Origin: Kocuria rosea
GTDB taxonomy: Bacteria; Actinomycetota; Actinomycetes; Actinomycetales; Micrococcaceae
Length of the DNA stretch: 64,000 bases
Assembly: GCF_006094695.1 (NCBI RefSeq)
Contig: NZ_CP035103.1
Location: 3,224,001-3,288,000, forward strand
Direction of reading: 5' to 3'
Shown here: positions 1-64,000 of the stretch, one piece after another
How the letters are laid out: each line of letters opens with the position of its first letter
Numbering within the stretch: position 1 is the first letter of the stretch
Notes under the pieces: model-generated
Seen by the model: only the letters and a program-made list of their open reading frames with translations
What the model was told of the DNA's origin: nothing
The model's database searches: none
Position numbers and translations under genes: made by a program

Positions 1-1
1 G

Positions 2-55
2 GCGGAGGCCCCGACGGAGGCGCTGCCGCTGGTGCCCGCCGCCGCCGGCCGCTGA
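2..55 (+). CDS. C-terminal end of an upstream gene (partial)
   Basis: The first bases carry an open frame ending in TGA at 53-55. It encodes a 17-residue Ala/Pro-rich tail that ends AAAGR. Codons are GC-rich at the third position, as in the neighbours, so this may be the end of a gene that begins outside the window. No function can be given. The stretch from 56 to the next start holds only GC-rich spacer with no clear signal. Confidence 0.3.
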   Translation, partial: AEAPTEALPLVPAAAGR

Positions 56-156
56 GCGGCGCAGCGCTCGCCCGGGGGCCGGGGCGGCCTGCCGGACCGT
101 CGACGCCGGGCGAGCCGCCGTTGCCGGTCCCCGGCGGCGGGGCCATGATGGGGACC

Positions 157-909
157 ATGACCGAGACCCCGCTCACGCACGTCGACGAGAACTGGCAGCG
201 CGCCCTGGTGGTGGTGGCGCACCCGGACGACATGGAGTTCGGCGCCGCCGCGGCCGTGGCCCGCTGGACCGGACAGGGCAAGGACGTGGTGTACTGCCTC
301 GTCACCAGCGGCGAGGCCGGCATCGACGGCCTCGAGCCGCAGCAGTGCGGTCCGCTGCGGGAGGCGGAGCAGCGGGAGTCCTGCCGGGTCGTGGGCGTGG
401 AGCAGGTGGAGTTCCTGCACCTGCCGGACGGGGTGCTCGAGTACGGGGTGGCGCTGCGGCGCCGGATCGCGGAGGTGGTCCGCCGGCACCGCCCGGACGT
501 GGTCATCACCAACAACTTCCGCGACACCTGGGACGGCGCCACCAACCTGAACCAGGCCGACCACATCGCCACGGGCCGGGCCACCCTGGACGCCGTGCGG
601 GACGCCGGCAACCGGTGGGTCTTCCCGGAGCAGGTCGAGGCGGGCCTGCAGCCGTGGCCCGACGTGCTGGCGGTATGGGCGGCGGCCTCGCCCGACTCCC
701 GGCACGCGGCGGACGTCACGGAGACCTTCGACGCCGGCGTGGAGTCCCTGCGCGCGCACGGCGCCTACCTCGAGGGCCTGGGCTGGACCGACTTCGACCC
801 GGACGCCTTCCTGCGGGGCAACGCCGCCGCCGTGGGCGAGCGGCTCGGGGTGCCGCTCGCGAGCTCCTTCGAGGTGCTCCCCCTGCGGTGGGGCGGCACG
901 GAGGACTGA
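157..909 (+). CDS. PIG-L (LmbE-like) family deacetylase
   Basis: A 250-residue protein of the PIG-L/LmbE family, zinc-dependent enzymes that remove N-acetyl groups from GlcNAc conjugates (MshB and mycothiol S-conjugate amidase are relatives). The metal motif AHPDD lies at residues 21-25, at the end of the first beta strand. A second histidine-containing segment, QADHIATG, lies near residue 130. There is no signal peptide, so the protein should be cytoplasmic. ATG at 157 is chosen because family homology begins just after it; ATG at 145 or 148 and TTG at 121 are also in frame. It is not next to mycothiol genes, so the substrate is unknown. A second PIG-L domain occurs in the gene at 8994-10352. 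Confidence 0.85.
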   Translation: MTETPLTHVDENWQRALVVVAHPDDMEFGAAAAVARWTGQGKDVVYCLVTSGEAGIDGLEPQQCGPLREAEQRESCRVVGVEQVEFLHLPDGVLEYGVALRRRIAEVVRRHRPDVVITNNFRDTWDGATNLNQADHIATGRATLDAVRDAGNRWVFPEQVEAGLQPWPDVLAVWAAASPDSRHAADVTETFDAGVESLRAHGAYLEGLGWTDFDPDAFLRGNAAAVGERLGVPLASSFEVLPLRWGGTED

Positions 910-914
910 GCCCG

Positions 915-932
915 GCTCCGCCGGCGCGGAGC
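915..932. terminator. Short hairpin between convergent genes
   Basis: GCTCCGC (915-921) pairs with GCGGAGC (926-932) around a 4-nt loop, between the stop of the PIG-L gene and the stop of the convergent MFS gene. It has no T-tract and a 7-bp stem, so terminator function is an inference from position. Confidence 0.4.
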
Positions 933-934
933 GC

Positions 935-2149
935 TCAGGCCGGCTCGGGCTCCCGGAGGACCAGGAGCACCAGCAGCACGGCGAGGACCACGAGGGCCGC
1001 CACGAAGCCGACGGCCCCGGCCCAGCCGGTGACCGTGTAGAAGACCCCGCCGGCCGTGCCCAGCACGGACGAGCCCGCGTAGTAGAAGAGCGTGTAGAGG
1101 GACGAGGCCTGCGCCTTGCCGGTGCGGGAGCGAACCGGGACCCACCCGGACGCCACGGCGTGCGCGGCGAAGAAGCCCGCGGTGAACAGCAGCAGCCCCA
1201 CGACGATCACGGGGATCGACGGGACCAGCGTGGCCAGCAGCCCGGCGAGCATCACGGTCCCGCTGCTCGCGAGGACCACCCGGCGCCCGTGGGCCGCCGC
1301 GATCCGGCCGGCCGTCCCGGAGGACCAGGTGCCCGAGAGGTAGGCGAGGAACAGGAGGCTCACCACGGTCTGGGACACCCCGAACGGCTCCTCGCCGAGG
1401 TGGAAGCCCAGGTAGTTGTAGATCGCCACGAACCCGCCCATGAGCAGAAAGCCCTGCAGGTAGAGCACCAGCAGACCGCGGTCCGCCAGATTCGCCCCCA
1501 GCCGCCCGAGCAGCCCGGCCGGCCCGGTGAGCCGGACGGTCTGGCGCACGAACCCGCGCTGGCGCGGGGCGATGAGGACGAAGACCACGGCGGCGAGCGC
1601 GGCGAGCACGCTCACGGTGATCGTGCCGGTCCGCCAGCCGAACGCGTCGCCCACGGGTGCGGCGATGATGCGCCCGGCGAGGCCGCCCAGGCTGGTGCCC
1701 GCCACGTAGGTGCCGGCGGCCACGGCGGCGTGCCGGCGGTCGAGCTCCTCCGCGAGGTAGGCCATGGCCACGGCGGGGATCCCGCCCAGGGCGATGCCCT
1801 CCGCGAAGCGCAGCGCCACCACGGCCTCGAAGCTCGGCGCCAGGGGCATGACGAGCCCCAGGACCGTGGCGGAGACGACGGCCATGACCATGGTCCGCAG
1901 CCGGCCCCACCGGTCGGAGACCACGGACCACGGCAGGACGCCCACGGCGAGGCCGAAGGTCGCGGCGGAGACGCCCAGGGAGGCCCGCGCGGCGTCGATC
2001 CCGAGGTCCGCGGCCAGGAGGGGCAGCACGCCCTGCACGGAGTAGAGCTGGGCGAACGTCGCCACGCCGGCGCACAGCAGCGCCAGCAGCACCCGGCGGT
2101 AGCCCCGGCTGCCGCGGTCGTAGCCGGTCCAGCCGCCGGGCTCAGCCAC
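935..2149 (-). CDS. MFS transporter (YnfM/arabinose-efflux-like)
   Basis: A 404-residue major facilitator with about 12 hydrophobic segments. The loop 2-3 signature is visible as SDRWGRLR near residue 80. The protein resembles the YnfM/AraJ-type drug or sugar exporter branch. The substrate cannot be read from sequence. The start is GTG at 2149, which overlaps the last 8 bases of the upstream GT87 gene (GTGGCTGA), so the two are probably translated from one mRNA. It converges with the PIG-L gene across a 25-bp gap. Confidence 0.85.
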   Translation of the reverse strand: MAEPGGWTGYDRGSRGYRRVLLALLCAGVATFAQLYSVQGVLPLLAADLGIDAARASLGVSAATFGLAVGVLPWSVVSDRWGRLRTMVMAVVSATVLGLVMPLAPSFEAVVALRFAEGIALGGIPAVAMAYLAEELDRRHAAVAAGTYVAGTSLGGLAGRIIAAPVGDAFGWRTGTITVSVLAALAAVVFVLIAPRQRGFVRQTVRLTGPAGLLGRLGANLADRGLLVLYLQGFLLMGGFVAIYNYLGFHLGEEPFGVSQTVVSLLFLAYLSGTWSSGTAGRIAAAHGRRVVLASSGTVMLAGLLATLVPSIPVIVVGLLLFTAGFFAAHAVASGWVPVRSRTGKAQASSLYTLFYYAGSSVLGTAGGVFYTVTGWAGAVGFVAALVVLAVLLVLLVLREPEPA

Positions 2150-3425
2150 GACCGGCCCCGCGGTTCTCCCGGGCCCCGGCCCGCAGCCCGGTGACCACCC
2201 ACAGGCCCAGGAGCAGGAACAGGGCGAGATAGGGCAGCGCGGCCACGGCGTCGATCGCCGGCCCGGGGACCCCCACCGGCCTCAGCCACGCGTCCCAGCG
2301 GATCGGCCCGACGTACAGGCCCACCAGCGCGACCCCGCCCAGCACCAGGGCGAGCCGGCGCGGACCGTCCCGGAGGAACGCCGGCCACGCCTCGACCCAC
2401 AGCGCCGTGCACACGAGCCCCCACCACACGTGGTGGTGGGACCAGGTGACCGGGGACAGGTAGAGCATGAGGAGGGCGTTGACCGCCACCACGGAGAGGA
2501 TCATCCCCCGGGCGGCGAGGACCCGGATCAGCAGGGCGACGCCCACGACCGCGGCGAGGAGCAGGACCCCGCGCAGCAGGGGCTCCGGCTCCCCGGGGAC
2601 GCCGAGGTGGAGGAGCACCCCCTGCAGCGAGGTGTTGTCGACGTACGCGGTGTCGCCGACGCGCTCGTCGCTGAGCACGGCCTCGGTCCAGAACACGACC
2701 GCGTCCCGCGGCAGCGCCAGGAACCCGATCACCACGGTCGCGGCGAAGGTGAGGCCCATCGTGAGGATCGGCCGCAGCTGTCCGCGCACGAGGAACACCA
2801 GCCCGAACGCGAGGGGGGTCAGCTTGATGCCGGCGGCCAGGCCGATCCAGAACCCGCGCGGGATCCGGCCCAGCAGGGTGTCGTCGCGGGTGCGCAGCAG
2901 GTCGTAGAGCACCAGGGCCATGAGCAGCGCGTTGATCTGCCCGAGACCCACGTTGCGCATCCACGGCCCCGACCACAGCAGCACGGCGGTGCCGGCGGCC
3001 ACGGCGGTGGCGGGGCCCAGCAGGGCCTGCAGGGGCAGCGGCCGGCCGTGGGCGGCCGCCCGGCGCAGGAGCACGGCCGAGAGGACCGCGGCGACGCCCA
3101 TCGAGGCGAGACCCAGGGCGAGCTCGGTGAGCCGTTCGGGGAGGAAGGCGAGCGGCACGAACAGCAGCGCCGCGAACGGGGGGTAGGTGAACGGCAGCCC
3201 GCCGTCGCCGTCCGGGCTGAGCCCGGGGCCGTAGAGCTCGTCGTCGAAGCCGTGCCGGTCCACCACGGCCATCCCGCCGAGCCGGTAGACGTCCAGGTCG
3301 ATGCTGCTGTCGAGGACCAGCCACACGGACCGCACCAGCACGCCCGCCAGCAGCAGCCACACCAGGCCGGTCAGCGCCGTCGAGCGTCCGGTGCGGGACG
3401 CGACGGCGGCGGACGGAACGCTCAC
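2142..3425 (-). CDS. GT87-family (DUF2029) membrane glycosyltransferase
   Basis: A 427-residue polytopic membrane protein with roughly ten hydrophobic helices. After the first helix comes the DLDVYR segment with the acidic residues typical of GT-C enzymes. FTYPPF and a GQINALL segment are typical of the DUF2029/GT87 family. Actinobacterial members (for example PimE) transfer mannose or arabinose from polyprenyl-phosphate donors to envelope glycolipids, so an envelope role is likely, but donor and acceptor are unknown. GTG at 3425 is chosen because a GAGG element lies about 9 nt upstream. The 226 bp to the divergent GAF-ANTAR gene hold both promoters. No sharp motif was found there. Confidence 0.75.
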   Translation of the reverse strand: MSVPSAAVASRTGRSTALTGLVWLLLAGVLVRSVWLVLDSSIDLDVYRLGGMAVVDRHGFDDELYGPGLSPDGDGGLPFTYPPFAALLFVPLAFLPERLTELALGLASMGVAAVLSAVLLRRAAAHGRPLPLQALLGPATAVAAGTAVLLWSGPWMRNVGLGQINALLMALVLYDLLRTRDDTLLGRIPRGFWIGLAAGIKLTPLAFGLVFLVRGQLRPILTMGLTFAATVVIGFLALPRDAVVFWTEAVLSDERVGDTAYVDNTSLQGVLLHLGVPGEPEPLLRGVLLLAAVVGVALLIRVLAARGMILSVVAVNALLMLYLSPVTWSHHHVWWGLVCTALWVEAWPAFLRDGPRRLALVLGGVALVGLYVGPIRWDAWLRPVGVPGPAIDAVAALPYLALFLLLGLWVVTGLRAGARENRGAGRG

Positions 3426-3651
3426 CAGGGCCTCAGTTCTCGGGTCGGTGCGTGCCGGAGCGGACGCAGGCGGAGGTTGCGGCCCCCACTCTAAGCCCGC
3501 CCGGCCCCGTCTCCCGTCCCGGTCGGCCCGGGGCCGGGACCGACGGCCCGGGAACACGGCATGATGGACCCTGACACGTCGGAGACACCGCGACGGCACG
3601 GCCCCCGGGCAACCGGGACCGCGTGCCTGCCGCGAGCACCGGAGGAGAACC

Positions 3652-4386
3652 ATGACGGAGCACCAGACGGGCGGCCCGGCGGGGGCGTCCCCGCACGAGC
3701 TGCTGCTCGAGAGCGAGGACATCGCGTCCTTCCTCGACGCCCTCTCGGGCCGCATCGCCCAGGCCCTGTCCACCGACGGGGACGAGGTGTGGTGCGCGGT
3801 CACCCTGCTCCGGCCGAAGCGGTCCTCCACCGTGGCCTCCTCGAGCCCCGCGGCCGAGGCCCTGGACGAGATCCAGTACCACTACGGCGACGGGCCGTGC
3901 CTCACGGCGTCCCGCGAGAACCGGCTGGTCCACGTCCCGGACACCCGTTCCGATCCCCGGTGGCCCGAGTACGGCCGGGCCGCCGCCGCCCACGGCATCC
4001 TCTCCGCCCTGGGGGTGCCCCTGGACCTCGCCGGCGAAGCCTCGGCGGCCCTGGACGTCTACGCCGACCGTCCGCACAAGTTCGACCGGGCGACGATCGA
4101 GGTCATCCAGCGCGAGGTGGCCTCCGCCTCCAGCGCGCTGCGCCTGGCCGTGCGGATGGAGAAGCACCGGGACGCCGAGGCGGACCTGAAGGCGGCCATG
4201 GCCTCGCGCACCACCATCGATCTCGCCGTGGGCATCGTCATGGGCCAGAACCGCTGCACCCAGGAGCAGGCCTTCGACATCCTCCGGTCCGCCTCCAGCC
4301 ACCGCAACGTCAAGCTGCGCGACCTGGCCGCGGAGCTGGTCGCGACCGTCGGGCAGGGCCCGGCCACCACCCACTTCGACCGCTGA
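3652..4386 (+). CDS. GAF and ANTAR domain RNA-binding antiterminator
   Basis: A 244-residue cytoplasmic regulator. Residues about 20-160 form a GAF sensor domain. Residues about 170-235 form an ANTAR domain with LAVGIVMGQNRCTQEQA, the canonical first helices that bind paired RNA hairpins and block termination. Actinobacterial GAF-ANTAR proteins act as signal-responsive antiterminators. There is no kinase partner beside it, so the GAF domain itself probably takes the signal. The start is well supported by GGAGGAG about 6 nt before ATG. It stands alone, divergent from the GT87 gene. The RNA target cannot be identified here. Confidence 0.9.
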   Translation: MTEHQTGGPAGASPHELLLESEDIASFLDALSGRIAQALSTDGDEVWCAVTLLRPKRSSTVASSSPAAEALDEIQYHYGDGPCLTASRENRLVHVPDTRSDPRWPEYGRAAAAHGILSALGVPLDLAGEASAALDVYADRPHKFDRATIEVIQREVASASSALRLAVRMEKHRDAEADLKAAMASRTTIDLAVGIVMGQNRCTQEQAFDILRSASSHRNVKLRDLAAELVATVGQGPATTHFDR

Positions 4387-4452
4387 GGGCCCCTCCGGCG
4401 GGCACTGCTCCGCTCCCGCGGAGGGACCGGGGCCGCGTGCGTGCGGGAGCGG

Positions 4453-5262
4453 CTACCCCTTCCGCCACTCGTCGCTCGTCAGGTGCGAGCCCGCCTGCGG
4501 TCCCATCTGCACCATGCCGCCGTCGACGACCCAGGACGCCCCGGTGACGTAGGCGGAGGCCGGGGACGCGAGGAACGCGATGACCGCGGCGACCTCGCGG
4601 GCGTCCCCGGGCCGGCCCAGCGGCACGCCGGGACGGTGGGCGGCCCTCGGGTTCTCGTCCTCCTGCCCCGTCATGGGGGTGGCGATCTCCCCCGGGGCCA
4701 CCGAGTTCGCGGTGATCCCGTGCTCCCCCAGCTCGAGCGCGATGGTCTTCACGAGTCCTCCGAGGCCGTGCTTGGCGGCGTCGTAGGCGCTCGAGCCGAC
4801 CCGGGGCACGTGCTCGTGGACGCTCGTGACGGCGATCAGCCGCCCGCCCCGTCCGGCGGCCACCAGATGCCGCGCCGCCGCCTGGAGGCACACGAACGCG
4901 CCGTCGAGATCGGTGGCGAGCACCTTGCGCCACGTGCCCAGGGACGTCTCCAGGAACGGGACGTTCGCCCCCGTGCCCGAGTTGTGCACGAACACGTCCA
5001 GGCCGCCCAGGCCCTCCACGAGGCCGTCGACGACGGCGCCGCAGCGCTCCGGCTCCGTGGTGTCCAGCCGCGCCACCACGGCCCGGCGGTCGTAGGACCG
5101 GACCTCCTCCGCCGTCCGCTCGGCACCCTCCTCGTCCCGGTGCCAGGTGATCCCCACGTCCATGCCGGCCGCCGCGAGCGCCACGGCGGTCGCACGCCCG
5201 ATGCCGGAGTCGGAGCCGGTCACCACGGCCGTGCGGGGCTCGAAGTCGGGAGCGTGCTCCAT
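4453..5262 (-). CDS. SDR family NAD(P)-dependent oxidoreductase
   Basis: A 269-residue classical short-chain dehydrogenase. The Rossmann motif TGSDSGIG lies at residues 15-22. The catalytic YxxxK is present as YDAAK near residue 160, preceded by a TSVH serine segment. The C-terminus has the usual VTGASWVVDGG. The family resembles glucose-1-dehydrogenase-like and general 3-ketoacyl-type SDRs, so the substrate is open. ATG is preceded by GGAGGGAAGG. It is divergent from the membrane protein at 5435 and shares a roughly 170-bp intergenic region with it. Confidence 0.88.
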   Translation of the reverse strand: MEHAPDFEPRTAVVTGSDSGIGRATAVALAAAGMDVGITWHRDEEGAERTAEEVRSYDRRAVVARLDTTEPERCGAVVDGLVEGLGGLDVFVHNSGTGANVPFLETSLGTWRKVLATDLDGAFVCLQAAARHLVAAGRGGRLIAVTSVHEHVPRVGSSAYDAAKHGLGGLVKTIALELGEHGITANSVAPGEIATPMTGQEDENPRAAHRPGVPLGRPGDAREVAAVIAFLASPASAYVTGASWVVDGGMVQMGPQAGSHLTSDEWRKG

Positions 5263-5434
5263 GGTCGTCGCCTTCCCTCCGTGCAGAGCGCGGACCGCCG
5301 TGCGGGACGGCCCGGGGGCACCAGCCTATTCCCGGCGGTGACGCGGCGCACACCCCCGGCCGGAGCCGTTGCGGACCGCGACCGAGGAGAGGAAGCTCTT
5401 GAGCAAGCTGATGGTCGGAGACGAGGAGAGCGTC

Positions 5435-6106
5435 ATGGCACACCAGGACCCGTCAGGATCGACCGTCCCGGAGGATCCCCGGGAGCCCGGGAAGGACCGG
5501 CCGGGCGCCTCCACCCCGCGGGGGCGGCGGCAGGAGGTGGTCGCCGCGGAGAAGCGGGAGTTCGGGGGCGTGAAGTTCGGCTCCGCGTTCTTCGGCTGGA
5601 TGACCGCCACGGGCATCGCCGTGCTGCTCACCGCCCTGCTCGGTGCGATCGGCGCGGGCGTGGGGGTGGCGACCAGCTCGGACCCGGGCGAGATCGCGGA
5701 GCAGGTGGCGCAGGACGCCGGCACCGTGGGCCTCGTCAGCGGCATCGCCCTGGCCCTGGTCCTCTTCGTCGCCTACTTCGCCGGGGGCTACGTGGCCGGG
5801 CGGATGGCCCGGTTCGACGGCGCCAAGCAGGGGGTCGCCGTGTGGGTGTGGGCGGTCCTCATCGCGATCGTCCTGGCGGTCCTGGGCGCGGTGGCGGGCG
5901 AGCAGTTCAACGTGCTGCGCGAGCTCAACAGCTTCCCCCGCATCCCCATCGGCGAGGGCGCCCTGACCACGGGCGGCATCATCGCCCTGGTGGTCGCCGT
6001 CCTGATCCCGCTGCTCGCGGCGGTCCTCGGCGGCCTGGCCGGGATGCGCTTCCATCGGAAGGTGGACCAGGTCGGCATCGACCACCAGTACCGCTCGCAC
6101 TTCTAG
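5435..6106 (+). CDS. Four-helix membrane protein of unknown function
   Basis: A 223-residue protein. Residues 1-45 are charged and hydrophilic. Four strongly hydrophobic segments follow, at about 48-80, 98-125, 135-160 and 180-205, rich in Gly and Ala with small-residue packing patterns. The last 18 residues are basic and polar (KVDQVGIDHQYRSHF). It resembles small actinobacterial membrane proteins of the YrzE/TIGR04086 type, but I do not recognise a characterised relative. ATG at 5435 is preferred because GAGGAG lies 6 nt upstream. In-frame starts at 5369 and 5411 lack such a site. No catalytic motif is visible. Confidence 0.7.
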   Translation: MAHQDPSGSTVPEDPREPGKDRPGASTPRGRRQEVVAAEKREFGGVKFGSAFFGWMTATGIAVLLTALLGAIGAGVGVATSSDPGEIAEQVAQDAGTVGLVSGIALALVLFVAYFAGGYVAGRMARFDGAKQGVAVWVWAVLIAIVLAVLGAVAGEQFNVLRELNSFPRIPIGEGALTTGGIIALVVAVLIPLLAAVLGGLAGMRFHRKVDQVGIDHQYRSHF

Positions 6107-6130
6107 GACCGCTTCCGGGACCGGGGCGGG

Positions 6131-7060
6131 TCAGAACTCGAGGACGAGCCGCCCCCGCACGCCCCCGGCCTCGAGCCGGCGGTGCGCCTCGGCGGCGTCC
6201 GCGGCGGGCAGGACGGCGGCCACGCGCAGGGAGAGCACCCCCTCCTCCACGTACCGGCGCAGCCGGTCCAGCTTCGCGCCCGAGTGGTACTCCTGGGGCA
6301 CGCTGATCCGGTGCACGGTGATCCCCCGGCCCGGGTCCCCCGTCCAGTGCCGCACGGTCGCGAACCCTCCGCCGTCCCGGACGGCAGGGGCCGCCTTCTC
6401 GCTCAGCACGGCGGCGTCCACGAGGGCGTCGACCCCGTCGGGGAAGAACTCCCGGATCCGCTCGGCGACGTCGTCCCCGCGCGCCACCACGTGGTCGGCG
6501 CCGAGACTGTCGACGAGCTCCAGATCCTGCTCCGCGGCGTCCGCGATCACGGTGAGGCCCTCGTGCTTGGCGAGCTCCACCACGTAGTTGCCGAGGGTCC
6601 CGGCGGCCCCGGTGACGGCCAGGGACTGCTCGGGCTGGAGGTCCAGCACCTCGAGGACCTGCAGGGCCGTGAGCCCGTTCATGGGCAGCGTGGCGGCCGT
6701 GGCGAAGTCCGTGTCCGCCGGGAGGCGGGCGATCGAGTCGTCGGGGGCGACCAGGAGCTCCGCGTAGGCGCCCCCGTGCTCCCCGCGCGGCAGGGCGATG
6801 GCCATGACCGCGTCCCCCACCCGCCAGGCGCTGCCCTCCCCCACCTCGTCGACGACCCCGGCCGCGTCCATCCCCGGCACGTACGGCGGCCGCAGGTGCT
6901 CCACGGGCTGACCGCCCGCGCGCAGCAGGGTGTCCGTGGGGCTGACGGCGGCCGCCCTGACCCGGATCCGCACCTCTCCGGGGCCGGGGTGGGGGTCCGG
7001 CACCTCGTGGACGGCGAGGACCTCGGGCCCTCCGAACGTCTCGACTCCGATGACTCGCAT
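6131..7060 (-). CDS. Zinc-free MDR oxidoreductase (quinone reductase-like)
   Basis: A 309-residue medium-chain dehydrogenase/reductase. The N-terminal GroES-like domain covers about residues 1-120 and lacks the cysteine ligands of zinc alcohol dehydrogenases. The nucleotide-binding fold follows, with TGAAGTLGNYV near residue 150. This architecture matches NADPH:quinone reductases (QOR/zeta-crystallin type), soluble enzymes that reduce quinones or enones. ATG at 7060 is chosen because MRVIGVETFGGPEVL is the standard family beginning. A GGAACGG element precedes it. It is divergent from the VOC gene, and the shared control region contains an 11-bp tandem repeat. Confidence 0.87.
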   Translation of the reverse strand: MRVIGVETFGGPEVLAVHEVPDPHPGPGEVRIRVRAAAVSPTDTLLRAGGQPVEHLRPPYVPGMDAAGVVDEVGEGSAWRVGDAVMAIALPRGEHGGAYAELLVAPDDSIARLPADTDFATAATLPMNGLTALQVLEVLDLQPEQSLAVTGAAGTLGNYVVELAKHEGLTVIADAAEQDLELVDSLGADHVVARGDDVAERIREFFPDGVDALVDAAVLSEKAAPAVRDGGGFATVRHWTGDPGRGITVHRISVPQEYHSGAKLDRLRRYVEEGVLSLRVAAVLPAADAAEAHRRLEAGGVRGRLVLEF

Positions 7061-7106
7061 GCCCGTTCCAACCCCGGGGCGCCCGCACCCATTCCGGCTC
7101 CGCACC

Positions 7107-7138
7107 GATGCCGTTCCGATGCCGTTCCGATGCCGTCC
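7107..7138. repeat. 11-bp tandem repeat in a divergent intergenic region
   Basis: GATGCCGTTCC occurs at 7107-7117 and again at 7118-7128, followed by a near copy (GATGCCGTCC) at 7129-7138. The array sits between the divergent quinone reductase and VOC genes. Its helical-turn periodicity could make it a regulator site, but it may also be simple slippage. Confidence 0.8.
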
Positions 7139-7233
7139 TGACATGCGGGCGAGGATCCCGTCACACCGTTGCGGCCCCGCCGGTCCGGGGCCATGCTGAG
7201 GGCGGGTCCCGCCGCACCACGAAGGGGAGCACC

Positions 7234-7653
7234 ATGGCACCGACAGACTTCATCACCCTTCCCGTCTCGGACCTGGAGCGATCGAAACGGTTCTACTCCT
7301 GTCTCGGCTGGCGGCTGCACCCCGCGTTCGAGGGCACCGGCGCCGGGACCGTCGAGATCCGCGAGGACGAGCACGTCATGGTCCTGAGCGAGGACCGCCA
7401 CCTGCGCCTGGTGGGGCCCGGGACCCCCGGCACCCCGGCCGACGCCTCCGTGGTCAACGCGCTCAGCGTCGACTCCCCGGACGAGATCGACGTCATCGTC
7501 GACCGCGCCGTCCGCGCCGGCGGGACAGAGGGCGACGCCCAGGACTACGGCTTCCTGCGCTCGCGCTGCTTCCGGGACCCCGACGGCCACCAGTGGGAGA
7601 TCCTGTGGGTCGATCCCGCAGCGGCCTCCGTCCGCGCCGCCCGCCGGCGGTGA
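7234..7653 (+). CDS. VOC family protein (glyoxalase/bleomycin-resistance fold)
   Basis: A 139-residue protein with the vicinal oxygen chelate fold. The usual opening LPVSDLERSKRFY is at residues 8-20, and the closing DPDGHQWEILW is near residue 120, where the family keeps a metal-binding Glu. Members include glyoxalase I, antibiotic-binding proteins and dioxygenases; the length fits a single-domain dimer. Function beyond the fold cannot be assigned. AGGGGAG stands about 5 nt before ATG. It converges with the SRPBCC gene through a strong hairpin. Confidence 0.8.
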   Translation: MAPTDFITLPVSDLERSKRFYSCLGWRLHPAFEGTGAGTVEIREDEHVMVLSEDRHLRLVGPGTPGTPADASVVNALSVDSPDEIDVIVDRAVRAGGTEGDAQDYGFLRSRCFRDPDGHQWEILWVDPAAASVRAARRR

Positions 7654-7666
7654 CCGCGGGCACGGC

Positions 7667-7697
7667 GGAGCCCGGTCACCACGGGTGACCGGGCTCC
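7667..7697. terminator. Bidirectional hairpin terminator
   Basis: A perfect 14-bp stem, GGAGCCCGGTCACC (7667-7680) with GGTGACCGGGCTCC (7684-7697), closes on a 3-nt loop. It lies between two convergent stop codons. No T-run follows, which is common in very GC-rich actinobacteria. Confidence 0.75.
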
Positions 7698-7721
7698 GTC
7701 CCGTCTCGGCGGCTCAGGTGC

Positions 7722-8180
7722 TCACTTCTCGGAGACGGCCGCCGCGAGCCGCTCGAGGGAGTGCTCCAGGGCGCCCTCCTCGAAGAGCGGGAAGGACACG
7801 GCCTTCTTGGCCTCCGGGGTCGCGTGCTCCCACGAGTAGGTCTCGGTGACCAGCGTGGCGCCGGGGCCCTGGGGCTCGAGCTCCCAGATCCACTCCCAGC
7901 CCTCCAGCTCGGCGCCCTGCGGCTTGGGCTTCCAGGCGAGGAGCTTGTTCTCGTCGTAGCCGGAGACGGTGTTCTCCATGACGTAGTCGCCGCCCATGTG
8001 CTCGCCGTTCATGTTCATCACGAACACCTGGCCGACCTTCTGGATGCGCTGGTCGTCGCCGGAGACGACCGTGCCGGAGCCGTCGATCTGCCGGTGGCGC
8101 GAAGGCAGGCTGAGGACGTCGAAGATGGCGTCGGCGGGGGCGTCGATGACGCGGCTGGCGGACAGGCTGTTCTCGGACAC
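7722..8180 (-). CDS. SRPBCC (START/polyketide cyclase-like) family protein
   Basis: A 152-residue protein with the helix-grip fold. It opens with the typical SRVIDAPADAIFDVL segment (residues about 8-22) and ends with a long amphipathic C-terminal helix. The family binds hydrophobic ligands or acts as cyclase, AHSA1-like or toxin-like proteins, so no specific function can be claimed. GTG at 8180 is chosen because GAGAGGAA lies about 7 nt upstream and homology starts right after. A longer in-frame ATG at 8216 would add 12 residues with no homology. Confidence 0.8.
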   Translation of the reverse strand: MSENSLSASRVIDAPADAIFDVLSLPSRHRQIDGSGTVVSGDDQRIQKVGQVFVMNMNGEHMGGDYVMENTVSGYDENKLLAWKPKPQGAELEGWEWIWELEPQGPGATLVTETYSWEHATPEAKKAVSFPLFEEGALEHSLERLAAAVSEK

Positions 8181-8286
8181 GGGTGGTTCCTCTCGTCGGC
8201 AACGGTACGGCCCCACCGTAGGCAGACGGGGCCGGTCCCTGGCCAGGGCTGTCCGCTCCCCGCGTAGCCGGGTCCGGCCCGTGCGC

Positions 8287-9000
8287 TCAGCCCTGCCCCG
8301 CGCCGAGGCCCTGCGGCTCCCCCGCCAGCGCCCGCAGATAGCCGGCGAATCCCCGCTCGACCCGGCCGGTGCTCCGGCCCGAGGTCAGCACCCGCACCCG
8401 GTCCGTGGCGAGCACCCGGTGCCCGCGCGCCCGCGCCGCCTCCGCCAGCCCGACGTCCTCGCCGTGCGGCAGGGCCGGGAAGCCCCCGCACGCGGCGTAC
8501 ACGTCGGCGCGCACGCCCAGGTTCGCCGCGTGCACGTGGGGGTGCCCCTCCTCCAGCCGGTGCCGGGCGTGCCAGCGCGCCAGGAGACCCGCGGCCAGGT
8601 CCCCGGGGTCGGGCTCCACGGTGCCCAGGAGCAGCTCCGCCCCGCGCCCGGCCGCGTCCAGGTGGCCGGTGAGCCAGTGCGCGGGCACCGCACTGTCGGC
8701 GTCGGTCGACACGATCCAGGTGCGCGCCCCGGCGGCTCCCGCGGCGGCCACCGCGGCGGCCCGGGCCGCCCCCGCGGTGCCCCAGGACCCGGCGACGACG
8801 TCCGCCCCCGCCGCCGCGGCGATCCGGGCGCTGCCGTCGGTGCAGCGGTCCAGGGCCACGACGACGTCCACCTGCACCGGGGGCCGGGCCGCCCGCGCCC
8901 GGGCGGCGGCGTGCTGCACCGTGGCCAGGCACCGGCCGAGCAGCCGCTCCTCGTTCCGGACCGGCACCACCACGACCACCCGCTCCACCCCGGTCAGCAC
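8287..9000 (-). CDS. GT2-family glycosyltransferase
   Basis: A 237-residue soluble GT-A glycosyltransferase. The N-terminal strand VVVVVPVRNEERLL is typical of family 2. A TDAD metal/nucleotide motif lies near residue 100 and a HGEDVGL acceptor-side motif near residue 190. There is no membrane helix, unlike chitin or cellulose synthases. GTG at 9000 overlaps the stop of the PIG-L/methyltransferase gene by 7 nt (GTGCTGA), so translation is coupled. As the last gene of a three-gene operon it probably builds or extends the sugar that the upstream deacetylase/methyltransferase modifies. Donor and acceptor are unknown. Confidence 0.82.
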   Translation of the reverse strand: MLTGVERVVVVVPVRNEERLLGRCLATVQHAAARARAARPPVQVDVVVALDRCTDGSARIAAAAGADVVAGSWGTAGAARAAAVAAAGAAGARTWIVSTDADSAVPAHWLTGHLDAAGRGAELLLGTVEPDPGDLAAGLLARWHARHRLEEGHPHVHAANLGVRADVYAACGGFPALPHGEDVGLAEAARARGHRVLATDRVRVLTSGRSTGRVERGFAGYLRALAGEPQGLGAGQG

Positions 9001-10352
9001 GTGCCCGCGCCGGCGGTCTGCGGCCCCACGGGCTCGAAGACCTCCAGCAGGAAGTCGCGCTCCGTGTGGCGCAGCAGGGGCCCGAAGCGGGCGTCCGCGT
9101 GCACGGCGGCGTGCACGTCGGCCCCGTCGAGGGGCCAGCCCTCGATCGGGTGGCGCCAGTGGCACAGCAGGAGGTGGCCGTCCGGCTCGAGGGACCCGGC
9201 CACGCGGTCGAGGAGCCCGCCCAGCTGCGCGGCGTCGAGGAAGTAGCCGGTCTCGGAGACCACCACGAGGTCGAACCGCCCGGGCGGCCACTGCCCGGGC
9301 AGCCTGCGCTGCTCCACCTGCACGCCGGGGAGCTCCGCCAGCCGCTGCCGGGCGCGCTCGACCGCCACCCCGCTCGCGTCCACGGCCAGCACGGACTCCG
9401 CCCGGTCCGCGAGCTCGGCGGTGAGGGCGCCGAGGGAGCACCCCGCCTCCAGGACCCGGCGGTACCGGGGGCGCGGCAGCGCGGCGAGGGTCACGGCGCG
9501 CTTGCGCCGCTCGTACCAGGATGAGTCGACGTCCCAGGGGTCCTCGGCGCCGCGGTGGACGTCGTCGAACACGGCGGCGGCGTCCGGGGCCTGCCCTGCG
9601 GGCGGGAGCACGAAGAAGTGCTCGGTCGGGCGGCGGAACCGGGCCAGCACGTGGGGGCCCAGGAGGGCCTCGTCGCCCGGGGCCGGGGACAGCGGCAGGA
9701 CCTGCGAGGCGTGCGCGGCCAGGGCCTGCTCCTTGGCCGCGCACGCGGGGGCGTCCAGGGCGAGGACCCGGATCCCGTGCGGGGGCAGGTCCTCGGGCCC
9801 GCCCCAGTGCCACAGCCAGACGGGGTACTCGAGGCACTCGACGCCGTGGACGGAGGCGGCCGCCCGGGCGGCCCGGCCCAGCACCTCGTGGTCGACGTGC
9901 CCGTCGTCGCCCCACGGGGCGGCCAGCACGCCACGCCGCCCCGCGGCGGCCCACGCCGCGGCCTCGGCCACGGGGGCGCGCAGCGCCTCCCCCACCGACG
10001 CCAGGGCCCCGTCGGGCAGCCCCAGGAGCTCGGGGACCACGCCGTCGGCGAGCCGGTCCGTGGCGGCGGAGGCCTCGGTCCGGCGCACCCGGGCGAGGTC
10101 GGCGGGGGTCCGGGTCGGCGAGCGCGGGTGCGACTGCTCGCCCAGGGTCGCCACGACCACCCGCACCCGGGCGCCCGCCCGGGCCGCGAGGGAGATCAGG
10201 CCGCCCGCGCCGAGGCTCTCGTCGTCCGGGTGGGCGGCGAGGACCACGAGGCGGTCGATCCCGTCGAGCTCGAGCGGGCGCGCGGCGTGCAGGCGCGGCG
10301 CCCGCGCCCACACCGCCTCGGGGGTGCCGGGGTCCCGGTGGTCGAACGTCAC
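8994..10352 (-). CDS. PIG-L deacetylase fused to NodS-like methyltransferase
   Basis: A 452-residue bifunctional protein. Residues about 30-225 are a PIG-L deacetylase domain with the metal motif AHPDD at 40-44 and a second segment DGHVDHEVLG. Residues about 260-440 are a class I SAM-dependent methyltransferase. It opens with DPWDVDSSWYERRK, has the SAM loop LEAGCSLGALT, and a post-I acidic segment AVDAS. The DPW...YE..K...LP..RY order and SET..(Y)(F) plus CHW elements look like NodS, the N-methyltransferase that acts on the free amine of Nod-factor precursors. Deacetylation followed by N-methylation of an amino sugar is therefore a reasonable inference. GTG at 10352 shares GTGA with the stop of the upstream acyl-CoA dehydrogenase gene, and the downstream GT2 gene overlaps its end. 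Confidence 0.83.
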   Translation of the reverse strand: MTFDHRDPGTPEAVWARAPRLHAARPLELDGIDRLVVLAAHPDDESLGAGGLISLAARAGARVRVVVATLGEQSHPRSPTRTPADLARVRRTEASAATDRLADGVVPELLGLPDGALASVGEALRAPVAEAAAWAAAGRRGVLAAPWGDDGHVDHEVLGRAARAAASVHGVECLEYPVWLWHWGGPEDLPPHGIRVLALDAPACAAKEQALAAHASQVLPLSPAPGDEALLGPHVLARFRRPTEHFFVLPPAGQAPDAAAVFDDVHRGAEDPWDVDSSWYERRKRAVTLAALPRPRYRRVLEAGCSLGALTAELADRAESVLAVDASGVAVERARQRLAELPGVQVEQRRLPGQWPPGRFDLVVVSETGYFLDAAQLGGLLDRVAGSLEPDGHLLLCHWRHPIEGWPLDGADVHAAVHADARFGPLLRHTERDFLLEVFEPVGPQTAGAGTC

Positions 10353-11410
10353 CACGGGCGGTCCCCCGCCGCGCCCTCGAGCAGGGCCCGGCCCAGTGCC
10401 GCGGCGTCCCGCTGCGCGTGCTCCTGCCGGACGTACACCTGCAGGGCGCTCACCCGGCGGACGTGCTCGGGCGCGCCGGTGAGCGGGCCCGGCCCGGTGG
10501 CGGCCGAGACCTCCGCGGTCACGGCCTCCGCCGTCCGGGCGACGACGCGGCGGGTGCGCAGGGCCAGGACCGCGCCGCGCTCCCCGCCGGCCCGGCCGGC
10601 GTCGACCTGCTCCGCCGCCGAGCGCAGGGCCGTGCGGGCGGAGTGCAGGAGGGTGTCGACGACGCCGAGCGCCGCGTGCCCCACCTGGTCCAGCGGCCGC
10701 ACGTCCGGGGCCCGGCGCCGCACGGCGTCTCCCCACAGGACGTCGGCCACCCCGGCCGCGCCGCCGTACCAGCACGCGGCCACGCCGATCCCGCCCCAGG
10801 CGAAGCCGGGGCGCTCCAGGTACCACCCGTCCTCGCCGACCGGCACGGCCGGCACCGCCGTGCACCGCACGGCGCCGGTCGGCACGTCCCGCAGCCCGGC
10901 CGGCCGCCAGTCCTCGGTGCTCCCGGGGACGACCCCGGGGTGGGCGAGGTCCACGGCGAAGGCCCGGCGGCGGCCTCCGCCGGTGCTCGCGGTGACCACG
11001 GCCCGGTCGAGGTGCGCGGCGAGCGAGCACCACGCCTTGGTGCCCGTGAGCTCCCACCCGCCGGTCCCGTGGCGGGCCACGAGCTCGTGACCGGGGGCCT
11101 CGGCGGCCCAGACGCCCCAGGCGGCGGGCGGACCGGCGAGCTCCTCGAGTCCCGCCTGGTGCAGGATCGCGAGGGCGTCCAGGTGCGGCTCGACCACGCG
11201 GGCGAGGGACAGGTCGAGCCGGGCGAGCTCGGCGAGCCGCCGCCACAGCTGTCCGGTGCGGCCGGCGCCGGGCAGGGGGAGCTCCTCGCCGAGCGCCCGG
11301 GCCACGCCCAGGGCCTGGTCCAGGGCGCCCGGGGTGCCGGCGCGCAGGGCCGCCGCGGCCTCCTCGGCGCGTCCGGGGCCGGCGGCGGGTCGGGGGTGCG
11401 GCGGGGGCAT
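10349..11410 (-). CDS. Short, divergent acyl-CoA dehydrogenase-like flavoprotein
   Basis: A 353-residue protein with acyl-CoA dehydrogenase architecture: an N-terminal helical part, a central beta domain with the flavin-side segment TGTKAWCSLA near residue 120, then a C-terminal helical domain. It is shorter than usual members (about 380-390 residues) and quite diverged. I cannot point confidently to the catalytic glutamate. It is the first gene of a coupled operon (4-nt GTGA overlap with the next gene). This suggests it supplies or modifies a chain or intermediate for the amino-sugar pathway rather than working in general beta-oxidation. Flavin binding is inferred from family resemblance. 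The 121 bp between it and the moeB gene show nothing notable. Confidence 0.75.
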   Translation of the reverse strand: MPPPHPRPAAGPGRAEEAAAALRAGTPGALDQALGVARALGEELPLPGAGRTGQLWRRLAELARLDLSLARVVEPHLDALAILHQAGLEELAGPPAAWGVWAAEAPGHELVARHGTGGWELTGTKAWCSLAAHLDRAVVTASTGGGRRRAFAVDLAHPGVVPGSTEDWRPAGLRDVPTGAVRCTAVPAVPVGEDGWYLERPGFAWGGIGVAACWYGGAAGVADVLWGDAVRRRAPDVRPLDQVGHAALGVVDTLLHSARTALRSAAEQVDAGRAGGERGAVLALRTRRVVARTAEAVTAEVSAATGPGPLTGAPEHVRRVSALQVYVRQEHAQRDAAALGRALLEGAAGDRPW

Positions 11411-11531
11411 GCGGTGTCCATCGGTCGGCGGCAGGGAGACGATCAGCCTACGTCCTGCCCGCCGGGCCCGCTCGCGCCCCCCCTCCGCAGCGCTCCGGCG
11501 AGGACCCGCGAGCGGGCCTCGGCGGACCGGG

Positions 11532-12704
11532 TCAGTAGGCCTGCTGGGACGGGTCCACCTGCTCGATCCACGCCAGCACCCCGCCCTCGAGGTGCGCGAC
11601 GTCGGTGCGGCCCGCGGCGCGCAGGAGGTGCAGGGCCCGTTCGGAGCGCGCCCCGGCCTTGCAGTGCAGCAGCACCCGGCGGCCCGGGGCGATCCGGGCG
11701 AGGGCCTCCCCGGACTCGAACTGGTCCAGCGGGAGCAGCCGTGCCCCGGGGATCGCCGCGAGCCGGGCCTCGTAGGGCTCCCGGACGTCGACGAGCTCGA
11801 AGTCCGCGGCGCCGCGCTCCCGTGCCGCCAGCAGCTCCGCGAGCTCGGGGGCCGTCACGGTGGGGACGCCTCCCGGCTGCGGGCCGGGCGCCGGGCAGGC
11901 GGGGGCGCTGTCGCCGGCCGACGCCAGGGTGGTCACGGGCGCGCGGCCCGGCGTGGGCACCAGCGGGATCTCCCACCAGCGCGCCGAGAGGGCGTCGTAG
12001 GTGGCGACCCGGCCGAGCATCGTGGTGCCGATCCCGGTGACCAGCTTGACGGCCTCGACCGCCATGGCGGTGCCCAGCAGTCCCGGCAGCACGCCGAGCA
12101 CCCCGGCCTCGGCGCAGCTGGGCACCGTGCCCGGCGCCGGGGGCACGGTGTAGAGGTCGCGGTAGGTGGGCCCGTGCGCGCCCCAGAACACCGAGTACTG
12201 GCCGTCGAAGCGCAGGATCGAGCCCCACACGTGCGGGACACCGGCCAGCTCGCACGCGTCGGAGACGAGGTAGCGGGTCTCGAAGTTGTCCGTGCCGTCC
12301 AGGACGAGGTCGTACCCGGCGAGGACCTCCTCCGCACTCTCCGCGGTGAGCCGCTCGCGGTGCTCCACGACGCGCACCAGCGGGTTGAGGTCGGCGATCC
12401 GCGCGGCGGCCGAGGCGGTCTTGGGCGCCCCGAGGGTCCCCTCGCCGTGGATCACCTGGCGCTGCAGGTTGGAGGCGTCCACGTCGTCGTCGTCGACGAC
12501 ACCGAGGGTCCCGACGCCCGCGGCGGCGAGGTAGAGCAGGGCCGGGGAGCCGAGGCCGCCCGCGCCCACGCACAGCACCCGGGCGTTCTTGAGCCGCCGC
12601 TGGCCCTCCTCGCCGATCTCGGGGACGGTCAGGTGGCGGGCGTAGCGGCGCAGCTCGGCGTCGGTGAGCTCCGCGGCGGGCTCGACGAGCGGGGAGAGGT
12701 CCAC
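11532..12704 (-). CDS. moeB: MoeB/ThiF-type adenylyltransferase with rhodanese domain
   Basis: About 390 residues. The N-terminal E1-like domain has the nucleotide loop GAGGLG and the DNLQRQ-like segment SNLQRQ. It keeps the SCAEAGVLG cysteine loop. The C-terminal rhodanese domain covers about residues 285-385, with active-site cysteine in LHCKAGARSER. Such MoeB-rhodanese (MoeZ-type) proteins adenylate the C-terminal glycine of MoaD and supply sulfur. Oddly, the zinc-binding CxxC pairs of typical MoeB are absent: PCYRC is replaced by PTYRD near residue 178, and the second pair after the core is missing. GTG at 12704 leaves a 5-bp gap to moaE. GTG at 12731 is an alternative. Last gene of the moaC-mogA-moaE-moeB operon. 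Confidence 0.88.
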   Translation of the reverse strand: MDLSPLVEPAAELTDAELRRYARHLTVPEIGEEGQRRLKNARVLCVGAGGLGSPALLYLAAAGVGTLGVVDDDDVDASNLQRQVIHGEGTLGAPKTASAAARIADLNPLVRVVEHRERLTAESAEEVLAGYDLVLDGTDNFETRYLVSDACELAGVPHVWGSILRFDGQYSVFWGAHGPTYRDLYTVPPAPGTVPSCAEAGVLGVLPGLLGTAMAVEAVKLVTGIGTTMLGRVATYDALSARWWEIPLVPTPGRAPVTTLASAGDSAPACPAPGPQPGGVPTVTAPELAELLAARERGAADFELVDVREPYEARLAAIPGARLLPLDQFESGEALARIAPGRRVLLHCKAGARSERALHLLRAAGRTDVAHLEGGVLAWIEQVDPSQQAY

Positions 12705-12709
12705 GGCGC

Positions 12710-13162
12710 TCAGGCGTCCAGTCCGACCCACTCGGTGGAGCCGTCCGCGAACCGCTGCTCCTTCCAGATGGGCACCTCGGTCTTGATCCGGTCCACGAGC
12801 GCGTCGCAGGCGGCGAAGGCGAGCTTGCGGTGGGCGGCGGCCACGGCGGCCTCCAGGGCGGAGTCCCCCACGCGCAGGTGGCCGACCCGGTGGGCGGCCC
12901 AGATCCGCACCCCGGGGAACTCCTCGGCGACCCGGCGGGCCACGTCCTGGACGGCCCGGTCCGCGCCGGGGTGGCAGGTGTAGTCGAGGCTGGTGACGGG
13001 GCGGCCGCCGTCGTGGTCGCGGATGACACCGCTGAAGGAGACCACGGCGCCGGTGCGCTCGTCCTGCACGGCCTCGACGGCCCGGGCGTGGTCCAGGGGC
13101 TCCTCGGTGACGAAGGCGCCGACCACGGCGGTCTCCGCCTGGATCGGTCCTGGTGTGCTCAT
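12710..13162 (-). CDS. moaE: Molybdopterin synthase catalytic subunit MoaE
   Basis: A 150-residue large subunit of molybdopterin synthase, which with thiocarboxylated MoaD inserts sulfur into cyclic pyranopterin. FSGVIRDHDGG (about residues 42-52) holds the conserved arginine. The substrate-side RVGHLRVGDSA and the catalytic lysine region DRIKTEVPIWKEQ are present. ATG at 13162 has GAGGAG about 8 nt upstream and overlaps the stop of mogA by 4 nt (ATGA). Its MoaD partner is encoded separately, at 28935. Confidence 0.95.
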   Translation of the reverse strand: MSTPGPIQAETAVVGAFVTEEPLDHARAVEAVQDERTGAVVSFSGVIRDHDGGRPVTSLDYTCHPGADRAVQDVARRVAEEFPGVRIWAAHRVGHLRVGDSALEAAVAAAHRKLAFAACDALVDRIKTEVPIWKEQRFADGSTEWVGLDA

Positions 13163-13698
13163 CGGTCGGTCTCCTCGTGCGGTCGGGGGTCGTGGCGGGG
13201 GCCGTCGTGCCCGCGGTCGCGGTGGCCCTCGAGCTGGTCGCAGACGTGGTCGAGGATCGGCTCGAGGACCTTCAGCCCGTCCCAGACCCCGCCGGTGGAG
13301 CCGGGGAGGTTGACCACGAAGGTGGCGCCGCTGACCCCGGCGTGCCCGCGGCTGAGCACCGCCAGGGGGGTGGTCCTCCGGCCCTCCGCCCACAGTGCCT
13401 CCATGATGCCGGGCAGCTCGCGGTCGAGGAAGGGCCGGGTCATCTCGGGGGTGAGGTCGTCCGGGCCGAGGCCGGTCCCGCCGCTGGTGACGACCACCCG
13501 GGGGCGGTCCGCGGGGGCCCGGGTCACGAGCAGCCGCTCCAGCTCGGCGCGCACGTCCTCGCCGTCGGCCACCACGAACGGACCTTCGACCTCGAAGCCG
13601 TGGGAGCCGAACCAGTCGGCGGCGATCCGCCCGCTCCGGTCCTGGTAGACCCCGGCGGCGGCGCGGGTGGAGGCGACGATGACGGCGGCGCTCCTCAT
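13159..13698 (-). CDS. mogA: MogA/MoaB-family molybdopterin adenylyltransferase
   Basis: A 179-residue protein of the MogA/MoaB family, which adenylates molybdopterin before metal insertion. [17 protein letters not shown] (about residues 70-86) is the family signature. The [12 protein letters not shown] loop follows near residue 135. A charged His/Arg/Asp-rich tail of about 20 residues ends the protein. ATG at 13698 overlaps the moaC stop by 4 nt, and its own stop overlaps the moaE start, so translation of the operon is tightly coupled. In this window the MoeA proteins at 26026 and 30138 would carry out the next step. Confidence 0.92.
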
Positions 13699-14192
13699 GC
13701 GGCGTCCCCGTCGGTCCGCGCCCAGTCCCCGGACTTGCCGCCGGACTTCGCGAGCACCCTGCCCCGGTCGATCTCGGCCAGCTTGTCCACGGCCTTGATC
13801 ATGTCGTAGAGGGTCAGGGCGGCCACCGAGGCCGCGGTCAGCGCCTCCATCTCCACGCCGGTCACCCCGCACGTGCGCACCGTCGCGGTGATCCGCACGC
13901 CGTCCGCCAGCCGCTCGAAGTCCACGGTCACCTTGCTGATCGGCAGCGGGTGGCACAGCGGGACGAGCTCCGGGGTCCGCTTGGCCGCCATGATGCCGGC
14001 CACCCGGGCCACCGGCAGGGCGTCCCCCTTGGGGAGGTCCGCGGCGAAGACCTGCTCGACGACGTCGGGGCGGGTGCGCAGCGTGGCCGTCGCGGTGGCC
14101 TCGCGGGTGGTCACGGCCTTGTCGGAGACGTCCACCATGTGCGCGGACCCGTCCGCCCGGACGTGCGTGAGGCTCTGCTGCTGCTCGGTCAT
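13695..14192 (-). CDS. moaC: Cyclic pyranopterin monophosphate synthase MoaC
   Basis: A 165-residue protein that converts the MoaA product to cyclic pyranopterin monophosphate. The family motif PLCHPLPIS near residue 80 holds the active-site histidine. The [19 protein letters not shown] helix near residue 115 carries the conserved Glu, and [20 protein letters not shown] contains the catalytic lysine region. ATG at 14192 has AGGGGA about 11 nt upstream and homology begins there; an upstream start at 14264 adds 24 residues without homology. First gene of a four-gene moco operon, divergent from the flavohaemoglobin gene. Confidence 0.95.
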
Positions 14193-14362
14193 GTCGGTTC
14201 GGTCCCCTTCGGCTCTCCCGGATGGTGCGTCCCTCCCATTCTGGCCCACCCCCGCGCCGCGCACCGCCGCGTCATGTCTGGTCCCGTGCCGGGGCGCGGT
14301 GCTAGCTTGACGGAACGCGACCAGAGTGCCGTCGACGCCGCCGGCACTCGGAAGGAGCCACC

Positions 14363-15571
14363 GTGCTGTCAGACACCTCGTACCCCGTCGTCAAGGCCAC
14401 GCTGCCCGTGGTCGGGGAGAACATCCAGGAGATCGCCCGGCGCTTCTACGCGCACATGTTCGGCGAGCACCCCGAGCTGCTGGACGGGCTGTTCAACCGC
14501 GGCAACCAGGCGGACGGCCGGCAGCAGCAGGCGCTGGCCGGGTCCGTGGCCGCCTTCGCCGGCTACCTGGTGAACAAGCCGACCGAGCTCCCGGACCACC
14601 TGCTGTCCCGCATCGCGCACAAGCACGTGTCCCTGGGGCTGCACCCGGACCAGTACCAGATCGTGCACGACAACCTCATGTGGGCCATCGTGGACGTCCT
14701 GGGCGACGCCGTGACCCCGGAGGTCGCCGCGGCCTGGGACGAGGTCTACTGGCTGATGGCCAACGTGCTCATCAACCAGGAGCGCGGCCTCTACGAGGCG
14801 GTCCGGCTCTCCCCCGAGACCGTCTGGCGGACCTGGCGGGTGGTCGAGAAGATCCCGGAGACCGAGGACGTCACGACCTTCGTGGTGGAGCGCGTCGACG
14901 AGCGGGAGGTGAAGCGGTCCCTGCCCGGCCAGTACGTGACCCTCAGGATGGAGATGCCCGACGGCGTGCTGCAGCCCCGGCAGTACAGCCTGACCCGCGC
15001 CGACGACGGACAGCACCGGCGCTTCGCGGTGAAGCGGGTGCGCGGCAACGGCACGCCGGCCGGCGAGATGTCCACCCTCCTGCACGAGACGGTGCAGGTG
15101 GGGGACGAGGTGGTGCTCTCGGTGCCCTCCGGCGACGTGGTCCTGGAGTACTCGGACCGGCCGCTGGTGCTGGCCAGCGCGGGCATCGGCGTCACGCCGA
15201 TGGCGGGCATGCTCTCGCACCTGGTGAAGGACGGCTCCCAGCGCACCGTGCAGTTCCTGCACGCGGACGCCTCCCCGGAGACGTTCGCGCTGCGCGGGCA
15301 GATCGAGGAGGACCTCGCCGCCCTGGAGGACGGCTCCCTGAAGGCCTGGTTCGAGCAGCCGCGGGCGGCCGGCGAGCGCGCCGAGAACGAGTACGAGGGG
15401 TTCATGGACCTGCGCGCCGTGGAGCTGCCGCACGACGCGCAGTACTACCTGTGCGGGCCGCTCCCCTTCATGCAGGCCGTGCGCAGCGCGCTCGTCGCCC
15501 GCGGAGTCCCGCCCCGGGACATCCAGTACGAGGTGTTCGGCCCGGACCTCTGGCTCGCCGACTTCGAGTGA
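14363..15571 (+). CDS. hmp: Flavohaemoglobin (nitric oxide dioxygenase)
   Basis: A 402-residue three-domain protein. The globin domain (1-140) has the proximal haem histidine in IAHKH at residues 84-88. An FAD domain follows with RQYSL near residue 210. The NAD(P)H domain has GIGVTPM near 273 and the C-terminal YEVFGPD. The enzyme oxidises NO to nitrate with O2 and NAD(P)H in the cytoplasm. Length matches E. coli Hmp. The GTG start follows GGAAGGAG at about 6 nt. In this neighbourhood it is the visible means of removing NO made by the NirK protein at 32151. The 170-bp region shared with divergent moaC includes a TAGCTT box at 14303-14308, but no certain NO-regulator site. Confidence 0.95.
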
Positions 15572-15653
15572 CCGGCCGTGCAGGCCCCGGGAGAACGACC
15601 GGGGCAGGACCAGGACACGGCCCGAGGGCCGGATGACGACGACGGAGGACACG

Positions 15654-16121
15654 ATGACGGACACGCACGGCAACCACGTGGAGGAGCTGGCGGTCAACAG
15701 CTGCTGGGACCTGCTCCGGGACGCGGGCGTCGGCCGCCTCGCCGTGTGGGTGGAGGACCACCCGGACATCTTCCCGATCAACTTCGTGGTGGACCACGGG
15801 ACCCTCGTCTTCCGCTCGGCCGAGGGGACGAAGGTCGCCGGGGCCCTCACCGACGTCCCCGTGGCGGTGGAGATCGACGGGTACGACGAGCCCGCCGGGA
15901 AGGCGTGGAGCGTGGTGGTCAAGGGCCGCGCCGAGCGCATCCAGCAGGTCCAGGAGCTCACGGACACCCTCGACCTCCCGCTGTTCCCGTGGCAGGCGGG
16001 GCGCAAGGGCATCTTCGTCCGGGTCGTGCCGTCCCTCGTGACCGGCCGCCGGTTCCCGGTCGCGGACCCGGAGGTGTGGCGCACCCCGCTGTCGGGGGTG
16101 CGGCGCTCCCCCGACGAGTGA
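15654..16121 (+). CDS. Pyridoxamine 5'-phosphate oxidase-fold flavin-binding protein
   Basis: A 155-residue split-barrel protein of the PNPOx-like/NimA-like family. It has the typical N-terminal CWDLLRDAGVGRLAVWVED, then FPINFVVDHGTLVFRSAEGTK, where the family binds FMN or F420. Members may reduce nitro compounds or act as general flavin reductases, so no exact role is claimed. ATG at 15654 is chosen because GGAGG lies 5 nt before it; ATG at 15633 is in frame but has a poorer site. It follows hmp by 82 bp and may be co-transcribed with it. Confidence 0.78.
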   Translation: MTDTHGNHVEELAVNSCWDLLRDAGVGRLAVWVEDHPDIFPINFVVDHGTLVFRSAEGTKVAGALTDVPVAVEIDGYDEPAGKAWSVVVKGRAERIQQVQELTDTLDLPLFPWQAGRKGIFVRVVPSLVTGRRFPVADPEVWRTPLSGVRRSPDE

Positions 16122-16168
16122 GCCTGCGCCGGGACGTGCTCCTCCGCCGGGCCGCCCCGCTCCCGAGC

Positions 16169-16219
16169 TGACCGCCGGCTGCGGTCCGGGCCGCGCGTCC
16201 GGCGCCCGGACGGCGGTCA
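16169..16219. terminator. Two-part hairpin between convergent genes
   Basis: TGACCGCCG (16169-16177) pairs with CGGCGGTCA (16211-16219), and inside it GTCCGGGC (16184-16191) pairs with GCCCGGAC (16204-16211). The structure overlaps the narK stop codon and lies between two convergent genes, so it may end both transcripts. The stems share base 16211, so they cannot both form fully. Confidence 0.45.
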
Positions 16220-17464
16220 GGTCCGGGCCCGCTCGTCGTCCTTGCCCCCGTTGCGCACGGTGAAGGTGAGCACCAGGGCGGTCACCGCGAACACGGCCAG
16301 CAGGGTCAGCCCCACGAAGTAGCTGTTGTTCTCGGCGTCGTAGGTGGCGCCCATCACGAGCGGCGGGAAGTAGCCGCCCAGGCCGCCGGCGGCCGCGATG
16401 ATGCCGCCGATCGTGCCCACGTCCTTCGCCGGGGCGGCGCGTCCCACCCACCCGAACACGCCGCCGGTGCCCAGGCCGAGGAACACCGCCATGGCCAGGA
16501 ACGTGGCGCCGTAGGCCACCTCCTGGATCGGCTGCAGCGCCACGACCATCGCGAGGACCGCCGTGCCGACGAGCGAGGTGATCGTGACGATCTTCGGGCC
16601 GAGGCGGTCGGCGAGGATCCCGCCGACCGGGCGGGCGACCACCGCGGCGAGGGCGAAGCCGGCGGTGCGGGTCCCGGCCGCGGTGGCGTCGAAGCCGTAG
16701 ACGGTGTTCAGGTAGGTGGGCAGGTAGTTGGAGAACGCCACGAACGCGCCGAAGACCACGCCGTAGAGGAAGCACAGCTGCCAGGTCACCCGCAGGGTGA
16801 AGGCGTGCCTGATCCGGGGCAGCACCGGCTGCGGCACGGCGCCGGCGCGGACCGGGGACTCGCGCAGCCCGAGCCAGCAGACCACGGCCATGGCCGCGAC
16901 GATCGCGGCGATGACCGCGTGGGCGCCCAGGTACCCGATGCCCGCGACCAGGCGCGGGGTGACGAACGCGGAGACCGCGGTGCCGGCCATGCCCGCGCCG
17001 AACACGCCGGTGGCGAAGCCCTTGCGGTGGGACTCGTACCACGCGGAGCAGAACGGGATGCCGATGGCGAAGACCGTGCCGGCGATGCCGAGGAAGAACG
17101 CGACGACCAGCAGGAGCCCGAAGCTGCCCAGCTGGCCCACGAGGGCGGTGAGCAGCACCAGCGGGGCGGTCAGGGCGAGGATCGCCGTGAACATCACCCG
17201 CCCGCCGAAGCGGTCCGTCAGGGCGCCGACGGGCACCCGGGCGATGGAGCCGACGAAGATCGGCATCGCCACGAGCAGCGCGGTCTGCGAGGAGCTGAGC
17301 TCCATCTGCTCCGCGTAGCGCCTGGACAGCGGGCCCACGATGGTCCAGGCCCAGAAGCCCGCGGTGGACGCCAGCGTGGCGAGGAGCAGGTTCCGCAGCT
17401 GGCCGGAGCGCAGGTCCGGGGCCGCGGTGCCCGGGGAGGCGGCGGACGACGACGAAGATGACAT
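16217..17464 (-). CDS. narK: NarK-type nitrate/nitrite transporter
   Basis: A 415-residue MFS protein with about 12 transmembrane helices. Helix 5 carries the Gly-rich nitrate signature (FFLGIAGTVFAIG). Helix 11 has GTIGGIIAAAGGLGGYFPP, typical of the nitrate/nitrite porter family. A Ser-rich tail of about 15 residues precedes the first helix. It would import nitrate and/or export nitrite for the NarGHI enzyme encoded directly upstream on the same strand (25-bp gap after narI). It is thus probably the last gene of a narGHJIK operon. Whether it is an antiporter or a symporter cannot be read from sequence. Confidence 0.93.
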   Translation of the reverse strand: MSSSSSSAASPGTAAPDLRSGQLRNLLLATLASTAGFWAWTIVGPLSRRYAEQMELSSSQTALLVAMPIFVGSIARVPVGALTDRFGGRVMFTAILALTAPLVLLTALVGQLGSFGLLLVVAFFLGIAGTVFAIGIPFCSAWYESHRKGFATGVFGAGMAGTAVSAFVTPRLVAGIGYLGAHAVIAAIVAAMAVVCWLGLRESPVRAGAVPQPVLPRIRHAFTLRVTWQLCFLYGVVFGAFVAFSNYLPTYLNTVYGFDATAAGTRTAGFALAAVVARPVGGILADRLGPKIVTITSLVGTAVLAMVVALQPIQEVAYGATFLAMAVFLGLGTGGVFGWVGRAAPAKDVGTIGGIIAAAGGLGGYFPPLVMGATYDAENNSYFVGLTLLAVFAVTALVLTFTVRNGGKDDERART

Positions 17465-17488
17465 GGCGGTCCTCGCAGATGGGGCTGG

Positions 17489-18349
17489 TCAGCGGCGGGT
17501 GCCGGCGCGGTTGCGGTGGGCGCTCCTGTCCCGGTCCTGGGTCCCGACGGGGTCCCAGCCGCGGCGCACCGGCACGGACCCTGTGGACCGGTGGTCCCGG
17601 GAGCGGTAGACGATGTACGGCCGGAACAGGTAGTGCACGGGGGCGGTGAACGCGTGCACCAGGCGGGTGAACGGCCAGACGGCGAAGAGCCCCATGGCCC
17701 ACAGGGCGTGCACCTTGAAGGAGATCCCGGCGGCCGTCATCGCGGCGACGTCCGGCTGCAGGATCCAGATCGAGCGGAACCACGGGGAGACCGTCTGGCG
17801 GTAGTCGGGCACGGAGTGGTCGAACACCGAGATGAGGGTGGTGCCCAGCCCCGTGAGCAGCGCGGCCACGAGCATGACGTACATGAACTTGTCGTTCTTG
17901 GTGGTCGCCATGAACACGGGTCCGGTGGTGCGCCGGCGCCAGATGAGCATGATGATCCCGAGCAGCGTGCCCACGCCGGCCACGAGCCCGATGCTCAGGG
18001 CCAGGAAGTGGTACATCCCCTCGGTGACCCCCACGGCCTCGGTCCAGGTCTTCGGGATGATCAGACCCATGACGTGGCCCGCGAGCACGGCGAGGATGCC
18101 GAAGTGGAACAGCGGGGAGGCGATGCGCAGGATGCGGGACTCGTAGAGCTGCGAGGACCGGGTGGTCCACCCGAACTGGTCGTACCGGTACCGCCAGACG
18201 GTGCCGCCGATCACGACCGCCAGCACGACGTAGGGCAGCACGCCCCAGAGCAGGATGTCGCCGACCCCCACGGAGGCGGCGGCCGGGGCCGCCGCCTCGA
18301 GGGGGAGGGAGGTCCCGGGCGCGAGCAGGCTCGCGGCGGTGGCGGTCAT
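17489..18349 (-). CDS. narI: Respiratory nitrate reductase gamma subunit NarI
   Basis: A 286-residue membrane cytochrome b subunit with five predicted helices. It takes electrons from menaquinol and passes them to NarH. Haem-ligand histidines lie in helices 2 and 5 (PLFHFGILAVLAGH and SFKVHALWAMG regions). It is longer than the roughly 225-residue E. coli NarI because of an N-terminal Ala/Pro segment and a roughly 40-residue basic C-terminal tail. ATG at 18349 overlaps the narJ stop by 4 nt and has AAAGGAA upstream. Confidence 0.95.
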   Translation of the reverse strand: MTATAASLLAPGTSLPLEAAAPAAASVGVGDILLWGVLPYVVLAVVIGGTVWRYRYDQFGWTTRSSQLYESRILRIASPLFHFGILAVLAGHVMGLIIPKTWTEAVGVTEGMYHFLALSIGLVAGVGTLLGIIMLIWRRRTTGPVFMATTKNDKFMYVMLVAALLTGLGTTLISVFDHSVPDYRQTVSPWFRSIWILQPDVAAMTAAGISFKVHALWAMGLFAVWPFTRLVHAFTAPVHYLFRPYIVYRSRDHRSTGSVPVRRGWDPVGTQDRDRSAHRNRAGTRR

Positions 18350-19038
18350 GCGCTGTTCCTTTCGGTGACGGGCAGCAGCCGGGGGTCGTACGGGTCGAGG
18401 CCCACGGACTCCGTGGGCGGACCGTAGCCGGCCATCCGCAGGGCGGCGTCCCGGTCCTCCGGGGAGACCCCGGGCAGGGTGGAGCACACGAGGGCGACGA
18501 CGCCGTGGTACGGCAGGCCGTCGTCGCGCAGCGCCAGCCGCAGCAGCTCGAGGGACGGCCGGTAGCGCTGGAGCAGCTCGTAGCCGTCCTCAGGGGAGAC
18601 CTTCGCGGCGAACTCGAGCACGAGCGGCAGGTAGTCCGGCAGCTCGGCCCCGTCCAGCTGCGCGCCGTGGGAGCGGTAGACCTCCTTGAAGGCGGCGAGC
18701 GCCTCGCCCCGCCGCCGGGTGTCCCCGTCGGTCCAGTAGGTCAGGTGCAGGCTGTGCCGCCGGGAGAGGTCGAACTCCTGGACGTAGTCGGCCTGCACCT
18801 GTTCGAGCGGGCGGGCGCGCAGCCAGTCGAGGAGGTCCTCGGGCACGGGCGCGCCCACCTCCTCGAGGGCTTCCCGCAGGACGGGCAGCATGACCAGGAG
18901 CTCGTGGTCGGGATAGCCGAGCAGCACGGCGGCGGCCTGCCGGGCCACCGCGCTGCGCCGCGGGTGCCGGTCCGTGCAGCGCCCGGGGTCGAGAGTTCCC
19001 CTGCCGGCCTTGCCCAGCAGCCTCTCCAGCAGGCTCAC
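18346..19038 (-). CDS. narJ: Nitrate reductase molybdenum cofactor assembly chaperone NarJ
   Basis: A 230-residue helical chaperone of the NarJ/TorD family, which binds apo-NarG so that the Mo cofactor is inserted before membrane docking. HSLHLTYWTDGDTRRRGEAL near residue 115 is characteristic of actinobacterial NarJ, as is the DYLPLVLEFAA segment. It is not part of the final enzyme. GTG at 19038 overlaps the narH stop by 4 nt (GTGA), and its own stop overlaps narI, so the operon is translationally coupled throughout. Confidence 0.94.
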   Translation of the reverse strand: MSLLERLLGKAGRGTLDPGRCTDRHPRRSAVARQAAAVLLGYPDHELLVMLPVLREALEEVGAPVPEDLLDWLRARPLEQVQADYVQEFDLSRRHSLHLTYWTDGDTRRRGEALAAFKEVYRSHGAQLDGAELPDYLPLVLEFAAKVSPEDGYELLQRYRPSLELLRLALRDDGLPYHGVVALVCSTLPGVSPEDRDAALRMAGYGPPTESVGLDPYDPRLLPVTERNSA

Positions 19039-20708
19039 GGCCGGTCCCCGTCCTCGGAGCGCGGCGGGAACAGCCCCGCGGGCGCCCCTCGGCCGTCCCA
19101 GTTGAGCAGGTTCACGCGCCCGGCCATCTGCTGCTCCGAGGTGGCGGACTCGCCGGTCTGTCGCGCCCGCAGGGCGTTGAAGTTCTCCACGGCCACGGGC
19201 GTGGGGCGCCCGGAGGCCTCGCCGAAGACGCCGGTCTGGCCCATCCCGGGCCCTCCGTCCACGTCGAGGGAGCAGCCGATCTCCTCGAGGTTGTGGGCGT
19301 CCTCCAGATGGGCGGAGGGGATGACGTAGCGCTCGTCGTACTTGGCGATGGCCATGAGCCGGTACATCTTCTGGATCTCGGAGCCGGTCATCCCGACGCC
19401 CTCGGCGATCGACTCGTCCGGGGCGTCCCCGAGGGCGATGTCCCGCATGTAGGAGCGCATGGCCGCGAGCTTGCGCAGCACGTCCGTGACGATCTGCGTG
19501 TCCCCGGCCGTGAACAGCTCGGCGAGGTACTCCACCGGGATGCGCAGCGAGTCGATGGCGCCGAACAGGTTGCCCGCGTCCTCGCCGTCGTGGCCCTGGT
19601 CCTTGAGCAGGTCCACCACCGGGGACAGCGGCGGGACGTACCAGACCATCGGCATCGTCCGGTACTCCGGGTGCAGCGGCAGCGCCACCCGCAGCTCCTT
19701 GGCCAGGGTGTAGACGGGGGACCGGCGCGCGGCGTCGAGCCAGTCCTCCGGGACGCCCTCGGCGCGGGCCGCGGCGACCACCCCCGGGTCGTGCGGGTCG
19801 AGCATCAGGTCCAGCTGGGCCTCGTAGAGGTCCCGCTCGTCCGGGGTCGCGGCGGCTTCGGTGACCCGGTCCGCGTCGTACAGGAAGATGCCGATGTAGC
19901 GCAGCCGGCCCACGCAGGTCTCGGCGCACACCGTGGGGATCCCGACCTCGATGCGGGGGTAGCAGAACGTGCACTTCTCGGCCTTGCCGGACTTGTGGTT
20001 GTAGTAGATCTTCTTGTACGGGCAGCCGGTGACGCACTGCCGCCAGCCGCGGCAGCGGTCCTGGTCCACCAGCACGATCCCGTCCTCGGTGCGCTTGTAG
20101 ATCGCGCCGGAGGGACAGGAGGCCATGCAGGACGGGTTCAGGCAGTGCTCGCAGATCCGGGGGAGGTAGAACGCGAACGTCTGCTCGAACTCGAACTTGA
20201 TCTTCTCCTCGGACTCGCGGCGCACCTTCTCCACGATCGGGTCCAGGTGGCCGGCCTCGGTGACGCCGCCGAGGTTGTCGTCCCAGTTGGCCGACCAGGA
20301 GATCTTCATGTCCTCGCCGGTGATCAGGGACTTGGGGCGGGCCACGGGGAAGTCGGTGCCGGCGGGGGCGTTGGTGAGGGTCTCGTAGTCGTAGGTCCAC
20401 GGCTCGTAGTAGTCGTCGAGCTCCGGCTGGACCGGGCTGGCGAACAGGCCCGCGAGCTTCGCCCAGCGCCCGCCCGACTTCAGCTTGAGGTTGCCGCGGC
20501 GGTTGAGCTCCCAGCCGCCCTTCCACTTCTCCTGGTCCTCGTACCGGCGGGGATAGCCCTGCCCGGGACGGGTCTCCACGTTGTTGAACCACACGTACTC
20601 CGTGCCGGCGCGGTTCGTCCACGCCTGCTTGCACGTCACCGAACAGGTGTGGCACCCGATGCACTTGTCGAGGGCCATCACCATGGCGACCTGGGCCATG
20701 ACTCGCAT
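19035..20708 (-). CDS. narH: Respiratory nitrate reductase beta subunit NarH
   Basis: A 557-residue iron-sulfur subunit that carries electrons from NarI to NarG. The first ferredoxin-like cluster motif is C16-x2-C19-x2-C22-x3-C26. Later groups are CEHCLNPSCMASCP near 190 and CRGWRQCVTGCPYKK near 225, where Trp replaces a Cys as in the [3Fe-4S] site of NarH proteins. A final group lies near 255-275 (CTFCYPR...CAETC). No signal peptide, as expected for a cytoplasm-facing enzyme. The ATG overlaps the narG stop by one base (TGATG). Confidence 0.96.
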   Translation of the reverse strand: MRVMAQVAMVMALDKCIGCHTCSVTCKQAWTNRAGTEYVWFNNVETRPGQGYPRRYEDQEKWKGGWELNRRGNLKLKSGGRWAKLAGLFASPVQPELDDYYEPWTYDYETLTNAPAGTDFPVARPKSLITGEDMKISWSANWDDNLGGVTEAGHLDPIVEKVRRESEEKIKFEFEQTFAFYLPRICEHCLNPSCMASCPSGAIYKRTEDGIVLVDQDRCRGWRQCVTGCPYKKIYYNHKSGKAEKCTFCYPRIEVGIPTVCAETCVGRLRYIGIFLYDADRVTEAAATPDERDLYEAQLDLMLDPHDPGVVAAARAEGVPEDWLDAARRSPVYTLAKELRVALPLHPEYRTMPMVWYVPPLSPVVDLLKDQGHDGEDAGNLFGAIDSLRIPVEYLAELFTAGDTQIVTDVLRKLAAMRSYMRDIALGDAPDESIAEGVGMTGSEIQKMYRLMAIAKYDERYVIPSAHLEDAHNLEEIGCSLDVDGGPGMGQTGVFGEASGRPTPVAVENFNALRARQTGESATSEQQMAGRVNLLNWDGRGAPAGLFPPRSEDGDRP

Positions 20709-23700
20709 CAGTACTGGACCTCCTGGGAGCGCTTGCGGACCACGGAGACGATGTCGCGCTGGTTGCCGGTGGGCCCGAGGTAGTTGAAGGCCCAGGACAG
20801 CTGCGCGTAGCCGCCGATCATGTGGGTGGGTTTGACGAGGATGCGCGTGACCGAGTTGTGGATCCCGCCGCGGCGCCCGGTCGCCTCGGACTTCGGCACG
20901 TCGATGGTGCGCTCCTGGGCGTGGTGGACGTAGACGACGCCGGCGGGCATGCGGTGGCTCACGATGGCCCGGCCCACGTAGACGCCGTTGGTGTTGACGC
21001 ACTCGACCCACTCGTTGTCGGAGACCTCGATCAGTGCGGCGTCCTGGGGGCTCATCCACACCGTGGTGCCCCCGCGGGCCAGGGAGAGCATGAACAGGTT
21101 GTCCTGGTACTCCGAGTGGATCGACCACTTGTTGTGCGGCGTCAGGTACCGCACGGCGATCGACAGCTCCCCCCGCTCCCCCAGCTGCGGCTCGCCGAAG
21201 AGCCGGTGCATGTCCAGGGGCGGGCGGTAGATCGGCAGGGTCTCGCCCATGTCCTTCATCCAGTCGTGGTCCAGGAAGAAGTGCATCCGCCCGGTGAGGG
21301 TGTGGAAGGGCTTGAGCCGTTCGATGTTGACCGTGAACGGGGCGTAGCGCCGTCCCCCGGTCTCGGAGCCGGACCACTCCGGGGACGTGATCACCGGGAC
21401 CGGGGCGGCCTGGGTGTCGGCGAAGCTGATCCGCTTCTCCTCGGAGCCGCGGGCGAGGTCCGCGAGCTCCACCCCCGTGCGCTTCTCGAGGGTCTCGAAG
21501 CCCTGCACGGCCAGCTCCCCGTTGGTGGTCCCGGAGAAGAGCAGGATCGCCTCCGCCATCCGCGCGTCGGTGTCCACGGCCGGGCGGCCCGCCGCGGCCC
21601 CGGAGTCGAAGACCCCGTGCAGGCGCGCCAGCTGGTCCACCTGGTGGGAGACGTCGTAGGTGATGTGCTTCGTGGTGAAGCCCAGCCGCTCGGCCAGGGG
21701 CCCCACCGCCGAGAACTTCTCCCCGATCGCGGTGTAGTCCCGCTCCACGACCGCGAGGTTGGGCAGGTTCTTCCCGGGCACGGCCGGCAGGTCGGTGTGC
21801 TTCCAGTCGGGCGCGTGCCCGCCGGGCTGGGCGATCTCCCCCGGGGTGTCGTGGGTGAGCGCGGTGGCCACCAGGTCCTTGCGCACCCCCAGGTGGGTCC
21901 GCGCCTGGCGGGAGAACTCCTCGGCGAGCAGCCGGAACAGCTCGTAGTCGGTCTTGGCCTCCCACGGCGGGTCGATCGCCGGGGTGAACGCGTGCACGTA
22001 CGGGTGCATGTCCGTGGAGGACAGGTCGTGCTTCTCGTACCAGGTGGCCGCGGGGAGGACGACGTCGGAGAGCAGGGTGGAGCTCGTCATCCGGAAGTCC
22101 GCGGAGACCAGCAGGTCGAGCTTGCCCTCAGGCGCCTGCTCGTGCCAGGTCACGTCCCGCGGCCGGGACGCGGAGTGGTCCTGCCCCATGACGTTGTGGT
22201 GCGTGCCGAGGAGGTGCCGGAGGAAGTACTCCTCGCCCTTCGCGGAGGACCCCAGCAGGTTGGAGCGCCACAGCACCAGGGTGCGGGCCCAGTTCTCGGG
22301 GGCGTCGACGTCCTCGACGGCGAAGCGCAGCTGCCCCGACTTCAGCCGGTCCGCGACCCACCGGGCCTCGTCGGGGGCCTCCCCCCGGGCCACGCCCTCG
22401 GCGGCGAGGTCCGCGACGTCGAGGGAGTTGCGGTCGAACTGCGGGTAGAACGGCATCCAGCCCATCCGGGTGGACTTCGCGACCACGTCCGCGGTGTGCA
22501 TGCCCTTCAGGTGGCCCTCCGCCAGGGGCGACTGGAGGGAGTCGGACGAGTAGCCGTCGGAGCGCCACTGGTCGGTGTGCATGTACCAGAACGCGGTGCC
22601 GATCATGAAGCGCGGCGGGCGGGTCCAGTCGGTGGCCGCGGCCATCGCGGCCCAGCCCGTGATGGGGCGGGCCTTCTCCTGGCCCACGTAGTGCGCCCAC
22701 CCGCCGCCGTTGCGCCCCTGACACCCGCACAGCATGAGCATCGCGAGGATCGCCCGGTAGGTGACGTCCCCGTGGTACCACTGGCAGATGCCGGCCCCCA
22801 GGATGATCATCGACCGGCCGCCGGACTTCTCCGCGTTGGCCGCGAACTCGCGGGCTGTGCGGATCACGGCCCGGGCCGGGACCGAGGTGATCTCCTCCTG
22901 CCACGCCGGGGTGTAGGGGGTCGCCACGTCGTCGAGCCCGGCCGCCCAGTCCCCCGGCAGGCCCTCGCGGCCCACGCCGTACTGGGCGAGCATCAGGTCG
23001 AAGACCGTGGTGACCGTCCGTCCGGCGACCTCGGTGACGGGCACGCCGCGGCGCAGCACCGAGCCCTCCCCCGTGGCGTCGGTGAAGGCGGGCAGGTGCA
23101 CCGCGCTCACCGAGCCCTCGTAGGAGGAGGCGTCCGCGAGCGAGAGCGCCGGGCGCACGCCCTGCAGGTCGAGGTTCCACTTCCCCTCGTCCTGCTCGTT
23201 GTAGCGGAAGCCCATGGACCCGTTCGGGACCACCGGCGTGCCGGCGTCGCGGTCGATCAGCACGGTCTTGAACGCCGCGTCGGAGGCCGTCGCCTCGCCC
23301 CCGCCCAGGTCCGCGGCGGTGACGAACTTGCCGGGCACCACGGTGCCGTCCTCGCGCTCGTCGAGGGTGACGAGCATGGGCAGGTCGGTGTACTGCAGGA
23401 CGTAGTCCTCGAAGAACGGCACCCGCCGCTCCACGAAGTTCTCCCGCAGGATCACGTGGCCCATCGCCATGGCGAGCGCGGCGTCCGTGCCGGCCTGGGC
23501 CGGCAGCCACTCGTCGGCGAACTTCGTGTTGTCCGCGTAGTCGGGACTCACCGAGACGACCTTCGTGCCGCGGTAGCGGGCCTCCACCATCCAGTGCGCG
23601 TCCGGGGTGCGCGTGACCGGGACGTTCGAGCCCCACATCATGAGGTAGGTGGCGTCCCACCAGTCGCCGGACTCCGGGACGTCGGTCTGGTCCCCGAAGA

Positions 23701-24433
23701 CCTGGGGGCTGGCCACGGGCAGGTCCGCGTACCAGTCGTAGAAGCTGTTCATCACACCGCCGATGAGGTTGATGAACCGGGCCCCCGCGGCGTGGGAGAC
23801 CATGGACATCGCGGGGATCGGGGAGAAGCCGGTGCACCGGTCGGGGCCGTAGGTCTTCACGGTGTGCACGTGGGCGGCGGCGGTCATCTCGAGGGCCTCC
23901 TGCCAGCTCGAGCGCACCAGGCCGCCCTTGCCGCGGGCCTGCTGGAAGGCCCGGCGCTTCTCCGGGTCGCCGACCACCGCCTGCCACGCCAGCACGGGGT
24001 CCCCGCCCACCTGTTCCTTGGCCGCGCGGTACATCTCCAGCAGCACCCCGCGGACGTACGGGTAACGGACCCGGGTGGGCGAGTAGGTGTACCAGGAGAA
24101 GGCGGCCCCGCGGGGACAGCCGCGCGGCTCGTACTCCGGGCGGTCCGGGCCCACCGAGGGGTAGTCGGTCTCCTGCGCCTCCCAGGTAATGATCCCGTCC
24201 TTGACGTAGACCTTCCAGGAGCACGAGCCCGTGCAGTTCACCCCGTGCGTGGAGCGGACCACCTTGTCGTGGCTCCACCGGTTCCGGTAGAACGCGTCAC
24301 CGGCCCGCCCGCCCTCGCGGTAGACCGCGCGGCCGTCCGGGGACTCCTCCCAGCGGGTGAAGAACTTCCCGAGCTTGAGCAGGGCGTGGGACGCGGGGCC
24401 ATCGGTGCCCGGCGGAACGGAGCTGGCAACCAT
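20708..24433 (-). CDS. narG: Respiratory nitrate reductase alpha subunit NarG
   Basis: A 1241-residue molybdoenzyme that reduces nitrate to nitrite at a Mo-bis-MGD centre on the cytoplasmic side. The N-terminal cluster motif with one His is visible as H63-x3-C67-x3-C71. No twin-arginine signal is present, which distinguishes it from periplasmic NapA and from archaeal-type pNar. Length matches E. coli NarG (about 1247). ATG at 24433 has only a weak AGGTTGG upstream. It is first in the narGHJIK order, and transcription should start in the AT-rich region just upstream. Cofactor genes on both sides make it part of a self-supporting nitrate respiration island. Confidence 0.97.
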   Translation of the reverse strand: MVASSVPPGTDGPASHALLKLGKFFTRWEESPDGRAVYREGGRAGDAFYRNRWSHDKVVRSTHGVNCTGSCSWKVYVKDGIITWEAQETDYPSVGPDRPEYEPRGCPRGAAFSWYTYSPTRVRYPYVRGVLLEMYRAAKEQVGGDPVLAWQAVVGDPEKRRAFQQARGKGGLVRSSWQEALEMTAAAHVHTVKTYGPDRCTGFSPIPAMSMVSHAAGARFINLIGGVMNSFYDWYADLPVASPQVFGDQTDVPESGDWWDATYLMMWGSNVPVTRTPDAHWMVEARYRGTKVVSVSPDYADNTKFADEWLPAQAGTDAALAMAMGHVILRENFVERRVPFFEDYVLQYTDLPMLVTLDEREDGTVVPGKFVTAADLGGGEATASDAAFKTVLIDRDAGTPVVPNGSMGFRYNEQDEGKWNLDLQGVRPALSLADASSYEGSVSAVHLPAFTDATGEGSVLRRGVPVTEVAGRTVTTVFDLMLAQYGVGREGLPGDWAAGLDDVATPYTPAWQEEITSVPARAVIRTAREFAANAEKSGGRSMIILGAGICQWYHGDVTYRAILAMLMLCGCQGRNGGGWAHYVGQEKARPITGWAAMAAATDWTRPPRFMIGTAFWYMHTDQWRSDGYSSDSLQSPLAEGHLKGMHTADVVAKSTRMGWMPFYPQFDRNSLDVADLAAEGVARGEAPDEARWVADRLKSGQLRFAVEDVDAPENWARTLVLWRSNLLGSSAKGEEYFLRHLLGTHHNVMGQDHSASRPRDVTWHEQAPEGKLDLLVSADFRMTSSTLLSDVVLPAATWYEKHDLSSTDMHPYVHAFTPAIDPPWEAKTDYELFRLLAEEFSRQARTHLGVRKDLVATALTHDTPGEIAQPGGHAPDWKHTDLPAVPGKNLPNLAVVERDYTAIGEKFSAVGPLAERLGFTTKHITYDVSHQVDQLARLHGVFDSGAAAGRPAVDTDARMAEAILLFSGTTNGELAVQGFETLEKRTGVELADLARGSEEKRISFADTQAAPVPVITSPEWSGSETGGRRYAPFTVNIERLKPFHTLTGRMHFFLDHDWMKDMGETLPIYRPPLDMHRLFGEPQLGERGELSIAVRYLTPHNKWSIHSEYQDNLFMLSLARGGTTVWMSPQDAALIEVSDNEWVECVNTNGVYVGRAIVSHRMPAGVVYVHHAQERTIDVPKSEATGRRGGIHNSVTRILVKPTHMIGGYAQLSWAFNYLGPTGNQRDIVSVVRKRSQEVQY

Positions 24434-24600
24434 GGTGCCAACCTATCGAATTCGGCATTCTGAATTAGGATTTTCTTGTGGACCAATGAACGGCAATTCG
24501 GTGGAAAAGAATTCATGACACATCAATTTCAGAATTCATTTTCCGTCAAGAATTCCGGCACCCTTGTTTTTCTCGGCGGAAAGGGGATGACCGAGCCCCG
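24434..24600. promoter_or_regulatory. AT-rich nar control region with repeated GAATTC palindromes
   Basis: This stretch is far richer in A and T than anything around it. It contains four perfect GAATTC palindromes (24448, 24509, 24532 and 24550 as first bases), plus variants GAATTA at 24462 and CAATTC at about 24495. On the narG strand, TTCATT and TAATTC with a 17-bp spacer form a plausible -35/-10 pair about 30 bp from the ATG. The repeats may be binding sites of a nitrate, oxygen or redox regulator; no complete FNR-type dyad is present. Confidence 0.5.
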
Positions 24601-24630
24601 GCTCTCGCGCGGACGGGCGCCGGCCGGGAC

Positions 24631-24636
24631 TAGCCT
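24631..24636 (+). promoter_or_regulatory. -10 box of a leaderless promoter
   Basis: TAGCCT lies exactly 6 nt before the ATG of the alpha/beta hydrolase gene, and no ribosome binding site is present. This spacing puts the transcription start at or next to the start codon. Confidence 0.5.
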
Positions 24637-24642
24637 GGCCGG

Positions 24643-25488
24643 ATGGACCGACCGACCCTCCGCCCTCCCGGTGACCTCCGCCCCGGCGTGCGCCTCGACG
24701 TGCGCGACGACGGGCCCCCGGACGGGGAGCCCGTCCTGCTGCTGCACGGCTTCCCCCAGGACGGCACGAGCTGGTCCGGGGTCGCGCCCGTGCTGCGGCG
24801 CGCCGGCCTGCGCACGCTGGTGCCCGATCAGCGCGGCTACTCCCCCGGCACCAGGCCCCGGGGTCGCCGCGCCTACCGGCTCGAGCTGCTCGTCCAGGAC
24901 GCCGTGGCGCTGCTGGACGCCGCCGGGCTGGAGCGCGCCCACGTCGTCGGCCACGACTGGGGCGGGATCGTGGCGTGGACCCTCGCGGCCCACCGGCCGG
25001 AGCGGATGGCGTCCCTGACGGTGGCCTCGGTCCCGCACCCCCGGGCGCTCGCCCGCTCCCTGACCCGCTCGCCGCAGGCGCTGCGCTCGGCCTACGTCGG
25101 GGCCTTCCAGCTGCCCCGGCTCCCGGAGGCGCTGCTCGGTCCGCGCCTCGAGCAGCTCCTGCGCCGCTCCGGCCTGCCCGCGGCGGAGGCCGCCCGCTAC
25201 GCGGCCCGGATGCGGGAGCCCGGCGCGCTCACCGGCGCCCTGAACTGGTACCGCGCCCTGCCGCTGTCCCGGCTGCGCACCGGACCGGTGGACGTTCCGA
25301 CCACGTACGCGTGGGGCGCCCGGGACCCCGCCCTGGGCCGGCGGGCCGCGGAGCTCACGGCCGAGCACGTGCGGGGGCCCTACCGGTTCGTGGAGCTGGA
25401 CGCCGGCCACTGGCTGCCGGAGACCCGTGCCGAGGAGCTGGCGGGACTGGTGCTCGAGCGCGTCGGCGGGACCGCGAACACCCCGTAG
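24643..25488 (+). CDS. Alpha/beta hydrolase, epoxide hydrolase-like
   Basis: A 281-residue soluble hydrolase. LLLHGFPQDGTSW (from about residue 32) has the HGFP oxyanion-hole motif. The nucleophile elbow VVGHDWGG near residue 106 carries Asp instead of Ser, as in epoxide hydrolases and haloalkane dehalogenases. The acid (RDP region) and the catalytic His (DAGHWLPE near 262) are present. Tyrosines of the cap domain, expected for epoxide hydrolases, are plausible (YRLELL, NWYRALP). The substrate is unknown. Translation is probably leaderless. It is divergent from narG and convergent with the gene at 25493. Confidence 0.87.
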   Translation: MDRPTLRPPGDLRPGVRLDVRDDGPPDGEPVLLLHGFPQDGTSWSGVAPVLRRAGLRTLVPDQRGYSPGTRPRGRRAYRLELLVQDAVALLDAAGLERAHVVGHDWGGIVAWTLAAHRPERMASLTVASVPHPRALARSLTRSPQALRSAYVGAFQLPRLPEALLGPRLEQLLRRSGLPAAEAARYAARMREPGALTGALNWYRALPLSRLRTGPVDVPTTYAWGARDPALGRRAAELTAEHVRGPYRFVELDAGHWLPETRAEELAGLVLERVGGTANTP

Positions 25489-25492
25489 CGGC

Positions 25493-25879
25493 TCAGCCCC
25501 GCGGGGAGGGTCCCTCGGACGGCGCGTCCTCGCGCCGGCGCCGGGGGGTCCCCGCGATGCGCAGCGCGGCCTGGACCGCCAGCAGCGCGAACGCCGCGTA
25601 GTAGATCCCCACGGAGGGGTAGAGCTGGGGGACGGTGCCGTTCCAGCCCACCAGGGTGAGCACGAACAGGATGCCGCCGAGCACGAGCAGCCCGAGGTGC
25701 GCGGTGCCGAAGGCGCCCCGCTCGCCGCGGCGGGCGAGGAAGAGCGCCAGGACGGCGAAGAAGATCGGGAAGAGCATCTGGCCCACCACGGTGATGCCGT
25801 TCTGGTGGTACTCGTAGCGGCCGAGCGCCTGGATCACGGCGGTGGCGGCGAGGAGCAGCGGGGCGAGCAGGGACGTCAT
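25493..25879 (-). CDS. Small four-helix membrane protein, unknown function
   Basis: 128 residues. Four hydrophobic segments lie at about 3-20, 30-48, 58-78 and 88-107, followed by a 20-residue Arg/Pro/Glu-rich tail likely in the cytoplasm. No recognised motif. AACAGGT lies upstream of ATG at 25879. It converges with the epoxide hydrolase-like gene with only 4 bp between stops. I cannot assign a function. The 146 bp between it and moeA contain nothing I recognise. Confidence 0.65.
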   Translation of the reverse strand: MTSLLAPLLLAATAVIQALGRYEYHQNGITVVGQMLFPIFFAVLALFLARRGERGAFGTAHLGLLVLGGILFVLTLVGWNGTVPQLYPSVGIYYAAFALLAVQAALRIAGTPRRRREDAPSEGPSPRG

Positions 25880-26025
25880 GGGGACCTGTTCTGTGCGATC
25901 GTCCGGGCGGGGGCGCGGACCAGTCTAGCGAGCGGCGGGGACACCGCCGCGGCGCCCCGGGCCGGGCCGGAGCCGCCCCGGTGGTGGTGCGGCCCTGCGG
26001 TCCCGCGGGCCGGGCGCGCACCGGG

Positions 26026-27258
26026 TCAGTCGAGCAGCAGCAGCTCCACCGGGGTCCCCGCCGGCAGCTCGGCCCCGCCCGCCGGCACGAGCGCGAGGGC
26101 GTTGGCCCGGGCCGCGGCGGCCAGCAGGTGGGAGCCGGACCCGCCCGCCATCCGCACCGTGGCGCCGTCCCAGACGGCGCGGCGCACCTGGGTCCGCCCG
26201 GGCAGCGGCCGGACGGCCTCCGCGAGGGGCCCCGTGCGGCGGGCCCGCGGCGCCGGGGCGCCCACGGTCCCGGTCAGGGCGGGGCGGAGGAACATCTCGA
26301 AGGACACGAGGGTGCTGACGGGGTTGCCGGGGAGGCAGACGAAGGGAACGCCGCCCGGCGCCGCGAGACCCTGCGGCCCCCCGGGCTGCATCGCGACGTG
26401 CACGAACTCGCCGTGGGGCGCGAGCACCTGCCGGACGACCTCGTAGGCGCCCTCGCTGACCCCGCCGGAGGAGACGAAGAAGTCGGGCCTCCGCGCGGTG
26501 TCCTCCGCCAGGCGTGCCGCGAAGGCGCCGGCGTCGTCGGAGAGCAGGTGGGCGCCGACCACGTCCACGCCCGCCTCCGCGAGCTGGGCGCGCAGGATCG
26601 CCGCGTTCGCGTCGAAGATCTGGGCCGGGCCGCGCGCGGCGCCGGGCGCCACGACCTCGTCGCCCGTCGTGTAGAGCACGGCCCGGGGGCGGGCGCGCAC
26701 GGTCAGCTCCGCGCACCCCAGCGCGGCCGCGAGCCCGATCCGGGCGGGGGTGAGCCGCTGCCCCGCGACCAGCGCCGTGTCCCCGGCGACGACGTCCTCG
26801 CCCGCGCGGCGGACGAACCTCCCGGCCGGCTGGCCCGCCGGGAGCCGCAGGCGCGCCCCGGGTGCCGGGAAGCCCCCCGGCAGCGACTCCTCGACGGGCA
26901 CCACGGCGTCCGCGCCGGACGGCAGGGGCGCGCCGGTCATGACGGGGGCCGCCTCCCCGGGGCCGAGCGGGCCGGGGACGTGGCCGGCGGGCACGGGGGC
27001 GACGACGACGAACGGGGTGCGCCCGTCCTCCCCGGGCGCCGTCCGGCTGTCGGCGGCACGGATCGCGAAACCGTCCATCTGGGAGTTGTCGAAGGGCTGC
27101 AGGCTCAGGGGCGCCACGAGGTCCTCGGCCAGGACCCGGCCCGCCGCGGCCGCCAGCGGCACGGTCTCCGTCCGGACGCGGAGACCCCGCAGGGCCTCCG
27201 TGACCGCGCGGCGGTGCTCGTCGACGCTGCGGACCGGGTGCTGCGCGTGCCTGCTCAT
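26026..27258 (-). CDS. moeA: Molybdopterin molybdotransferase MoeA (first copy)
   Basis: A 410-residue protein that inserts molybdate into adenylated molybdopterin. FDNSQMDGFAI (near residue 60) matches the MoeA NSxMDGYA motif. PVMTGAPLPSGADAVV near 115 is the second signature. The MoCF domain has SSGGVSEGAYEVVR near 255, and the LPGNPVS motif lies near 310. ATG at 27258 is preceded by GGAGGA directly abutting the start and by TACGCT 6 nt upstream, which fits a leaderless transcript better than an SD-led one. Divergent from the small gene at 27308. A second, more distant MoeA is at 30138. Confidence 0.93.
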   Translation of the reverse strand: MSRHAQHPVRSVDEHRRAVTEALRGLRVRTETVPLAAAAGRVLAEDLVAPLSLQPFDNSQMDGFAIRAADSRTAPGEDGRTPFVVVAPVPAGHVPGPLGPGEAAPVMTGAPLPSGADAVVPVEESLPGGFPAPGARLRLPAGQPAGRFVRRAGEDVVAGDTALVAGQRLTPARIGLAAALGCAELTVRARPRAVLYTTGDEVVAPGAARGPAQIFDANAAILRAQLAEAGVDVVGAHLLSDDAGAFAARLAEDTARRPDFFVSSGGVSEGAYEVVRQVLAPHGEFVHVAMQPGGPQGLAAPGGVPFVCLPGNPVSTLVSFEMFLRPALTGTVGAPAPRARRTGPLAEAVRPLPGRTQVRRAVWDGATVRMAGGSGSHLLAAAARANALALVPAGGAELPAGTPVELLLLD

Positions 27259-27307
27259 TCCTCCAGCGTAGGTGCCGGGGCGCGCCCGTCCTGGCAGGAT
27301 CGGGGCC

Positions 27308-27637
27308 ATGACGCAACGGGATGTGGAGCACACGCCGGACGGCCGGTGGATCGTGGTGGACGGCCGGCGGTGGCGCCGCCAGGATCCCGGGCTGCCCGAG
27401 GACGTCGCGGCCCGGCTGACGTCCCACCTGGGCCGGGCCCGGGCGGCCGTCCGCACGGTGCGGCGGGACGGCACGAAGGAGGAGCTGCGGGCCGTGCGGG
27501 ACAGGGTGGGACTCGCCAAGCTGGGCCTCGGTGAGCGCGGCACGCCGTGGTGGGAGCAGTCGCCCGCCGAGCAGGAGGCCCGGTGGACGGATGCTCTCGC
27601 GCGGCTGGACGAGCAGGCCCCGCCGGAGCCGGCGTGA
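27308..27637 (+). CDS. Small hydrophilic protein of unknown function
   Basis: A 109-residue soluble protein. It begins HTPDGRWIVVDGRRWRRQDP, then has a basic helical stretch, and closes with GLGERGTPWWEQSP. This layout recurs in small actinobacterial proteins that databases often label biopolymer transporter Tol without evidence; I would keep it as hypothetical. It has no membrane helix and no cysteine. ATG at 27308 has no clear SD; CAGGAT lies 7 nt upstream, so it may be leaderless. A longer start at 27272 adds 12 residues. Confidence 0.65.
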   Translation: MTQRDVEHTPDGRWIVVDGRRWRRQDPGLPEDVAARLTSHLGRARAAVRTVRRDGTKEELRAVRDRVGLAKLGLGERGTPWWEQSPAEQEARWTDALARLDEQAPPEPA

Positions 27638-27749
27638 CGCCGTACGGCGCCCGGGGCGTTCTCGGCATGCTGGGGACTGATTACACTGGGCGGACCATCC
27701 CGGCACGCCGAGCACCGTGCGGGCCGGGGACGACCACCGAGGCGGTGAC

Positions 27750-28928
27750 ATGAGCGTTTCCCTGGGACTGCCGCGGCTCCGCGACACCGGTCCGGGCCCC
27801 AGCGGCGCCCCGGCCGGGGCCGGGCTGATGGACCGCCACGGCCGCCGCGCCACCGACCTGCGCCTGTCGGTGATCGACAAGTGCAATCTGCGCTGCACCT
27901 ACTGCATGCCCGCCGGAGGCCTGCCTTGGCTGCCCGCCGCCCAGCTGATGACCCCCGCCGAGATCACCCGCATCGTGCGCGTGGGCGTCGAGCAGCTCGG
28001 GGTCACCGAGCTGCGCCTGACCGGCGGGGAGCCCCTGGTGCGGGCCGACCTCGAGGAGATCGTGGCCGGGATCCGTGCTACCCACCCGGACCTGCCGGTC
28101 TCGCTCACCACCAACGGCATCGGCCTCACCACCCGCGCCCGGACCCTCGCGGCGGCGGGGCTGAGCCGGATCAACATCTCCCTGGACTCCCTGGACGCCG
28201 ACACCTTCCGGACCCTGGCCCGCCGGGACCGGCTCGCCGACGTGCTGGCCGGGGCGGAGGCGGCGGCCGCGGCCGGGCTGGACCCGGTGAAGATCAACGC
28301 GGTGCTGATGCGCGGGGTCAACGACCACGAGGCCCCCGACCTGCTCGCCTTCGCCCTGGAGCGCGGCTTCGCCCTGCGGTTCATCGAGCAGATGCCCCTG
28401 GACGCCGACCACGGCTGGACCCGGGCGGACATGGTCACCGCCGCCGAGATCCGCCACCGGCTCGCCGGCCGGTTCCGGCTGGCCCCGCACCCGGGTCCGC
28501 GCGAGGGCGCCCCGGCCGAGCTCTGGGACGTGCACCCCCGCACGGCCAGCGCCGCCCCCGTGGACTCCGGCGCGACCTCGGACGCGACGTCCGCGGCGCC
28601 CCCCGCCGCGGCCTCCGCCCTGCGCCCCGGCGCCCAGGACCCGCCGCTGGGCACGGTGGGCGTCATCGCGTCCGTGACGGAGCCCTTCTGCGGCGACTGC
28701 AAGCGGACCCGGATCACCGCCGAGGGCAGGATCCGCTCCTGCCTGTTCTCCCACGAGGAGGTCGAGCTGCTGCCGCTGCTGCGGGCCGGTGCGACCGACG
28801 CCCAGCTGGCCGAGCGCTGGCGGGCGGCGATGTGGGCGAAACCGGCCGCCCACGGCATGGACCACGTAGGCCTGGACTCCTCCGACTACGTCCAGCCGGA
28901 GCGTTCGATGAGCGCGATCGGAGGCTGA
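27750..28928 (+). CDS. moaA: GTP 3',8-cyclase MoaA (radical SAM)
   Basis: A 392-residue radical SAM enzyme that starts molybdenum cofactor synthesis from GTP. The SAM-cluster motif CxxxCxxC is at C45, C49 and C52. The second cluster uses C314, C317 and C331. The protein ends in the double glycine (AIGG) needed for activity. It is longer than usual (about 330-360) because of an Ala/Ser/Pro-rich insert of about 40 residues (roughly 262-300) just before the C-terminal cluster. ATG at 27750 has GAGG upstream. It begins a plus-strand run of moaA, moaD, mobA, DUF6457 and moeA genes with short gaps, surely one operon. Confidence 0.95.
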   Translation: MSVSLGLPRLRDTGPGPSGAPAGAGLMDRHGRRATDLRLSVIDKCNLRCTYCMPAGGLPWLPAAQLMTPAEITRIVRVGVEQLGVTELRLTGGEPLVRADLEEIVAGIRATHPDLPVSLTTNGIGLTTRARTLAAAGLSRINISLDSLDADTFRTLARRDRLADVLAGAEAAAAAGLDPVKINAVLMRGVNDHEAPDLLAFALERGFALRFIEQMPLDADHGWTRADMVTAAEIRHRLAGRFRLAPHPGPREGAPAELWDVHPRTASAAPVDSGATSDATSAAPPAAASALRPGAQDPPLGTVGVIASVTEPFCGDCKRTRITAEGRIRSCLFSHEEVELLPLLRAGATDAQLAERWRAAMWAKPAAHGMDHVGLDSSDYVQPERSMSAIGG

Positions 28929-28934
28929 GCAGGG

Positions 28935-29204
28935 ATGCTGATCCGCTACTTCGCCGCCGCCCGCGCTGCGGCCGGCACCGACGCCGAGACCCTGGAGGTC
29001 CCCGACGACCGGCCCTGCACGCGCCGGGACGTGGAGAACCTGCTGGCCCGGGCCCACCCCGAGCCGCCACCGGGACAGCCTCCGCTGGCGCAGGTGCTGG
29101 CCCGGTCCAGCTTCCTGCTCGACGGCGTGGCCTGCCCTGATCCCGACACCCCGGTCCCGTCCGGGGCGGTGCTCGACGTCCTGCCGCCCTTCTCCGGCGG
29201 ATGA
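28935..29204 (+). CDS. moaD: Molybdopterin synthase sulfur carrier subunit MoaD
   Basis: An 89-residue ubiquitin-fold protein of the MoaD/ThiS family. It begins MLIRYFAAAR and ends in PPFSGG. The terminal glycine would be adenylated by the MoeB protein and converted to a thiocarboxylate that gives sulfur to MoaE. It sits 6 bp after moaA and 4 bp before mobA. Its MoaE partner is encoded about 16 kb away, at 12710, so the synthase genes are split between two operons. Confidence 0.92.
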   Translation: MLIRYFAAARAAAGTDAETLEVPDDRPCTRRDVENLLARAHPEPPPGQPPLAQVLARSSFLLDGVACPDPDTPVPSGAVLDVLPPFSGG

Positions 29205-29208
29205 GCGC

Positions 29209-29802
29209 GTGAGCGCCCCGGGACCGGCCCCGGTCTTCCACGCCGTGGTCCTGGCGGGCGGCCGCTCCGCCCGCCTGGGCGGCCGGCCCAAGGCCGGTCT
29301 GCGGCGAGCCGGGCGCACCCTGCTGGAGCTCACGCTGGACGCGGTCCGGGAGGCGGCGGGCGTCGTCGTCGTCGGCCCGGCGGACCCGGCCGTCCCCGCG
29401 CACGTGCTGCGCACCCGGGAGGACCCGCCGTTCTCCGGCCCGGCCGCGGGCATCGCCGCCGGGCTGCGCGCCCTCGACGCCCTGCCCGCCGCACAGTGGA
29501 CCCTGACCCTGGCGTGCGACATGCCCGGGGTGTCACGGGCCGTGCCCCTCCTGTTGGAGGCGGCCCGGACCGGTGACGGCGCCGCCGGCTACGTGTCGGT
29601 CCCGCCCGACGGCCACCGCCAGCCCCTCGCCGCCCTCTACCGCAGCGACGTGCTGCGCCGGGCCTTCGCGGGGCAGGACGCCGCGGACCGGTCCGTGTTC
29701 TCGTTCGTGCGCGAGCTCCCGCTCCGGGACGTCACCGTGCCCGAGGACGCCACCGCGGACGTCGATACGTGGGACGATGTGCACAGGCACCACCTGACCT
29801 GA
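29209..29802 (+). CDS. mobA: Molybdenum cofactor guanylyltransferase MobA-like
   Basis: A 197-residue nucleotidyltransferase. AVVLAGGRSARLGGRPKAGL (near residues 11-30) is the GTP-binding signature of MobA. TLACDMPGVS near residue 104 has the metal-binding Asp. It would join GMP to Mo-molybdopterin to make the MGD form that NarG needs. GTG at 29209 is the only start that does not overlap moaD heavily. It is on the short side for the family but complete. Confidence 0.88.
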   Translation: MSAPGPAPVFHAVVLAGGRSARLGGRPKAGLRRAGRTLLELTLDAVREAAGVVVVGPADPAVPAHVLRTREDPPFSGPAAGIAAGLRALDALPAAQWTLTLACDMPGVSRAVPLLLEAARTGDGAAGYVSVPPDGHRQPLAALYRSDVLRRAFAGQDAADRSVFSFVRELPLRDVTVPEDATADVDTWDDVHRHHLT

Positions 29803-29841
29803 CCACGAGCGGGCGGCCCCACCGCCCGGGAGGAGCGGCGC

Positions 29842-30138
29842 ATGCCCAAGGACCTGAGCCCGTCCGAGCACGAGATCCTGGAACGGTGGGTCGAGGCCGT
29901 GCGGGCGGCCCTGGACGTGCCCGACGCCGGCCTCCCCCTGGACGCCGTGCTGGGACTCACCGGCAGGATCGCCCACGGCACCGTGCGCCCCGCCGTCCCG
30001 CCCACCGCCTACCTGCTCGGCTACCACGTGGGCCGCGCCGCGGCCGCGGGCGAGGACGAGCACCGCGTCCTGGACCGCGCGCTGCAGACCGTCGACGGTC
30101 TCGTCCCCGCCGCCCGCCGAACCCCCGAGGAGAACTGA
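29842..30138 (+). CDS. DUF6457 small protein in the moco operon
   Basis: A 98-residue helical protein of the DUF6457 type (recognised from the LERWVEAVRAALDV and PTAYLLGYHVGRAA segments). In actinobacteria such genes typically lie beside mobA and moeA, which suggests an accessory role in molybdenum cofactor maturation, but no function is known to me. ATG follows GGGAGGAG. Its stop overlaps the start of the next moeA by one base (TGATG), so translation is coupled. No cysteine or obvious catalytic motif. Confidence 0.78.
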   Translation: MPKDLSPSEHEILERWVEAVRAALDVPDAGLPLDAVLGLTGRIAHGTVRPAVPPTAYLLGYHVGRAAAAGEDEHRVLDRALQTVDGLVPAARRTPEEN

Positions 30139-31505
30139 TGTCCGGACTGCCCCTGCCCCACGACACCAACAGCCCCTACACGCACGCGCTGCCCGTCATC
30201 GAGGACGACAGCGGCACGCCCGAGAGCGCCCCCGAGGAGGTCGAGACCGTCCACGACGCCGACTGGCACCGGGCCCGGCAGTTCTCCTACGACATCGCCA
30301 CCGCGCTGCCCAGCCACTGGCTGCCCCTGCAGGAGGCGCTCGGCGAGGTCCTCGCCGAGGACGTCACCGCCCCGATCCCGGTCCCGCACTACGCCTCCTC
30401 CGCCATGGACGGCTACGCCGTGGCCGGCCCCCAGCCGTGGACGGTGGTCTTCCCCGAGCCTGTGGAGACCGACCCCCGCAAGATGCTGACCATCCCGCCG
30501 CGGGAGCTCTACCGCCCGGTGCTCAACCTGGAGCCCGGCGAGGCCACCCGCATCGTCACCGGCGGACTCGTCCCCGCCGGGGCCCGGGCCGTGCTGCGGG
30601 ACGAGTACGCGCAGCTGTCCGAGGAGGGCACCGTGCTCACGATCGCGGCCCACGCCCCCTCGGCCGAGGACATCCCCTACGGGCAGAACATCCGCCGCAC
30701 CGGCGAGGAGGTCGCGGCCGGGGACGTCATCCTGCACGCCGACTGCCTGCTCAACCCGGCGCACATCGCCTTCGCCGCCGTCAGCGGCCACGACATGCTC
30801 CCGGTCCGCCGCCGTCCGCGCGTGACGATCCTGCTCACCGGCAGCGAGGTGGTCGAGGACGGGATCCCCGAGCCGGGCCAGGTCCGGGACGCCTTCGGCC
30901 CCCAGCTGCCCACGTTCGTGGAGATGCTGGGCGGGTCCGTGGACCAGCTCCGGCGCGTCGAGGACACCGCGAAGGCGATGCTCTCCGCCCTGACCGAGGC
31001 GCCCTCCGGCATGGCGTCGGTGCTCGATGCCCGCACCGAAGTGGTCATCACCACCGGCGGGACCGGGCACTCCGACGCCGACCACGTCCGCTCGGCGCTC
31101 CAGGAGCTCGGGGCGGTCTTCCTGCTCGACGGCCTCGCCCAGCGCCCGGGCCACCCCACGTTCCTGGCACGGCTGCCCGAGGACGGCCCCTTCGTGGTGG
31201 GCCTGCCCGGCAATCCGCTGGCCGCGATGACCAGCATCTTCACGGTGGCCCAGCCCCTGCTCGCCAAGCTGCACAGCGACCGGCCCCCGGCCACGCGCAC
31301 CCTGCCGGCGGCCGAGGACCTGCCGGGCCAGAAGGTCACCGCCCTGGTGCCCGCCTACCTCCGGGACGGGACGGTCGCCCCCCGGGACCGGGTCGGCGCG
31401 AACATGCTCCGCGGGCTCGCCCACGCGGACGTCATCGCCGTGGTCCCGCCGGGCGGCGTGACCGCCGGGCAGGACGTCGAGGTGGTCCCCCTGCCCTGGC
31501 GCTGA
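30138..31505 (+). CDS. Molybdopterin molybdotransferase MoeA-like (second copy)
   Basis: A 455-residue MoeA paralogue. It starts with an acidic, probably disordered extension of about 45 residues (DDSGTPESAPEEVE). The MoeA motif YASSAMDGYAV is at about 86-96, TGGLVPAGARAVL at about 140, ITTGGTGHSDADHVRSAL near 308, and LPGNPLAAMTS near 358. Residue spacing differs from the moeA copy at 26026, with a longer segment in domain III. Both copies keep the key motifs, so they may divide labour, for example between molybdate insertion and a different metal or target enzyme. Last gene of the operon; a strong terminator follows 3 bp after it. Confidence 0.88.
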   Translation: MSGLPLPHDTNSPYTHALPVIEDDSGTPESAPEEVETVHDADWHRARQFSYDIATALPSHWLPLQEALGEVLAEDVTAPIPVPHYASSAMDGYAVAGPQPWTVVFPEPVETDPRKMLTIPPRELYRPVLNLEPGEATRIVTGGLVPAGARAVLRDEYAQLSEEGTVLTIAAHAPSAEDIPYGQNIRRTGEEVAAGDVILHADCLLNPAHIAFAAVSGHDMLPVRRRPRVTILLTGSEVVEDGIPEPGQVRDAFGPQLPTFVEMLGGSVDQLRRVEDTAKAMLSALTEAPSGMASVLDARTEVVITTGGTGHSDADHVRSALQELGAVFLLDGLAQRPGHPTFLARLPEDGPFVVGLPGNPLAAMTSIFTVAQPLLAKLHSDRPPATRTLPAAEDLPGQKVTALVPAYLRDGTVAPRDRVGANMLRGLAHADVIAVVPPGGVTAGQDVEVVPLPWR

Positions 31506-31507
31506 CG

Positions 31508-31548
31508 CGCCGAGGGCCCGGACACCGGTGGTGTCCGGGCTCTCGGCG
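31508..31548. terminator. Strong bidirectional hairpin terminator
   Basis: A 19-bp stem (31508-31526 with 31530-31548, one G-T wobble) closes on the 3-nt loop GGT. It lies between the stop of the second moeA and the convergent DUF456 gene and can end both transcripts. Confidence 0.8.
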
Positions 31549-31565
31549 TCCCCGGCTTCGCGGGC

Positions 31566-32066
31566 TCAGGCGGTCGTGAAGAGGACCAGCGCGCCCAGCA
31601 CGAAGACCGTGGAGGCGGCGAGCGCGCACGCGAACTCCACGACGATCCCCAGGCCCGCCGCCTTAAGACCCGCCCAGCTGGAGTCCAGCGCCGCCCGGAG
31701 GTCCCGCTGGCGAGCGGTCTCGCTCAGCAGCAGGCCCACGAAGAACCCCACGAAGATCCCGACCACCGGGATCACGAACAGCCCCACCACGGCGCCGGCC
31801 GCGGCGTAGAGGAGGGAGCGGTTGGGGATCTGCCGGCGCTTGAGCCGGGTGCCGGTGAGCACGGCGCTCGCGGCCATCCCGGCGATCGCCAGCGCGGAGC
31901 CGATCCCCAGCACGGTCCAGCCCTCGACCGCCTGGACCGTGAGGGCCCAGACGAGGAGGCCGACCACGATCAGGATCGAGCCCGGCAGCACCGGCACGAT
32001 GATGCCGAGGCACCCGACGACGAGCAGGGCGGCGGTGATGAGGGTCGCGATGATCTCGGCAGTCAC
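31566..32066 (-). CDS. DUF456 domain membrane protein
   Basis: A 166-residue membrane protein with about four hydrophobic regions, including the Gly-rich PVVGIFVGFFVGLLLSE segment typical of DUF456. The opening VGCLGIIVPVLPGSILIVVG is also typical. Function is unknown in the family. The GTG start at 32066 is preceded by TACGAT with a 6-nt spacer and no ribosome binding site, so a leaderless transcript is likely. Divergent from the NirK fusion gene. Confidence 0.8.
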   Translation of the reverse strand: MTAEIIATLITAALLVVGCLGIIVPVLPGSILIVVGLLVWALTVQAVEGWTVLGIGSALAIAGMAASAVLTGTRLKRRQIPNRSLLYAAAGAVVGLFVIPVVGIFVGFFVGLLLSETARQRDLRAALDSSWAGLKAAGLGIVVEFACALAASTVFVLGALVLFTTA

Positions 32067-32150
32067 GCCCTCATCGTAGGCGGCACCCCCGGTGACAGCC
32101 GCACCCTATACTGGTATCTGAGTCGCAAATTAACTGGGCAGGTGAGCTCC

Positions 32151-34859
32151 GTGCACGCATCCGCACGCCCCCGGGGACGGACGTCCTGGCACCGCCGGGC
32201 CGGCAGACCGGTCCGTCTGTGGATGGCGGCCCTGCTCCTCGTCGTGCTCTTCCACCGCTGGCTCCCGGAGACGCGGTGGCTGCTGGTGCACCTCGTCACC
32301 CTGGGGCTCGTGACCAACTCGGTCCTGGTGTGGTCACAGCACTTCACCGACTCCCTGCTGAAGAACCGGGTGCCCGACGACGCCCGGGGTCGGCAGCTGG
32401 CCCGGATCGGGCTGCTCAACGCCGGCACCGTGCTGCTCGTCGTGGGAATCCTCACCGGCTGGTACGTGCTGGTGCTCGTCGCCTCGACCGCCGTGGGCGC
32501 CGCGGTGGCCTGGCACGGGGCGGCCCTGCTCCGGCAGCTGCGCACGGCGCTGCCGTCCCGGTTCGCCGTGACCGTGCGCTACTACGTGGTCGCGGCCTTC
32601 CTGCTGCCGGTGGGCGCGGTCCTCGGCGCGCTCCTGGCCACCGGCCCCGCCGGCGCCTGGCACGCGCGCCTGCTCCTCGCCCACGAGGTCACCAACGTCC
32701 TGGGCTTCGTGGGCCTGACCGTCGCCGGGACCGCGCTCACCCTGTGGCCCACGATCCTGCGCACGCGCATGCCGGAGCTCTCCACCCGGGTCAGCACCGC
32801 GGCGCTGCCCGTGCTGACCGGGGGGCTGGTGCTCACCGGGACGGCGGCACTGGCCGGGTCCCCCGTGCTCGCCGCGGCGGGCCTGGCGGTCTACGCGGCG
32901 GGGCTGGGCGCCGTGGTCGCGGTCATGGCCCGGACCGCGGTGCGGGCCCGTCCCTCCGACTACGCGGGCTGGTCCGTGGCCGCCGGCGTCCTGTGGTGGA
33001 CGGTCACCGTGGTGGCCGCCGTCCTCGTGGTGGCCCTGCACGGCTTCGACGCGGCGGCGCTGGGACAGCTGACCGTCCCGTTCGTGGCCGGCTTCCTGGT
33101 ACAGGTGCTGCTGGGGGCCATGACCTACCTCCTGCCGGTGACCATGGGGGGAGGGCCGGCGACCGTGCGGGCGGCCCACCGGGCCATCAACCGCGCCGGG
33201 ACGTTCCGCGCGGTGGTCGTCAACCTGTGCGTGCTGCTCTTCGCGCTCCCACCGGGTGCGGTGCCCTCCTGGGTCCGGGCCGTGGTCTCCGTCCTGGGCG
33301 CGGCGGCGCTCTTCGCGTTCGTCCCGCTCATGGTCTCCGCCGCCCGGACCTCGCTGGCGGGGCGCCGGGCGGCCATGGCCCGCCGGGCCGGGGAGCCGGT
33401 GCCCGTGCCGGAGGCCGTCGCCCCCGCCGCGCCTCCGCGGCCGGCCCGCGAGGCGCTGGCGGGGGTGCTCGTGGTGGCCCTGGGCGTCGCGGCGGGCATC
33501 GCCGTGAACCCCGCCGCGGCGGGGTTCGACCTGCGCGGCGGCGGCTCCGGGGCCCCGGCCACGGGCGGGACGACCACCGTGCAGGTCAGTGCCCGGGAGG
33601 GGATGCGCTTCGAGCCCTCCGTCGTGGAGGTCCCGCTCGGCGACCAGCTCGTGATCGAGCTCACGAACGACGACCCGACCAACGTGCACGACCTCGTCCT
33701 CGCCTCCGGCACGAGCTCCGGGCGCGTCGGCCCCGGACAGACGGTGACCGTGGAGGCGGGGGTGGTCGACGGACCCCTGGAGGCGTGGTGCTCGATCGTC
33801 GGGCACCGCAGCATGGGGATGACCCTCGACGTCGTCGCCGTCGGCGCGGACGGCGCTCCCCTCGACGCGCCCTCCGCGGCCGGCCAGCGGCGCGGGGCGC
33901 CCGGCGTGGTCCCCGCCGGCACCGATCCGGCCGACGGCGCGGACCTCGGGGCCGCCCCGGGAGAGGGCGTCGAGGTCCGCTCCCCCGTGCTCGAGCCCGT
34001 CGGCGCGGGCGTCCAGGAGGACGGCCGGCGGGTGCACCGGGTGGACCTCGACGTCTCGGAGGGCGAGCACGAGATCGCCCCCGGCGTCCGCATGCGGGCG
34101 TGGACGTACAACGGCCGCTACATGGGGCCCACGCTGCACGGGGAGGTCGGCGACGTCTTCGAGATCACGCTGACCAACGGCGCAACGATGGGCCACTCGG
34201 TGGACTTCCACGCGGGCACGGTGGCGCCCGACGAGAACATGCGCACCCTCGCCCCGGGGGACTCCCTCGTCTACCGCTTCGAGGCGGTGCGCTCCGGCAT
34301 CTGGCTCTACCACTGCTCCACCGCGCCGATGAGCACGCATGTGGCGGCCGGCATGTTCGGCGCCGTGGTGATCGACCCGCCGGGGCTCCCGGAGGTGGAC
34401 CGCGACTACCTCCTCGTGCAGAACGAGACGTACCTGGGCCCGCCCGGGGAGGACGCCGGCGACGGGACGGGGGTGGACGCCGCCGTGGACCCGGCCAGGA
34501 TCCCGGGCGGGGTCCCCAGCTTCACGGTCTTCAACGGCCACGCCACCCAGTACCTGCACGAGCCGCTGACCGCCCGCGCCGGGGAGCGGGTGCGGATCCG
34601 GGTCCTCGCGGCCGGGCCGTCCACGGGGCTGAGCTTCCACGTGGTCGGCGCTCAGTTCGACACCGTGCACAAGGAGGGCGCCTACCTCCTGGAGCGCGGC
34701 GGCGCGGGATCCGGCGGGGCCCAGGCCCTCGACCTCGCCCCTGCCCAGGGCGGCTTCGTGGAGCTGGAGTTCTCCGAGCCCGGCACCTATCCCTTCGTGA
34801 ACCACTCCCTCGTGGAGGCCGAGCGCGGAGCCCGCGGCCTGATCGAGGTCACCGGCTGA
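32151..34859 (+). CDS. nirK: Membrane-cupredoxin-NirK fusion, copper nitrite reductase
   Basis: About 902 residues in three parts. Residues 1-455 form a polytopic membrane domain of about 12 helices, resembling the NnrS/oxidase-like membrane modules fused to actinobacterial copper enzymes. Residues about 470-570 form a cupredoxin with probable type 1 copper ligands H513, C547, H552 and M557. Residues about 625-902 form a NirK-like two-domain copper protein. Its type 1 ligands are H682, C722, H730 and M735. Its type 2 ligands are H687, H721 and H885 (in VNHSL), with catalytic-type D685 in VDFH. It would reduce nitrite to NO outside the membrane, and the attached cupredoxin could be a built-in electron donor. 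GTG at 32151 has AGGTGAG upstream; GTG at 32142 is also possible. A TATACT box lies at 32107. Confidence 0.87.
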   Translation: MHASARPRGRTSWHRRAGRPVRLWMAALLLVVLFHRWLPETRWLLVHLVTLGLVTNSVLVWSQHFTDSLLKNRVPDDARGRQLARIGLLNAGTVLLVVGILTGWYVLVLVASTAVGAAVAWHGAALLRQLRTALPSRFAVTVRYYVVAAFLLPVGAVLGALLATGPAGAWHARLLLAHEVTNVLGFVGLTVAGTALTLWPTILRTRMPELSTRVSTAALPVLTGGLVLTGTAALAGSPVLAAAGLAVYAAGLGAVVAVMARTAVRARPSDYAGWSVAAGVLWWTVTVVAAVLVVALHGFDAAALGQLTVPFVAGFLVQVLLGAMTYLLPVTMGGGPATVRAAHRAINRAGTFRAVVVNLCVLLFALPPGAVPSWVRAVVSVLGAAALFAFVPLMVSAARTSLAGRRAAMARRAGEPVPVPEAVAPAAPPRPAREALAGVLVVALGVAAGIAVNPAAAGFDLRGGGSGAPATGGTTTVQVSAREGMRFEPSVVEVPLGDQLVIELTNDDPTNVHDLVLASGTSSGRVGPGQTVTVEAGVVDGPLEAWCSIVGHRSMGMTLDVVAVGADGAPLDAPSAAGQRRGAPGVVPAGTDPADGADLGAAPGEGVEVRSPVLEPVGAGVQEDGRRVHRVDLDVSEGEHEIAPGVRMRAWTYNGRYMGPTLHGEVGDVFEITLTNGATMGHSVDFHAGTVAPDENMRTLAPGDSLVYRFEAVRSGIWLYHCSTAPMSTHVAAGMFGAVVIDPPGLPEVDRDYLLVQNETYLGPPGEDAGDGTGVDAAVDPARIPGGVPSFTVFNGHATQYLHEPLTARAGERVRIRVLAAGPSTGLSFHVVGAQFDTVHKEGAYLLERGGAGSGGAQALDLAPAQGGFVELEFSEPGTYPFVNHSLVEAERGARGLIEVTG

Positions 34860-34944
34860 CCCTCCCGTCCACCGGGCGGGCGTGGAGGCTGTCCCCCCAA
34901 GAGGCCGCAGACCGGGGCGGGCGGGCCGCCCTAGCCTGGAACAA

Positions 34945-35553
34945 ATGGCCACCACCGTCCTGGACCCCGCGCGCCCCGGCACCGAGGAACTCGCCCCGCG
35001 CGGTTCCCGGTGGTTCCTGCTGGCCTCCGTGGTGCTGCTCCTGATCGGCACCGGCGGGCTCTTCCACGCCAACGCCCCCGGGTGCTGCGGGGCGTCCCTC
35101 GGCGAGGAGCCGATCCGCACCGCGCCCGTCCCGGAGCCGTGGGGCGATGACGTCCTGGCCGCCGCCGAGCTCTCGGGGCTCCCGCCCGAGATCGTCGCCG
35201 CCCAGCTGGACGTCGAGAGCCGCTGGGACCCCCGGGCCGTCAGCCCCGCCGGGGCGCAGGGCCTCGCCCAGTTCATGCCGGACACGTGGAAGCGCTACGG
35301 CCGGGGCGACCCGTTCGACCCGCGGGCCGCCATCCGGGCCCAGGGCCTCTACCTCAAGGACCTGCGGCGCATGGTGCGGGGACTGGCGCCCGCCTCGGCC
35401 CGGGAGGAGATCGACCTCGTGCTGGCCGCCTACAACGCCGGGCCCACGGCGGTCCTGCGGCACGGCGGGATCCCCCCGTTCGCGGAGACCCGCGGCTACG
35501 TGGCGCAGATCCGCGAGCTCGCGGCCACGACGTACGCCGGGGTCGGCGCCTGA
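34945..35553 (+). CDS. Membrane-anchored lytic transglycosylase
   Basis: A 202-residue SLT-family enzyme that cuts peptidoglycan glycan strands. One N-terminal helix (about 24-40) anchors it outside the membrane. The catalytic Glu is E91 in QLDVESRWDP. The family motifs AGAQGLAQFMPDTW (about 102-116) and AAYNAGPTAV (about 163-172) follow. The catalytic domain is short and lacks extra wall-binding modules. ATG at 34945 has no SD but TAGCCT stands 7 nt upstream, so it is probably leaderless. It is convergent with the FAD oxidoreductase, with 7 bp between stops. Confidence 0.88.
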   Translation: MATTVLDPARPGTEELAPRGSRWFLLASVVLLLIGTGGLFHANAPGCCGASLGEEPIRTAPVPEPWGDDVLAAAELSGLPPEIVAAQLDVESRWDPRAVSPAGAQGLAQFMPDTWKRYGRGDPFDPRAAIRAQGLYLKDLRRMVRGLAPASAREEIDLVLAAYNAGPTAVLRHGGIPPFAETRGYVAQIRELAATTYAGVGA

Positions 35554-35560
35554 GCGCTCG

Positions 35561-37003
35561 TCAGCCGGCGGGCCGCCGGCTCCTCGCGAGGCCCCGCAGC
35601 GCCCTGCGGGCGGCGTGGTACCCGGCCATGCCGTGCACCCCGCCGCCCGGGGGCGTCGACGACGAGCACAGCCAGACCCCCGGCACGCCGGTGGCGTAGG
35701 GGTCGGCCTGCACGGCCGGCCGGAACAGCTGCTGCAGCCCGTCCAGGGAGCCGCCGCCGATGTCCCCGCCCACGAGGTTCGCGTTCCACGCCTCCAGCCC
35801 GGCCGGGGAGGTGTCCACGCGCTCGCGGATCCGGTCGCGCACCCCGGGGGCGAAGCGCTCGAGCTGCCGGAGCACCTGCTCCCCCGCCCGGGGGTCGTCG
35901 CACCCGTGGGGGACGTGGGCGTAGGCCCACAGCACCTGCCGGCCCGCGGGGGCCCGGGACGGGTCGGCGGCCCCCTGCTGGGCCACGAGCACGAACGGGC
36001 GCTCCGGCAGCCGGCCCGCCCGCGCCTGCTGCTCCGCGGCGCCGATCTCGGCGAGCGTCCCGCCCACGTGCACGGTCCCGGCCTCCGCCACGCGCGGGTC
36101 CCGCCACGGCACGGGGCCGTCCAGCAGCAGGTCCACCTTGTAGGAGGCCGTGCCGTAGCGCCACCGGGCGAGCGCCCGCCGGTACCGGTCCGGCAGCTCG
36201 AGCCCGCGCAGGCCCAGCACCTGCCGGGGCGTGAGGTCCAGCAGGACGACGTCGGCCGGCCGCACCTGGGCGAGGTCCGTCACCGGGGAGTGGACGAGCA
36301 CCCGCCCGCCGTGCTCCTCGAGATCGGCCACCAGGGCGTCGACGACGGCCTGGGTGCCGCCGCGGGCCACCGGCCACCCCGTGGCGTGGGCGGCGGCGCC
36401 GAACAGCGTCCCGAAGGCGGAGGTCAGCGCGTGCCGCGGGGGCAGCACCGCATGGGCGGCGGACCCGGCGAAGAGCCCCCGGGCCTGCTCGGTGCGGAAC
36501 AGCGCCCGCGCCGTGGCCGCGGCGGGCCACGGCGCGCGCAGACCGAATGACGCCAGTGCCCGCGGGTGCTCGGGCACGCGCACGAGCGGGCCCAGCACCG
36601 ACTCGACCGTCTCCTCCCAGCGCTCCACCACGCCGCGGTGCAGCAGGGACCACGCCCGGCCGTCCGCGCCCAGCCCCGCCGCCGTGCGCTCGAGCGAGCG
36701 GTGCAGCAGGCCCGGCGGGCCGTCGTCGAGCGGGTGCGCGGCCACGACCGGCGGGTGCAGCCACTCCAGGCCGTGCCGGTGCAGGCCCAGCTGCGCGAAC
36801 AGCGGGCTGGCCACGCCGAAGGGGTGGACGGCGGAGCCGAGGTCCACCACCGTGCCGGGGCCGAGCACGGCCGCGGAGCGGGCCGCGCCGCCGGCCGAGC
36901 CCGCCGCCTCGTGGACCGTGACGTCGAGGCCCGCGCGGGCCAGCACCACGGCCGCGGCGAGCCCGTTGGGCCCCGAGCCGACGACCGCGGCCGTCCCCTG
37001 CAC
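35561..37003 (-). CDS. FAD-dependent oxidoreductase, phytoene desaturase-like
   Basis: A 480-residue flavoprotein. The dinucleotide motif VVGSGPNGLAAAVVLARAG is at residues 6-24, followed by an acidic residue at the strand 2 end (VHEA). The C-terminal SSTPPGGGVHGMAGYHAA is the FAD-contact region of the phytoene desaturase/CrtI-like superfamily. Despite the fold it is not clustered with carotenoid genes, and members include uncharacterised NAD(P)/FAD enzymes, so the substrate is open. GTG at 37003 lies 8 bp after the glutamate dehydrogenase stop, so the two are probably co-transcribed. Confidence 0.8.
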   Translation of the reverse strand: MQGTAAVVGSGPNGLAAAVVLARAGLDVTVHEAAGSAGGAARSAAVLGPGTVVDLGSAVHPFGVASPLFAQLGLHRHGLEWLHPPVVAAHPLDDGPPGLLHRSLERTAAGLGADGRAWSLLHRGVVERWEETVESVLGPLVRVPEHPRALASFGLRAPWPAAATARALFRTEQARGLFAGSAAHAVLPPRHALTSAFGTLFGAAAHATGWPVARGGTQAVVDALVADLEEHGGRVLVHSPVTDLAQVRPADVVLLDLTPRQVLGLRGLELPDRYRRALARWRYGTASYKVDLLLDGPVPWRDPRVAEAGTVHVGGTLAEIGAAEQQARAGRLPERPFVLVAQQGAADPSRAPAGRQVLWAYAHVPHGCDDPRAGEQVLRQLERFAPGVRDRIRERVDTSPAGLEAWNANLVGGDIGGGSLDGLQQLFRPAVQADPYATGVPGVWLCSSSTPPGGGVHGMAGYHAARRALRGLARSRRPAG

Positions 37004-37011
37004 GGGCCGTC

Positions 37012-40000
37012 CTAGCCGACCAGGGCGCTGCGCATGGTCCGCAGCGCCACGGACAGGGACGCGAGCTCCGCGGAGGCCTCGCCCGTGTCCTCGGCCTCGA
37101 TCTCCCCCAGCACCTCGCGCAGCCGGCCCAGGCGGGACTCGTTGCTGGACTCCCAGGACTCCACCTTCTCCCGCGCGTCCCGGCCGGGGGCCTCGAGCGC
37201 CTGGTCGGCGAGGGCCACCAGGGTCGCGTACACGTCCTCCCGCATGGACATCCGCGCGAGGTTCTCCCAGCGGGTGGTCTGCGGCAGGCCGGTGATGCGG
37301 TTGAGCAGGCTCTCGATGCGGTAGCGGTCGTAGAGCCGGAAGTAGACCTTGGCGATGGTCTTGATCTGCTCCTCGTCGAGGCCGCCGTCCTCGGCGATCG
37401 CCTCGCCGGAGGCGTGGGCGAGACGGGCGACGTCGAGCAGCGCGAACGCGTCCAGCAGCTGAGACCACTCCGTGGCCAGCGCCCCGGGGACGCCCTGCCG
37501 CGCGGCGGCCTCCGCCCGCGAGTCGACCCGCTGCCGGGAGTCCTCCCCGAGCAGCCGGTCCTCGAGGAACCGGATGTCCACGGTGGGCTTGTAGCGGTCG
37601 ATGACCTCGGCCACCGGGTTGGCCGTCTCCTCCCGGTTGATGAGCCAGCGCACCACGCGGTCCAGCAGGCGCCGCATGTCCAGGAACATCCGGTCCCACA
37701 CCTCGGTGGGCACCTCCGCGGGCAGCTCCCGGTGCTGGTGGGCGTAGCGGTCGATCTCGTAGATCTGCACGGCCGCCACGAAGGCCCGGGCCACCTCCAC
37801 GGGCCCGCACCCGGTCTCCTCCATCACGCGGTAGACGAACGGGATGCCGCCGTAGTTGACCATCTGGTTGGCCACCATCGTGCAGATGATCTCGGCGCGC
37901 AGGGGGTGGGTGCCGACGAGCTCGCCGAAGCGCTGGGTGATCTGCTCCGGGAAGTAGGCCTCCAGGACCTCCCCGAACCACGGGTCCTCGGCGAGACCGC
38001 CCTCGACCAGCGCCTCCGAGAGCTGGATCTTGGCGTAGGCCGCCAGCACGGACAGCTCCGGGGACGTGAGCCCGTGGCCGGTGCGGACCCGCTCGCGCAG
38101 CTGCTCGTCGGAGGGCAGGAACTCGATGCCCCGGTCGAGGTCGGCCTCGTCCTCGAGCCAGTGCAGGAACCGGATGTAGGCCTCGTTGAGGGCCCGCACG
38201 CGCGAGCGCTCCGTGGTGAGCAGCACGTTCTGCGCCACGTTCGTCTCGAGCACCAGTCCGGCGACCTCGTCGGTCATGGCCTCGATGAAGCCGGCGCGCT
38301 CCGCCGCGGAGAGCTCGCCCGCCACGACCATGCGGTCCACGAGGATCTTGATGTTGACCTCGCGGTCGGAGGACTCCACGCCGCCGGAGTTGTCGATCGC
38401 ATCCGTGTTGATCAGCACCCCGTTCAGCGCGGCCTCCACGCGGCCGAGCTGGGTGCAGCCCAGGTTGCCGCCCTCGCCGACGACCTTGGCCCGGAGGTCC
38501 CCGCCGTCGACGCGGATCGGGTCGTTGGCCTTGTCCCCCACGTCCGTGGAGGTCTCCTGCGCCGACTTCACGTACGTGCCGATCCCGCCGTTGTACAGGA
38601 GGTCGGCGGGCGCCGTCAGGATCGCCCGCATCAGCTCGATCGGGGAGAGCTCCTCGACGCCGTCGTCGAGGTCGAGGGCCTCGCGGACCTGCGGGGAGAT
38701 CGGCACGGACTTCGCGGTGCGCGAGTACACGCCGCCGCCGGCCGAGATCTTCTCGGGGTCGTAGTCCTGCCACGAGGAGCGCGGGCGGCCGAACAGCCGC
38801 TCGCGCTCGGCGTAGGAGACGGCCGGGTCCGGGTCGGGGTCGAGGAAGATGTCGCGGTGGTCGAACGCGGCCAGCAGCCGGATGTGCTCGGACAGCAGCA
38901 TGCCGTTGCCGAACACGTCGCCGGACATGTCCCCCACGCCCACCACGGTGAAGTCCTCCGCCTGGGTGTCGACGCCCAGCGCGAAGAAGTGCCGCTTCAC
39001 CGACTCCCACGCCCCCCGGGCCGTGATGCCCATGGCCTTGTGGTCGTAGCCCACCGAGCCGCCCGAGGCGAAGGCGTCCCCGAGCCAGAACCCGTACTCC
39101 GCGGAGATCGCGTTGGCGGTGTCCGAGAAGGACGCCGTCCCCTTGTCCGCGGCCACCACCAGGTAGGAGTCCTGGCCGTCGCGGCGCACCACGTTCTCGG
39201 GGTGCACGACGACGTCCTGGCCGGACGCGTCGCGGACGAGGTTGTCGGTGATGTCCAGCAGGGAGGCGATGAACAGCTTGTACGCCTCCCGGCCCTCCGC
39301 CACCCAGGCGTCCCGGTCCGCGGCCGGCTCGGGCAGCTGCTTGGGGTAGAACCCGCCCTTCGCCCCGTTGGGGACGATCACCGAGTTCTTCACCATCTGC
39401 GCCTTCACCAGGCCCAGGACCTCGGTGCGGAAGTCCTCCCGGCGGTCCGACCAGCGCAGGCCGCCGCGGGCCACGGGCCCGAAGCGCAGGTGCGTGCCCT
39501 CGACCCGCGGGGACCACACCCAGACCTCGAACATGGGGTGCGGCAGCGGGGCCGTGCTGATCCGCCGGGGGTCCAGCTTGAACGCCATGGTGGGGCGGTG
39601 CCGGTACACGTTGGTGCGCAGCGTGGCGGCCATGCACTCGGCCAGCGCCCGCAGCAGCTTGTCGGCGTCCAGGGTGGGGACCTCGTCCAGGGCCTCGGTG
39701 AGCCGCCCCTGCGCGGCGTCGCGCTGGGAGCCGCGCACGGCGTCGTCGAGCGCCGGGTTGAAGCTCGCGTCGAAGAACTCGACCAGCGCCCGGGTGACCC
39801 GCGGGAAGCCCAGGAGCGTGTCCGCGATGTAGTCGAAGGAGTTGGGGTGCCCCAGCTGCAGGAGGTACCGGACGTAGGAGCGCAGCACGGCCACGGTCCG
39901 CCACGTCATGCGCTCCGTCAGGACCAGCCGGTTCAGGGAGTCGGACTCGGAGCGCCCGGACAGCACCGCGCACAGGGTGTCCTCGATGAGGTCCTCGGTC

Positions 40001-41934
40001 TTGGCGTCCTCCGGGCCGGTCGCGTCCACGCCCTCCGGCAGCCGCACCCCGAAGTCGTAGAGCTGGAAGTGGCGGCCGTCGGCGGGGGTGACCTCGTACG
40101 GCTTCTGGTCCAGGACCGTCAGGCCGAGGTTCTGCAGCATCGGCAGCAGCTCGGTCAGGGACAGGGAGCGGGTGAGGTAGATGTTCAGCCGCACGCCCCC
40201 GGGGTCGTCGACGACGCGCACCTCCGCGGGCAGGTCCGGGTCCCGTCCCCACAGCTCCTCGCAGCGCTGGAGGTCCTCGACCGCCTCCTCGATCTCGTAG
40301 TCCGCCCGGTAGGCGTCCGGGAACGCCTCCGCCCAGTTCTCGGCGTGCGTCCGCGCGAGCTCCTCCGAGAAGTCCCGGTGGATCGCGCGCGCCAGCGCCT
40401 CGGACCAGGACCGCACCGCGGCCCGCAGCCGCGCCTCCAGGCCCGAGCGGTCGAAGGACTGCACCTGACCGGTGTAGGGCAGCCGGATGCGGAAGAACAG
40501 GCGGGCGAGCGTCGAGGAGGTGAGCCGGGCGTCGAAGTCGATGGACTCGGCGTCGAAGGTGCGCTTGAGCTCGGCCTCGATCCGCCCGCGCACCGACGTG
40601 TTGTACCGGTCGCGGGGCAGGAAGACGACCGCGGACATGAACCGCCCGAAGTGGTCCTGGCGCAGGAACAGCCGGGTCTGCCGCCGCTCGTCCAGGCCCA
40701 TGACGCCGCGCATGATGTCGTAGAGCTCGTCCGCGGTCATGTGGAACAGCTCGTCGCGCGGGTAGTCCTCGATGTTGCCCATCAGGTCCCGGGCCGAGTG
40801 CGAGTCCTCGAGGAAGCCGAACCGCTCGGCGACCTCGGCCATCTTGTCCTTGATCAGCGGCGTCTCGCGGGCCGGGGTGTTGTAGGCGCGGCGGGTGAAC
40901 AGCCCCAGCACGAGGTACTCGCCCACGATCCGGCCCTCGTCGTCGTACTTCGCGACGCCGATGTAGTCCAGGTACTCCCGGCGGTGGATCGAGGAGCGGC
41001 GGTTGGCCTTCGTGATGAACAGCGTGCCGGCCTCGCGGGCGTGCTCCCGGCCCAGCCCGGTCAGGACCTGCCGGTGCGGCTTGCGGTCGTGCTCCACGAG
41101 CAGGCCCAGACCGGTCCCGGGACGGCTGACCAGGGAGAGGCCGTCGCCGGAGTCCTCGAGGTCGTACTCCTTGAAGCCCATGAGGATGAAGTTGCCCCGG
41201 ACCAGCCAGCGCAGGAACTCCTGGGACGGTCCGACCAGCGGCGGGTGCCCGCCCTCGGGCAGGTCCAGCCGCCGCAGCCGGTCGAGCTCGTCCGCGAGCC
41301 GTCCGACGCGCTCCTTGAGCTCCACCTGGTCGTCGTCGACCCGCTGGACGTCCTCGAGCAGGCTCGTGAGCCGGTGCACCAGCTCCTGGGCGGTCTCGTC
41401 CGAGATCTGCCGGGAGAGCTCCACGGAGATCCAGGACTCCACCACGTGCGTGGTGCCCCCGTCCGAGCGGAACCCGGCCAGGCTGGGCAGCGCGGTGGTG
41501 TCGCCGCTGGAGGTGGCCGAGAAGTCCGGGACCTGCTGGAGCTCGCGCAGCTCGTGCGTCCCTGCGTCCCGGGCGGCGACGAGCACGGGGTGGATGAGCA
41601 GGCGGGCACCGCCCCACTTCGCGGCGATCTCCGCGGACACGGTGCTCACGAGGTAGGGGACGTCCTCGGTGACCACGAAGACCACGGAGGTCGAGTCCTC
41701 CTGGCGCACGCCCACGGCGATCTCCCGGGGCGCGCGGACCCGGCCCACCTCGTGGTGGTGGTCGGCCCGCTCGCGCAGCTGGTCCTCGGTGCGCGCGAGC
41801 AGGTCCTCCTGGGGCACGTGGCGGTAGTACTCGTTGATCCACGCCCGGTCCCCGGACCACTCGGGGGCCCGCGGGATCACCTGCAGCGCCTCGGTCCGGT
41901 CCTCGTCGGGGATCGTGTACTGGTCAGAGGCCAC
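37012..41934 (-). CDS. gdh: Large NAD-specific glutamate dehydrogenase
   Basis: A 1640-residue enzyme of the L_GDH180 type known from Streptomyces and Mycobacterium, which converts glutamate to 2-oxoglutarate and ammonia with NAD. The first 700 or so residues hold ACT-like regulatory regions. The catalytic part has FGPVARGGLRWSDRREDFRTE-type glutamate-site residues (short motif GGLRWSDR, near residue 820) and PNGAKGGF around 855. GTG at 41934 has GAAGGCG upstream. Length matches the family. It would feed nitrogen and carbon balance and is usually controlled by phosphorylated GarA in actinobacteria. A long antisense open frame covers it but is a GC artefact. Confidence 0.95.
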   Translation of the reverse strand: MASDQYTIPDEDRTEALQVIPRAPEWSGDRAWINEYYRHVPQEDLLARTEDQLRERADHHHEVGRVRAPREIAVGVRQEDSTSVVFVVTEDVPYLVSTVSAEIAAKWGGARLLIHPVLVAARDAGTHELRELQQVPDFSATSSGDTTALPSLAGFRSDGGTTHVVESWISVELSRQISDETAQELVHRLTSLLEDVQRVDDDQVELKERVGRLADELDRLRRLDLPEGGHPPLVGPSQEFLRWLVRGNFILMGFKEYDLEDSGDGLSLVSRPGTGLGLLVEHDRKPHRQVLTGLGREHAREAGTLFITKANRRSSIHRREYLDYIGVAKYDDEGRIVGEYLVLGLFTRRAYNTPARETPLIKDKMAEVAERFGFLEDSHSARDLMGNIEDYPRDELFHMTADELYDIMRGVMGLDERRQTRLFLRQDHFGRFMSAVVFLPRDRYNTSVRGRIEAELKRTFDAESIDFDARLTSSTLARLFFRIRLPYTGQVQSFDRSGLEARLRAAVRSWSEALARAIHRDFSEELARTHAENWAEAFPDAYRADYEIEEAVEDLQRCEELWGRDPDLPAEVRVVDDPGGVRLNIYLTRSLSLTELLPMLQNLGLTVLDQKPYEVTPADGRHFQLYDFGVRLPEGVDATGPEDAKTEDLIEDTLCAVLSGRSESDSLNRLVLTERMTWRTVAVLRSYVRYLLQLGHPNSFDYIADTLLGFPRVTRALVEFFDASFNPALDDAVRGSQRDAAQGRLTEALDEVPTLDADKLLRALAECMAATLRTNVYRHRPTMAFKLDPRRISTAPLPHPMFEVWVWSPRVEGTHLRFGPVARGGLRWSDRREDFRTEVLGLVKAQMVKNSVIVPNGAKGGFYPKQLPEPAADRDAWVAEGREAYKLFIASLLDITDNLVRDASGQDVVVHPENVVRRDGQDSYLVVAADKGTASFSDTANAISAEYGFWLGDAFASGGSVGYDHKAMGITARGAWESVKRHFFALGVDTQAEDFTVVGVGDMSGDVFGNGMLLSEHIRLLAAFDHRDIFLDPDPDPAVSYAERERLFGRPRSSWQDYDPEKISAGGGVYSRTAKSVPISPQVREALDLDDGVEELSPIELMRAILTAPADLLYNGGIGTYVKSAQETSTDVGDKANDPIRVDGGDLRAKVVGEGGNLGCTQLGRVEAALNGVLINTDAIDNSGGVESSDREVNIKILVDRMVVAGELSAAERAGFIEAMTDEVAGLVLETNVAQNVLLTTERSRVRALNEAYIRFLHWLEDEADLDRGIEFLPSDEQLRERVRTGHGLTSPELSVLAAYAKIQLSEALVEGGLAEDPWFGEVLEAYFPEQITQRFGELVGTHPLRAEIICTMVANQMVNYGGIPFVYRVMEETGCGPVEVARAFVAAVQIYEIDRYAHQHRELPAEVPTEVWDRMFLDMRRLLDRVVRWLINREETANPVAEVIDRYKPTVDIRFLEDRLLGEDSRQRVDSRAEAAARQGVPGALATEWSQLLDAFALLDVARLAHASGEAIAEDGGLDEEQIKTIAKVYFRLYDRYRIESLLNRITGLPQTTRWENLARMSMREDVYATLVALADQALEAPGRDAREKVESWESSNESRLGRLREVLGEIEAEDTGEASAELASLSVALRTMRSALVG

Positions 41935-42069
41935 AGCCGCATCACGCCTTCGTCGCCGTGGACGGCAGGGGGCACGGTCCGTGCGCCGCCCTCGCCGCCC
42001 CAGGGGGTGGACGGCACCTCGTGGGACCGTCCCTGGTGGGTCCCAGCTTATTGAACGAAGCCGGGACTG

Positions 42070-42648
42070 TCAGGGTGCGGTGGACTCCGACGCGTCATCT
42101 CGCAGGCGCGCGGCGCCGAGGGCCTCCGTCCGCACGGGGACCACCTCGCAGTTGCCGACCCGGGGATGGGCCTCCCCGTTGAGCTCGGAGACCGTCAGGC
42201 GGATGAGCGAGCCGTGCGCCACCACCAGCACGCGGCGCCCGGGGTGGTCGGCGTGGATCCGGCGCAGCGCCGCCAGACCGCGGCGGACGACCGCCTCCGG
42301 CGGCTCCCCGGCGGAGAGCACCTGCTCCCGCGCGGCGCCCTCGAGACCCGCCAGGCGCGAGCCCTCGAGCGGGCCGAAGCTGCGCTCCACGAGCTCGTCG
42401 TAGGTCGCCGCGAGCTCGAGGCCCAGGGCCTCGCCGATGATCCGGGCAGTCTCCACGGCCCGGCCGAGCGGCGAGGAGACCAGGACGTCCCAGCCGAGGG
42501 CCTCGGCGTGCAGGTGGCGGGCGACGACCCGGGCCTGCTCCCGCCCGGCGTCGTTGAGCGGGACGTCCGTGGCGCCCTGGAGCCTCTCCTCGAGGTTCCA
42601 GTCGGTCTGGCCGTGGCGGATGAGCACGATGCGTCCGGGGGTGTTCAC
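42070..42648 (-). CDS. Histidine phosphatase family protein
   Basis: A 192-residue phosphoglycerate-mutase-like phosphatase. LIRHGQTDWN (about residues 9-18) has the phospho-accepting His. The second His is in VAHGSLIR near 146, and Arg/Glu in the ERSFGPLEG segment complete the pocket. It is likely a small-molecule phosphatase (for example acting on sugar phosphates or a cofactor precursor); substrate unknown. GTG at 42648 has GGGGGAC before it and a CAGAGT box 7 nt upstream. The 135 bp upstream of the neighbouring gdh start hold nothing conspicuous. Confidence 0.87.
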   Translation of the reverse strand: MNTPGRIVLIRHGQTDWNLEERLQGATDVPLNDAGREQARVVARHLHAEALGWDVLVSSPLGRAVETARIIGEALGLELAATYDELVERSFGPLEGSRLAGLEGAAREQVLSAGEPPEAVVRRGLAALRRIHADHPGRRVLVVAHGSLIRLTVSELNGEAHPRVGNCEVVPVRTEALGAARLRDDASESTAP

Positions 42649-42820
42649 GTCCCCCACTCTGGGCGACGGCCCGCCGGGGGGCAAGCGGGACGGCGGGAAC
42701 CCCGGTCCGCGGGGGCCCGGGCACCGCACCCGGCCGCCGCCGGCCCTCCGGGCCAGGACACGGACGGCCCGCGGCCCGAGGTCCTGGACGAACCGGGGCA
42801 ATGCGGGTTGAGTGGCACGC

Positions 42821-44203
42821 ATGACCACCTTCACGTTCAGCTCCCGCGTGCCCCACCCCGTCGAGGACGTCTTCGCCTGGCACGCCCGCCCGGGGGCGCT
42901 CACCCGGCTCACGCCCGCGTGGACGGGCTCCGTGGTGGAGGAGTCCTCGCCCCCGCTGCAGGACGGGACGCGGTCCCGGCTGCGGGTGGCCGTGCCGGGC
43001 TCCTACGGGCTGGCCTCGGTGCCCTGGACCGCGGAGCACCACGGCTTCGTCCCCGGCCGGGAGTTCCGGGACCGGATGGTGAAGGGCCCGCTCGCCTCGT
43101 GGGAGCACCACCACCGGTTCGACGACGACGGGCACGGCGGGACCGTGGTCACGGACACCGTGGAGTACGCGGCGCTGCCGGGCAGCAGGGCGTTCGGGGA
43201 CCGGCTGATGAGCCCGGCGCTGGGCCGCCAGTTCGAGGCCCGCGCCCGGCGGCTGGCCGCCGACCTCGACCTCCACAGCCGCTATCCCGGCCGGCCGCTG
43301 ACCGTCGCCGTCACGGGGGCCTCGGGCACCATCGGCGTGCAGCTGGCCGCGCTGCTGAGCACCGGGGGCCACACGGTCCTGCGCTTCGTGCGCCGCGAGG
43401 CGCGCACCCCCCTCGAGATCTCGTGGGACCCGGCGGCCGGGGAGCTGGACCCCGCCGCGCTGCGGGGGGTGGACGTCGTGGTGAACCTCGCCGGGCGCAG
43501 CATCGGGGGGCGGCTCACGGACGCCGCGAAGGAGCAGATCCACGACTCGCGGGTGCTCGGCACCCGGCTGCTCGTCCGCGCCTTCGTCGCGCTCGGCGAC
43601 GAGGCCCCCGCCGCGCTGGTCAACGGCTCCGCGATCGGCTACTACGGGGCGGACACGCACGGGGAGAGCGTCACGGAGAAGTCCCCGCCGGGCGACGACT
43701 TCCTCGCCGAGGTCTGCACGGCGTGGGAGCGTGCCGCCCAGGAGGCCGAGGCCATCGGCACCCGCGTGGTCACGGTGCGCACCGGGGTGGTGCAGAGCCC
43801 CGCCGGCGGCGCCCTCAAGGCCCAGCTGCCCCTGTTCCTCGCGGGGCTGGGCGGGCGGCTCGGCTCCGGGGACCAGTGGCTGAGCTGGATCTCGCTGGAC
43901 GACACGGTGGGTCTGTTCGCCCACGCGGTGCTCTCCCCCGGCCTGCACGGGCCCGTCAACGCCGTGGCCCCGATGCCGGTGACGGGCCGCGACTACGCCC
44001 GGACCCTCGGCAAGGTCCTCGGCCGGCCGGCCCTGCTGCCCACCCCGGGGTTCGGGCCGAAGCTCGTGCTCGGCTCCGAGGGCGCCGAGCTGATGGCGCT
44101 CGCGGACCAGCGGGTCTCGGCGGACCGGGCCATCGACCGCGGCTACCGGTTCCGCCACCCCGACCTCGGCTCGGCGCTGCGGGAGGAGCTGGGCCGCTTC
44201 TGA
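42821..44203 (+). CDS. SRPBCC-NAD epimerase fusion, TIGR01777 family
   Basis: A 460-residue fusion. Residues about 1-150 are an SRPBCC-type ligand-binding domain (opening FTFSSRVPHPVEDVFAW). Residues about 162-460 are a TIGR01777 NAD(P)-dependent sugar-epimerase-like domain with VTGASGTIG at its start, NGSAIGYYG near 270 and a DUF1731-type C-terminus. Single-domain relatives are called YfcH and are linked to cell division (SulA-like) only by weak evidence. The fusion is common in actinobacteria. ATG at 42821 is chosen; GTG at 42812 would add three residues. Divergent from the histidine phosphatase. Confidence 0.85.
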   Translation: MTTFTFSSRVPHPVEDVFAWHARPGALTRLTPAWTGSVVEESSPPLQDGTRSRLRVAVPGSYGLASVPWTAEHHGFVPGREFRDRMVKGPLASWEHHHRFDDDGHGGTVVTDTVEYAALPGSRAFGDRLMSPALGRQFEARARRLAADLDLHSRYPGRPLTVAVTGASGTIGVQLAALLSTGGHTVLRFVRREARTPLEISWDPAAGELDPAALRGVDVVVNLAGRSIGGRLTDAAKEQIHDSRVLGTRLLVRAFVALGDEAPAALVNGSAIGYYGADTHGESVTEKSPPGDDFLAEVCTAWERAAQEAEAIGTRVVTVRTGVVQSPAGGALKAQLPLFLAGLGGRLGSGDQWLSWISLDDTVGLFAHAVLSPGLHGPVNAVAPMPVTGRDYARTLGKVLGRPALLPTPGFGPKLVLGSEGAELMALADQRVSADRAIDRGYRFRHPDLGSALREELGRF

Positions 44204-44255
44204 CCCGCCCCGGCCCGCCCGCCGCCGACGTGGTGGGTCAGCGGCAGGACGGCCG

Positions 44256-46502
<2,247 letters not shown>

Positions 46503-46686
46503 GATGGACCTCCCGGTCGTCGAAGTGCGGTCGACACCGGCCGGTCCCGGTCCGGACGGACGGGAACGACCAGCTCACTTACCATTAGTGCACTCCCGTG
46601 AGGCAGGGCACAAGTCACCGGACCCGCCTCCGCGCTGGGTGAACAGCCGACCGCGCCCCGGGCGGACTCCCCGGACGGAGCGGAAC

Positions 46687-46718
46687 GGACCCCCTCGGCG
46701 CCGTGGCCGAGGGGGTCC
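46687..46718 (-). terminator. Hairpin terminator of the DUF2382 gene
   Basis: GGACCCCCTCGGC (46687-46699) pairs with GCCGAGGGGGTCC (46706-46718), a 13-bp perfect stem with a 6-nt loop. It lies 14 bp beyond the stop codon on the minus strand. Confidence 0.7.
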
Positions 46719-46731
46719 GGGACGGAGGGGC

Positions 46732-47787
46732 TCAGTCCTCCTCGACGTCGACCCGCTCCTGGCGCACGGTCTCCTCGACCACCTCCGTACGCTCCGTGCG
46801 GCGCACCACCAGGCGCACCCGCTCGTAGGGCACGCACACCGTCTGCACCACGGGCACCTCCCGGTAGAGGATGACCTCGTCCTCCCCCACCGGCAGCTCC
46901 CGGCCGGCGAGGAACGCCTCGCGCTCCTCCTCGGTGACGGGGGTGCGGACCTCCTCGACGTCCTCGGACGCCAGGGTCTGCTCCGCGCGCACCGGCTCCT
47001 CCACCACGTACTTGCGCAGCCGGGCCCGCCCGGACTCGACGCGCTCGGTCCCGACCTGCAGCCGCTCCTCGTGCCGGACCACGGAGGGGGTCTCGCCGGA
47101 GCGACCACCGACCCCGAGGTCACCGGTCGCGTCCCCGGCGGCGTGGCGGCCGGCACCGCGCTCCGCCCCGGCCCGGGTCGTGGTGTCCCGGTCCGTGGTG
47201 TCCCGGGTCGTGGTGTCCGGGCCGGTGGCGTCCCGCTCCACGGTGTCCAGGTCGGCAGTGTCCAGGTCGGCAGTGTCCAGGTCGGCGGTGTCCGGGCCGG
47301 TGACGTCCCGGCCGGTGGCGTCCCGGCCGGTCGCCTCCTGGTCGAAGGCCCCTCCGCCGGCGCCGGACGGCTCGTCGCGCCGGCCGTGGTCGCGCCGGTC
47401 GTCAGGCCGATCGTCGCCCACGCTCTCGCGGTCGTGGCCGGCCGTGGCGTCCGCCCCGGTCAGCGACTCGCCGGTCCCGCGCACGGGCGAGCCGTCGTCG
47501 CGGCCTGAGTCGTCGCCGTGACGGACGGCGTCGTCGTCCCCGGCGTCGATGTTGTAGGCGGGAGCCCCGCCGCGCGGGTCGCGGGTGTCGGTGGCACCCG
47601 AGGTCGCGGAGCCGCCGATGTCGCCGTCCTCCCGCCCGTAGGCGTTGTGGTCCCAGAGCTCGGTCGCCGAGCTGGGCGGGTGGCGCTCCACCCCGGTGTC
47701 GTCCGCGTCCCGCCCGCCGGCGCGCCCGGCGGTGGGCTCCTCGTGGGCGGACTCCTGGTCGTACGGGCGGTCGTCGGAGGTGGACAT
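46732..47787 (-). CDS. DUF2382 (YsnF/AvaK) stress-type protein with pentad repeats
   Basis: A 351-residue acidic protein. Residues 1-145 are a low-complexity hydrophilic segment rich in Asp, Gly and Arg. Residues about 147-201 form a run of degenerate five-residue repeats of the type D-T-x-x-(R/L). Residues about 225-345 form a DUF2382 domain, with RHEERLQVGTERV and the closing VVEETVRQERVDVEED. DUF2382 proteins such as YsnF are induced by general stress in Bacillus and Deinococcus, but their activity is unknown. The N-terminal part lacks the PRC-barrel seen in many relatives. ATG at 47787 has GAGGAG upstream. Next to catalase, so a stress grouping is plausible. Confidence 0.82.
   Translation of the reverse strand: MSTSDDRPYDQESAHEEPTAGRAGGRDADDTGVERHPPSSATELWDHNAYGREDGDIGGSATSGATDTRDPRGGAPAYNIDAGDDDAVRHGDDSGRDDGSPVRGTGESLTGADATAGHDRESVGDDRPDDRRDHGRRDEPSGAGGGAFDQEATGRDATGRDVTGPDTADLDTADLDTADLDTVERDATGPDTTTRDTTDRDTTTRAGAERGAGRHAAGDATGDLGVGGRSGETPSVVRHEERLQVGTERVESGRARLRKYVVEEPVRAEQTLASEDVEEVRTPVTEEEREAFLAGRELPVGEDEVILYREVPVVQTVCVPYERVRLVVRRTERTEVVEETVRQERVDVEED
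47183..47347. repeat. Eleven degenerate 15-bp tandem repeats inside the DUF2382 gene
   Basis: Units of 15 bp with consensus near GTGTCCNGGTCGGNG run without a gap from 47183 to 47347. The two identical units GTGTCCAGGTCGGCA stand at 47243-47257 and 47258-47272. The period is a multiple of three, so unit number can change without breaking the frame; each unit codes five residues of the pentad repeat. Confidence 0.85.
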
Positions 47788-47933
47788 CGTGGACTCTCCT
47801 CGGGGTTGCAGTCGACAGCCACATTTTATCAGCGTGCTGAGCTGTGGCGCATTCCACTCTACGGGGGACCGGGGACCGGCGCGCCGGAGCGCCCGCCCTT
47901 GTCCGCCCGGGCCCACGGTGCGAGGATCGATGC

Positions 47934-48197
47934 ATGAGCACCTGGACCGCCCTCGCGGCCGGCGGCGCCGAGGCCGTGCGGACGGGGGCGTGGGAGAGCG
48001 GTGCGACGGTGGCCGGAGCGGTCGTCGTCGTGCTGATGGTGGCCGCCACGGTCTCCCTGCTGCGCAGCCCGGCCCTGGATCCCGTGCTGCGCCTGCTGTG
48101 GCTGCTCGTGATCCTCGCGTTCCCCGTCGCCGGCGCGGGACTGTGGTTCGCGCTGGGCCGCCGGGCCCCGCGCCCGCAGGACCCGCACCCCGCGTAG
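47934..48197 (+). CDS. PLDc_N domain small membrane protein
   Basis: An 87-residue protein. A first hydrophobic helix lies at about 22-42, and a second from about 53, ending in LAFPVAGAGLWFALGR, the signature of the phospholipase D N-terminal (PLDc_N) two-helix module. No nuclease domain follows, so it is a stand-alone membrane hairpin of unknown role. ATG at 47934 has GAGGAT about 7 nt upstream. It is divergent from the DUF2382 gene and 43 bp before the TPR gene. Confidence 0.78.
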   Translation: MSTWTALAAGGAEAVRTGAWESGATVAGAVVVVLMVAATVSLLRSPALDPVLRLLWLLVILAFPVAGAGLWFALGRRAPRPQDPHPA

Positions 48198-48240
48198 CCC
48201 GCCGACACCCCCGCAGGACCCGGCCGAGAAAGGACTCCGC

Positions 48241-48924
48241 ATGAGCTACACCCAGGACGGGCACGGGTTCTTCACCCGGGCCCTGGACGCCGAGGACCGC
48301 GGACGGCTCGACGAGGCCGAGACCGCCTACCAGCAGGCCATCGTGCTCTTCGAGGAGGAGGGCGACTCCCTCCAGGAGCAGGCCGCCTGCCACTACAACC
48401 TGGGTCATCTCTACCTCGGGATGAACCGCCCCGGCCGGGCCGTCACCGCCTACGAGAACGCCCTCGGGCTGTTCTGCCGCATCCCCGGCAGCGGCAAGCA
48501 CCTGGCCCGCACACACCTGATCCTGGGCAGCCTGCTGCTCGAGCTGGACCGCGCCCACGACGCGGAGGAGCACCTCCTCGACGCCCTGGGCCAGTACCTC
48601 GACGCCCCGCACGAGGCGCAGGACCAGGCGCAGTGCCACGTCAACCTGGGACGGGTGTACGAGCTGGGCGAGCGCCACACCCAGGCCATCACGGCCTACA
48701 ACCGGGCGCTGGACTTCTACCAGGAGACCGAGGCCACGGCCACGGACCAGGCGGAGTGCTTCACCGCCCTGGGCCGGCTCTACGAGCGCGCGGGCCGGAT
48801 GAAGGAGTCCGGGGCCGCCTACGCGGCGGCCGCCCGCCTGCGCTGGTCCGCCGAGCAGCAGCGCCTGGAGCAGCAGAGCCCCACCCGGGACGCCGGGGTG
48901 CCCGACGGAGAGGACCGTTCATGA
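48241..48924 (+). CDS. Tetratricopeptide repeat protein
   Basis: A 227-residue all-helical protein with about five TPR units between residues 8 and 205. Each unit has the usual small residues at the turn (for example YNLGHLYLGMNRPGRAVTAYENAL and VNLGRVYELGERHTQAITAYNRAL, period about 40 as in TPR_12-type repeats). It has no signal peptide or enzyme domain, so it should act as a protein-binding scaffold. GAAAGGA precedes the ATG. Its stop overlaps the start of the aldo/keto reductase (ATGA), so the two are translated together. Confidence 0.88.
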   Translation: MSYTQDGHGFFTRALDAEDRGRLDEAETAYQQAIVLFEEEGDSLQEQAACHYNLGHLYLGMNRPGRAVTAYENALGLFCRIPGSGKHLARTHLILGSLLLELDRAHDAEEHLLDALGQYLDAPHEAQDQAQCHVNLGRVYELGERHTQAITAYNRALDFYQETEATATDQAECFTALGRLYERAGRMKESGAAYAAAARLRWSAEQQRLEQQSPTRDAGVPDGEDRS

Positions 48925-49877
48925 GCTCGCGCCTGATCTACGGCTGCATGACCATCGGGGGGTCGTGGGACGACGCCCCGCCGAGCGCAGGGACCGTGGA
49001 CCGTGCCCGGGCCGCGGTGCACGCGGCGCTGGACGCCGGCATCACCGACTTCGACCACGCCGACATCTACGCCCACGGCAAGTCCGAGGAGGTCTTCGGC
49101 GAGCTCCTCGCGGAGGACCCGGAGCTGCGCCGGAGGGTGCGCCTCCAGACCAAGTGCGGGGTGCGCCTGCCGGGCAACACCGCGGCACCCGGCGCGCCGA
49201 CCCACTACCGGCTGGACCGGGACACGATCCGGCGCGGCCTCGAGGGGTCCCTCCGCCGGCTCCGCGTGGACTCCGTGGAGCGCTTCATGCTGCACCGGCC
49301 GGACCCCCTGGCCGATCCCCGGGAGGTCGCGGGGGCCCTGGACGAGCTGCGCAAGGAGGGGCTGATCCGCTCCGTGGGCCTGTCCAACATGTCGACCCGC
49401 CAGGTGTCCCGCTACCAGCAGGTGCTCAGCACGCCCGTCACCGCGGTGCAGCTCGAGCTGAGCCTGCGGCACCGGAGCTTCGTGGAGCAGCAGATCCTGG
49501 CCAACCACCCCGAGGGCGCGGAGCACTCCTTCCCGGAAGGGCTCCTGGAGTACTGCGCGGCCGACGGCATCGAGGTGCAGGCGTGGGGCGCCCTGGCCCG
49601 CGGCCTGTACACCGGTGCGCCGATCCCGCCGGAGGACCAGCACGCCGCGGCCACCGCCGAGACGGTCCACCGGATCGCCTCGGCGCACGGCGTCCCCGGC
49701 GAGGCGGTGGTCCTCGCGTGGCTCATGAAGCACCCCGGCGGGATCCGCCCGGTGCTGGGGACCACCGACCCGGAGCGGATCGCCGCGTGCGCCGCGGCGG
49801 AGGAGCTCGCGTCCCGGCTCGGCCACGAGGACTGGTACGCGCTGCTCACGGCGGCGCGGGGCCAGTCCGTCCCCTGA
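48921..49877 (+). CDS. Aldo/keto reductase (YdhF-like)
   Basis: A 318-residue TIM-barrel oxidoreductase that uses NADPH. The catalytic tetrad is visible: Asp and Tyr in DHADIYAHGKSE (about residues 47-58), Lys in LQTKCGVR near 79, and His in FMLHRPDP near 125. The SNMS and C-terminal VLGTTDPERI segments bind the cofactor. The overall form resembles E. coli YdhF, an oxidoreductase of unknown substrate. Coupled by a 4-nt overlap to the TPR gene. Convergent with the IclR regulator with 15 bp between stops. Confidence 0.9.
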   Translation: MSSRLIYGCMTIGGSWDDAPPSAGTVDRARAAVHAALDAGITDFDHADIYAHGKSEEVFGELLAEDPELRRRVRLQTKCGVRLPGNTAAPGAPTHYRLDRDTIRRGLEGSLRRLRVDSVERFMLHRPDPLADPREVAGALDELRKEGLIRSVGLSNMSTRQVSRYQQVLSTPVTAVQLELSLRHRSFVEQQILANHPEGAEHSFPEGLLEYCAADGIEVQAWGALARGLYTGAPIPPEDQHAAATAETVHRIASAHGVPGEAVVLAWLMKHPGGIRPVLGTTDPERIAACAAAEELASRLGHEDWYALLTAARGQSVP

Positions 49878-49892
49878 GCCCGCCCCGGCCGC

Positions 49893-50663
49893 TCAGCCCG
49901 TGAGCCGCGCGCCCAGCTCGCCGGCCGCCTCCCGGAGGGCGGGCGCCATGTCCACGAGGTCCTCCAGCCGGTGCCGGAACACCGGCGCGGACAGCGCGAG
50001 CGAGCCGATGCAGCCCCCGCCCGGCCGCAGGACGGGCACCGCGACGGCGACCATCCCCACGTCGTGCTCCTGGTCCTGGGTGGCCCAGCCCTCCCGCCGG
50101 ATCCGCTCGACCCGCCGGCGCAGCTCGTCCCGGTCCGTGAGCGTGGCCGGGGTGCGGGCCTCGAGCTCGATGGTGCCGAGCAGGTGCTCGCGCACGTCCT
50201 CCGGGGCGAACGCGAGCAGGCACAGCCCGAGGGCCGAGGAGTGCAGCGCGCCGCGGTAGCCGGGGTCGGAGGTGACCCGGAAGTCCGGCCCGTCCTCCTT
50301 GGCGAGGGTGTGGAAGCGGTCGCCGTCCAGGACGGCGAAGAGGCAGGACTCCCCCGTGCGCTCGACCATCCGCCGGAGCACGGGCACGACCGTCCCCGTG
50401 ATCCCGAGGCGCTGGGCCACGCTGTGGGCGGCGTGGAAGATCTTCAGCCCCAGGACGTAGCGCCTGTCCTCCTGCAGCTCGGCGAAGCCGTCCCGGACGA
50501 GCGCGTTGAGCAGCCGGTAGGTGGTGCTGAAGGGGTAGCCGCAGATCTTGGTGGCCTCGGCCGCGGTCAGCCCGTCCGGGTGCTCCCCCAGCAGCTCGAG
50601 CAGCCGGAGGGCCTTGCCCACCATGTCCTGGCGGGCGGCCCCCGCCGGCGCCGGGGCCGTCAC
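49893..50663 (-). CDS. IclR family transcriptional regulator
   Basis: 256 residues. An N-terminal winged helix (about 12-70, with GLTAAEATKICGYPFSTTYRLLNAL) is followed by the IclR effector domain to the C-terminus (SALGLCLLAFAPEDV region near 150, and GSLALSAPVFRH). Family members bind aromatic acids or sugar acids and often regulate the divergent transport and catabolism operon. Here that is the MHS transporter and QsuB. GTG at 50663 is chosen because the longer frame from ATG at 50741 uses codons (TCA, GCA, TGT, GAT, CCT) that are rare in this genome. Confidence 0.87.
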   Translation of the reverse strand: MTAPAPAGAARQDMVGKALRLLELLGEHPDGLTAAEATKICGYPFSTTYRLLNALVRDGFAELQEDRRYVLGLKIFHAAHSVAQRLGITGTVVPVLRRMVERTGESCLFAVLDGDRFHTLAKEDGPDFRVTSDPGYRGALHSSALGLCLLAFAPEDVREHLLGTIELEARTPATLTDRDELRRRVERIRREGWATQDQEHDVGMVAVAVPVLRPGGGCIGSLALSAPVFRHRLEDLVDMAPALREAAGELGARLTG

Positions 50664-50835
50664 CGGGGGCCCCCGGCGCCGGGGAGGGCGGTCCTGATCG
50701 ACGCTCGCACAGCAGCGCTCCGTCCGTCCTGCGGTTGACATGTGGACCAGCTCACAGAGATCATGATCACACAGTAGCAGTGACTTCCACAATATGAGAA
50801 CCAGATCGCGTTGTGGACCGACCCGAAGGACCTCC
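50664..50835. promoter_or_regulatory. Divergent IclR/transporter control region
   Basis: This region lies between the IclR start and the transporter start. From about 50742 it is AT-richer than its surroundings. It contains a perfect 10-bp palindrome GATCATGATC at 50759-50768 and a direct repeat GTGGACC at 50742-50748 and 50813-50819. A TTCCACAATATGAGAA segment lies near 50785. These are candidates for IclR-type operators and the promoters of both units. Confidence 0.45.
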
Positions 50836-52293
50836 ATGAGCTCAGCAGCGACGACCGCCGGGACCACGGCCCCGCCGCCCTCCGGCCGGACGCCCCGCAA
50901 GGCCGCGCTGGCCAGCTGGATCGGCAGCGCCCTCGAGTACTACGACTTCGCGGTCTACGGCACCGCCGCCGCCCTGGTGCTCAACCACCTCTTCTTCCCC
51001 GCCGAGACGTCCCCCGGCGTGGCCATCCTCTTCGCCATGGGCACCGTGGGCGTGGCGTACGTCGTCCGCCCGCTGGGGGCCCTCGTCATGGGTCCGCTGG
51101 CCGACCGGTTCGGCCGCAAGTTCGTGCTCATGCTGACCCTGTTCATGATCGGCGGGGCGACCTTCGCCGTCGGCTGCCTCCCGACCTACGACCAGGTGGG
51201 GATGCTGGCCCCGGTGCTGCTCGTGCTGTGCCGCGTGGTCCAGGGGCTGTCCGCCGCGGGCGAGCAGGCCAGCGCCATCTCCATGTCGCTCGAGCACTCC
51301 GACGAGGACCGCCGCGCGTACACCACCAGCTGGACCCTGCAGGGCACCCAGTTCGGGACCCTGCTCGCCACCGCCGTGTTCATCCCGTTCACCCTCCTGC
51401 CGGAGGAGGCGCTGTTCAGCTGGGGCTGGCGCGTGCCGTTCTGGCTCTCCGCCGTCGTCGTGGTGGTGGCCTACCTGATCCGCCGCCACCTGGAGGAGCC
51501 CCCAGCCTTCCGGGAGGCCCGCGCCGAGACCCCCGCCGAGCAGCCGGAGTCCCCGCTGCGCGTGCTCCTGCGGCACCACCGGGCCGCCGTGGTCCGGATC
51601 GCCGCTGCCGCCATGATCAACACCGTCAACGTGGTGTTCACGGTGTGGTCGCTCTCCTTCGCCACCTCCGTGGTCGGCCTCGAGCGCTCCACCATGCTGT
51701 GGGTCTCCGTGCTGGCCAACGCCGTCGCCCTGTTCGTGATCCCGGTCGTGGCCGTGCTCGCCGACCGCATCGGCCGCAAGCCCGTCTTCCTCGCGGGGGT
51801 CCTCGGCCCCGCCGTGCTGATGTACCCGTACCTCTCGGCGGTCCACGCCGGGAACTGGCCGCTCATCTTCGTGCTCGGCGCCGTCATGTCCGGGTGCTTC
51901 TACTCGATGGCCAACAGCATCTGGCCCTCGTTCTACGCCGAGATGCTGCCGCTGCGGGTCCGGGTCACCGGCCTGGCCCTGGGCACCCAGATCGGCTTCG
52001 CCGTCTCGGGCGGCTTCGCGCCCGTCCTCGCCTCCGCCGTGGCCGGTCCCGCCGGCGACAACTGGCTGGGCGTGGCCGTGTTCGTCACGGTCGCGTGCCT
52101 GATCTCCGGCGGCGCCGCGCTCACCGCGAAGGAGACGGCGCGGAAGTCCCTCGACGAGATCGACGCGCTGCACACCTCGCGCACCGAGGCCGCCGAGCTG
52201 CGCGCCCTCGAGGCCCGGGGCCGGGGCGCCGAGAACGAGGGCGCCGCGGAGGAGGGCGCCGCGGAGCCGGCCGCCGCCGGGGCGGCACGCTGA
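50836..52293 (+). CDS. MHS-family MFS transporter (shikimate/protocatechuate-like)
   Basis: A 485-residue major facilitator of the metabolite:H+ symporter branch. The opening ASWIGSALEYYDFAVYG (about residues 26-42) is the hallmark of MHS porters such as ShiA, KgtP and ProP. The loop 2-3 motif GPLADRFGRKFV follows near 93. A hydrophilic Ala/Glu-rich tail closes the protein. The partner gene is QsuB, so uptake of quinate, shikimate or a related hydroaromatic acid is likely. The start follows GAAGGA at 6 nt. Its stop overlaps the next start by one base (TGATG). Confidence 0.87.
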   Translation: MSSAATTAGTTAPPPSGRTPRKAALASWIGSALEYYDFAVYGTAAALVLNHLFFPAETSPGVAILFAMGTVGVAYVVRPLGALVMGPLADRFGRKFVLMLTLFMIGGATFAVGCLPTYDQVGMLAPVLLVLCRVVQGLSAAGEQASAISMSLEHSDEDRRAYTTSWTLQGTQFGTLLATAVFIPFTLLPEEALFSWGWRVPFWLSAVVVVVAYLIRRHLEEPPAFREARAETPAEQPESPLRVLLRHHRAAVVRIAAAAMINTVNVVFTVWSLSFATSVVGLERSTMLWVSVLANAVALFVIPVVAVLADRIGRKPVFLAGVLGPAVLMYPYLSAVHAGNWPLIFVLGAVMSGCFYSMANSIWPSFYAEMLPLRVRVTGLALGTQIGFAVSGGFAPVLASAVAGPAGDNWLGVAVFVTVACLISGGAALTAKETARKSLDEIDALHTSRTEAAELRALEARGRGAENEGAAEEGAAEPAAAGAAR

Positions 52294-54158
52294 TGCGCAC
52301 CTCGATCGCCACGGTCTGCCTCTCGGGCACCCTCGAGGAGAAGATGCACGCCGCCGCGGCCGCCGGGTTCGACGGGATCGAGGTCTTCGAGCAGGACCTG
52401 GTCGTCTCCCCCTCCTCCCCCGAGCAGATCCGGGAGCTCGCCGGGCAGCTGGGCCTGAGCCTTGACCTCTACCAGCCCTTCCGGGACTTCGAGGCCGTGG
52501 GCCCCGAGCTGTTGGCCGCCAACCTGCGGCGCGCCGAAGCGAAGTTCCGGCTGATGAACCGGCTGGGCATCACCACCCTGCTCGTGTGCTCCAACGTGGC
52601 CACGGCCGAGATCGACGACGACGAGGTCATGGCGGGGCAGCTGCGCCGGCTCGGCGAGCTCGCCGCGCGCCACGGCGTGCGCCTGGCCTACGAGGCGCTG
52701 GCCTGGGGGAGGTTCGTCAACGACTTCGAGCGCGCCCAGCGGATCGTGGACCTCGCCGACCACCCGAGCGTGGGGACCTGCCTCGACAGCTTCCACATCC
52801 TCTCCCGCGCCTGGGACCCGGCCCCGATCGAGGACATCGCGGCGGAGAAGATCTTCTTCGTGCAGCTGGCCGACGCCCCGCTGCTGAGCCTGGACGTCCT
52901 GTCCTGGTCCCGCCACCACCGGGTGTTCCCCGGGCAGGGCGACTTCGACATGGTCGGCTTCATGTCCCACCTGGTCCGCGCCGGCTACGACGGCCCCGTG
53001 TCCCTGGAGATCTTCAACGACGCCTTCCGCCAGGCCGACGTCAACCGCACGGCGGTGGACGGGCTGCGCTCCCTGCGCTGGCTCGAGGACCAGACCCGGC
53101 GGGCCCTGGCCGGGGAGCGGACCCGGGACACGCTCGAGCTCCAGCCGCTGCCCGCGGTCGAGGAGCCGGCCGGCCACGACTTCGTGGAGATCCGCACCGG
53201 GCGGCTCGGCGAGACCACCCGGCTCCTGCACCAGCTCGGCTTCGCCCTGGGCGGGCACCACCAGTCCAAGGAGAACGTGCAGGTGTGGGTGCAGGGACCG
53301 GTGCGGGTCGTCGTCAACGACGCGGTCCCGGACGGCTCCCCCACCGAGGTCGCCGCGCTCGGCTTCGACGTCGCCGACCCGGACGCCGCCGTCGACCGGG
53401 CCGCCCGGCTCAAGGCCCTGCCCGTGCCCCGCTCCCAGCGCGACGACGAGCAGGTCCTGCGCGGCGTGTTCGCCCCGGACGGCACGGAGATCTTCTTCTG
53501 CGAGCGCACGGCGGACGGGGTCCCGGGGTGGCTGGGCGAGTTCGGCGCGGACGACGAGCTCGACACGGGGGCCCTGGTCACCGGGGTGGACCACGTCAAC
53601 ATGGCCCAGCCGTGGCAGCACTACGACGAGGCCGTGCTGTTCTACACCTCGGTGCTGGCGCTGGAGGCGCAGGCCGCCCAGGACGTCCCCGGCCCCTCGG
53701 GGCTGGTGCGCAGCCAGGTGATGCGCTCGGCCAACGGGGCGGTGCGGATGCCGCTCAACGTGGCCCCGACCGCCGCGGAGCAGGGCTCCTTCGTGGGCGC
53801 GGCCTACCCCGAGCACGTGGCGCTGTCCTGCACGGACGTCTTCGCCGCGGCCCGGCGGGCCCGCCGGCGCGGGCTGCGGTTCCTGCCCGTGCCGCAGAAC
53901 TACTACGAGGACCTCGACGCCCGCTTCGACCTCGACGCCGGGTTCGTGGCCTCCCTGCAGGAGCTGCACCTGCTCTACGACCGGGACGCCGAGGGCGAGT
54001 TCCTGCACTTCTACACGGAGACCCTGGGCACGGTGTTCTTCGAGGTGGTCGAGCGCCGCAACGGGTACTCCGGCTTCGGCGCGCCCAACGCCCCGGTCCG
54101 GCTCGCGGCGCAGTACCGGCGCTCGCAGGCGGCCCACCGGGCGCGCACGGAGGCCTGA
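52293..54158 (+). CDS. qsuB: 3-Dehydroshikimate dehydratase fused to HPPD-like domain
   Basis: A 621-residue protein matching QsuB/QuiC1 in length and layout. Residues 1-280 form a TIM barrel with metal ligands E134, D165, Q191 and E239, which dehydrates 3-dehydroshikimate to protocatechuate. Residues about 290-621 form a VOC-type domain like 4-hydroxyphenylpyruvate dioxygenase. It keeps GVDHV, YPEHVALS and the last iron-ligand Glu in VFFEVVE, so an H-H-E triad appears intact although this domain is usually considered non-catalytic or structural. Together with the MHS transporter it forms a two-gene operon for hydroaromatic acid breakdown. Downstream protocatechuate genes are not in the window. 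Confidence 0.9.
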   Translation: MRTSIATVCLSGTLEEKMHAAAAAGFDGIEVFEQDLVVSPSSPEQIRELAGQLGLSLDLYQPFRDFEAVGPELLAANLRRAEAKFRLMNRLGITTLLVCSNVATAEIDDDEVMAGQLRRLGELAARHGVRLAYEALAWGRFVNDFERAQRIVDLADHPSVGTCLDSFHILSRAWDPAPIEDIAAEKIFFVQLADAPLLSLDVLSWSRHHRVFPGQGDFDMVGFMSHLVRAGYDGPVSLEIFNDAFRQADVNRTAVDGLRSLRWLEDQTRRALAGERTRDTLELQPLPAVEEPAGHDFVEIRTGRLGETTRLLHQLGFALGGHHQSKENVQVWVQGPVRVVVNDAVPDGSPTEVAALGFDVADPDAAVDRAARLKALPVPRSQRDDEQVLRGVFAPDGTEIFFCERTADGVPGWLGEFGADDELDTGALVTGVDHVNMAQPWQHYDEAVLFYTSVLALEAQAAQDVPGPSGLVRSQVMRSANGAVRMPLNVAPTAAEQGSFVGAAYPEHVALSCTDVFAAARRARRRGLRFLPVPQNYYEDLDARFDLDAGFVASLQELHLLYDRDAEGEFLHFYTETLGTVFFEVVERRNGYSGFGAPNAPVRLAAQYRRSQAAHRARTEA

Positions 54159-54182
54159 GCACCCCGCCGCGGGGCGCGCGGG

Positions 54183-54656
54183 TCAGCGGAAGACGCGCGG
54201 GCCCGCGTGCGGGGCGAGGAGCTCCTGCTGCTCCGCCGAGATGCGCAGCACCGTCCCCGTGGCGGGCACGAAGAACGCGAGCTGGGTCTCGGCCCGCACG
54301 CACGCCCGGCGCGAGACCACGTCGGTGATCTCGAAGCCCAGCGTCAGCGCCCCGCCGCGGGCGGAGACGACCCACACCCGGACCTCCACCGGCGTGTTGC
54401 GGTACTCGAGGGGGCGGAGGTACCTGATCCGGTTCTCGGTGATCAGCGCCTGGGTGCCCTCCGGCAGCGCGGAGAAGAACGGGATCAGCGGGGGCTCCAC
54501 CTGGTCGCCGGTGCCCACGGGCACGCCCAGGGCCGCGATCCGCGACTCCTCGAGCAGCCGCACGACCTCCACGTTGTTCACGTGCCCGTACGGGTCCATG
54601 TCGCCCCAGCGCATGGGCACCCGGCACAGCACCCCGGTCTCGTCCTCCACCGTCAT
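54183..54656 (-). CDS. Hotdog-fold acyl-CoA thioesterase
   Basis: A 157-residue 4HBT-type thioesterase. RWGDMDPYGHVNN (about residues 16-28) contains the catalytic Asp and the HVNN signature. Tetrameric relatives hydrolyse short acyl-CoAs or 4-hydroxybenzoyl-CoA. ATG at 54656 has GAGGAGG about 9 nt upstream; the longer start at 54725 adds residues with no homology. A TACGAT box near 54742-54747 (minus strand) may be its -10. Convergent with qsuB, which may be only a neighbour. Confidence 0.87.
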   Translation of the reverse strand: MTVEDETGVLCRVPMRWGDMDPYGHVNNVEVVRLLEESRIAALGVPVGTGDQVEPPLIPFFSALPEGTQALITENRIRYLRPLEYRNTPVEVRVWVVSARGGALTLGFEITDVVSRRACVRAETQLAFFVPATGTVLRISAEQQELLAPHAGPRVFR

Positions 54657-54683
54657 GCGGTCCGTCCTCCTCGGTCCTCGACC

Positions 54684-54699
54684 TGCCGTGCGCACGGCA
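54684..54699. promoter_or_regulatory. 16-bp perfect palindrome, possible operator
   Basis: TGCCGTGCGCACGGCA is a perfect inverted repeat with no spacer. It lies 28 bp before the thioesterase start codon and downstream of its probable -10 box. A TetR-like repressor site is one explanation, but a chance GC palindrome cannot be excluded. Confidence 0.35.
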
Positions 54700-54867
54700 C
54701 GTCCGCGCGGCACGCCCGCGCGCACCGCACCGGCGTGCTACATCGTAGGCCCGCACCGGCCCGCCCGGGCGGCCTCGGCCCGTCACACGGCGGCCGCGCC
54801 CAGCGGCGGGTGCGACAATGTCGGCTGATCCGGACTCCGTCCCCACGACCGGCGAGGAGCGGCCCCG

Positions 54868-55515
54868 ATGCCCCGCAGTGCCCGCACCACCCGCCGCCCC
54901 GTCCTCCGCTCTGCCCGGGCGACCTGGGTGCTCGTCCCGGTGCTCGCGCTGCTCCTGGTCTGGCTGGTCGCCGGCTGGACGGCGTTCCAGCACCCCCGGA
55001 CCGACGTCCCGGCGCGCTCGGACGCCCTGCTCGTGCTGGGCCCGCCGGACCGGACCCGCATGGCCGAGGCGCTGCGGCTCATGGACGCCGGAGTGGCGCC
55101 CGTGCTGGTCGTGGCGAACCCCGGCACCGGCGACCTCGGCGACGCCTCGGGCCGGGTGTACTACACGCGGGCCGCGCAGACCTGCGCGGGGGGCGGCGAG
55201 CAGGACTACGAGGTGATCTGCTTCCGCCCCGACCCCTCGACCACCCAGGGCGAGGCCATGGAGCTGCGCGCACTCAGCGAGCAGCGAGGGTGGGAGCACG
55301 TCAGCGCCCTCACCTACCGTCAGCACGTCGCCCGCTCCCGCCTGCTGCTGGAACGCTGCTACGCCGGGGAGCTGGACGTGCTCTCCTTCGACTACCCGGC
55401 CGTGCCGCGGGGTCACCTGCGGGAGTTCGTCTACCAGTCCGGCGGCTTCGTGAAGGCCTGGCTCACCCCCGGCTGCGACCAGCAGCTGCCGTGGCGGCCC
55501 AAGTCCCTGGACTGA
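54868..55515 (+). CDS. YdcF/ElyC-like (DUF218) envelope protein
   Basis: A 215-residue protein with an N-terminal helix at about 20-40 that acts as signal anchor. A DUF218 domain follows: ALLVLGPPDRTRMAEALRLMDAG, then VVANPG and an S-T-T-Q-G-E segment near 132 that in the family binds an acidic patch. Relatives SanA and ElyC affect envelope precursors and vancomycin sensitivity. Four cysteines outside the membrane could form disulfides. GAGGAG precedes the ATG. The upstream region (54657-54867) holds the palindrome and the promoter of the divergent thioesterase. Confidence 0.77.
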   Translation: MPRSARTTRRPVLRSARATWVLVPVLALLLVWLVAGWTAFQHPRTDVPARSDALLVLGPPDRTRMAEALRLMDAGVAPVLVVANPGTGDLGDASGRVYYTRAAQTCAGGGEQDYEVICFRPDPSTTQGEAMELRALSEQRGWEHVSALTYRQHVARSRLLLERCYAGELDVLSFDYPAVPRGHLREFVYQSGGFVKAWLTPGCDQQLPWRPKSLD

Positions 55516-55592
55516 GCGGTCGGCCGGGACCGGTGGCCGTGCTCTGCGGCTCCCGCCTTCCCCCGCCGCAGCCCGAGGGGAAGACTGGGCCC

Positions 55593-55880
55593 ATGACCGA
55601 CCTGCAGTGCCCCGCCACGGCCGTCCTGCTCGACGACGCCGTCCCTCCCCCGCCGTGGACCGCGCGCCTGCGCGTGGCCGAGCGGTTCACGGCCCGCGGC
55701 GCCGAGGAGCTGGTCTCGCTCGTCGAGGACTCCGCCGACCTGTTCCGCGGCGAGACCTTCGTGGTCGCCGCCCCCGCGGGTGACATCGAGGCGGCGCTGC
55801 GGCGGCGGAGCGTGCGCGGCCGGGCACCCGTCGTCGTCGAGGTGGACTCCGCGGGGTGGCGGTCCGTGGCAGCCCCCTGA
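55593..55880 (+). CDS. Small protein of unknown function
   Basis: 95 residues, soluble. It begins MTDLQCPATAVLLDDAVPPPP, followed by two helical stretches, ending ...WRSVAAP. No motif I recognise. There is an AAGACT box 6 nt before the ATG, so a leaderless transcript is possible. Codon use is like the neighbours. Convergent with the truncated hydrolase gene with 25 bp between stops. Confidence 0.55.
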   Translation: MTDLQCPATAVLLDDAVPPPPWTARLRVAERFTARGAEELVSLVEDSADLFRGETFVVAAPAGDIEAALRRRSVRGRAPVVVEVDSAGWRSVAAP

Positions 55881-55905
55881 CGCCCCGCTCCCCGACGGGG
55901 GCCGG

Positions 55906-56496
55906 TCAGGCAGAGCGCTCGAGCTCGTCGGCCACCCAGCCGTGCACGATGCCCGCGAAGGTGTGCGGGTCGGTGAGCACGCCCATGTGCGCGGTGTCCG
56001 TGACGATCCGCGTGACGTGGCCCTCCTCCGGGTCGAGCGCGTCGATCGCGGGGTCGTCGTCCCCCTGGATGAGCAGCACCGGCAGCTCGGTGTGCTCGAG
56101 CAGCAGGGGTGTGCGGTCCGGCCGGTCCCGCATGGCCTCCAGGGCCCGGACCACGGCGTCCTCCGGCCAGTCCCGGGCCTGCCGGAGCGCGGCCTCGACG
56201 TCCTCCTCGCGGGCGTCCTCCCGGAACGTCCGGGGCATCTGCCGGTCCGCGTAGGCGGCGACGCCGTGCTCCCGCACGGCGTCGAGCACCTCGCACACCC
56301 GGTCCGCGTACGCCTCCAGGTCGGCGGCTCCCTCCGGGAGGTCGCCGCCGCCGACGCCCGGCAGGTCCACCGTGAGCACGTCGTGGAAGGCCTCGAGCAG
56401 CGGCCGCGCCCGGTCCCACAGCCGCTGGGTGCACAGCAGCCCCGGGAGCAGCAGCAGGGTGGGCGCCCCCGAACCGGAGCGATCGGATCGGAGCAC
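55906..56496 (-). CDS. Alpha/beta hydrolase with deleted nucleophile region
   Basis: 196 residues, shorter than its family (about 250-270). The opening LLLLPGLLCTQRLWD and the first strand/oxyanion part are normal, and the C-terminal acid (QGDDDP, D147-148) and His (TAHMG, H170) are retained. Between residue 74 (LDAV) and residue 75 (REHGVAAYAD) about 60-70 residues expected in this fold are missing, including the whole GxSxG nucleophile elbow. The frame is kept, so this is an in-frame internal deletion or a very unusual variant, and the product is unlikely to be a normal hydrolase. The GTG start at 56496 has GGAAGGA upstream. Confidence 0.72.
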   Translation of the reverse strand: MLRSDRSGSGAPTLLLLPGLLCTQRLWDRARPLLEAFHDVLTVDLPGVGGGDLPEGAADLEAYADRVCEVLDAVREHGVAAYADRQMPRTFREDAREEDVEAALRQARDWPEDAVVRALEAMRDRPDRTPLLLEHTELPVLLIQGDDDPAIDALDPEEGHVTRIVTDTAHMGVLTDPHTFAGIVHGWVADELERSA

Positions 56497-56677
56497 GGCG
56501 CTGTCCTTCCGTCGGCGGAGTCCTGGCCGTCAGCCTACGGACCCGGGGGATCCGGTGTCACCGGGCGCCCGTCGGGCGGCCCCCGGCGCTGTGCTGTCCG
56601 GCCGGGACCCTAGTGTTTCCGCTGGTGAGGTCGCCCTGACCCCACCGCACCGAAAATCCGAGGAGGACATCACTCTC

Positions 56678-57460
56678 ATGATGGGACCGAGCCATGCGGC
56701 CTGCGGGGCGGCCGCATGGGTGGCGCTGACCGCCGACTACCAGCTGCACCTCCAGGACCTCACCGTCCCGATCGGCTGGGGCGTCCTGGACGTCGGCGAC
56801 ACCGGTGTGCTCACCGGGGCGCTCGTCACCGCCGGGGCGGCGCTGCTGCCGGACCTCGACCACCCGGACGGGACCGTGGCCCGGTCCCTGCGCCCGCTCT
56901 CCACCTGGCTGGCCCGCGGGATCTGCCGGCTCTCCGGCGGGCACCGGCGCGGCACCCACTCCGTGCTGGGCGTGGCGGTGTTCACCGGCCTGGCCGCCGC
57001 GGCGCAGAAGATCGGGATCCCGGTCGAGGGCCTCGGCTGGGTGTGGCCGCTCGCCGCGGTGATGTCCGTGCTCCTCATCGCCTTCGCGGTGCAGGTGCTC
57101 GCCTTCGTGCCGGACCGGGTCGCGAAGCTCAACTGGGTCGTGGGGATCGGGCTGGGCGTCCTGGTGGGGCTGCACCCGCCCGCCCACGAGTGGTGGTTCG
57201 CCGCGGCCGTGGCCACGGGGGTGGTCGCCCACCTGGCCGGGGACCTGGTGACCACGCGCGGGATCCACCTGCTCTACCCGCTGCGGATGCCGCTGCCCCT
57301 GCCCCGGTCGGTGTACAAGAACCGGTCCTTCCTCACGGTGCCGCTGATCGGCAACGCCGGCTCGGCCGCGGAGATCGCGCTGCTCGCCCCGATCACCCTC
57401 TTCGCCCTGACGGGCCTGTGGGGGGCCTTCGCCCTGACCACCGGGCTCGTGGTCGCCTGA
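56678..57460 (+). CDS. Membrane-bound metal-dependent hydrolase, YdjM/DUF457 family
   Basis: A 260-residue membrane protein. MMGPSHAACGAAAW opens with the family His. The LLPDLDHPDG motif near residue 62 holds Asp and His as metal ligands. HRRGTHSVLG near 95 and HLAGDLVTTRG near 185 give further ligands, with 5-6 hydrophobic helices in between. It is related to E. coli YdjM, an SOS-regulated protein of unknown substrate. The double ATG at 56678/56681 follows AGGAGG at 11 nt. No LexA box could be recognised. It converges with the FNT gene with 3 bp between stops. Confidence 0.82.
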   Translation: MMGPSHAACGAAAWVALTADYQLHLQDLTVPIGWGVLDVGDTGVLTGALVTAGAALLPDLDHPDGTVARSLRPLSTWLARGICRLSGGHRRGTHSVLGVAVFTGLAAAAQKIGIPVEGLGWVWPLAAVMSVLLIAFAVQVLAFVPDRVAKLNWVVGIGLGVLVGLHPPAHEWWFAAAVATGVVAHLAGDLVTTRGIHLLYPLRMPLPLPRSVYKNRSFLTVPLIGNAGSAAEIALLAPITLFALTGLWGAFALTTGLVVA

Positions 57461-57463
57461 GCC

Positions 57464-58321
57464 TCAGACCACCCGCCCGTCGGCGGCGTGCTCGCGCTCC
57501 TGCTGCCCGCGCTCCTTCTTGATCAGCTCGAGCGTGCGGATGAGCCGCGGCATCGTGATGATGACGAGCCCGCCCACCATGTTCAGCGGGATGACCCACA
57601 GCATCCACACCAGCCACTCCGTGTAGGAGATGTCGGCGCCCGCGTGCATCGCCCCGAAGATGACCGCCGAGTTCAGTGCGCCGTGCAGCATGCCCAGCCC
57701 GACGACCAGCAGGCCGTCGATGAGCGCGATGGCGGTGTGCACCACCTCGTTGCTGGATCCCTGGCTCATCCGCGTCCCGAGCGTGATGGTGCTGCCGGCC
57801 AGCAGCGCCAGAGCGGCCGACTCCACGGTGAGGCCCCCCTCGAGGTACTTGGTCGCCGACTCCTCAAGGACGTCGTGGAACTGCGGGAACCCCGCCACGA
57901 TCAACCAGGTGAACAGCCATCCGCCCAGGAGGTTGGTCAGCAGGGTCACCGTCCAGAAGCGCGCCAGCTGCCACCAGGTGCTGTGCCGGGAGACGACGGC
58001 GTAGATGGGCACCAGGAAGTTCTCCGTGAACAGCTCCGAGTGGGCGAGCTGGAGCGCGAGCAGCCCGAAGCCGAACGCCGCGCCGGCCAGCAGGTCCGAT
58101 CCGGTGGCCTCCTTGACCGCCAGGTAGGCGAGGATGCCCACCCCCACGTCGATGCCCCCGAAGAGTCCGGTGATGGTCATCGCCCGCCACGTGCGGGTCA
58201 GGCGTTCGGCGCCCTCGGTGACCGTGTTCTCGAACTCCTCGACCAGCTCGTCCTCGAGCGGCTCGTCCGTCCTGCCCAGCTCCTTGCGCTTCTCCTCGAG
58301 ATTCTCCCTGTCGGGTTCCAT
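57464..58321 (-). CDS. Formate/nitrite transporter (FNT) family protein
   Basis: A 285-residue channel-like membrane protein with six hydrophobic helices, built as two repeats. It carries a charged N-terminal extension of about 50 residues (EKRKELGRTDEPLEDELVEE) not seen in FocA or NirC. The re-entrant loop region LGMLHGALNSAVIFG near 220 is conserved-like. The family moves formate, nitrite or hydrosulfide. It sits away from the nar genes, so a nitrite role is only a possibility. ATG at 58321 has AGGGGG upstream. Confidence 0.82.
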   Translation of the reverse strand: MEPDRENLEEKRKELGRTDEPLEDELVEEFENTVTEGAERLTRTWRAMTITGLFGGIDVGVGILAYLAVKEATGSDLLAGAAFGFGLLALQLAHSELFTENFLVPIYAVVSRHSTWWQLARFWTVTLLTNLLGGWLFTWLIVAGFPQFHDVLEESATKYLEGGLTVESAALALLAGSTITLGTRMSQGSSNEVVHTAIALIDGLLVVGLGMLHGALNSAVIFGAMHAGADISYTEWLVWMLWVIPLNMVGGLVIITMPRLIRTLELIKKERGQQEREHAADGRVV

Positions 58322-58468
58322 CCGTGCCCCCTGTGTGCCCTCGTCGACCCCTGACCGGGATGCGGCAAGCCTACTGACAGCAGGCCGGAGACCACGATTG
58401 GCCAACGGGGGCGACTGTGGGTAGGATTGTCGTCGTTGCCCACAGCGGTCCGCCGCTGTGATCCATCA

Positions 58469-58555
58469 GCGCGAGTGGCGGAATAGGCAGACGCGCACGG
58501 TTCAGGTCCGTGTGCCCGAAAGGGCGTGGGGGTTCAACTCCCCCCTCGCGCACCA
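58469..58555 (+). tRNA. tRNA-Leu (anticodon CAG)
   Basis: An 87-nt cloverleaf. The acceptor stem GCGCGAG (58469-58475) pairs with CTCGCGC (58545-58551). The anticodon loop TTCAGGT gives anticodon CAG. The long variable arm typical of Leu tRNAs is present (TGCCCGAAAGGGCG), as is the T-loop GTTCAAC. The CCA end is encoded (58553-58555). It decodes CTG, a very common codon in this GC-rich genome. A factor-independent terminator starts 3 bp after it. Confidence 0.95.
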
Positions 58556-58558
58556 CAC

Positions 58559-58601
58559 AGGCGAAGCGGGACATCCGACGGATGTCCCGCTTCGCCTTTT
58601 T
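58559..58601 (+). terminator. Intrinsic terminator of tRNA-Leu
   Basis: An 18-bp perfect stem (58559-58576 with 58580-58597) with the 3-nt loop GAC is followed by TTTTT (58597-58601). It is the clearest intrinsic terminator in the window. Confidence 0.93.
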
Positions 58602-58646
58602 GATGCCCCCGGACCGGCCGGAGCAGCCGGGCCCCGGCGGCCGGGC

Positions 58647-59837
58647 TCAGCCGACCGGGATCACCCCGGCGTAGTCGGTCTGGTAGCCGGTGACCGGGGC
58701 GTGCGGGATCTCGTCCCAGCGCTCCGGGTCCTCCTGCTGGACCTCCCCGGTGGCCAGGCCGAGCAGCAGCTCCTTCACGGCGAGCACGTTCTGCCGCACG
58801 CTCTTGCCGCGGGCCTTCTGGCCGAGGCTGCCGTCCGAGGAGTTGCCCGAGGTCTCGAAGAACACCACCGGGTGGGAGTGCCCCTCGGGGTTGAGCCCGC
58901 CGTGGTCCAGGCCGAGCATCATCGCCGAGACGACACCGCCCTTGATGTCGATCTCGTAGCTGCCGCCCACCTGGTAGCGGTCGATGTTGATGGAGCCGTA
59001 CTTCGAGAGCTCGTCGTAGACGTGCACGTTCATCTGCCGGGTGAGCCGGTCGTAGGCGCCGCCCTCGAGCCCCGGCAGGGTCGGTCCGCCGGGAGCGAGG
59101 GAGATGCCCAGGGACAGGGTGACGTCGTCGCCGGTCCCGTACTGCGTCTTGAGGCCCTGGTGGTGGATGTCCACGCCCCAGGCCGGGTCGACCGTCGTCC
59201 AGTACTCGTAGAAGGCGCGGGACTCGTCGGCCGCGAAGCCCTCGGCCGTCCAGTCGCGGTTGAGGTCGATGCGCTGCGGCGTCCCGCCCTCCGGCGCGCC
59301 GGAGACCTGGTCCCACAGGACGGTGTGCCGGATGTTGGCCTCGGCGCCGTCCGGGTTGTACATGGGGATGATGTGGAAGGTGAACCTCGAGCGCAGCAGC
59401 TCGTACTCGGACGAGCCGTTGGTGCCGAGCTCCTTGAGCAGGCTCAGCAGGGCGTCGGTGCCGTAGGGCTCGTTGCCGTGGATCCGGCCCTGGAGCCACA
59501 CGTGCTCCGTCCCCGAGCCGACGGTCGCGACCCACAGGTCCCGGCCCTGCTCGGAGGTGCTCACCTCCATGCCGGCCTCGGCCAGGGTGAAGGCGTCGAC
59601 ACCGTGGCGGCTGGTCCGCTCCAGCTTCTGCAGCTCCCGCTCCACGTCGTCGGGGGTCAGGATGCTCGAGATGCTGGTCCTCCCCTCCGTGGCGGGGAAG
59701 TTCGCGTCCGCGGCGGCAGGTGCGGCCGCACCGAGGGGAAGGGCGACGGCGAGCGCGAGCGCCGCCGCGGTCCGGCGCCGGCGGCGCGGGCGGCCCGAGG
59801 AGCGTGCGGTCGCGGGGTCTCGGTGCTGAGGGATCAT
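58647..59837 (-). CDS. Secreted zinc carboxypeptidase (M14 family)
   Basis: A 396-residue exported metallopeptidase. An Arg-rich n-region and hydrophobic core at residues 17-44 end in AAPAAA-DA, a likely Sec signal cut near 44. The zinc ligands are H120 and E123 (RIHGNEPYG) and His near 225 (DIHHQG). R195 lies in DLNRDW, and the general base is E328 in FFETSGN. It should trim peptides or wall peptides outside the cell. No lipobox and no C-terminal anchor are seen. The 271-bp upstream region to serA holds both promoters; no strong regulatory motif is seen on this side. Confidence 0.9.
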   Translation of the reverse strand: MIPQHRDPATARSSGRPRRRRRTAAALALAVALPLGAAAPAAADANFPATEGRTSISSILTPDDVERELQKLERTSRHGVDAFTLAEAGMEVSTSEQGRDLWVATVGSGTEHVWLQGRIHGNEPYGTDALLSLLKELGTNGSSEYELLRSRFTFHIIPMYNPDGAEANIRHTVLWDQVSGAPEGGTPQRIDLNRDWTAEGFAADESRAFYEYWTTVDPAWGVDIHHQGLKTQYGTGDDVTLSLGISLAPGGPTLPGLEGGAYDRLTRQMNVHVYDELSKYGSINIDRYQVGGSYEIDIKGGVVSAMMLGLDHGGLNPEGHSHPVVFFETSGNSSDGSLGQKARGKSVRQNVLAVKELLLGLATGEVQQEDPERWDEIPHAPVTGYQTDYAGVIPVG

Positions 59838-60094
59838 GTGCTGGTCCTCCTGGGGGATGGGGCTGCCGGTGCGGCCCGGGGCCGCGCCTGAGGGGGTGCT
59901 CGCGATGCTATTCGCGATGGCACACGTCCGTCACCGGCCGGCCCGCAACAGTGGAAGTACTGCTCGGTAGACCCGCGTCCGCCGGCGGAACGTCCACGGG
60001 CTCCGCGCGGGACGGCCCCCCGCGGAGCCCGGTGATCCGGACCACATCGGCCGCGGGGTGACGCCCGGCGTCGCGATCCCCTGCGCCGTAGCCA

Positions 60095-60100
60095 TAGACT
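60095..60100 (+). promoter_or_regulatory. -10 box of serA
   Basis: TAGACT stands 8 nt before the GTG start, and no ribosome binding site lies between, so the mRNA is probably leaderless. Confidence 0.5.
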
Positions 60101-60108
60101 GGGCGACT

Positions 60109-61305
60109 GTGAAAGCACTGCTCCTGGAGAACGTCCACCCCGAGGCCGAACGCATCCTGTCCGAGAAGGGCATCGAGGTCGAGACCCGCAAGGGCGCCCT
60201 CGACACCGGAGAGCTCGTCGACGCCCTCGAGGGCGTCGAGCTGCTCGGCATCCGGTCGAAGACCCACGTGACCCGGGAGGTGTTCGAGGCCCACCCGCAG
60301 CTGCTGTCCGTGGGCGCCTTCTGCATCGGCACGAACCAGATCGACCTGGCGGCCGCCACCGAGCACGCCGTGACGTGCTTCAACGCCCCCTACTCCAACA
60401 CCCGGTCCGTGGTGGAGCTCGCGATCGCCGAGATCATCTCGATGGCCCGGCACCTCACGGACAAGAACAAGGGCATGCACGAGGGCGTGTGGGACAAGTC
60501 CGCCGAGGGCGCCCACGAGGTCCGCGGCCGCACCCTCGGCATCGTGGGCTACGGCAACATCGGCTCCCAGCTGTCCGTGCTCGCCGAGACCCTCGGCATG
60601 CGGGTCTACTACTACGACGTGGTGGACCGCCTGCCCCTGGGCAACGCCCAGCGCTGCGACACGCTGGAGGAGCTGCTGGAACGGGTCGAGACCGTCTCGC
60701 TGCACGTGGACGGGCGCACCAGCAACAACAACCTCTTCGGCCGGGAGCAGTTCGAGCGGATGCGCCCCCGGTCCCTGTTCCTGAACCTGTGCCGCGGCAT
60801 GGTGGTCGACTACAACGCGCTGCGCGACGCCCTGGTCAGCGGGCACATCGCCGGCGCCTCGGTGGACGTCTTCCCCAACGAGCCCAAGGTGGCCGGGGAC
60901 CCGTTCACCTCGGTGCTGCAGGGCCTGCCCAACGTGATCCTCACCCCGCACATCGGCGGCTCCACGCAGGAGGCGCAGGTGGACATCGGGCGGTTCGTGG
61001 CCGGGAAGCTCTCGTCCTTCGCGACCTCGGGCTCCACGACCCTGTCGGTGAACATGCCGCAGGTCCAGCTGGACACCGCCGTCAACGGCACCCGCATCCT
61101 GCACCTGCACCGCAACGTCCCGGGCGTGCTGGCGACCGTCAACAGCGTGCTCGGCGACCACGGCATCAACATCGACCGTCAGCAGCTGTCCACCCGCGGG
61201 GACACCGGCTACCTCGTCACGGACGCCGGCAACGGCGTGACCCGGGAGGTCATCGAGCAGATCCTGGGGCTGCCCGAGACCATCCGCCTCAGCACCATCA
61301 ACTGA
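60109..61305 (+). CDS. serA: D-3-phosphoglycerate dehydrogenase
   Basis: A 398-residue enzyme of the E. coli SerA type that oxidises 3-phosphoglycerate as the first step of serine synthesis. The NAD motif GIVGYGNIGSQ lies near residue 148, catalytic Arg in LCRGMVV near 226, Glu in VFPNEP near 255, and His in TPHIGGSTQEAQ near 280. A C-terminal ACT domain (about 325-398) senses serine. Translation from GTG at 60109 fits a leaderless transcript. A longer in-frame start at 60058 adds residues without homology. Followed 50 bp later by the GH65 gene. Confidence 0.95.
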   Translation: MKALLLENVHPEAERILSEKGIEVETRKGALDTGELVDALEGVELLGIRSKTHVTREVFEAHPQLLSVGAFCIGTNQIDLAAATEHAVTCFNAPYSNTRSVVELAIAEIISMARHLTDKNKGMHEGVWDKSAEGAHEVRGRTLGIVGYGNIGSQLSVLAETLGMRVYYYDVVDRLPLGNAQRCDTLEELLERVETVSLHVDGRTSNNNLFGREQFERMRPRSLFLNLCRGMVVDYNALRDALVSGHIAGASVDVFPNEPKVAGDPFTSVLQGLPNVILTPHIGGSTQEAQVDIGRFVAGKLSSFATSGSTTLSVNMPQVQLDTAVNGTRILHLHRNVPGVLATVNSVLGDHGINIDRQQLSTRGDTGYLVTDAGNGVTREVIEQILGLPETIRLSTIN

Positions 61306-61355
61306 CGCACCGCCCGCCTCCGGCTCCTGACGGAGGCAGGTGGCACAATGACCGC

Positions 61356-64000
61356 ATGAGCGGCGTCCTGGAGCAGCCTGCCGTCCACGGCAGGAGCACC
61401 TACGGAGCGGTGGTGCTCGCCCTCGCACCGGCGGGGGCCGCACCGGGCCCCGACGACACCGCCCGCGCCGGCGACGACGCCGCCCCGGTCCCGATACGCC
61501 CCGCCGGCGGAGTCCTGCACCCGCGCCACGAGGCGGGGGCCGCCGAGCTCTTCGCCCGCCTGCGCGCCGAGGGCGTGCTCACGGCCCTGGTCACCACCCA
61601 CCCGGAGCTGGGCGCGGGACCGCCGGCGGACATCGTGGTCGCGGCCGATCCGCCGCGGGACGGCACCGCGGGGCGGGACGGGCCGGACCCGCACCCGCCG
61701 GCCGCCTCCCTGCTGCTCGCCTCCCGCCGGCTGGCGGTGGAGCCCGAGCACATCGTGGTGGTCAGCGACAGCGACCGCCTGGTGCGGACCGCCGTGACCC
61801 ACGGCTTCGGGCTCGTCGTGGGGCTCGACGGCGCGGGCCGGCGGGGCCGGCTGCTCGCCGCCGGCGCCCACCTCGTGGTGGACGACCTCACGGACCTCGA
61901 CATCCCGGTCGCCACCGCCCCGGGGGACTCCGACTGGGCCGGCGGCTGCGGCGGGGGCAGCCCGTGGAACCTGACCTACGCCGACCTCGACCCGCCGCGC
62001 GAGGGGATGCGGGAGTCGCTGTGCACCCTCGGCAACGGGTACATGGCCGTGCGCGGCGCCGCGAGCGAGTCCCGGGCCGACGGCACGCACTACCCCGGCA
62101 CCTACCTCGCGGGCGTCTACAACCGGCTGCGCTCAGAGGCCGCCGGTCTCGTCCTGGAGCACGAGGACCTCGTGAACGCCCCCAACTGGCTGCTGGTGCA
62201 GTACCGCGTCCAGGACGGCTACTGGTTCGAGCCCACCCCGGACAACGTGCTGGAGCACCACCAGGACCTCGACCTGCGCACCGGGGTGCTGACCCGCGCC
62301 CTGCGCTTCCGGGACGAGGCCGGGCGCACCACCCGCGTGACCACCCGCCGGTTCGTCTCCCAGGACCAGCGCCACCTGGCGGGGCAGGAGACGGTCTTCG
62401 AGGCCGAGGACTGGAGCGGGACCCTGACCGTGCGCAGCCTCGTGGACGCCGACGTCCGCAACCGCAACGTCGCGGAGCACGCCGCCCTGGCCGGCCGGCA
62501 CCTGGCCGACGCCCGGCTCGAGGACCTGGGCCACGGGACCGCACGGGTCGAGGTGGCCACGTCCTGGTCCGGCGTCCGGATCGCCGTGGCCGCCCGCACC
62601 CGGGTGCTCCGCAGCGGCACGGAGGACCGGCTGCTCTCCCGGGTCCCGTCCCGGCCCGCGCCCGGCGTGGTGGGCCACGAGCTGCGGCTGCGGATGGACC
62701 CGGGGCGGGCCGTGCGGGTCGAGAAGGTCGTCGCCCTCGTGACCTCGCAGGACCGGGCGATCGCCACGCCCGCGCACGCCGCGTCCACGCTGCTGGAGCG
62801 GGCGGGCGGCTTCGACGAGCTGCTCTCCGCCCACGTGGTCGCGTGGCAGGCCCTGTGGTCCGCCTTCGCCGTGGCCACCGACGCCGGCGGCCAGCAGGGC
62901 CTGGCCGTGAACCTCAACACCTTCCACGTCCTGCAGTCGGTGGCGGCCGCGCACCCGGACCTGGACGCCGGCGTCCCGCCCCGCGGGCTGCACGGCGAGG
63001 GCTACCGCGGCCACGTGTTCTGGGACGAGATGTTCGTCTACCCCATGCTCACCCTCCGCCGGCCCGAGTGGACCCGGGCGCTGCTGGCCTACCGGTACCG
63101 GCGCCTGCCCGAGGCGCGGGCGGCGGCCCGCGCGGCCGGCCACGAGGGGGCCATGTTCCCGTGGCAGAGCGGCAGCGACGGCCGCGAGGAGACCCCGCGG
63201 GCGCTGTTCAACCCCCGCACCGGCCGGTGGATCCCGGACCACTCGCGGCTGCAGCGCCACGTGGGGCTGGCGGTCGCGCACAGCGTGTGGCAGTACTACC
63301 AGGCCACGGGCGACACCCGCTTCCTGATCGAGCAGGGCGCCGAGCTCGTGGTGGAGATCGCCCGGTTCTTCTCGAGCCTCGCGGTGCACGACCCCGAGGA
63401 CGACCGGTACGTGATCACGGGGGTGATGGGCCCGGACGAGTTCCACGACGGCGCCCCGGGCGCGCCGGGCTCGGGGCTGCGCAACAACGCCTACACCAAC
63501 GTCATGACGGCGTGGCTGCTCGCGCGGGCGGTCGAGATGGTCGAGCGTCTCGGCCAGGACTACGGCGGGCCCCTGTGGCGGCGCCTGGGCCTGCGGGAGG
63601 ACGAGGTGGCCCGCTGGGAGCGGGTCCGCACCCGGCTGCGGGTGCCGTTCCTGGCCGGCGGCGTCCTCGCCCAGTTCGAGGGCTACGAGGAGCTGCCGGA
63701 GCTCGCCTGGGAGGACTACCGGGCCCGCTACGGCTACATCGGGCGCCTCGACCTCATCCTCGACGCCGAGGGGCGCTCCACGAACGACTACCGGCTGGCC
63801 AAGCAGGCCGACGTCCTGATGCTGCTGTACCTGTTCTCCGCGGAGGAGCTGCGGGAGCTGCTGGGGCAGATGGGCTACGACTTCCCGGCGGAGGCGGTCC
63901 GGGCCACCGTCGCCTTCTACTGCGACCGCTCCTCGCACGGGTCCACGCTCTCCAACGTGGTGCACTCCTGGGTCGAGGCCCGCCGGGACCGCCCCAGCTC
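61356..64000 (+). CDS. GH65 phosphorylase/hydrolase with degenerate HAD domain (partial)
   Basis: The first 881 residues are visible and the gene runs out of the window. Residues about 203-881 form a glycoside hydrolase family 65 enzyme (maltose, trehalose or kojibiose phosphorylase type). Features include GNGYMAVRG, an acid-type GHVFWDEMFVYP segment near 550, the general-acid Glu E695 in GPDEFHDG, and ...STNDYRLAKQADVLML. Residues 1-200 resemble a HAD beta-phosphoglucomutase-like domain, but the FDLDG motif is replaced by LALAP (about 20-24) and motif IV EDA by SDS, so it is likely inactive. Active HAD-GH65 fusions occur in actinobacteria. CACAAT lies 6 nt before ATG. Cytoplasmic. Confidence 0.88.
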   Translation, partial: MSGVLEQPAVHGRSTYGAVVLALAPAGAAPGPDDTARAGDDAAPVPIRPAGGVLHPRHEAGAAELFARLRAEGVLTALVTTHPELGAGPPADIVVAADPPRDGTAGRDGPDPHPPAASLLLASRRLAVEPEHIVVVSDSDRLVRTAVTHGFGLVVGLDGAGRRGRLLAAGAHLVVDDLTDLDIPVATAPGDSDWAGGCGGGSPWNLTYADLDPPREGMRESLCTLGNGYMAVRGAASESRADGTHYPGTYLAGVYNRLRSEAAGLVLEHEDLVNAPNWLLVQYRVQDGYWFEPTPDNVLEHHQDLDLRTGVLTRALRFRDEAGRTTRVTTRRFVSQDQRHLAGQETVFEAEDWSGTLTVRSLVDADVRNRNVAEHAALAGRHLADARLEDLGHGTARVEVATSWSGVRIAVAARTRVLRSGTEDRLLSRVPSRPAPGVVGHELRLRMDPGRAVRVEKVVALVTSQDRAIATPAHAASTLLERAGGFDELLSAHVVAWQALWSAFAVATDAGGQQGLAVNLNTFHVLQSVAAAHPDLDAGVPPRGLHGEGYRGHVFWDEMFVYPMLTLRRPEWTRALLAYRYRRLPEARAAARAAGHEGAMFPWQSGSDGREETPRALFNPRTGRWIPDHSRLQRHVGLAVAHSVWQYYQATGDTRFLIEQGAELVVEIARFFSSLAVHDPEDDRYVITGVMGPDEFHDGAPGAPGSGLRNNAYTNVMTAWLLARAVEMVERLGQDYGGPLWRRLGLREDEVARWERVRTRLRVPFLAGGVLAQFEGYEELPELAWEDYRARYGYIGRLDLILDAEGRSTNDYRLAKQADVLMLLYLFSAEELRELLGQMGYDFPAEAVRATVAFYCDRSSHGSTLSNVVHSWVEARRDRPS

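Follow-up and report, generated by a model that had tools for sequence, protein, structure and literature searches.

A four-enzyme module with a PIG-L deacetylase/NodS-like methyltransferase fusion in Kocuria rosea as a candidate amino-sugar tailoring pathway

Background

Among the closest described counterparts of the genes reported here is the rhizobial NodB-NodC-NodS system, in which a family 2 glycosyltransferase (GT2), a de-N-acetylase and a methyltransferase of the NodS fold are likewise encoded in one operon and whose deacetylate-methylate chemistry in plant-signal synthesis the proposed reactions of the present module would resemble. Two Nod operons were read for comparison, one with the order nodA-B-C-methyltransferase-U (L170) and one with nodB-C-S (L165). 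A further relative is the protein named by NCBI "trifunctional glycosyltransferase/class I SAM-dependent methyltransferase/polysaccharide deacetylase" (Sulfitobacter indolifex WP_243254667.1), which represents a separate family, also found in Mesorhizobium, that carries the GT2, NodS-like methyltransferase and NodB-type deacetylase on one chain. MshB and BshB of the mycothiol and bacillithiol routes share the PIG-L family and its HPDDE motif with the window fusion. The flavin monooxygenases of the acyl-CoA dehydrogenase (ACAD) fold, namely the nitrososynthase-type KijD3, DnmZ and ORF36 and the DszC, TdsC and SfnB enzymes, are 17-22% identical to the module flavoprotein, and KijD3 and DnmZ N-oxygenate amino sugars. 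The solved structure 4ISC of Pseudomonas syringae, entitled "Methyltransferase" with no function named in the title, is also among the closest known systems.

No description of the module was recognised in a library of open-licence PMC papers, and one may still exist in print elsewhere. Passages of PMC8005017 on a PIG-L gene of a lipopolysaccharide-core region and of PMC8770908 on an aminoglycoside cluster concern systems other than this module. The module is made up of enzyme families that are directly assayable, and no description of its product was found. If the reading given below is correct, it would add a new class of N-methyl amino-sugar compounds and perhaps a route to stress survival, would provide Nod-factor synthesis with a candidate evolutionary relative beyond symbiosis, and would correct the label "acyl-CoA dehydrogenase" borne by module genes in annotations.

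Results and discussion

Gene layout and proposed pathway

Within a 64,000-nucleotide stretch of Kocuria rosea DNA (the window), an ACAD-like gene, a PIG-L/methyltransferase fusion gene and a GT2 gene lie on the minus strand, each with an open frame (Table 1). The overlaps of 4 and 7 nt noted in the preliminary description were confirmed, the ACAD/fusion overlap becoming 7 nt if the fusion starts at the GTG at 10355, and every motif it had listed for the fusion, AHPDD(E), DPW, YERRK, LPRPRY, GCSLG and CHW, was found in the translation. The AF2 model of the fusion had a pLDDT of 93.0. A promoter and terminator scan over 8100-11700 found neither element.

Table 1 Features of the three-gene region in the window
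Feature	Position	Strand	Remarks
ACAD-like flavoprotein, 353 aa	10349..11410	-	acyl-CoA-dehydrogenase fold, without the C-terminal EGT catalytic-Glu motif
Bifunctional PIG-L de-N-acetylase / NodS-like SAM methyltransferase	8994..10352	-	GTG start 10352 (452 aa) or 10355 (453 aa)
PIG-L deacetylase domain and linker	9600..10352	-	AHPDDE, SHP, DxHxDH, YPVWLWHW
NodS-like methyltransferase domain	8997..9599	-	DPW, YExxK, GCSxG, SExxY
GT2 glycosyltransferase, 237 aa, GTG start 9000	8287..9000	-	TDADS, VPxxW, EDV, TSGR

These three genes most likely represent a four-enzyme module for amino-sugar tailoring that is widespread among bacteria and is partly fused in its actinobacterial form. On balance we favour a module that deacetylates an amino sugar, N-methylates the freed amine and oxidises the product with the flavoprotein, probably aiding survival under stress. 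Gene content and order, the fusions, the exchange of deacetylases, predicted folds, conserved and missing motifs, and neighbouring genes are observed directly; the identity of the sugar, the acceptor, the order of steps, the flavoenzyme reaction and the stress role are inferred. The GT2 would move an N-acetylated hexosamine of the GlcNAc type from a sugar nucleotide onto an acceptor, after which the PIG-L domain, whose place is taken by NodB-type deacetylases in a sister version, would take off the N-acetyl group. The NodS-like domain of the same polypeptide would then methylate the freed amine with SAM, and the flavoprotein would oxidise the N-methylamine or the amino sugar, perhaps by N-oxygenation as in KijD3 and DnmZ.

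Conservation, gene order and fusions

The methyltransferase alone fetched 238 named relatives, of which the best 80, all actinobacterial, were kept; the search patterns came from close relatives, so this set is poorly informative on more distant versions. Of the 80 loci, 77 had the ACAD, PIG-L, methyltransferase and GT2 parts in this order on one strand (78 counting L109, where the ACAD is cut by a contig end), the exceptions being L105 with the ACAD and methyltransferase only and L106 on a 3.7-kb contig. The PIG-L and methyltransferase parts shared a single reading frame in 79 of the best 80, including L059, L064 and L102, and the GT2 belonged to that frame as well in Micrococcus L097 and L098, two of the 75 fused loci that were tested. 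The linkage of the module genes exceeds chance.

The set had previously been taken as a three-gene, actinobacterial one, a view that was not borne out since the four functions reside on separate genes in other phyla. The module was located on chromosomes and plasmids of Actinomycetota, Deinococcota, Cyanobacteriota and Pseudomonadota, another difference from the Nod systems. Annotated plasmids carrying an ACAD-PIGL-MT set included those of Kitasatospora, two Deinococcus, Pandoraea, Bradyrhizobium, Sulfitobacter, Roseomonas, Novosphingobium and Limimaricola, and the same set was found by profile in Nostoc and in an A. baumannii record. A TnpB gene lies between the ACAD and PIG-L genes in one of the two Deinococcus plasmid loci. 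Gene orders were permuted among loci (GT-ACAD-PIGL-MT, ACAD-MT-PIGL-GT, GT-PIGL-ACAD-MT and GT-MT-PIGL-ACAD), which argues for a functional basis in addition to shared descent.

The deacetylase and its exchange with NodB-type enzymes

The PIG-L domain was assigned by Pfam (PF02585) to residues 39-168 of the fusion with 77.4 bits against a cut-off of 28.2. H41, P42, D43, D44 and E45 together with D150, H152, D154 and H155 were invariant in all 12 aligned sequences, and the HPDDE motif and the second histidine (H155) provide what we take to be the zinc ligands. Solved relatives of the domain are mostly GlcNAc de-N-acetylases, and those named include diacetylchitobiose deacetylase, BshB, MshB and glycopeptide deacetylases.

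The presence of MshB and BshB among these nearest relatives, as well as redox and stress genes in the neighbourhood, would fit a module that modifies a low-molecular-weight thiol or a GlcNAc-inositol or GlcNAc-malate metabolite in the manner of mycothiol or bacillithiol. We regard this as highly improbable: the fusion scored 36.7 bits against the MshB equivalog model (cut-off 224.35) and 39.7 against BshB1 (cut-off 182.5), no ligase was found by Pfam among the three window genes, and other regions of the genome encode an Mca that exceeds its cut-off (436.1 bits) and an MshB-like protein that falls short of the 224.35 required (197.5 bits). The mycothiol/bacillithiol route was accordingly rejected.

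Among widened loci at 17 of the 22 methyltransferase places (five were left out), five had a PIG-L enzyme, ten a NodB-type deacetylase, two neither and none both. The NodB-type gene was within 300 nt of the ACAD gene in nine of the ten and of the methyltransferase gene in one. This NodB-bearing form also has a gene resembling ferredoxin-NAD reductase. In L138 and L146 it matched PF01522 above the Pfam threshold with 92.2 and 92.0 bits, and for the L138 protein NodB was the best NCBIfam model, at 133.7 bits under a cut-off of 240. The earlier idea that PIG-L replaces NodB gained support, as the sister form, in which PIG-L is absent, carries a NodB-type deacetylase in common with the Nod factor operon. 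The mutual exclusion of the two deacetylases predicts amino-sugar de-N-acetylation followed by N-methylation.

A methyltransferase and deacetylase that are merely co-expressed stress enzymes with separate substrates would account for the Cupriavidus cluster, where the ACAD, methyltransferase and GT2 genes are together and the nearest PIG-L gene is apart, for L105 with its ACAD-methyltransferase pair, and for L152, which lacks a deacetylase. This explanation is nevertheless decidedly unlikely given the two kinds of fusion, the rearranged gene orders and the way in which PIG-L and NodB exclude each other at otherwise similar loci.

The NodS-like methyltransferase domain

Residues 272-404 of the fusion matched the Pfam NodS family with 50.6 bits (cut-off 24), and NodS was the best characterised match of the domain both by sequence and by fold, the latter assigning it to the NodS fold, followed by phosphoethanolamine and protein-N-terminal N-methyltransferases. 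No C- or O-methyltransferase matched the domain more closely than NodS in the comparisons with solved folds and sequences. The NodS equivalog NF041650 was the best NCBIfam model for the fusion, at 56.7 bits far under its cut-off of 300. In a tree of 54 methyltransferase rows, whose root is unsure because the outgroup was long-branched and scattered, the five NodS rows formed their own group (100/100) with no module methyltransferase inside. The NodS likeness first noted in the motifs thus stands for sequence and fold, but not for membership in the NodS clade. The methyltransferase part of the Sulfitobacter indolifex trifunctional protein grouped with NodS (95/77); the protein, unlike the window genes, has a NodB-type rather than a PIG-L deacetylase and no ACAD in the (incomplete) annotation 8 kb either side. 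The sole PADLOC match in a search for anti-phage defence was that of the methyltransferase domain to mad2 (54.9 bits), taken as general methyltransferase similarity, and a defence role was rejected.

A broader and more tentative proposal, which we hold doubtful, is a pan-bacterial non-symbiotic pathway to an N-methylated, flavin-oxidised amino-sugar compound for stress survival. On this view the methyltransferase would share ancestry with NodS and the pathway would exchange PIG-L for NodB-type deacetylases, so that the Nod-factor toolkit might have been put together from parts of older stress chemistry instead of arising for symbiosis.

The glycosyltransferase and the flavoprotein

The GT2 protein was assigned to its Pfam family (40.9 bits, cut-off 23.3), and its DxD motif, TDAD, was invariant in 18 of 18 sequences. 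It is not NodC-like, as no NodC equivalog was among the seven NCBIfam models matching it at E 0.1, and the window genes include no equivalent of NodA either. It does not belong to the arsenosugar glycosyltransferases (TIGR04283, 44 versus 182 bits).

The flavoprotein, an addition relative to the Nod systems, scored 31.6 bits for ACAD_M (below the cut-off of 33.3) and 23.5 for ACAD_1 (cut-off 22.4), while no NCBIfam model matched at 0.1. Its fold agreed both with acyl-CoA dehydrogenases and with ACAD-fold flavin monooxygenases (KijD3, DnmZ, DszC, SfnB), which ranked within about 2 Z units of each other and thus leave the reaction undecided by fold. At the site of the catalytic glutamate (EGT) the window protein reads QVYVRQEHAQRD. 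The C-terminal EGT motif was present in none of 105 module copies reaching the site, a count that concerns the C-terminal position as distinct from the alternative, isovaleryl-type glutamate position and that started from 111 loci, of which four gave no ACAD (L106, L109, L144, L153) and two have frames ending before the site (L023, L063). Alignments of 7 and 13 rows placed V, I or L of the module rows at this position, and a looser pattern, E[GSAT][TSG], occurred in five of the 105 tails, the two placed ones lying away from the site. For comparison, EGT was present at six of nine other PF00441 places and missing from L156 and L162, L163 being unalignable. The label of acyl-CoA dehydrogenase given initially consequently holds for the fold and fails for the catalytic motif. 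An R71-x-x-E-P-H-x-D signature was conserved across the module copies, and three loose matches to RxxFG were too weak to use. SfnB, DszC and Rv1679 were weak best models for two module copies, with the SfnB and DszC cut-offs missed by wide margins (L028 SfnB, 46.2 versus 430.9; L138 DszC, 27 versus 850). The ACAD proteins of Deinococcus are longer by approximately 400 residues at the N terminus; this extension matched no Pfam family in two copies and, in the single copy compared with the PDB, no sequence there.

The tie in fold with true acyl-CoA dehydrogenases bears on an alternative in which the same deacetylate-then-methylate core is kept and the flavoprotein desaturates a lipid or acyl chain, giving an acylated, lipid-linked envelope glycoconjugate formally nearer to Nod factor. 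The best PDB profile match of the flavoprotein was caffeyl-CoA reductase CarC (6.5e-10), ArnC-type undecaprenyl-phosphate transferases were the best PDB relatives of the GT2 profile (2e-7), and additional glycosyltransferase genes and glf near some modules and a 3-oxoacyl-ACP synthase III-type gene at one locus also point this way. The uniform lack of EGT and the lack of a recurrent acyltransferase gene beside the module in the (incomplete) plasmid-locus annotations make it rather unlikely, and oxidation of the N-methylamine or amino sugar is preferred for the flavoprotein.

Stress-related neighbours

An EcfG general-stress promoter was not supported, as a loose motif preceded 2 of 10 ACAD genes (2 of 5 alphaproteobacterial ones) with no chance control. 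The product probably contributes to survival under oxidative stress, desiccation or starvation, a role suggested by the neighbouring genes and not proposed in the preliminary description: the recurrence of Dps, catalase and Ku/LigD genes points towards stress protection. Deinococcus, host of two of the plasmid loci, is radiation-tolerant. In 32 loci among the best 80 of 238, the ACAD match was preceded by a Dps gene no more than 1 kb away, and genes for catalase, Ku/LigD, CsbD, Dps, Hsp20 or ferritin-like proteins were located within approximately 10 kb at 7 of 11 annotated plasmid loci.

Gene organization and distribution

The module probably deacetylates and then N-methylates an amino sugar, which is the core chemical idea of the preliminary description and has gained strong comparative support. 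The frame in which that idea was cast, of three genes confined to actinobacteria with an acyl-CoA dehydrogenase among them, does not hold. The open-licence PMC literature searched yielded no description of the module.

The gene layout was as described, with three minus-strand genes overlapping by 4 (or 7) nt at the ACAD/fusion junction and by 7 nt at the fusion/GT2 junction. The genome is a single 3.95-Mb contig with six PIG-L places.

Features of the module and its surroundings, in window positions
Feature	Position	Strand	Remarks
ACAD-like gene	11410-10349	-	ACAD assignment by weak scores
PIG-L/methyltransferase fusion gene	10352-8994	-	PIG-L, residues 39-168; NodS-type methyltransferase, residues 272-404
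GT2 gene	9000-8287	-	third protein, GT2
ThiF/rhodanese, MoaE, MoCF and MoaC genes (molybdenum cofactor)	11532-14264	-	upstream of the ACAD-like gene, same strand, about 120 nt off
PIG-L/LmbE family gene	121-909	+	second, stand-alone; 106.6 bits; window left end, outside the module

The fusion was strongly matched (E <= 6.3e-67) in 23 of 59 related genomes; 14 of these 23 belong to the 27 same-genus genomes, the window's own included, and its presence is therefore patchy. Of 198 genomes sampled from the phylum, 20 had the methyltransferase at E 1e-15. Named genomes scanned with the methyltransferase domain alone gave 238 relatives; the best 80 were retained and are all actinobacterial, the nearest two in sequence being Kocuria (L051 and L069). 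Among these best 80 loci, the order ACAD-PIGL-MT-GT2 occurred in seventy-seven and a single PIG-L plus methyltransferase frame in seventy-nine; two Micrococcus loci carried PIG-L, methyltransferase and GT2 in one frame.

ACAD, PIG-L and methyltransferase were annotated as separate neighbours on plasmids of Kitasatospora, Deinococcus (two), Pandoraea, Bradyrhizobium, Sulfitobacter, Roseomonas, Novosphingobium and Limimaricola; profile searches also recovered the trio in Nostoc and in one A. baumannii record. GT2 was convergent to the module in Deinococcus sp. AJ005, Bradyrhizobium and Nostoc, and a module-adjacent GT2 was absent from the incomplete plasmid annotation in Roseomonas and D. wulumuqiensis. 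In the latter (L027:8484-9836) a TnpB-family gene, an apparent insertion, lies between ACAD and PIG-L. ACAD adjoins the methyltransferase in Nocardioides glacieisoli (L105), with PIG-L and GT2 not found in the fetched 14.5 kb; judging from this locus, the two may be the tightest pair.

The flavoenzyme

The ACAD structure model was confident (pLDDT 91.2). Foldseek placed the flavin monooxygenase/nitrososynthase-type enzymes KijD3, TdsC, DszC, DnmZ and ORF36 near the top, mixed with ordinary ACADs; VIA-align ranked dehydrogenases first, with monooxygenases within about 2 Z units. EGT, the C-terminal catalytic-Glu motif of acyl-CoA dehydrogenases, occurred in none of the 105 module copies reaching the site; at nine other PF00441 places in the same genome it was present in six, absent in two and not alignable in one. 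Because of the fold matches, the lack of EGT in 105 copies and an R-x-x-E-P-H-x-D signature common to 34 aligned actinobacterial module ACADs, the protein is read, with modest confidence, as a putative oxidase or monooxygenase rather than an acyl-CoA dehydrogenase.

Deinococcus module ACADs (L022:7572-9935, L027:6104-8476) are extended at the N terminus by about 400 residues, which matched no Pfam model in either copy and, for L022, no PDB sequence. The ACAD frame is apparently broken, without annotation, on an Acinetobacter soli plasmid (L023, ~11079-11606); that of the A. baumannii record (L133) is long and open.

Exchange of the deacetylase

Seventeen of the 22 methyltransferase places of the phylum survey were widened to about 15 kb and profile-searched. 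PIG-L was found in five, in the usual order in L154 and in four other orders in L148-L151, and was not found in twelve. Ten of these twelve, from nine genomes in family groups f32 and f23, contained a NodB-type polysaccharide deacetylase, matched by Pfam in two examples; neither deacetylase was found in L152 and L153. In nine loci less than 300 nt separated the NodB-type gene from the ACAD match downstream of it; in L144, whose widened region yielded no ACAD or GT2, it preceded the methyltransferase by less than 300 nt.

Nine of the ten NodB-variant loci (L138-L143, L145-L147) carried a pyridine-nucleotide reductase between methyltransferase and GT2. The one example tested came closest to dioxygenase ferredoxin-NAD reductases; such an enzyme might supply electrons to the flavoenzyme. 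A homologue directly preceded the ACAD gene in L090 (L090:4150-5190), which belongs to the 80 PIG-L loci. In a 54-row methyltransferase tree the NodB-variant rows formed one group (98/89) that also took in a single long-branched outgroup row; the swap may therefore have been a single event in the sample examined. One PIG-L locus (L122) has a NodB-like gene about 6 kb away. Proteins of ~1000 residues in Sulfitobacter indolifex (L134:6393-9473) and Mesorhizobium (L135:6486-9398), joining GT2, NodS-like methyltransferase and NodB-type deacetylase, are an independent Nod-like combination.

Neighbouring genes

A full explanation, adding oxidation and a stress role to the amino-sugar deacetylation and N-methylation, stands at slightly better than even. 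Catalase, Dps, Ku/LigD, CsbD, Hsp20, ferritin-like or spore-photoproduct-lyase genes lay within about 10 kb of seven of eleven annotated plasmid loci and of none of L023, L027, L028 and L137, a raw count without background control from incomplete annotation. Among the 80 named loci, thirty-two had Dps less than 1 kb ahead of the ACAD match (likewise raw, without background control), and recurrent neighbours, labelled from reading the sequences, were YihY/BrkB-like (37), DUF3618-like (17) and holin-like (15).
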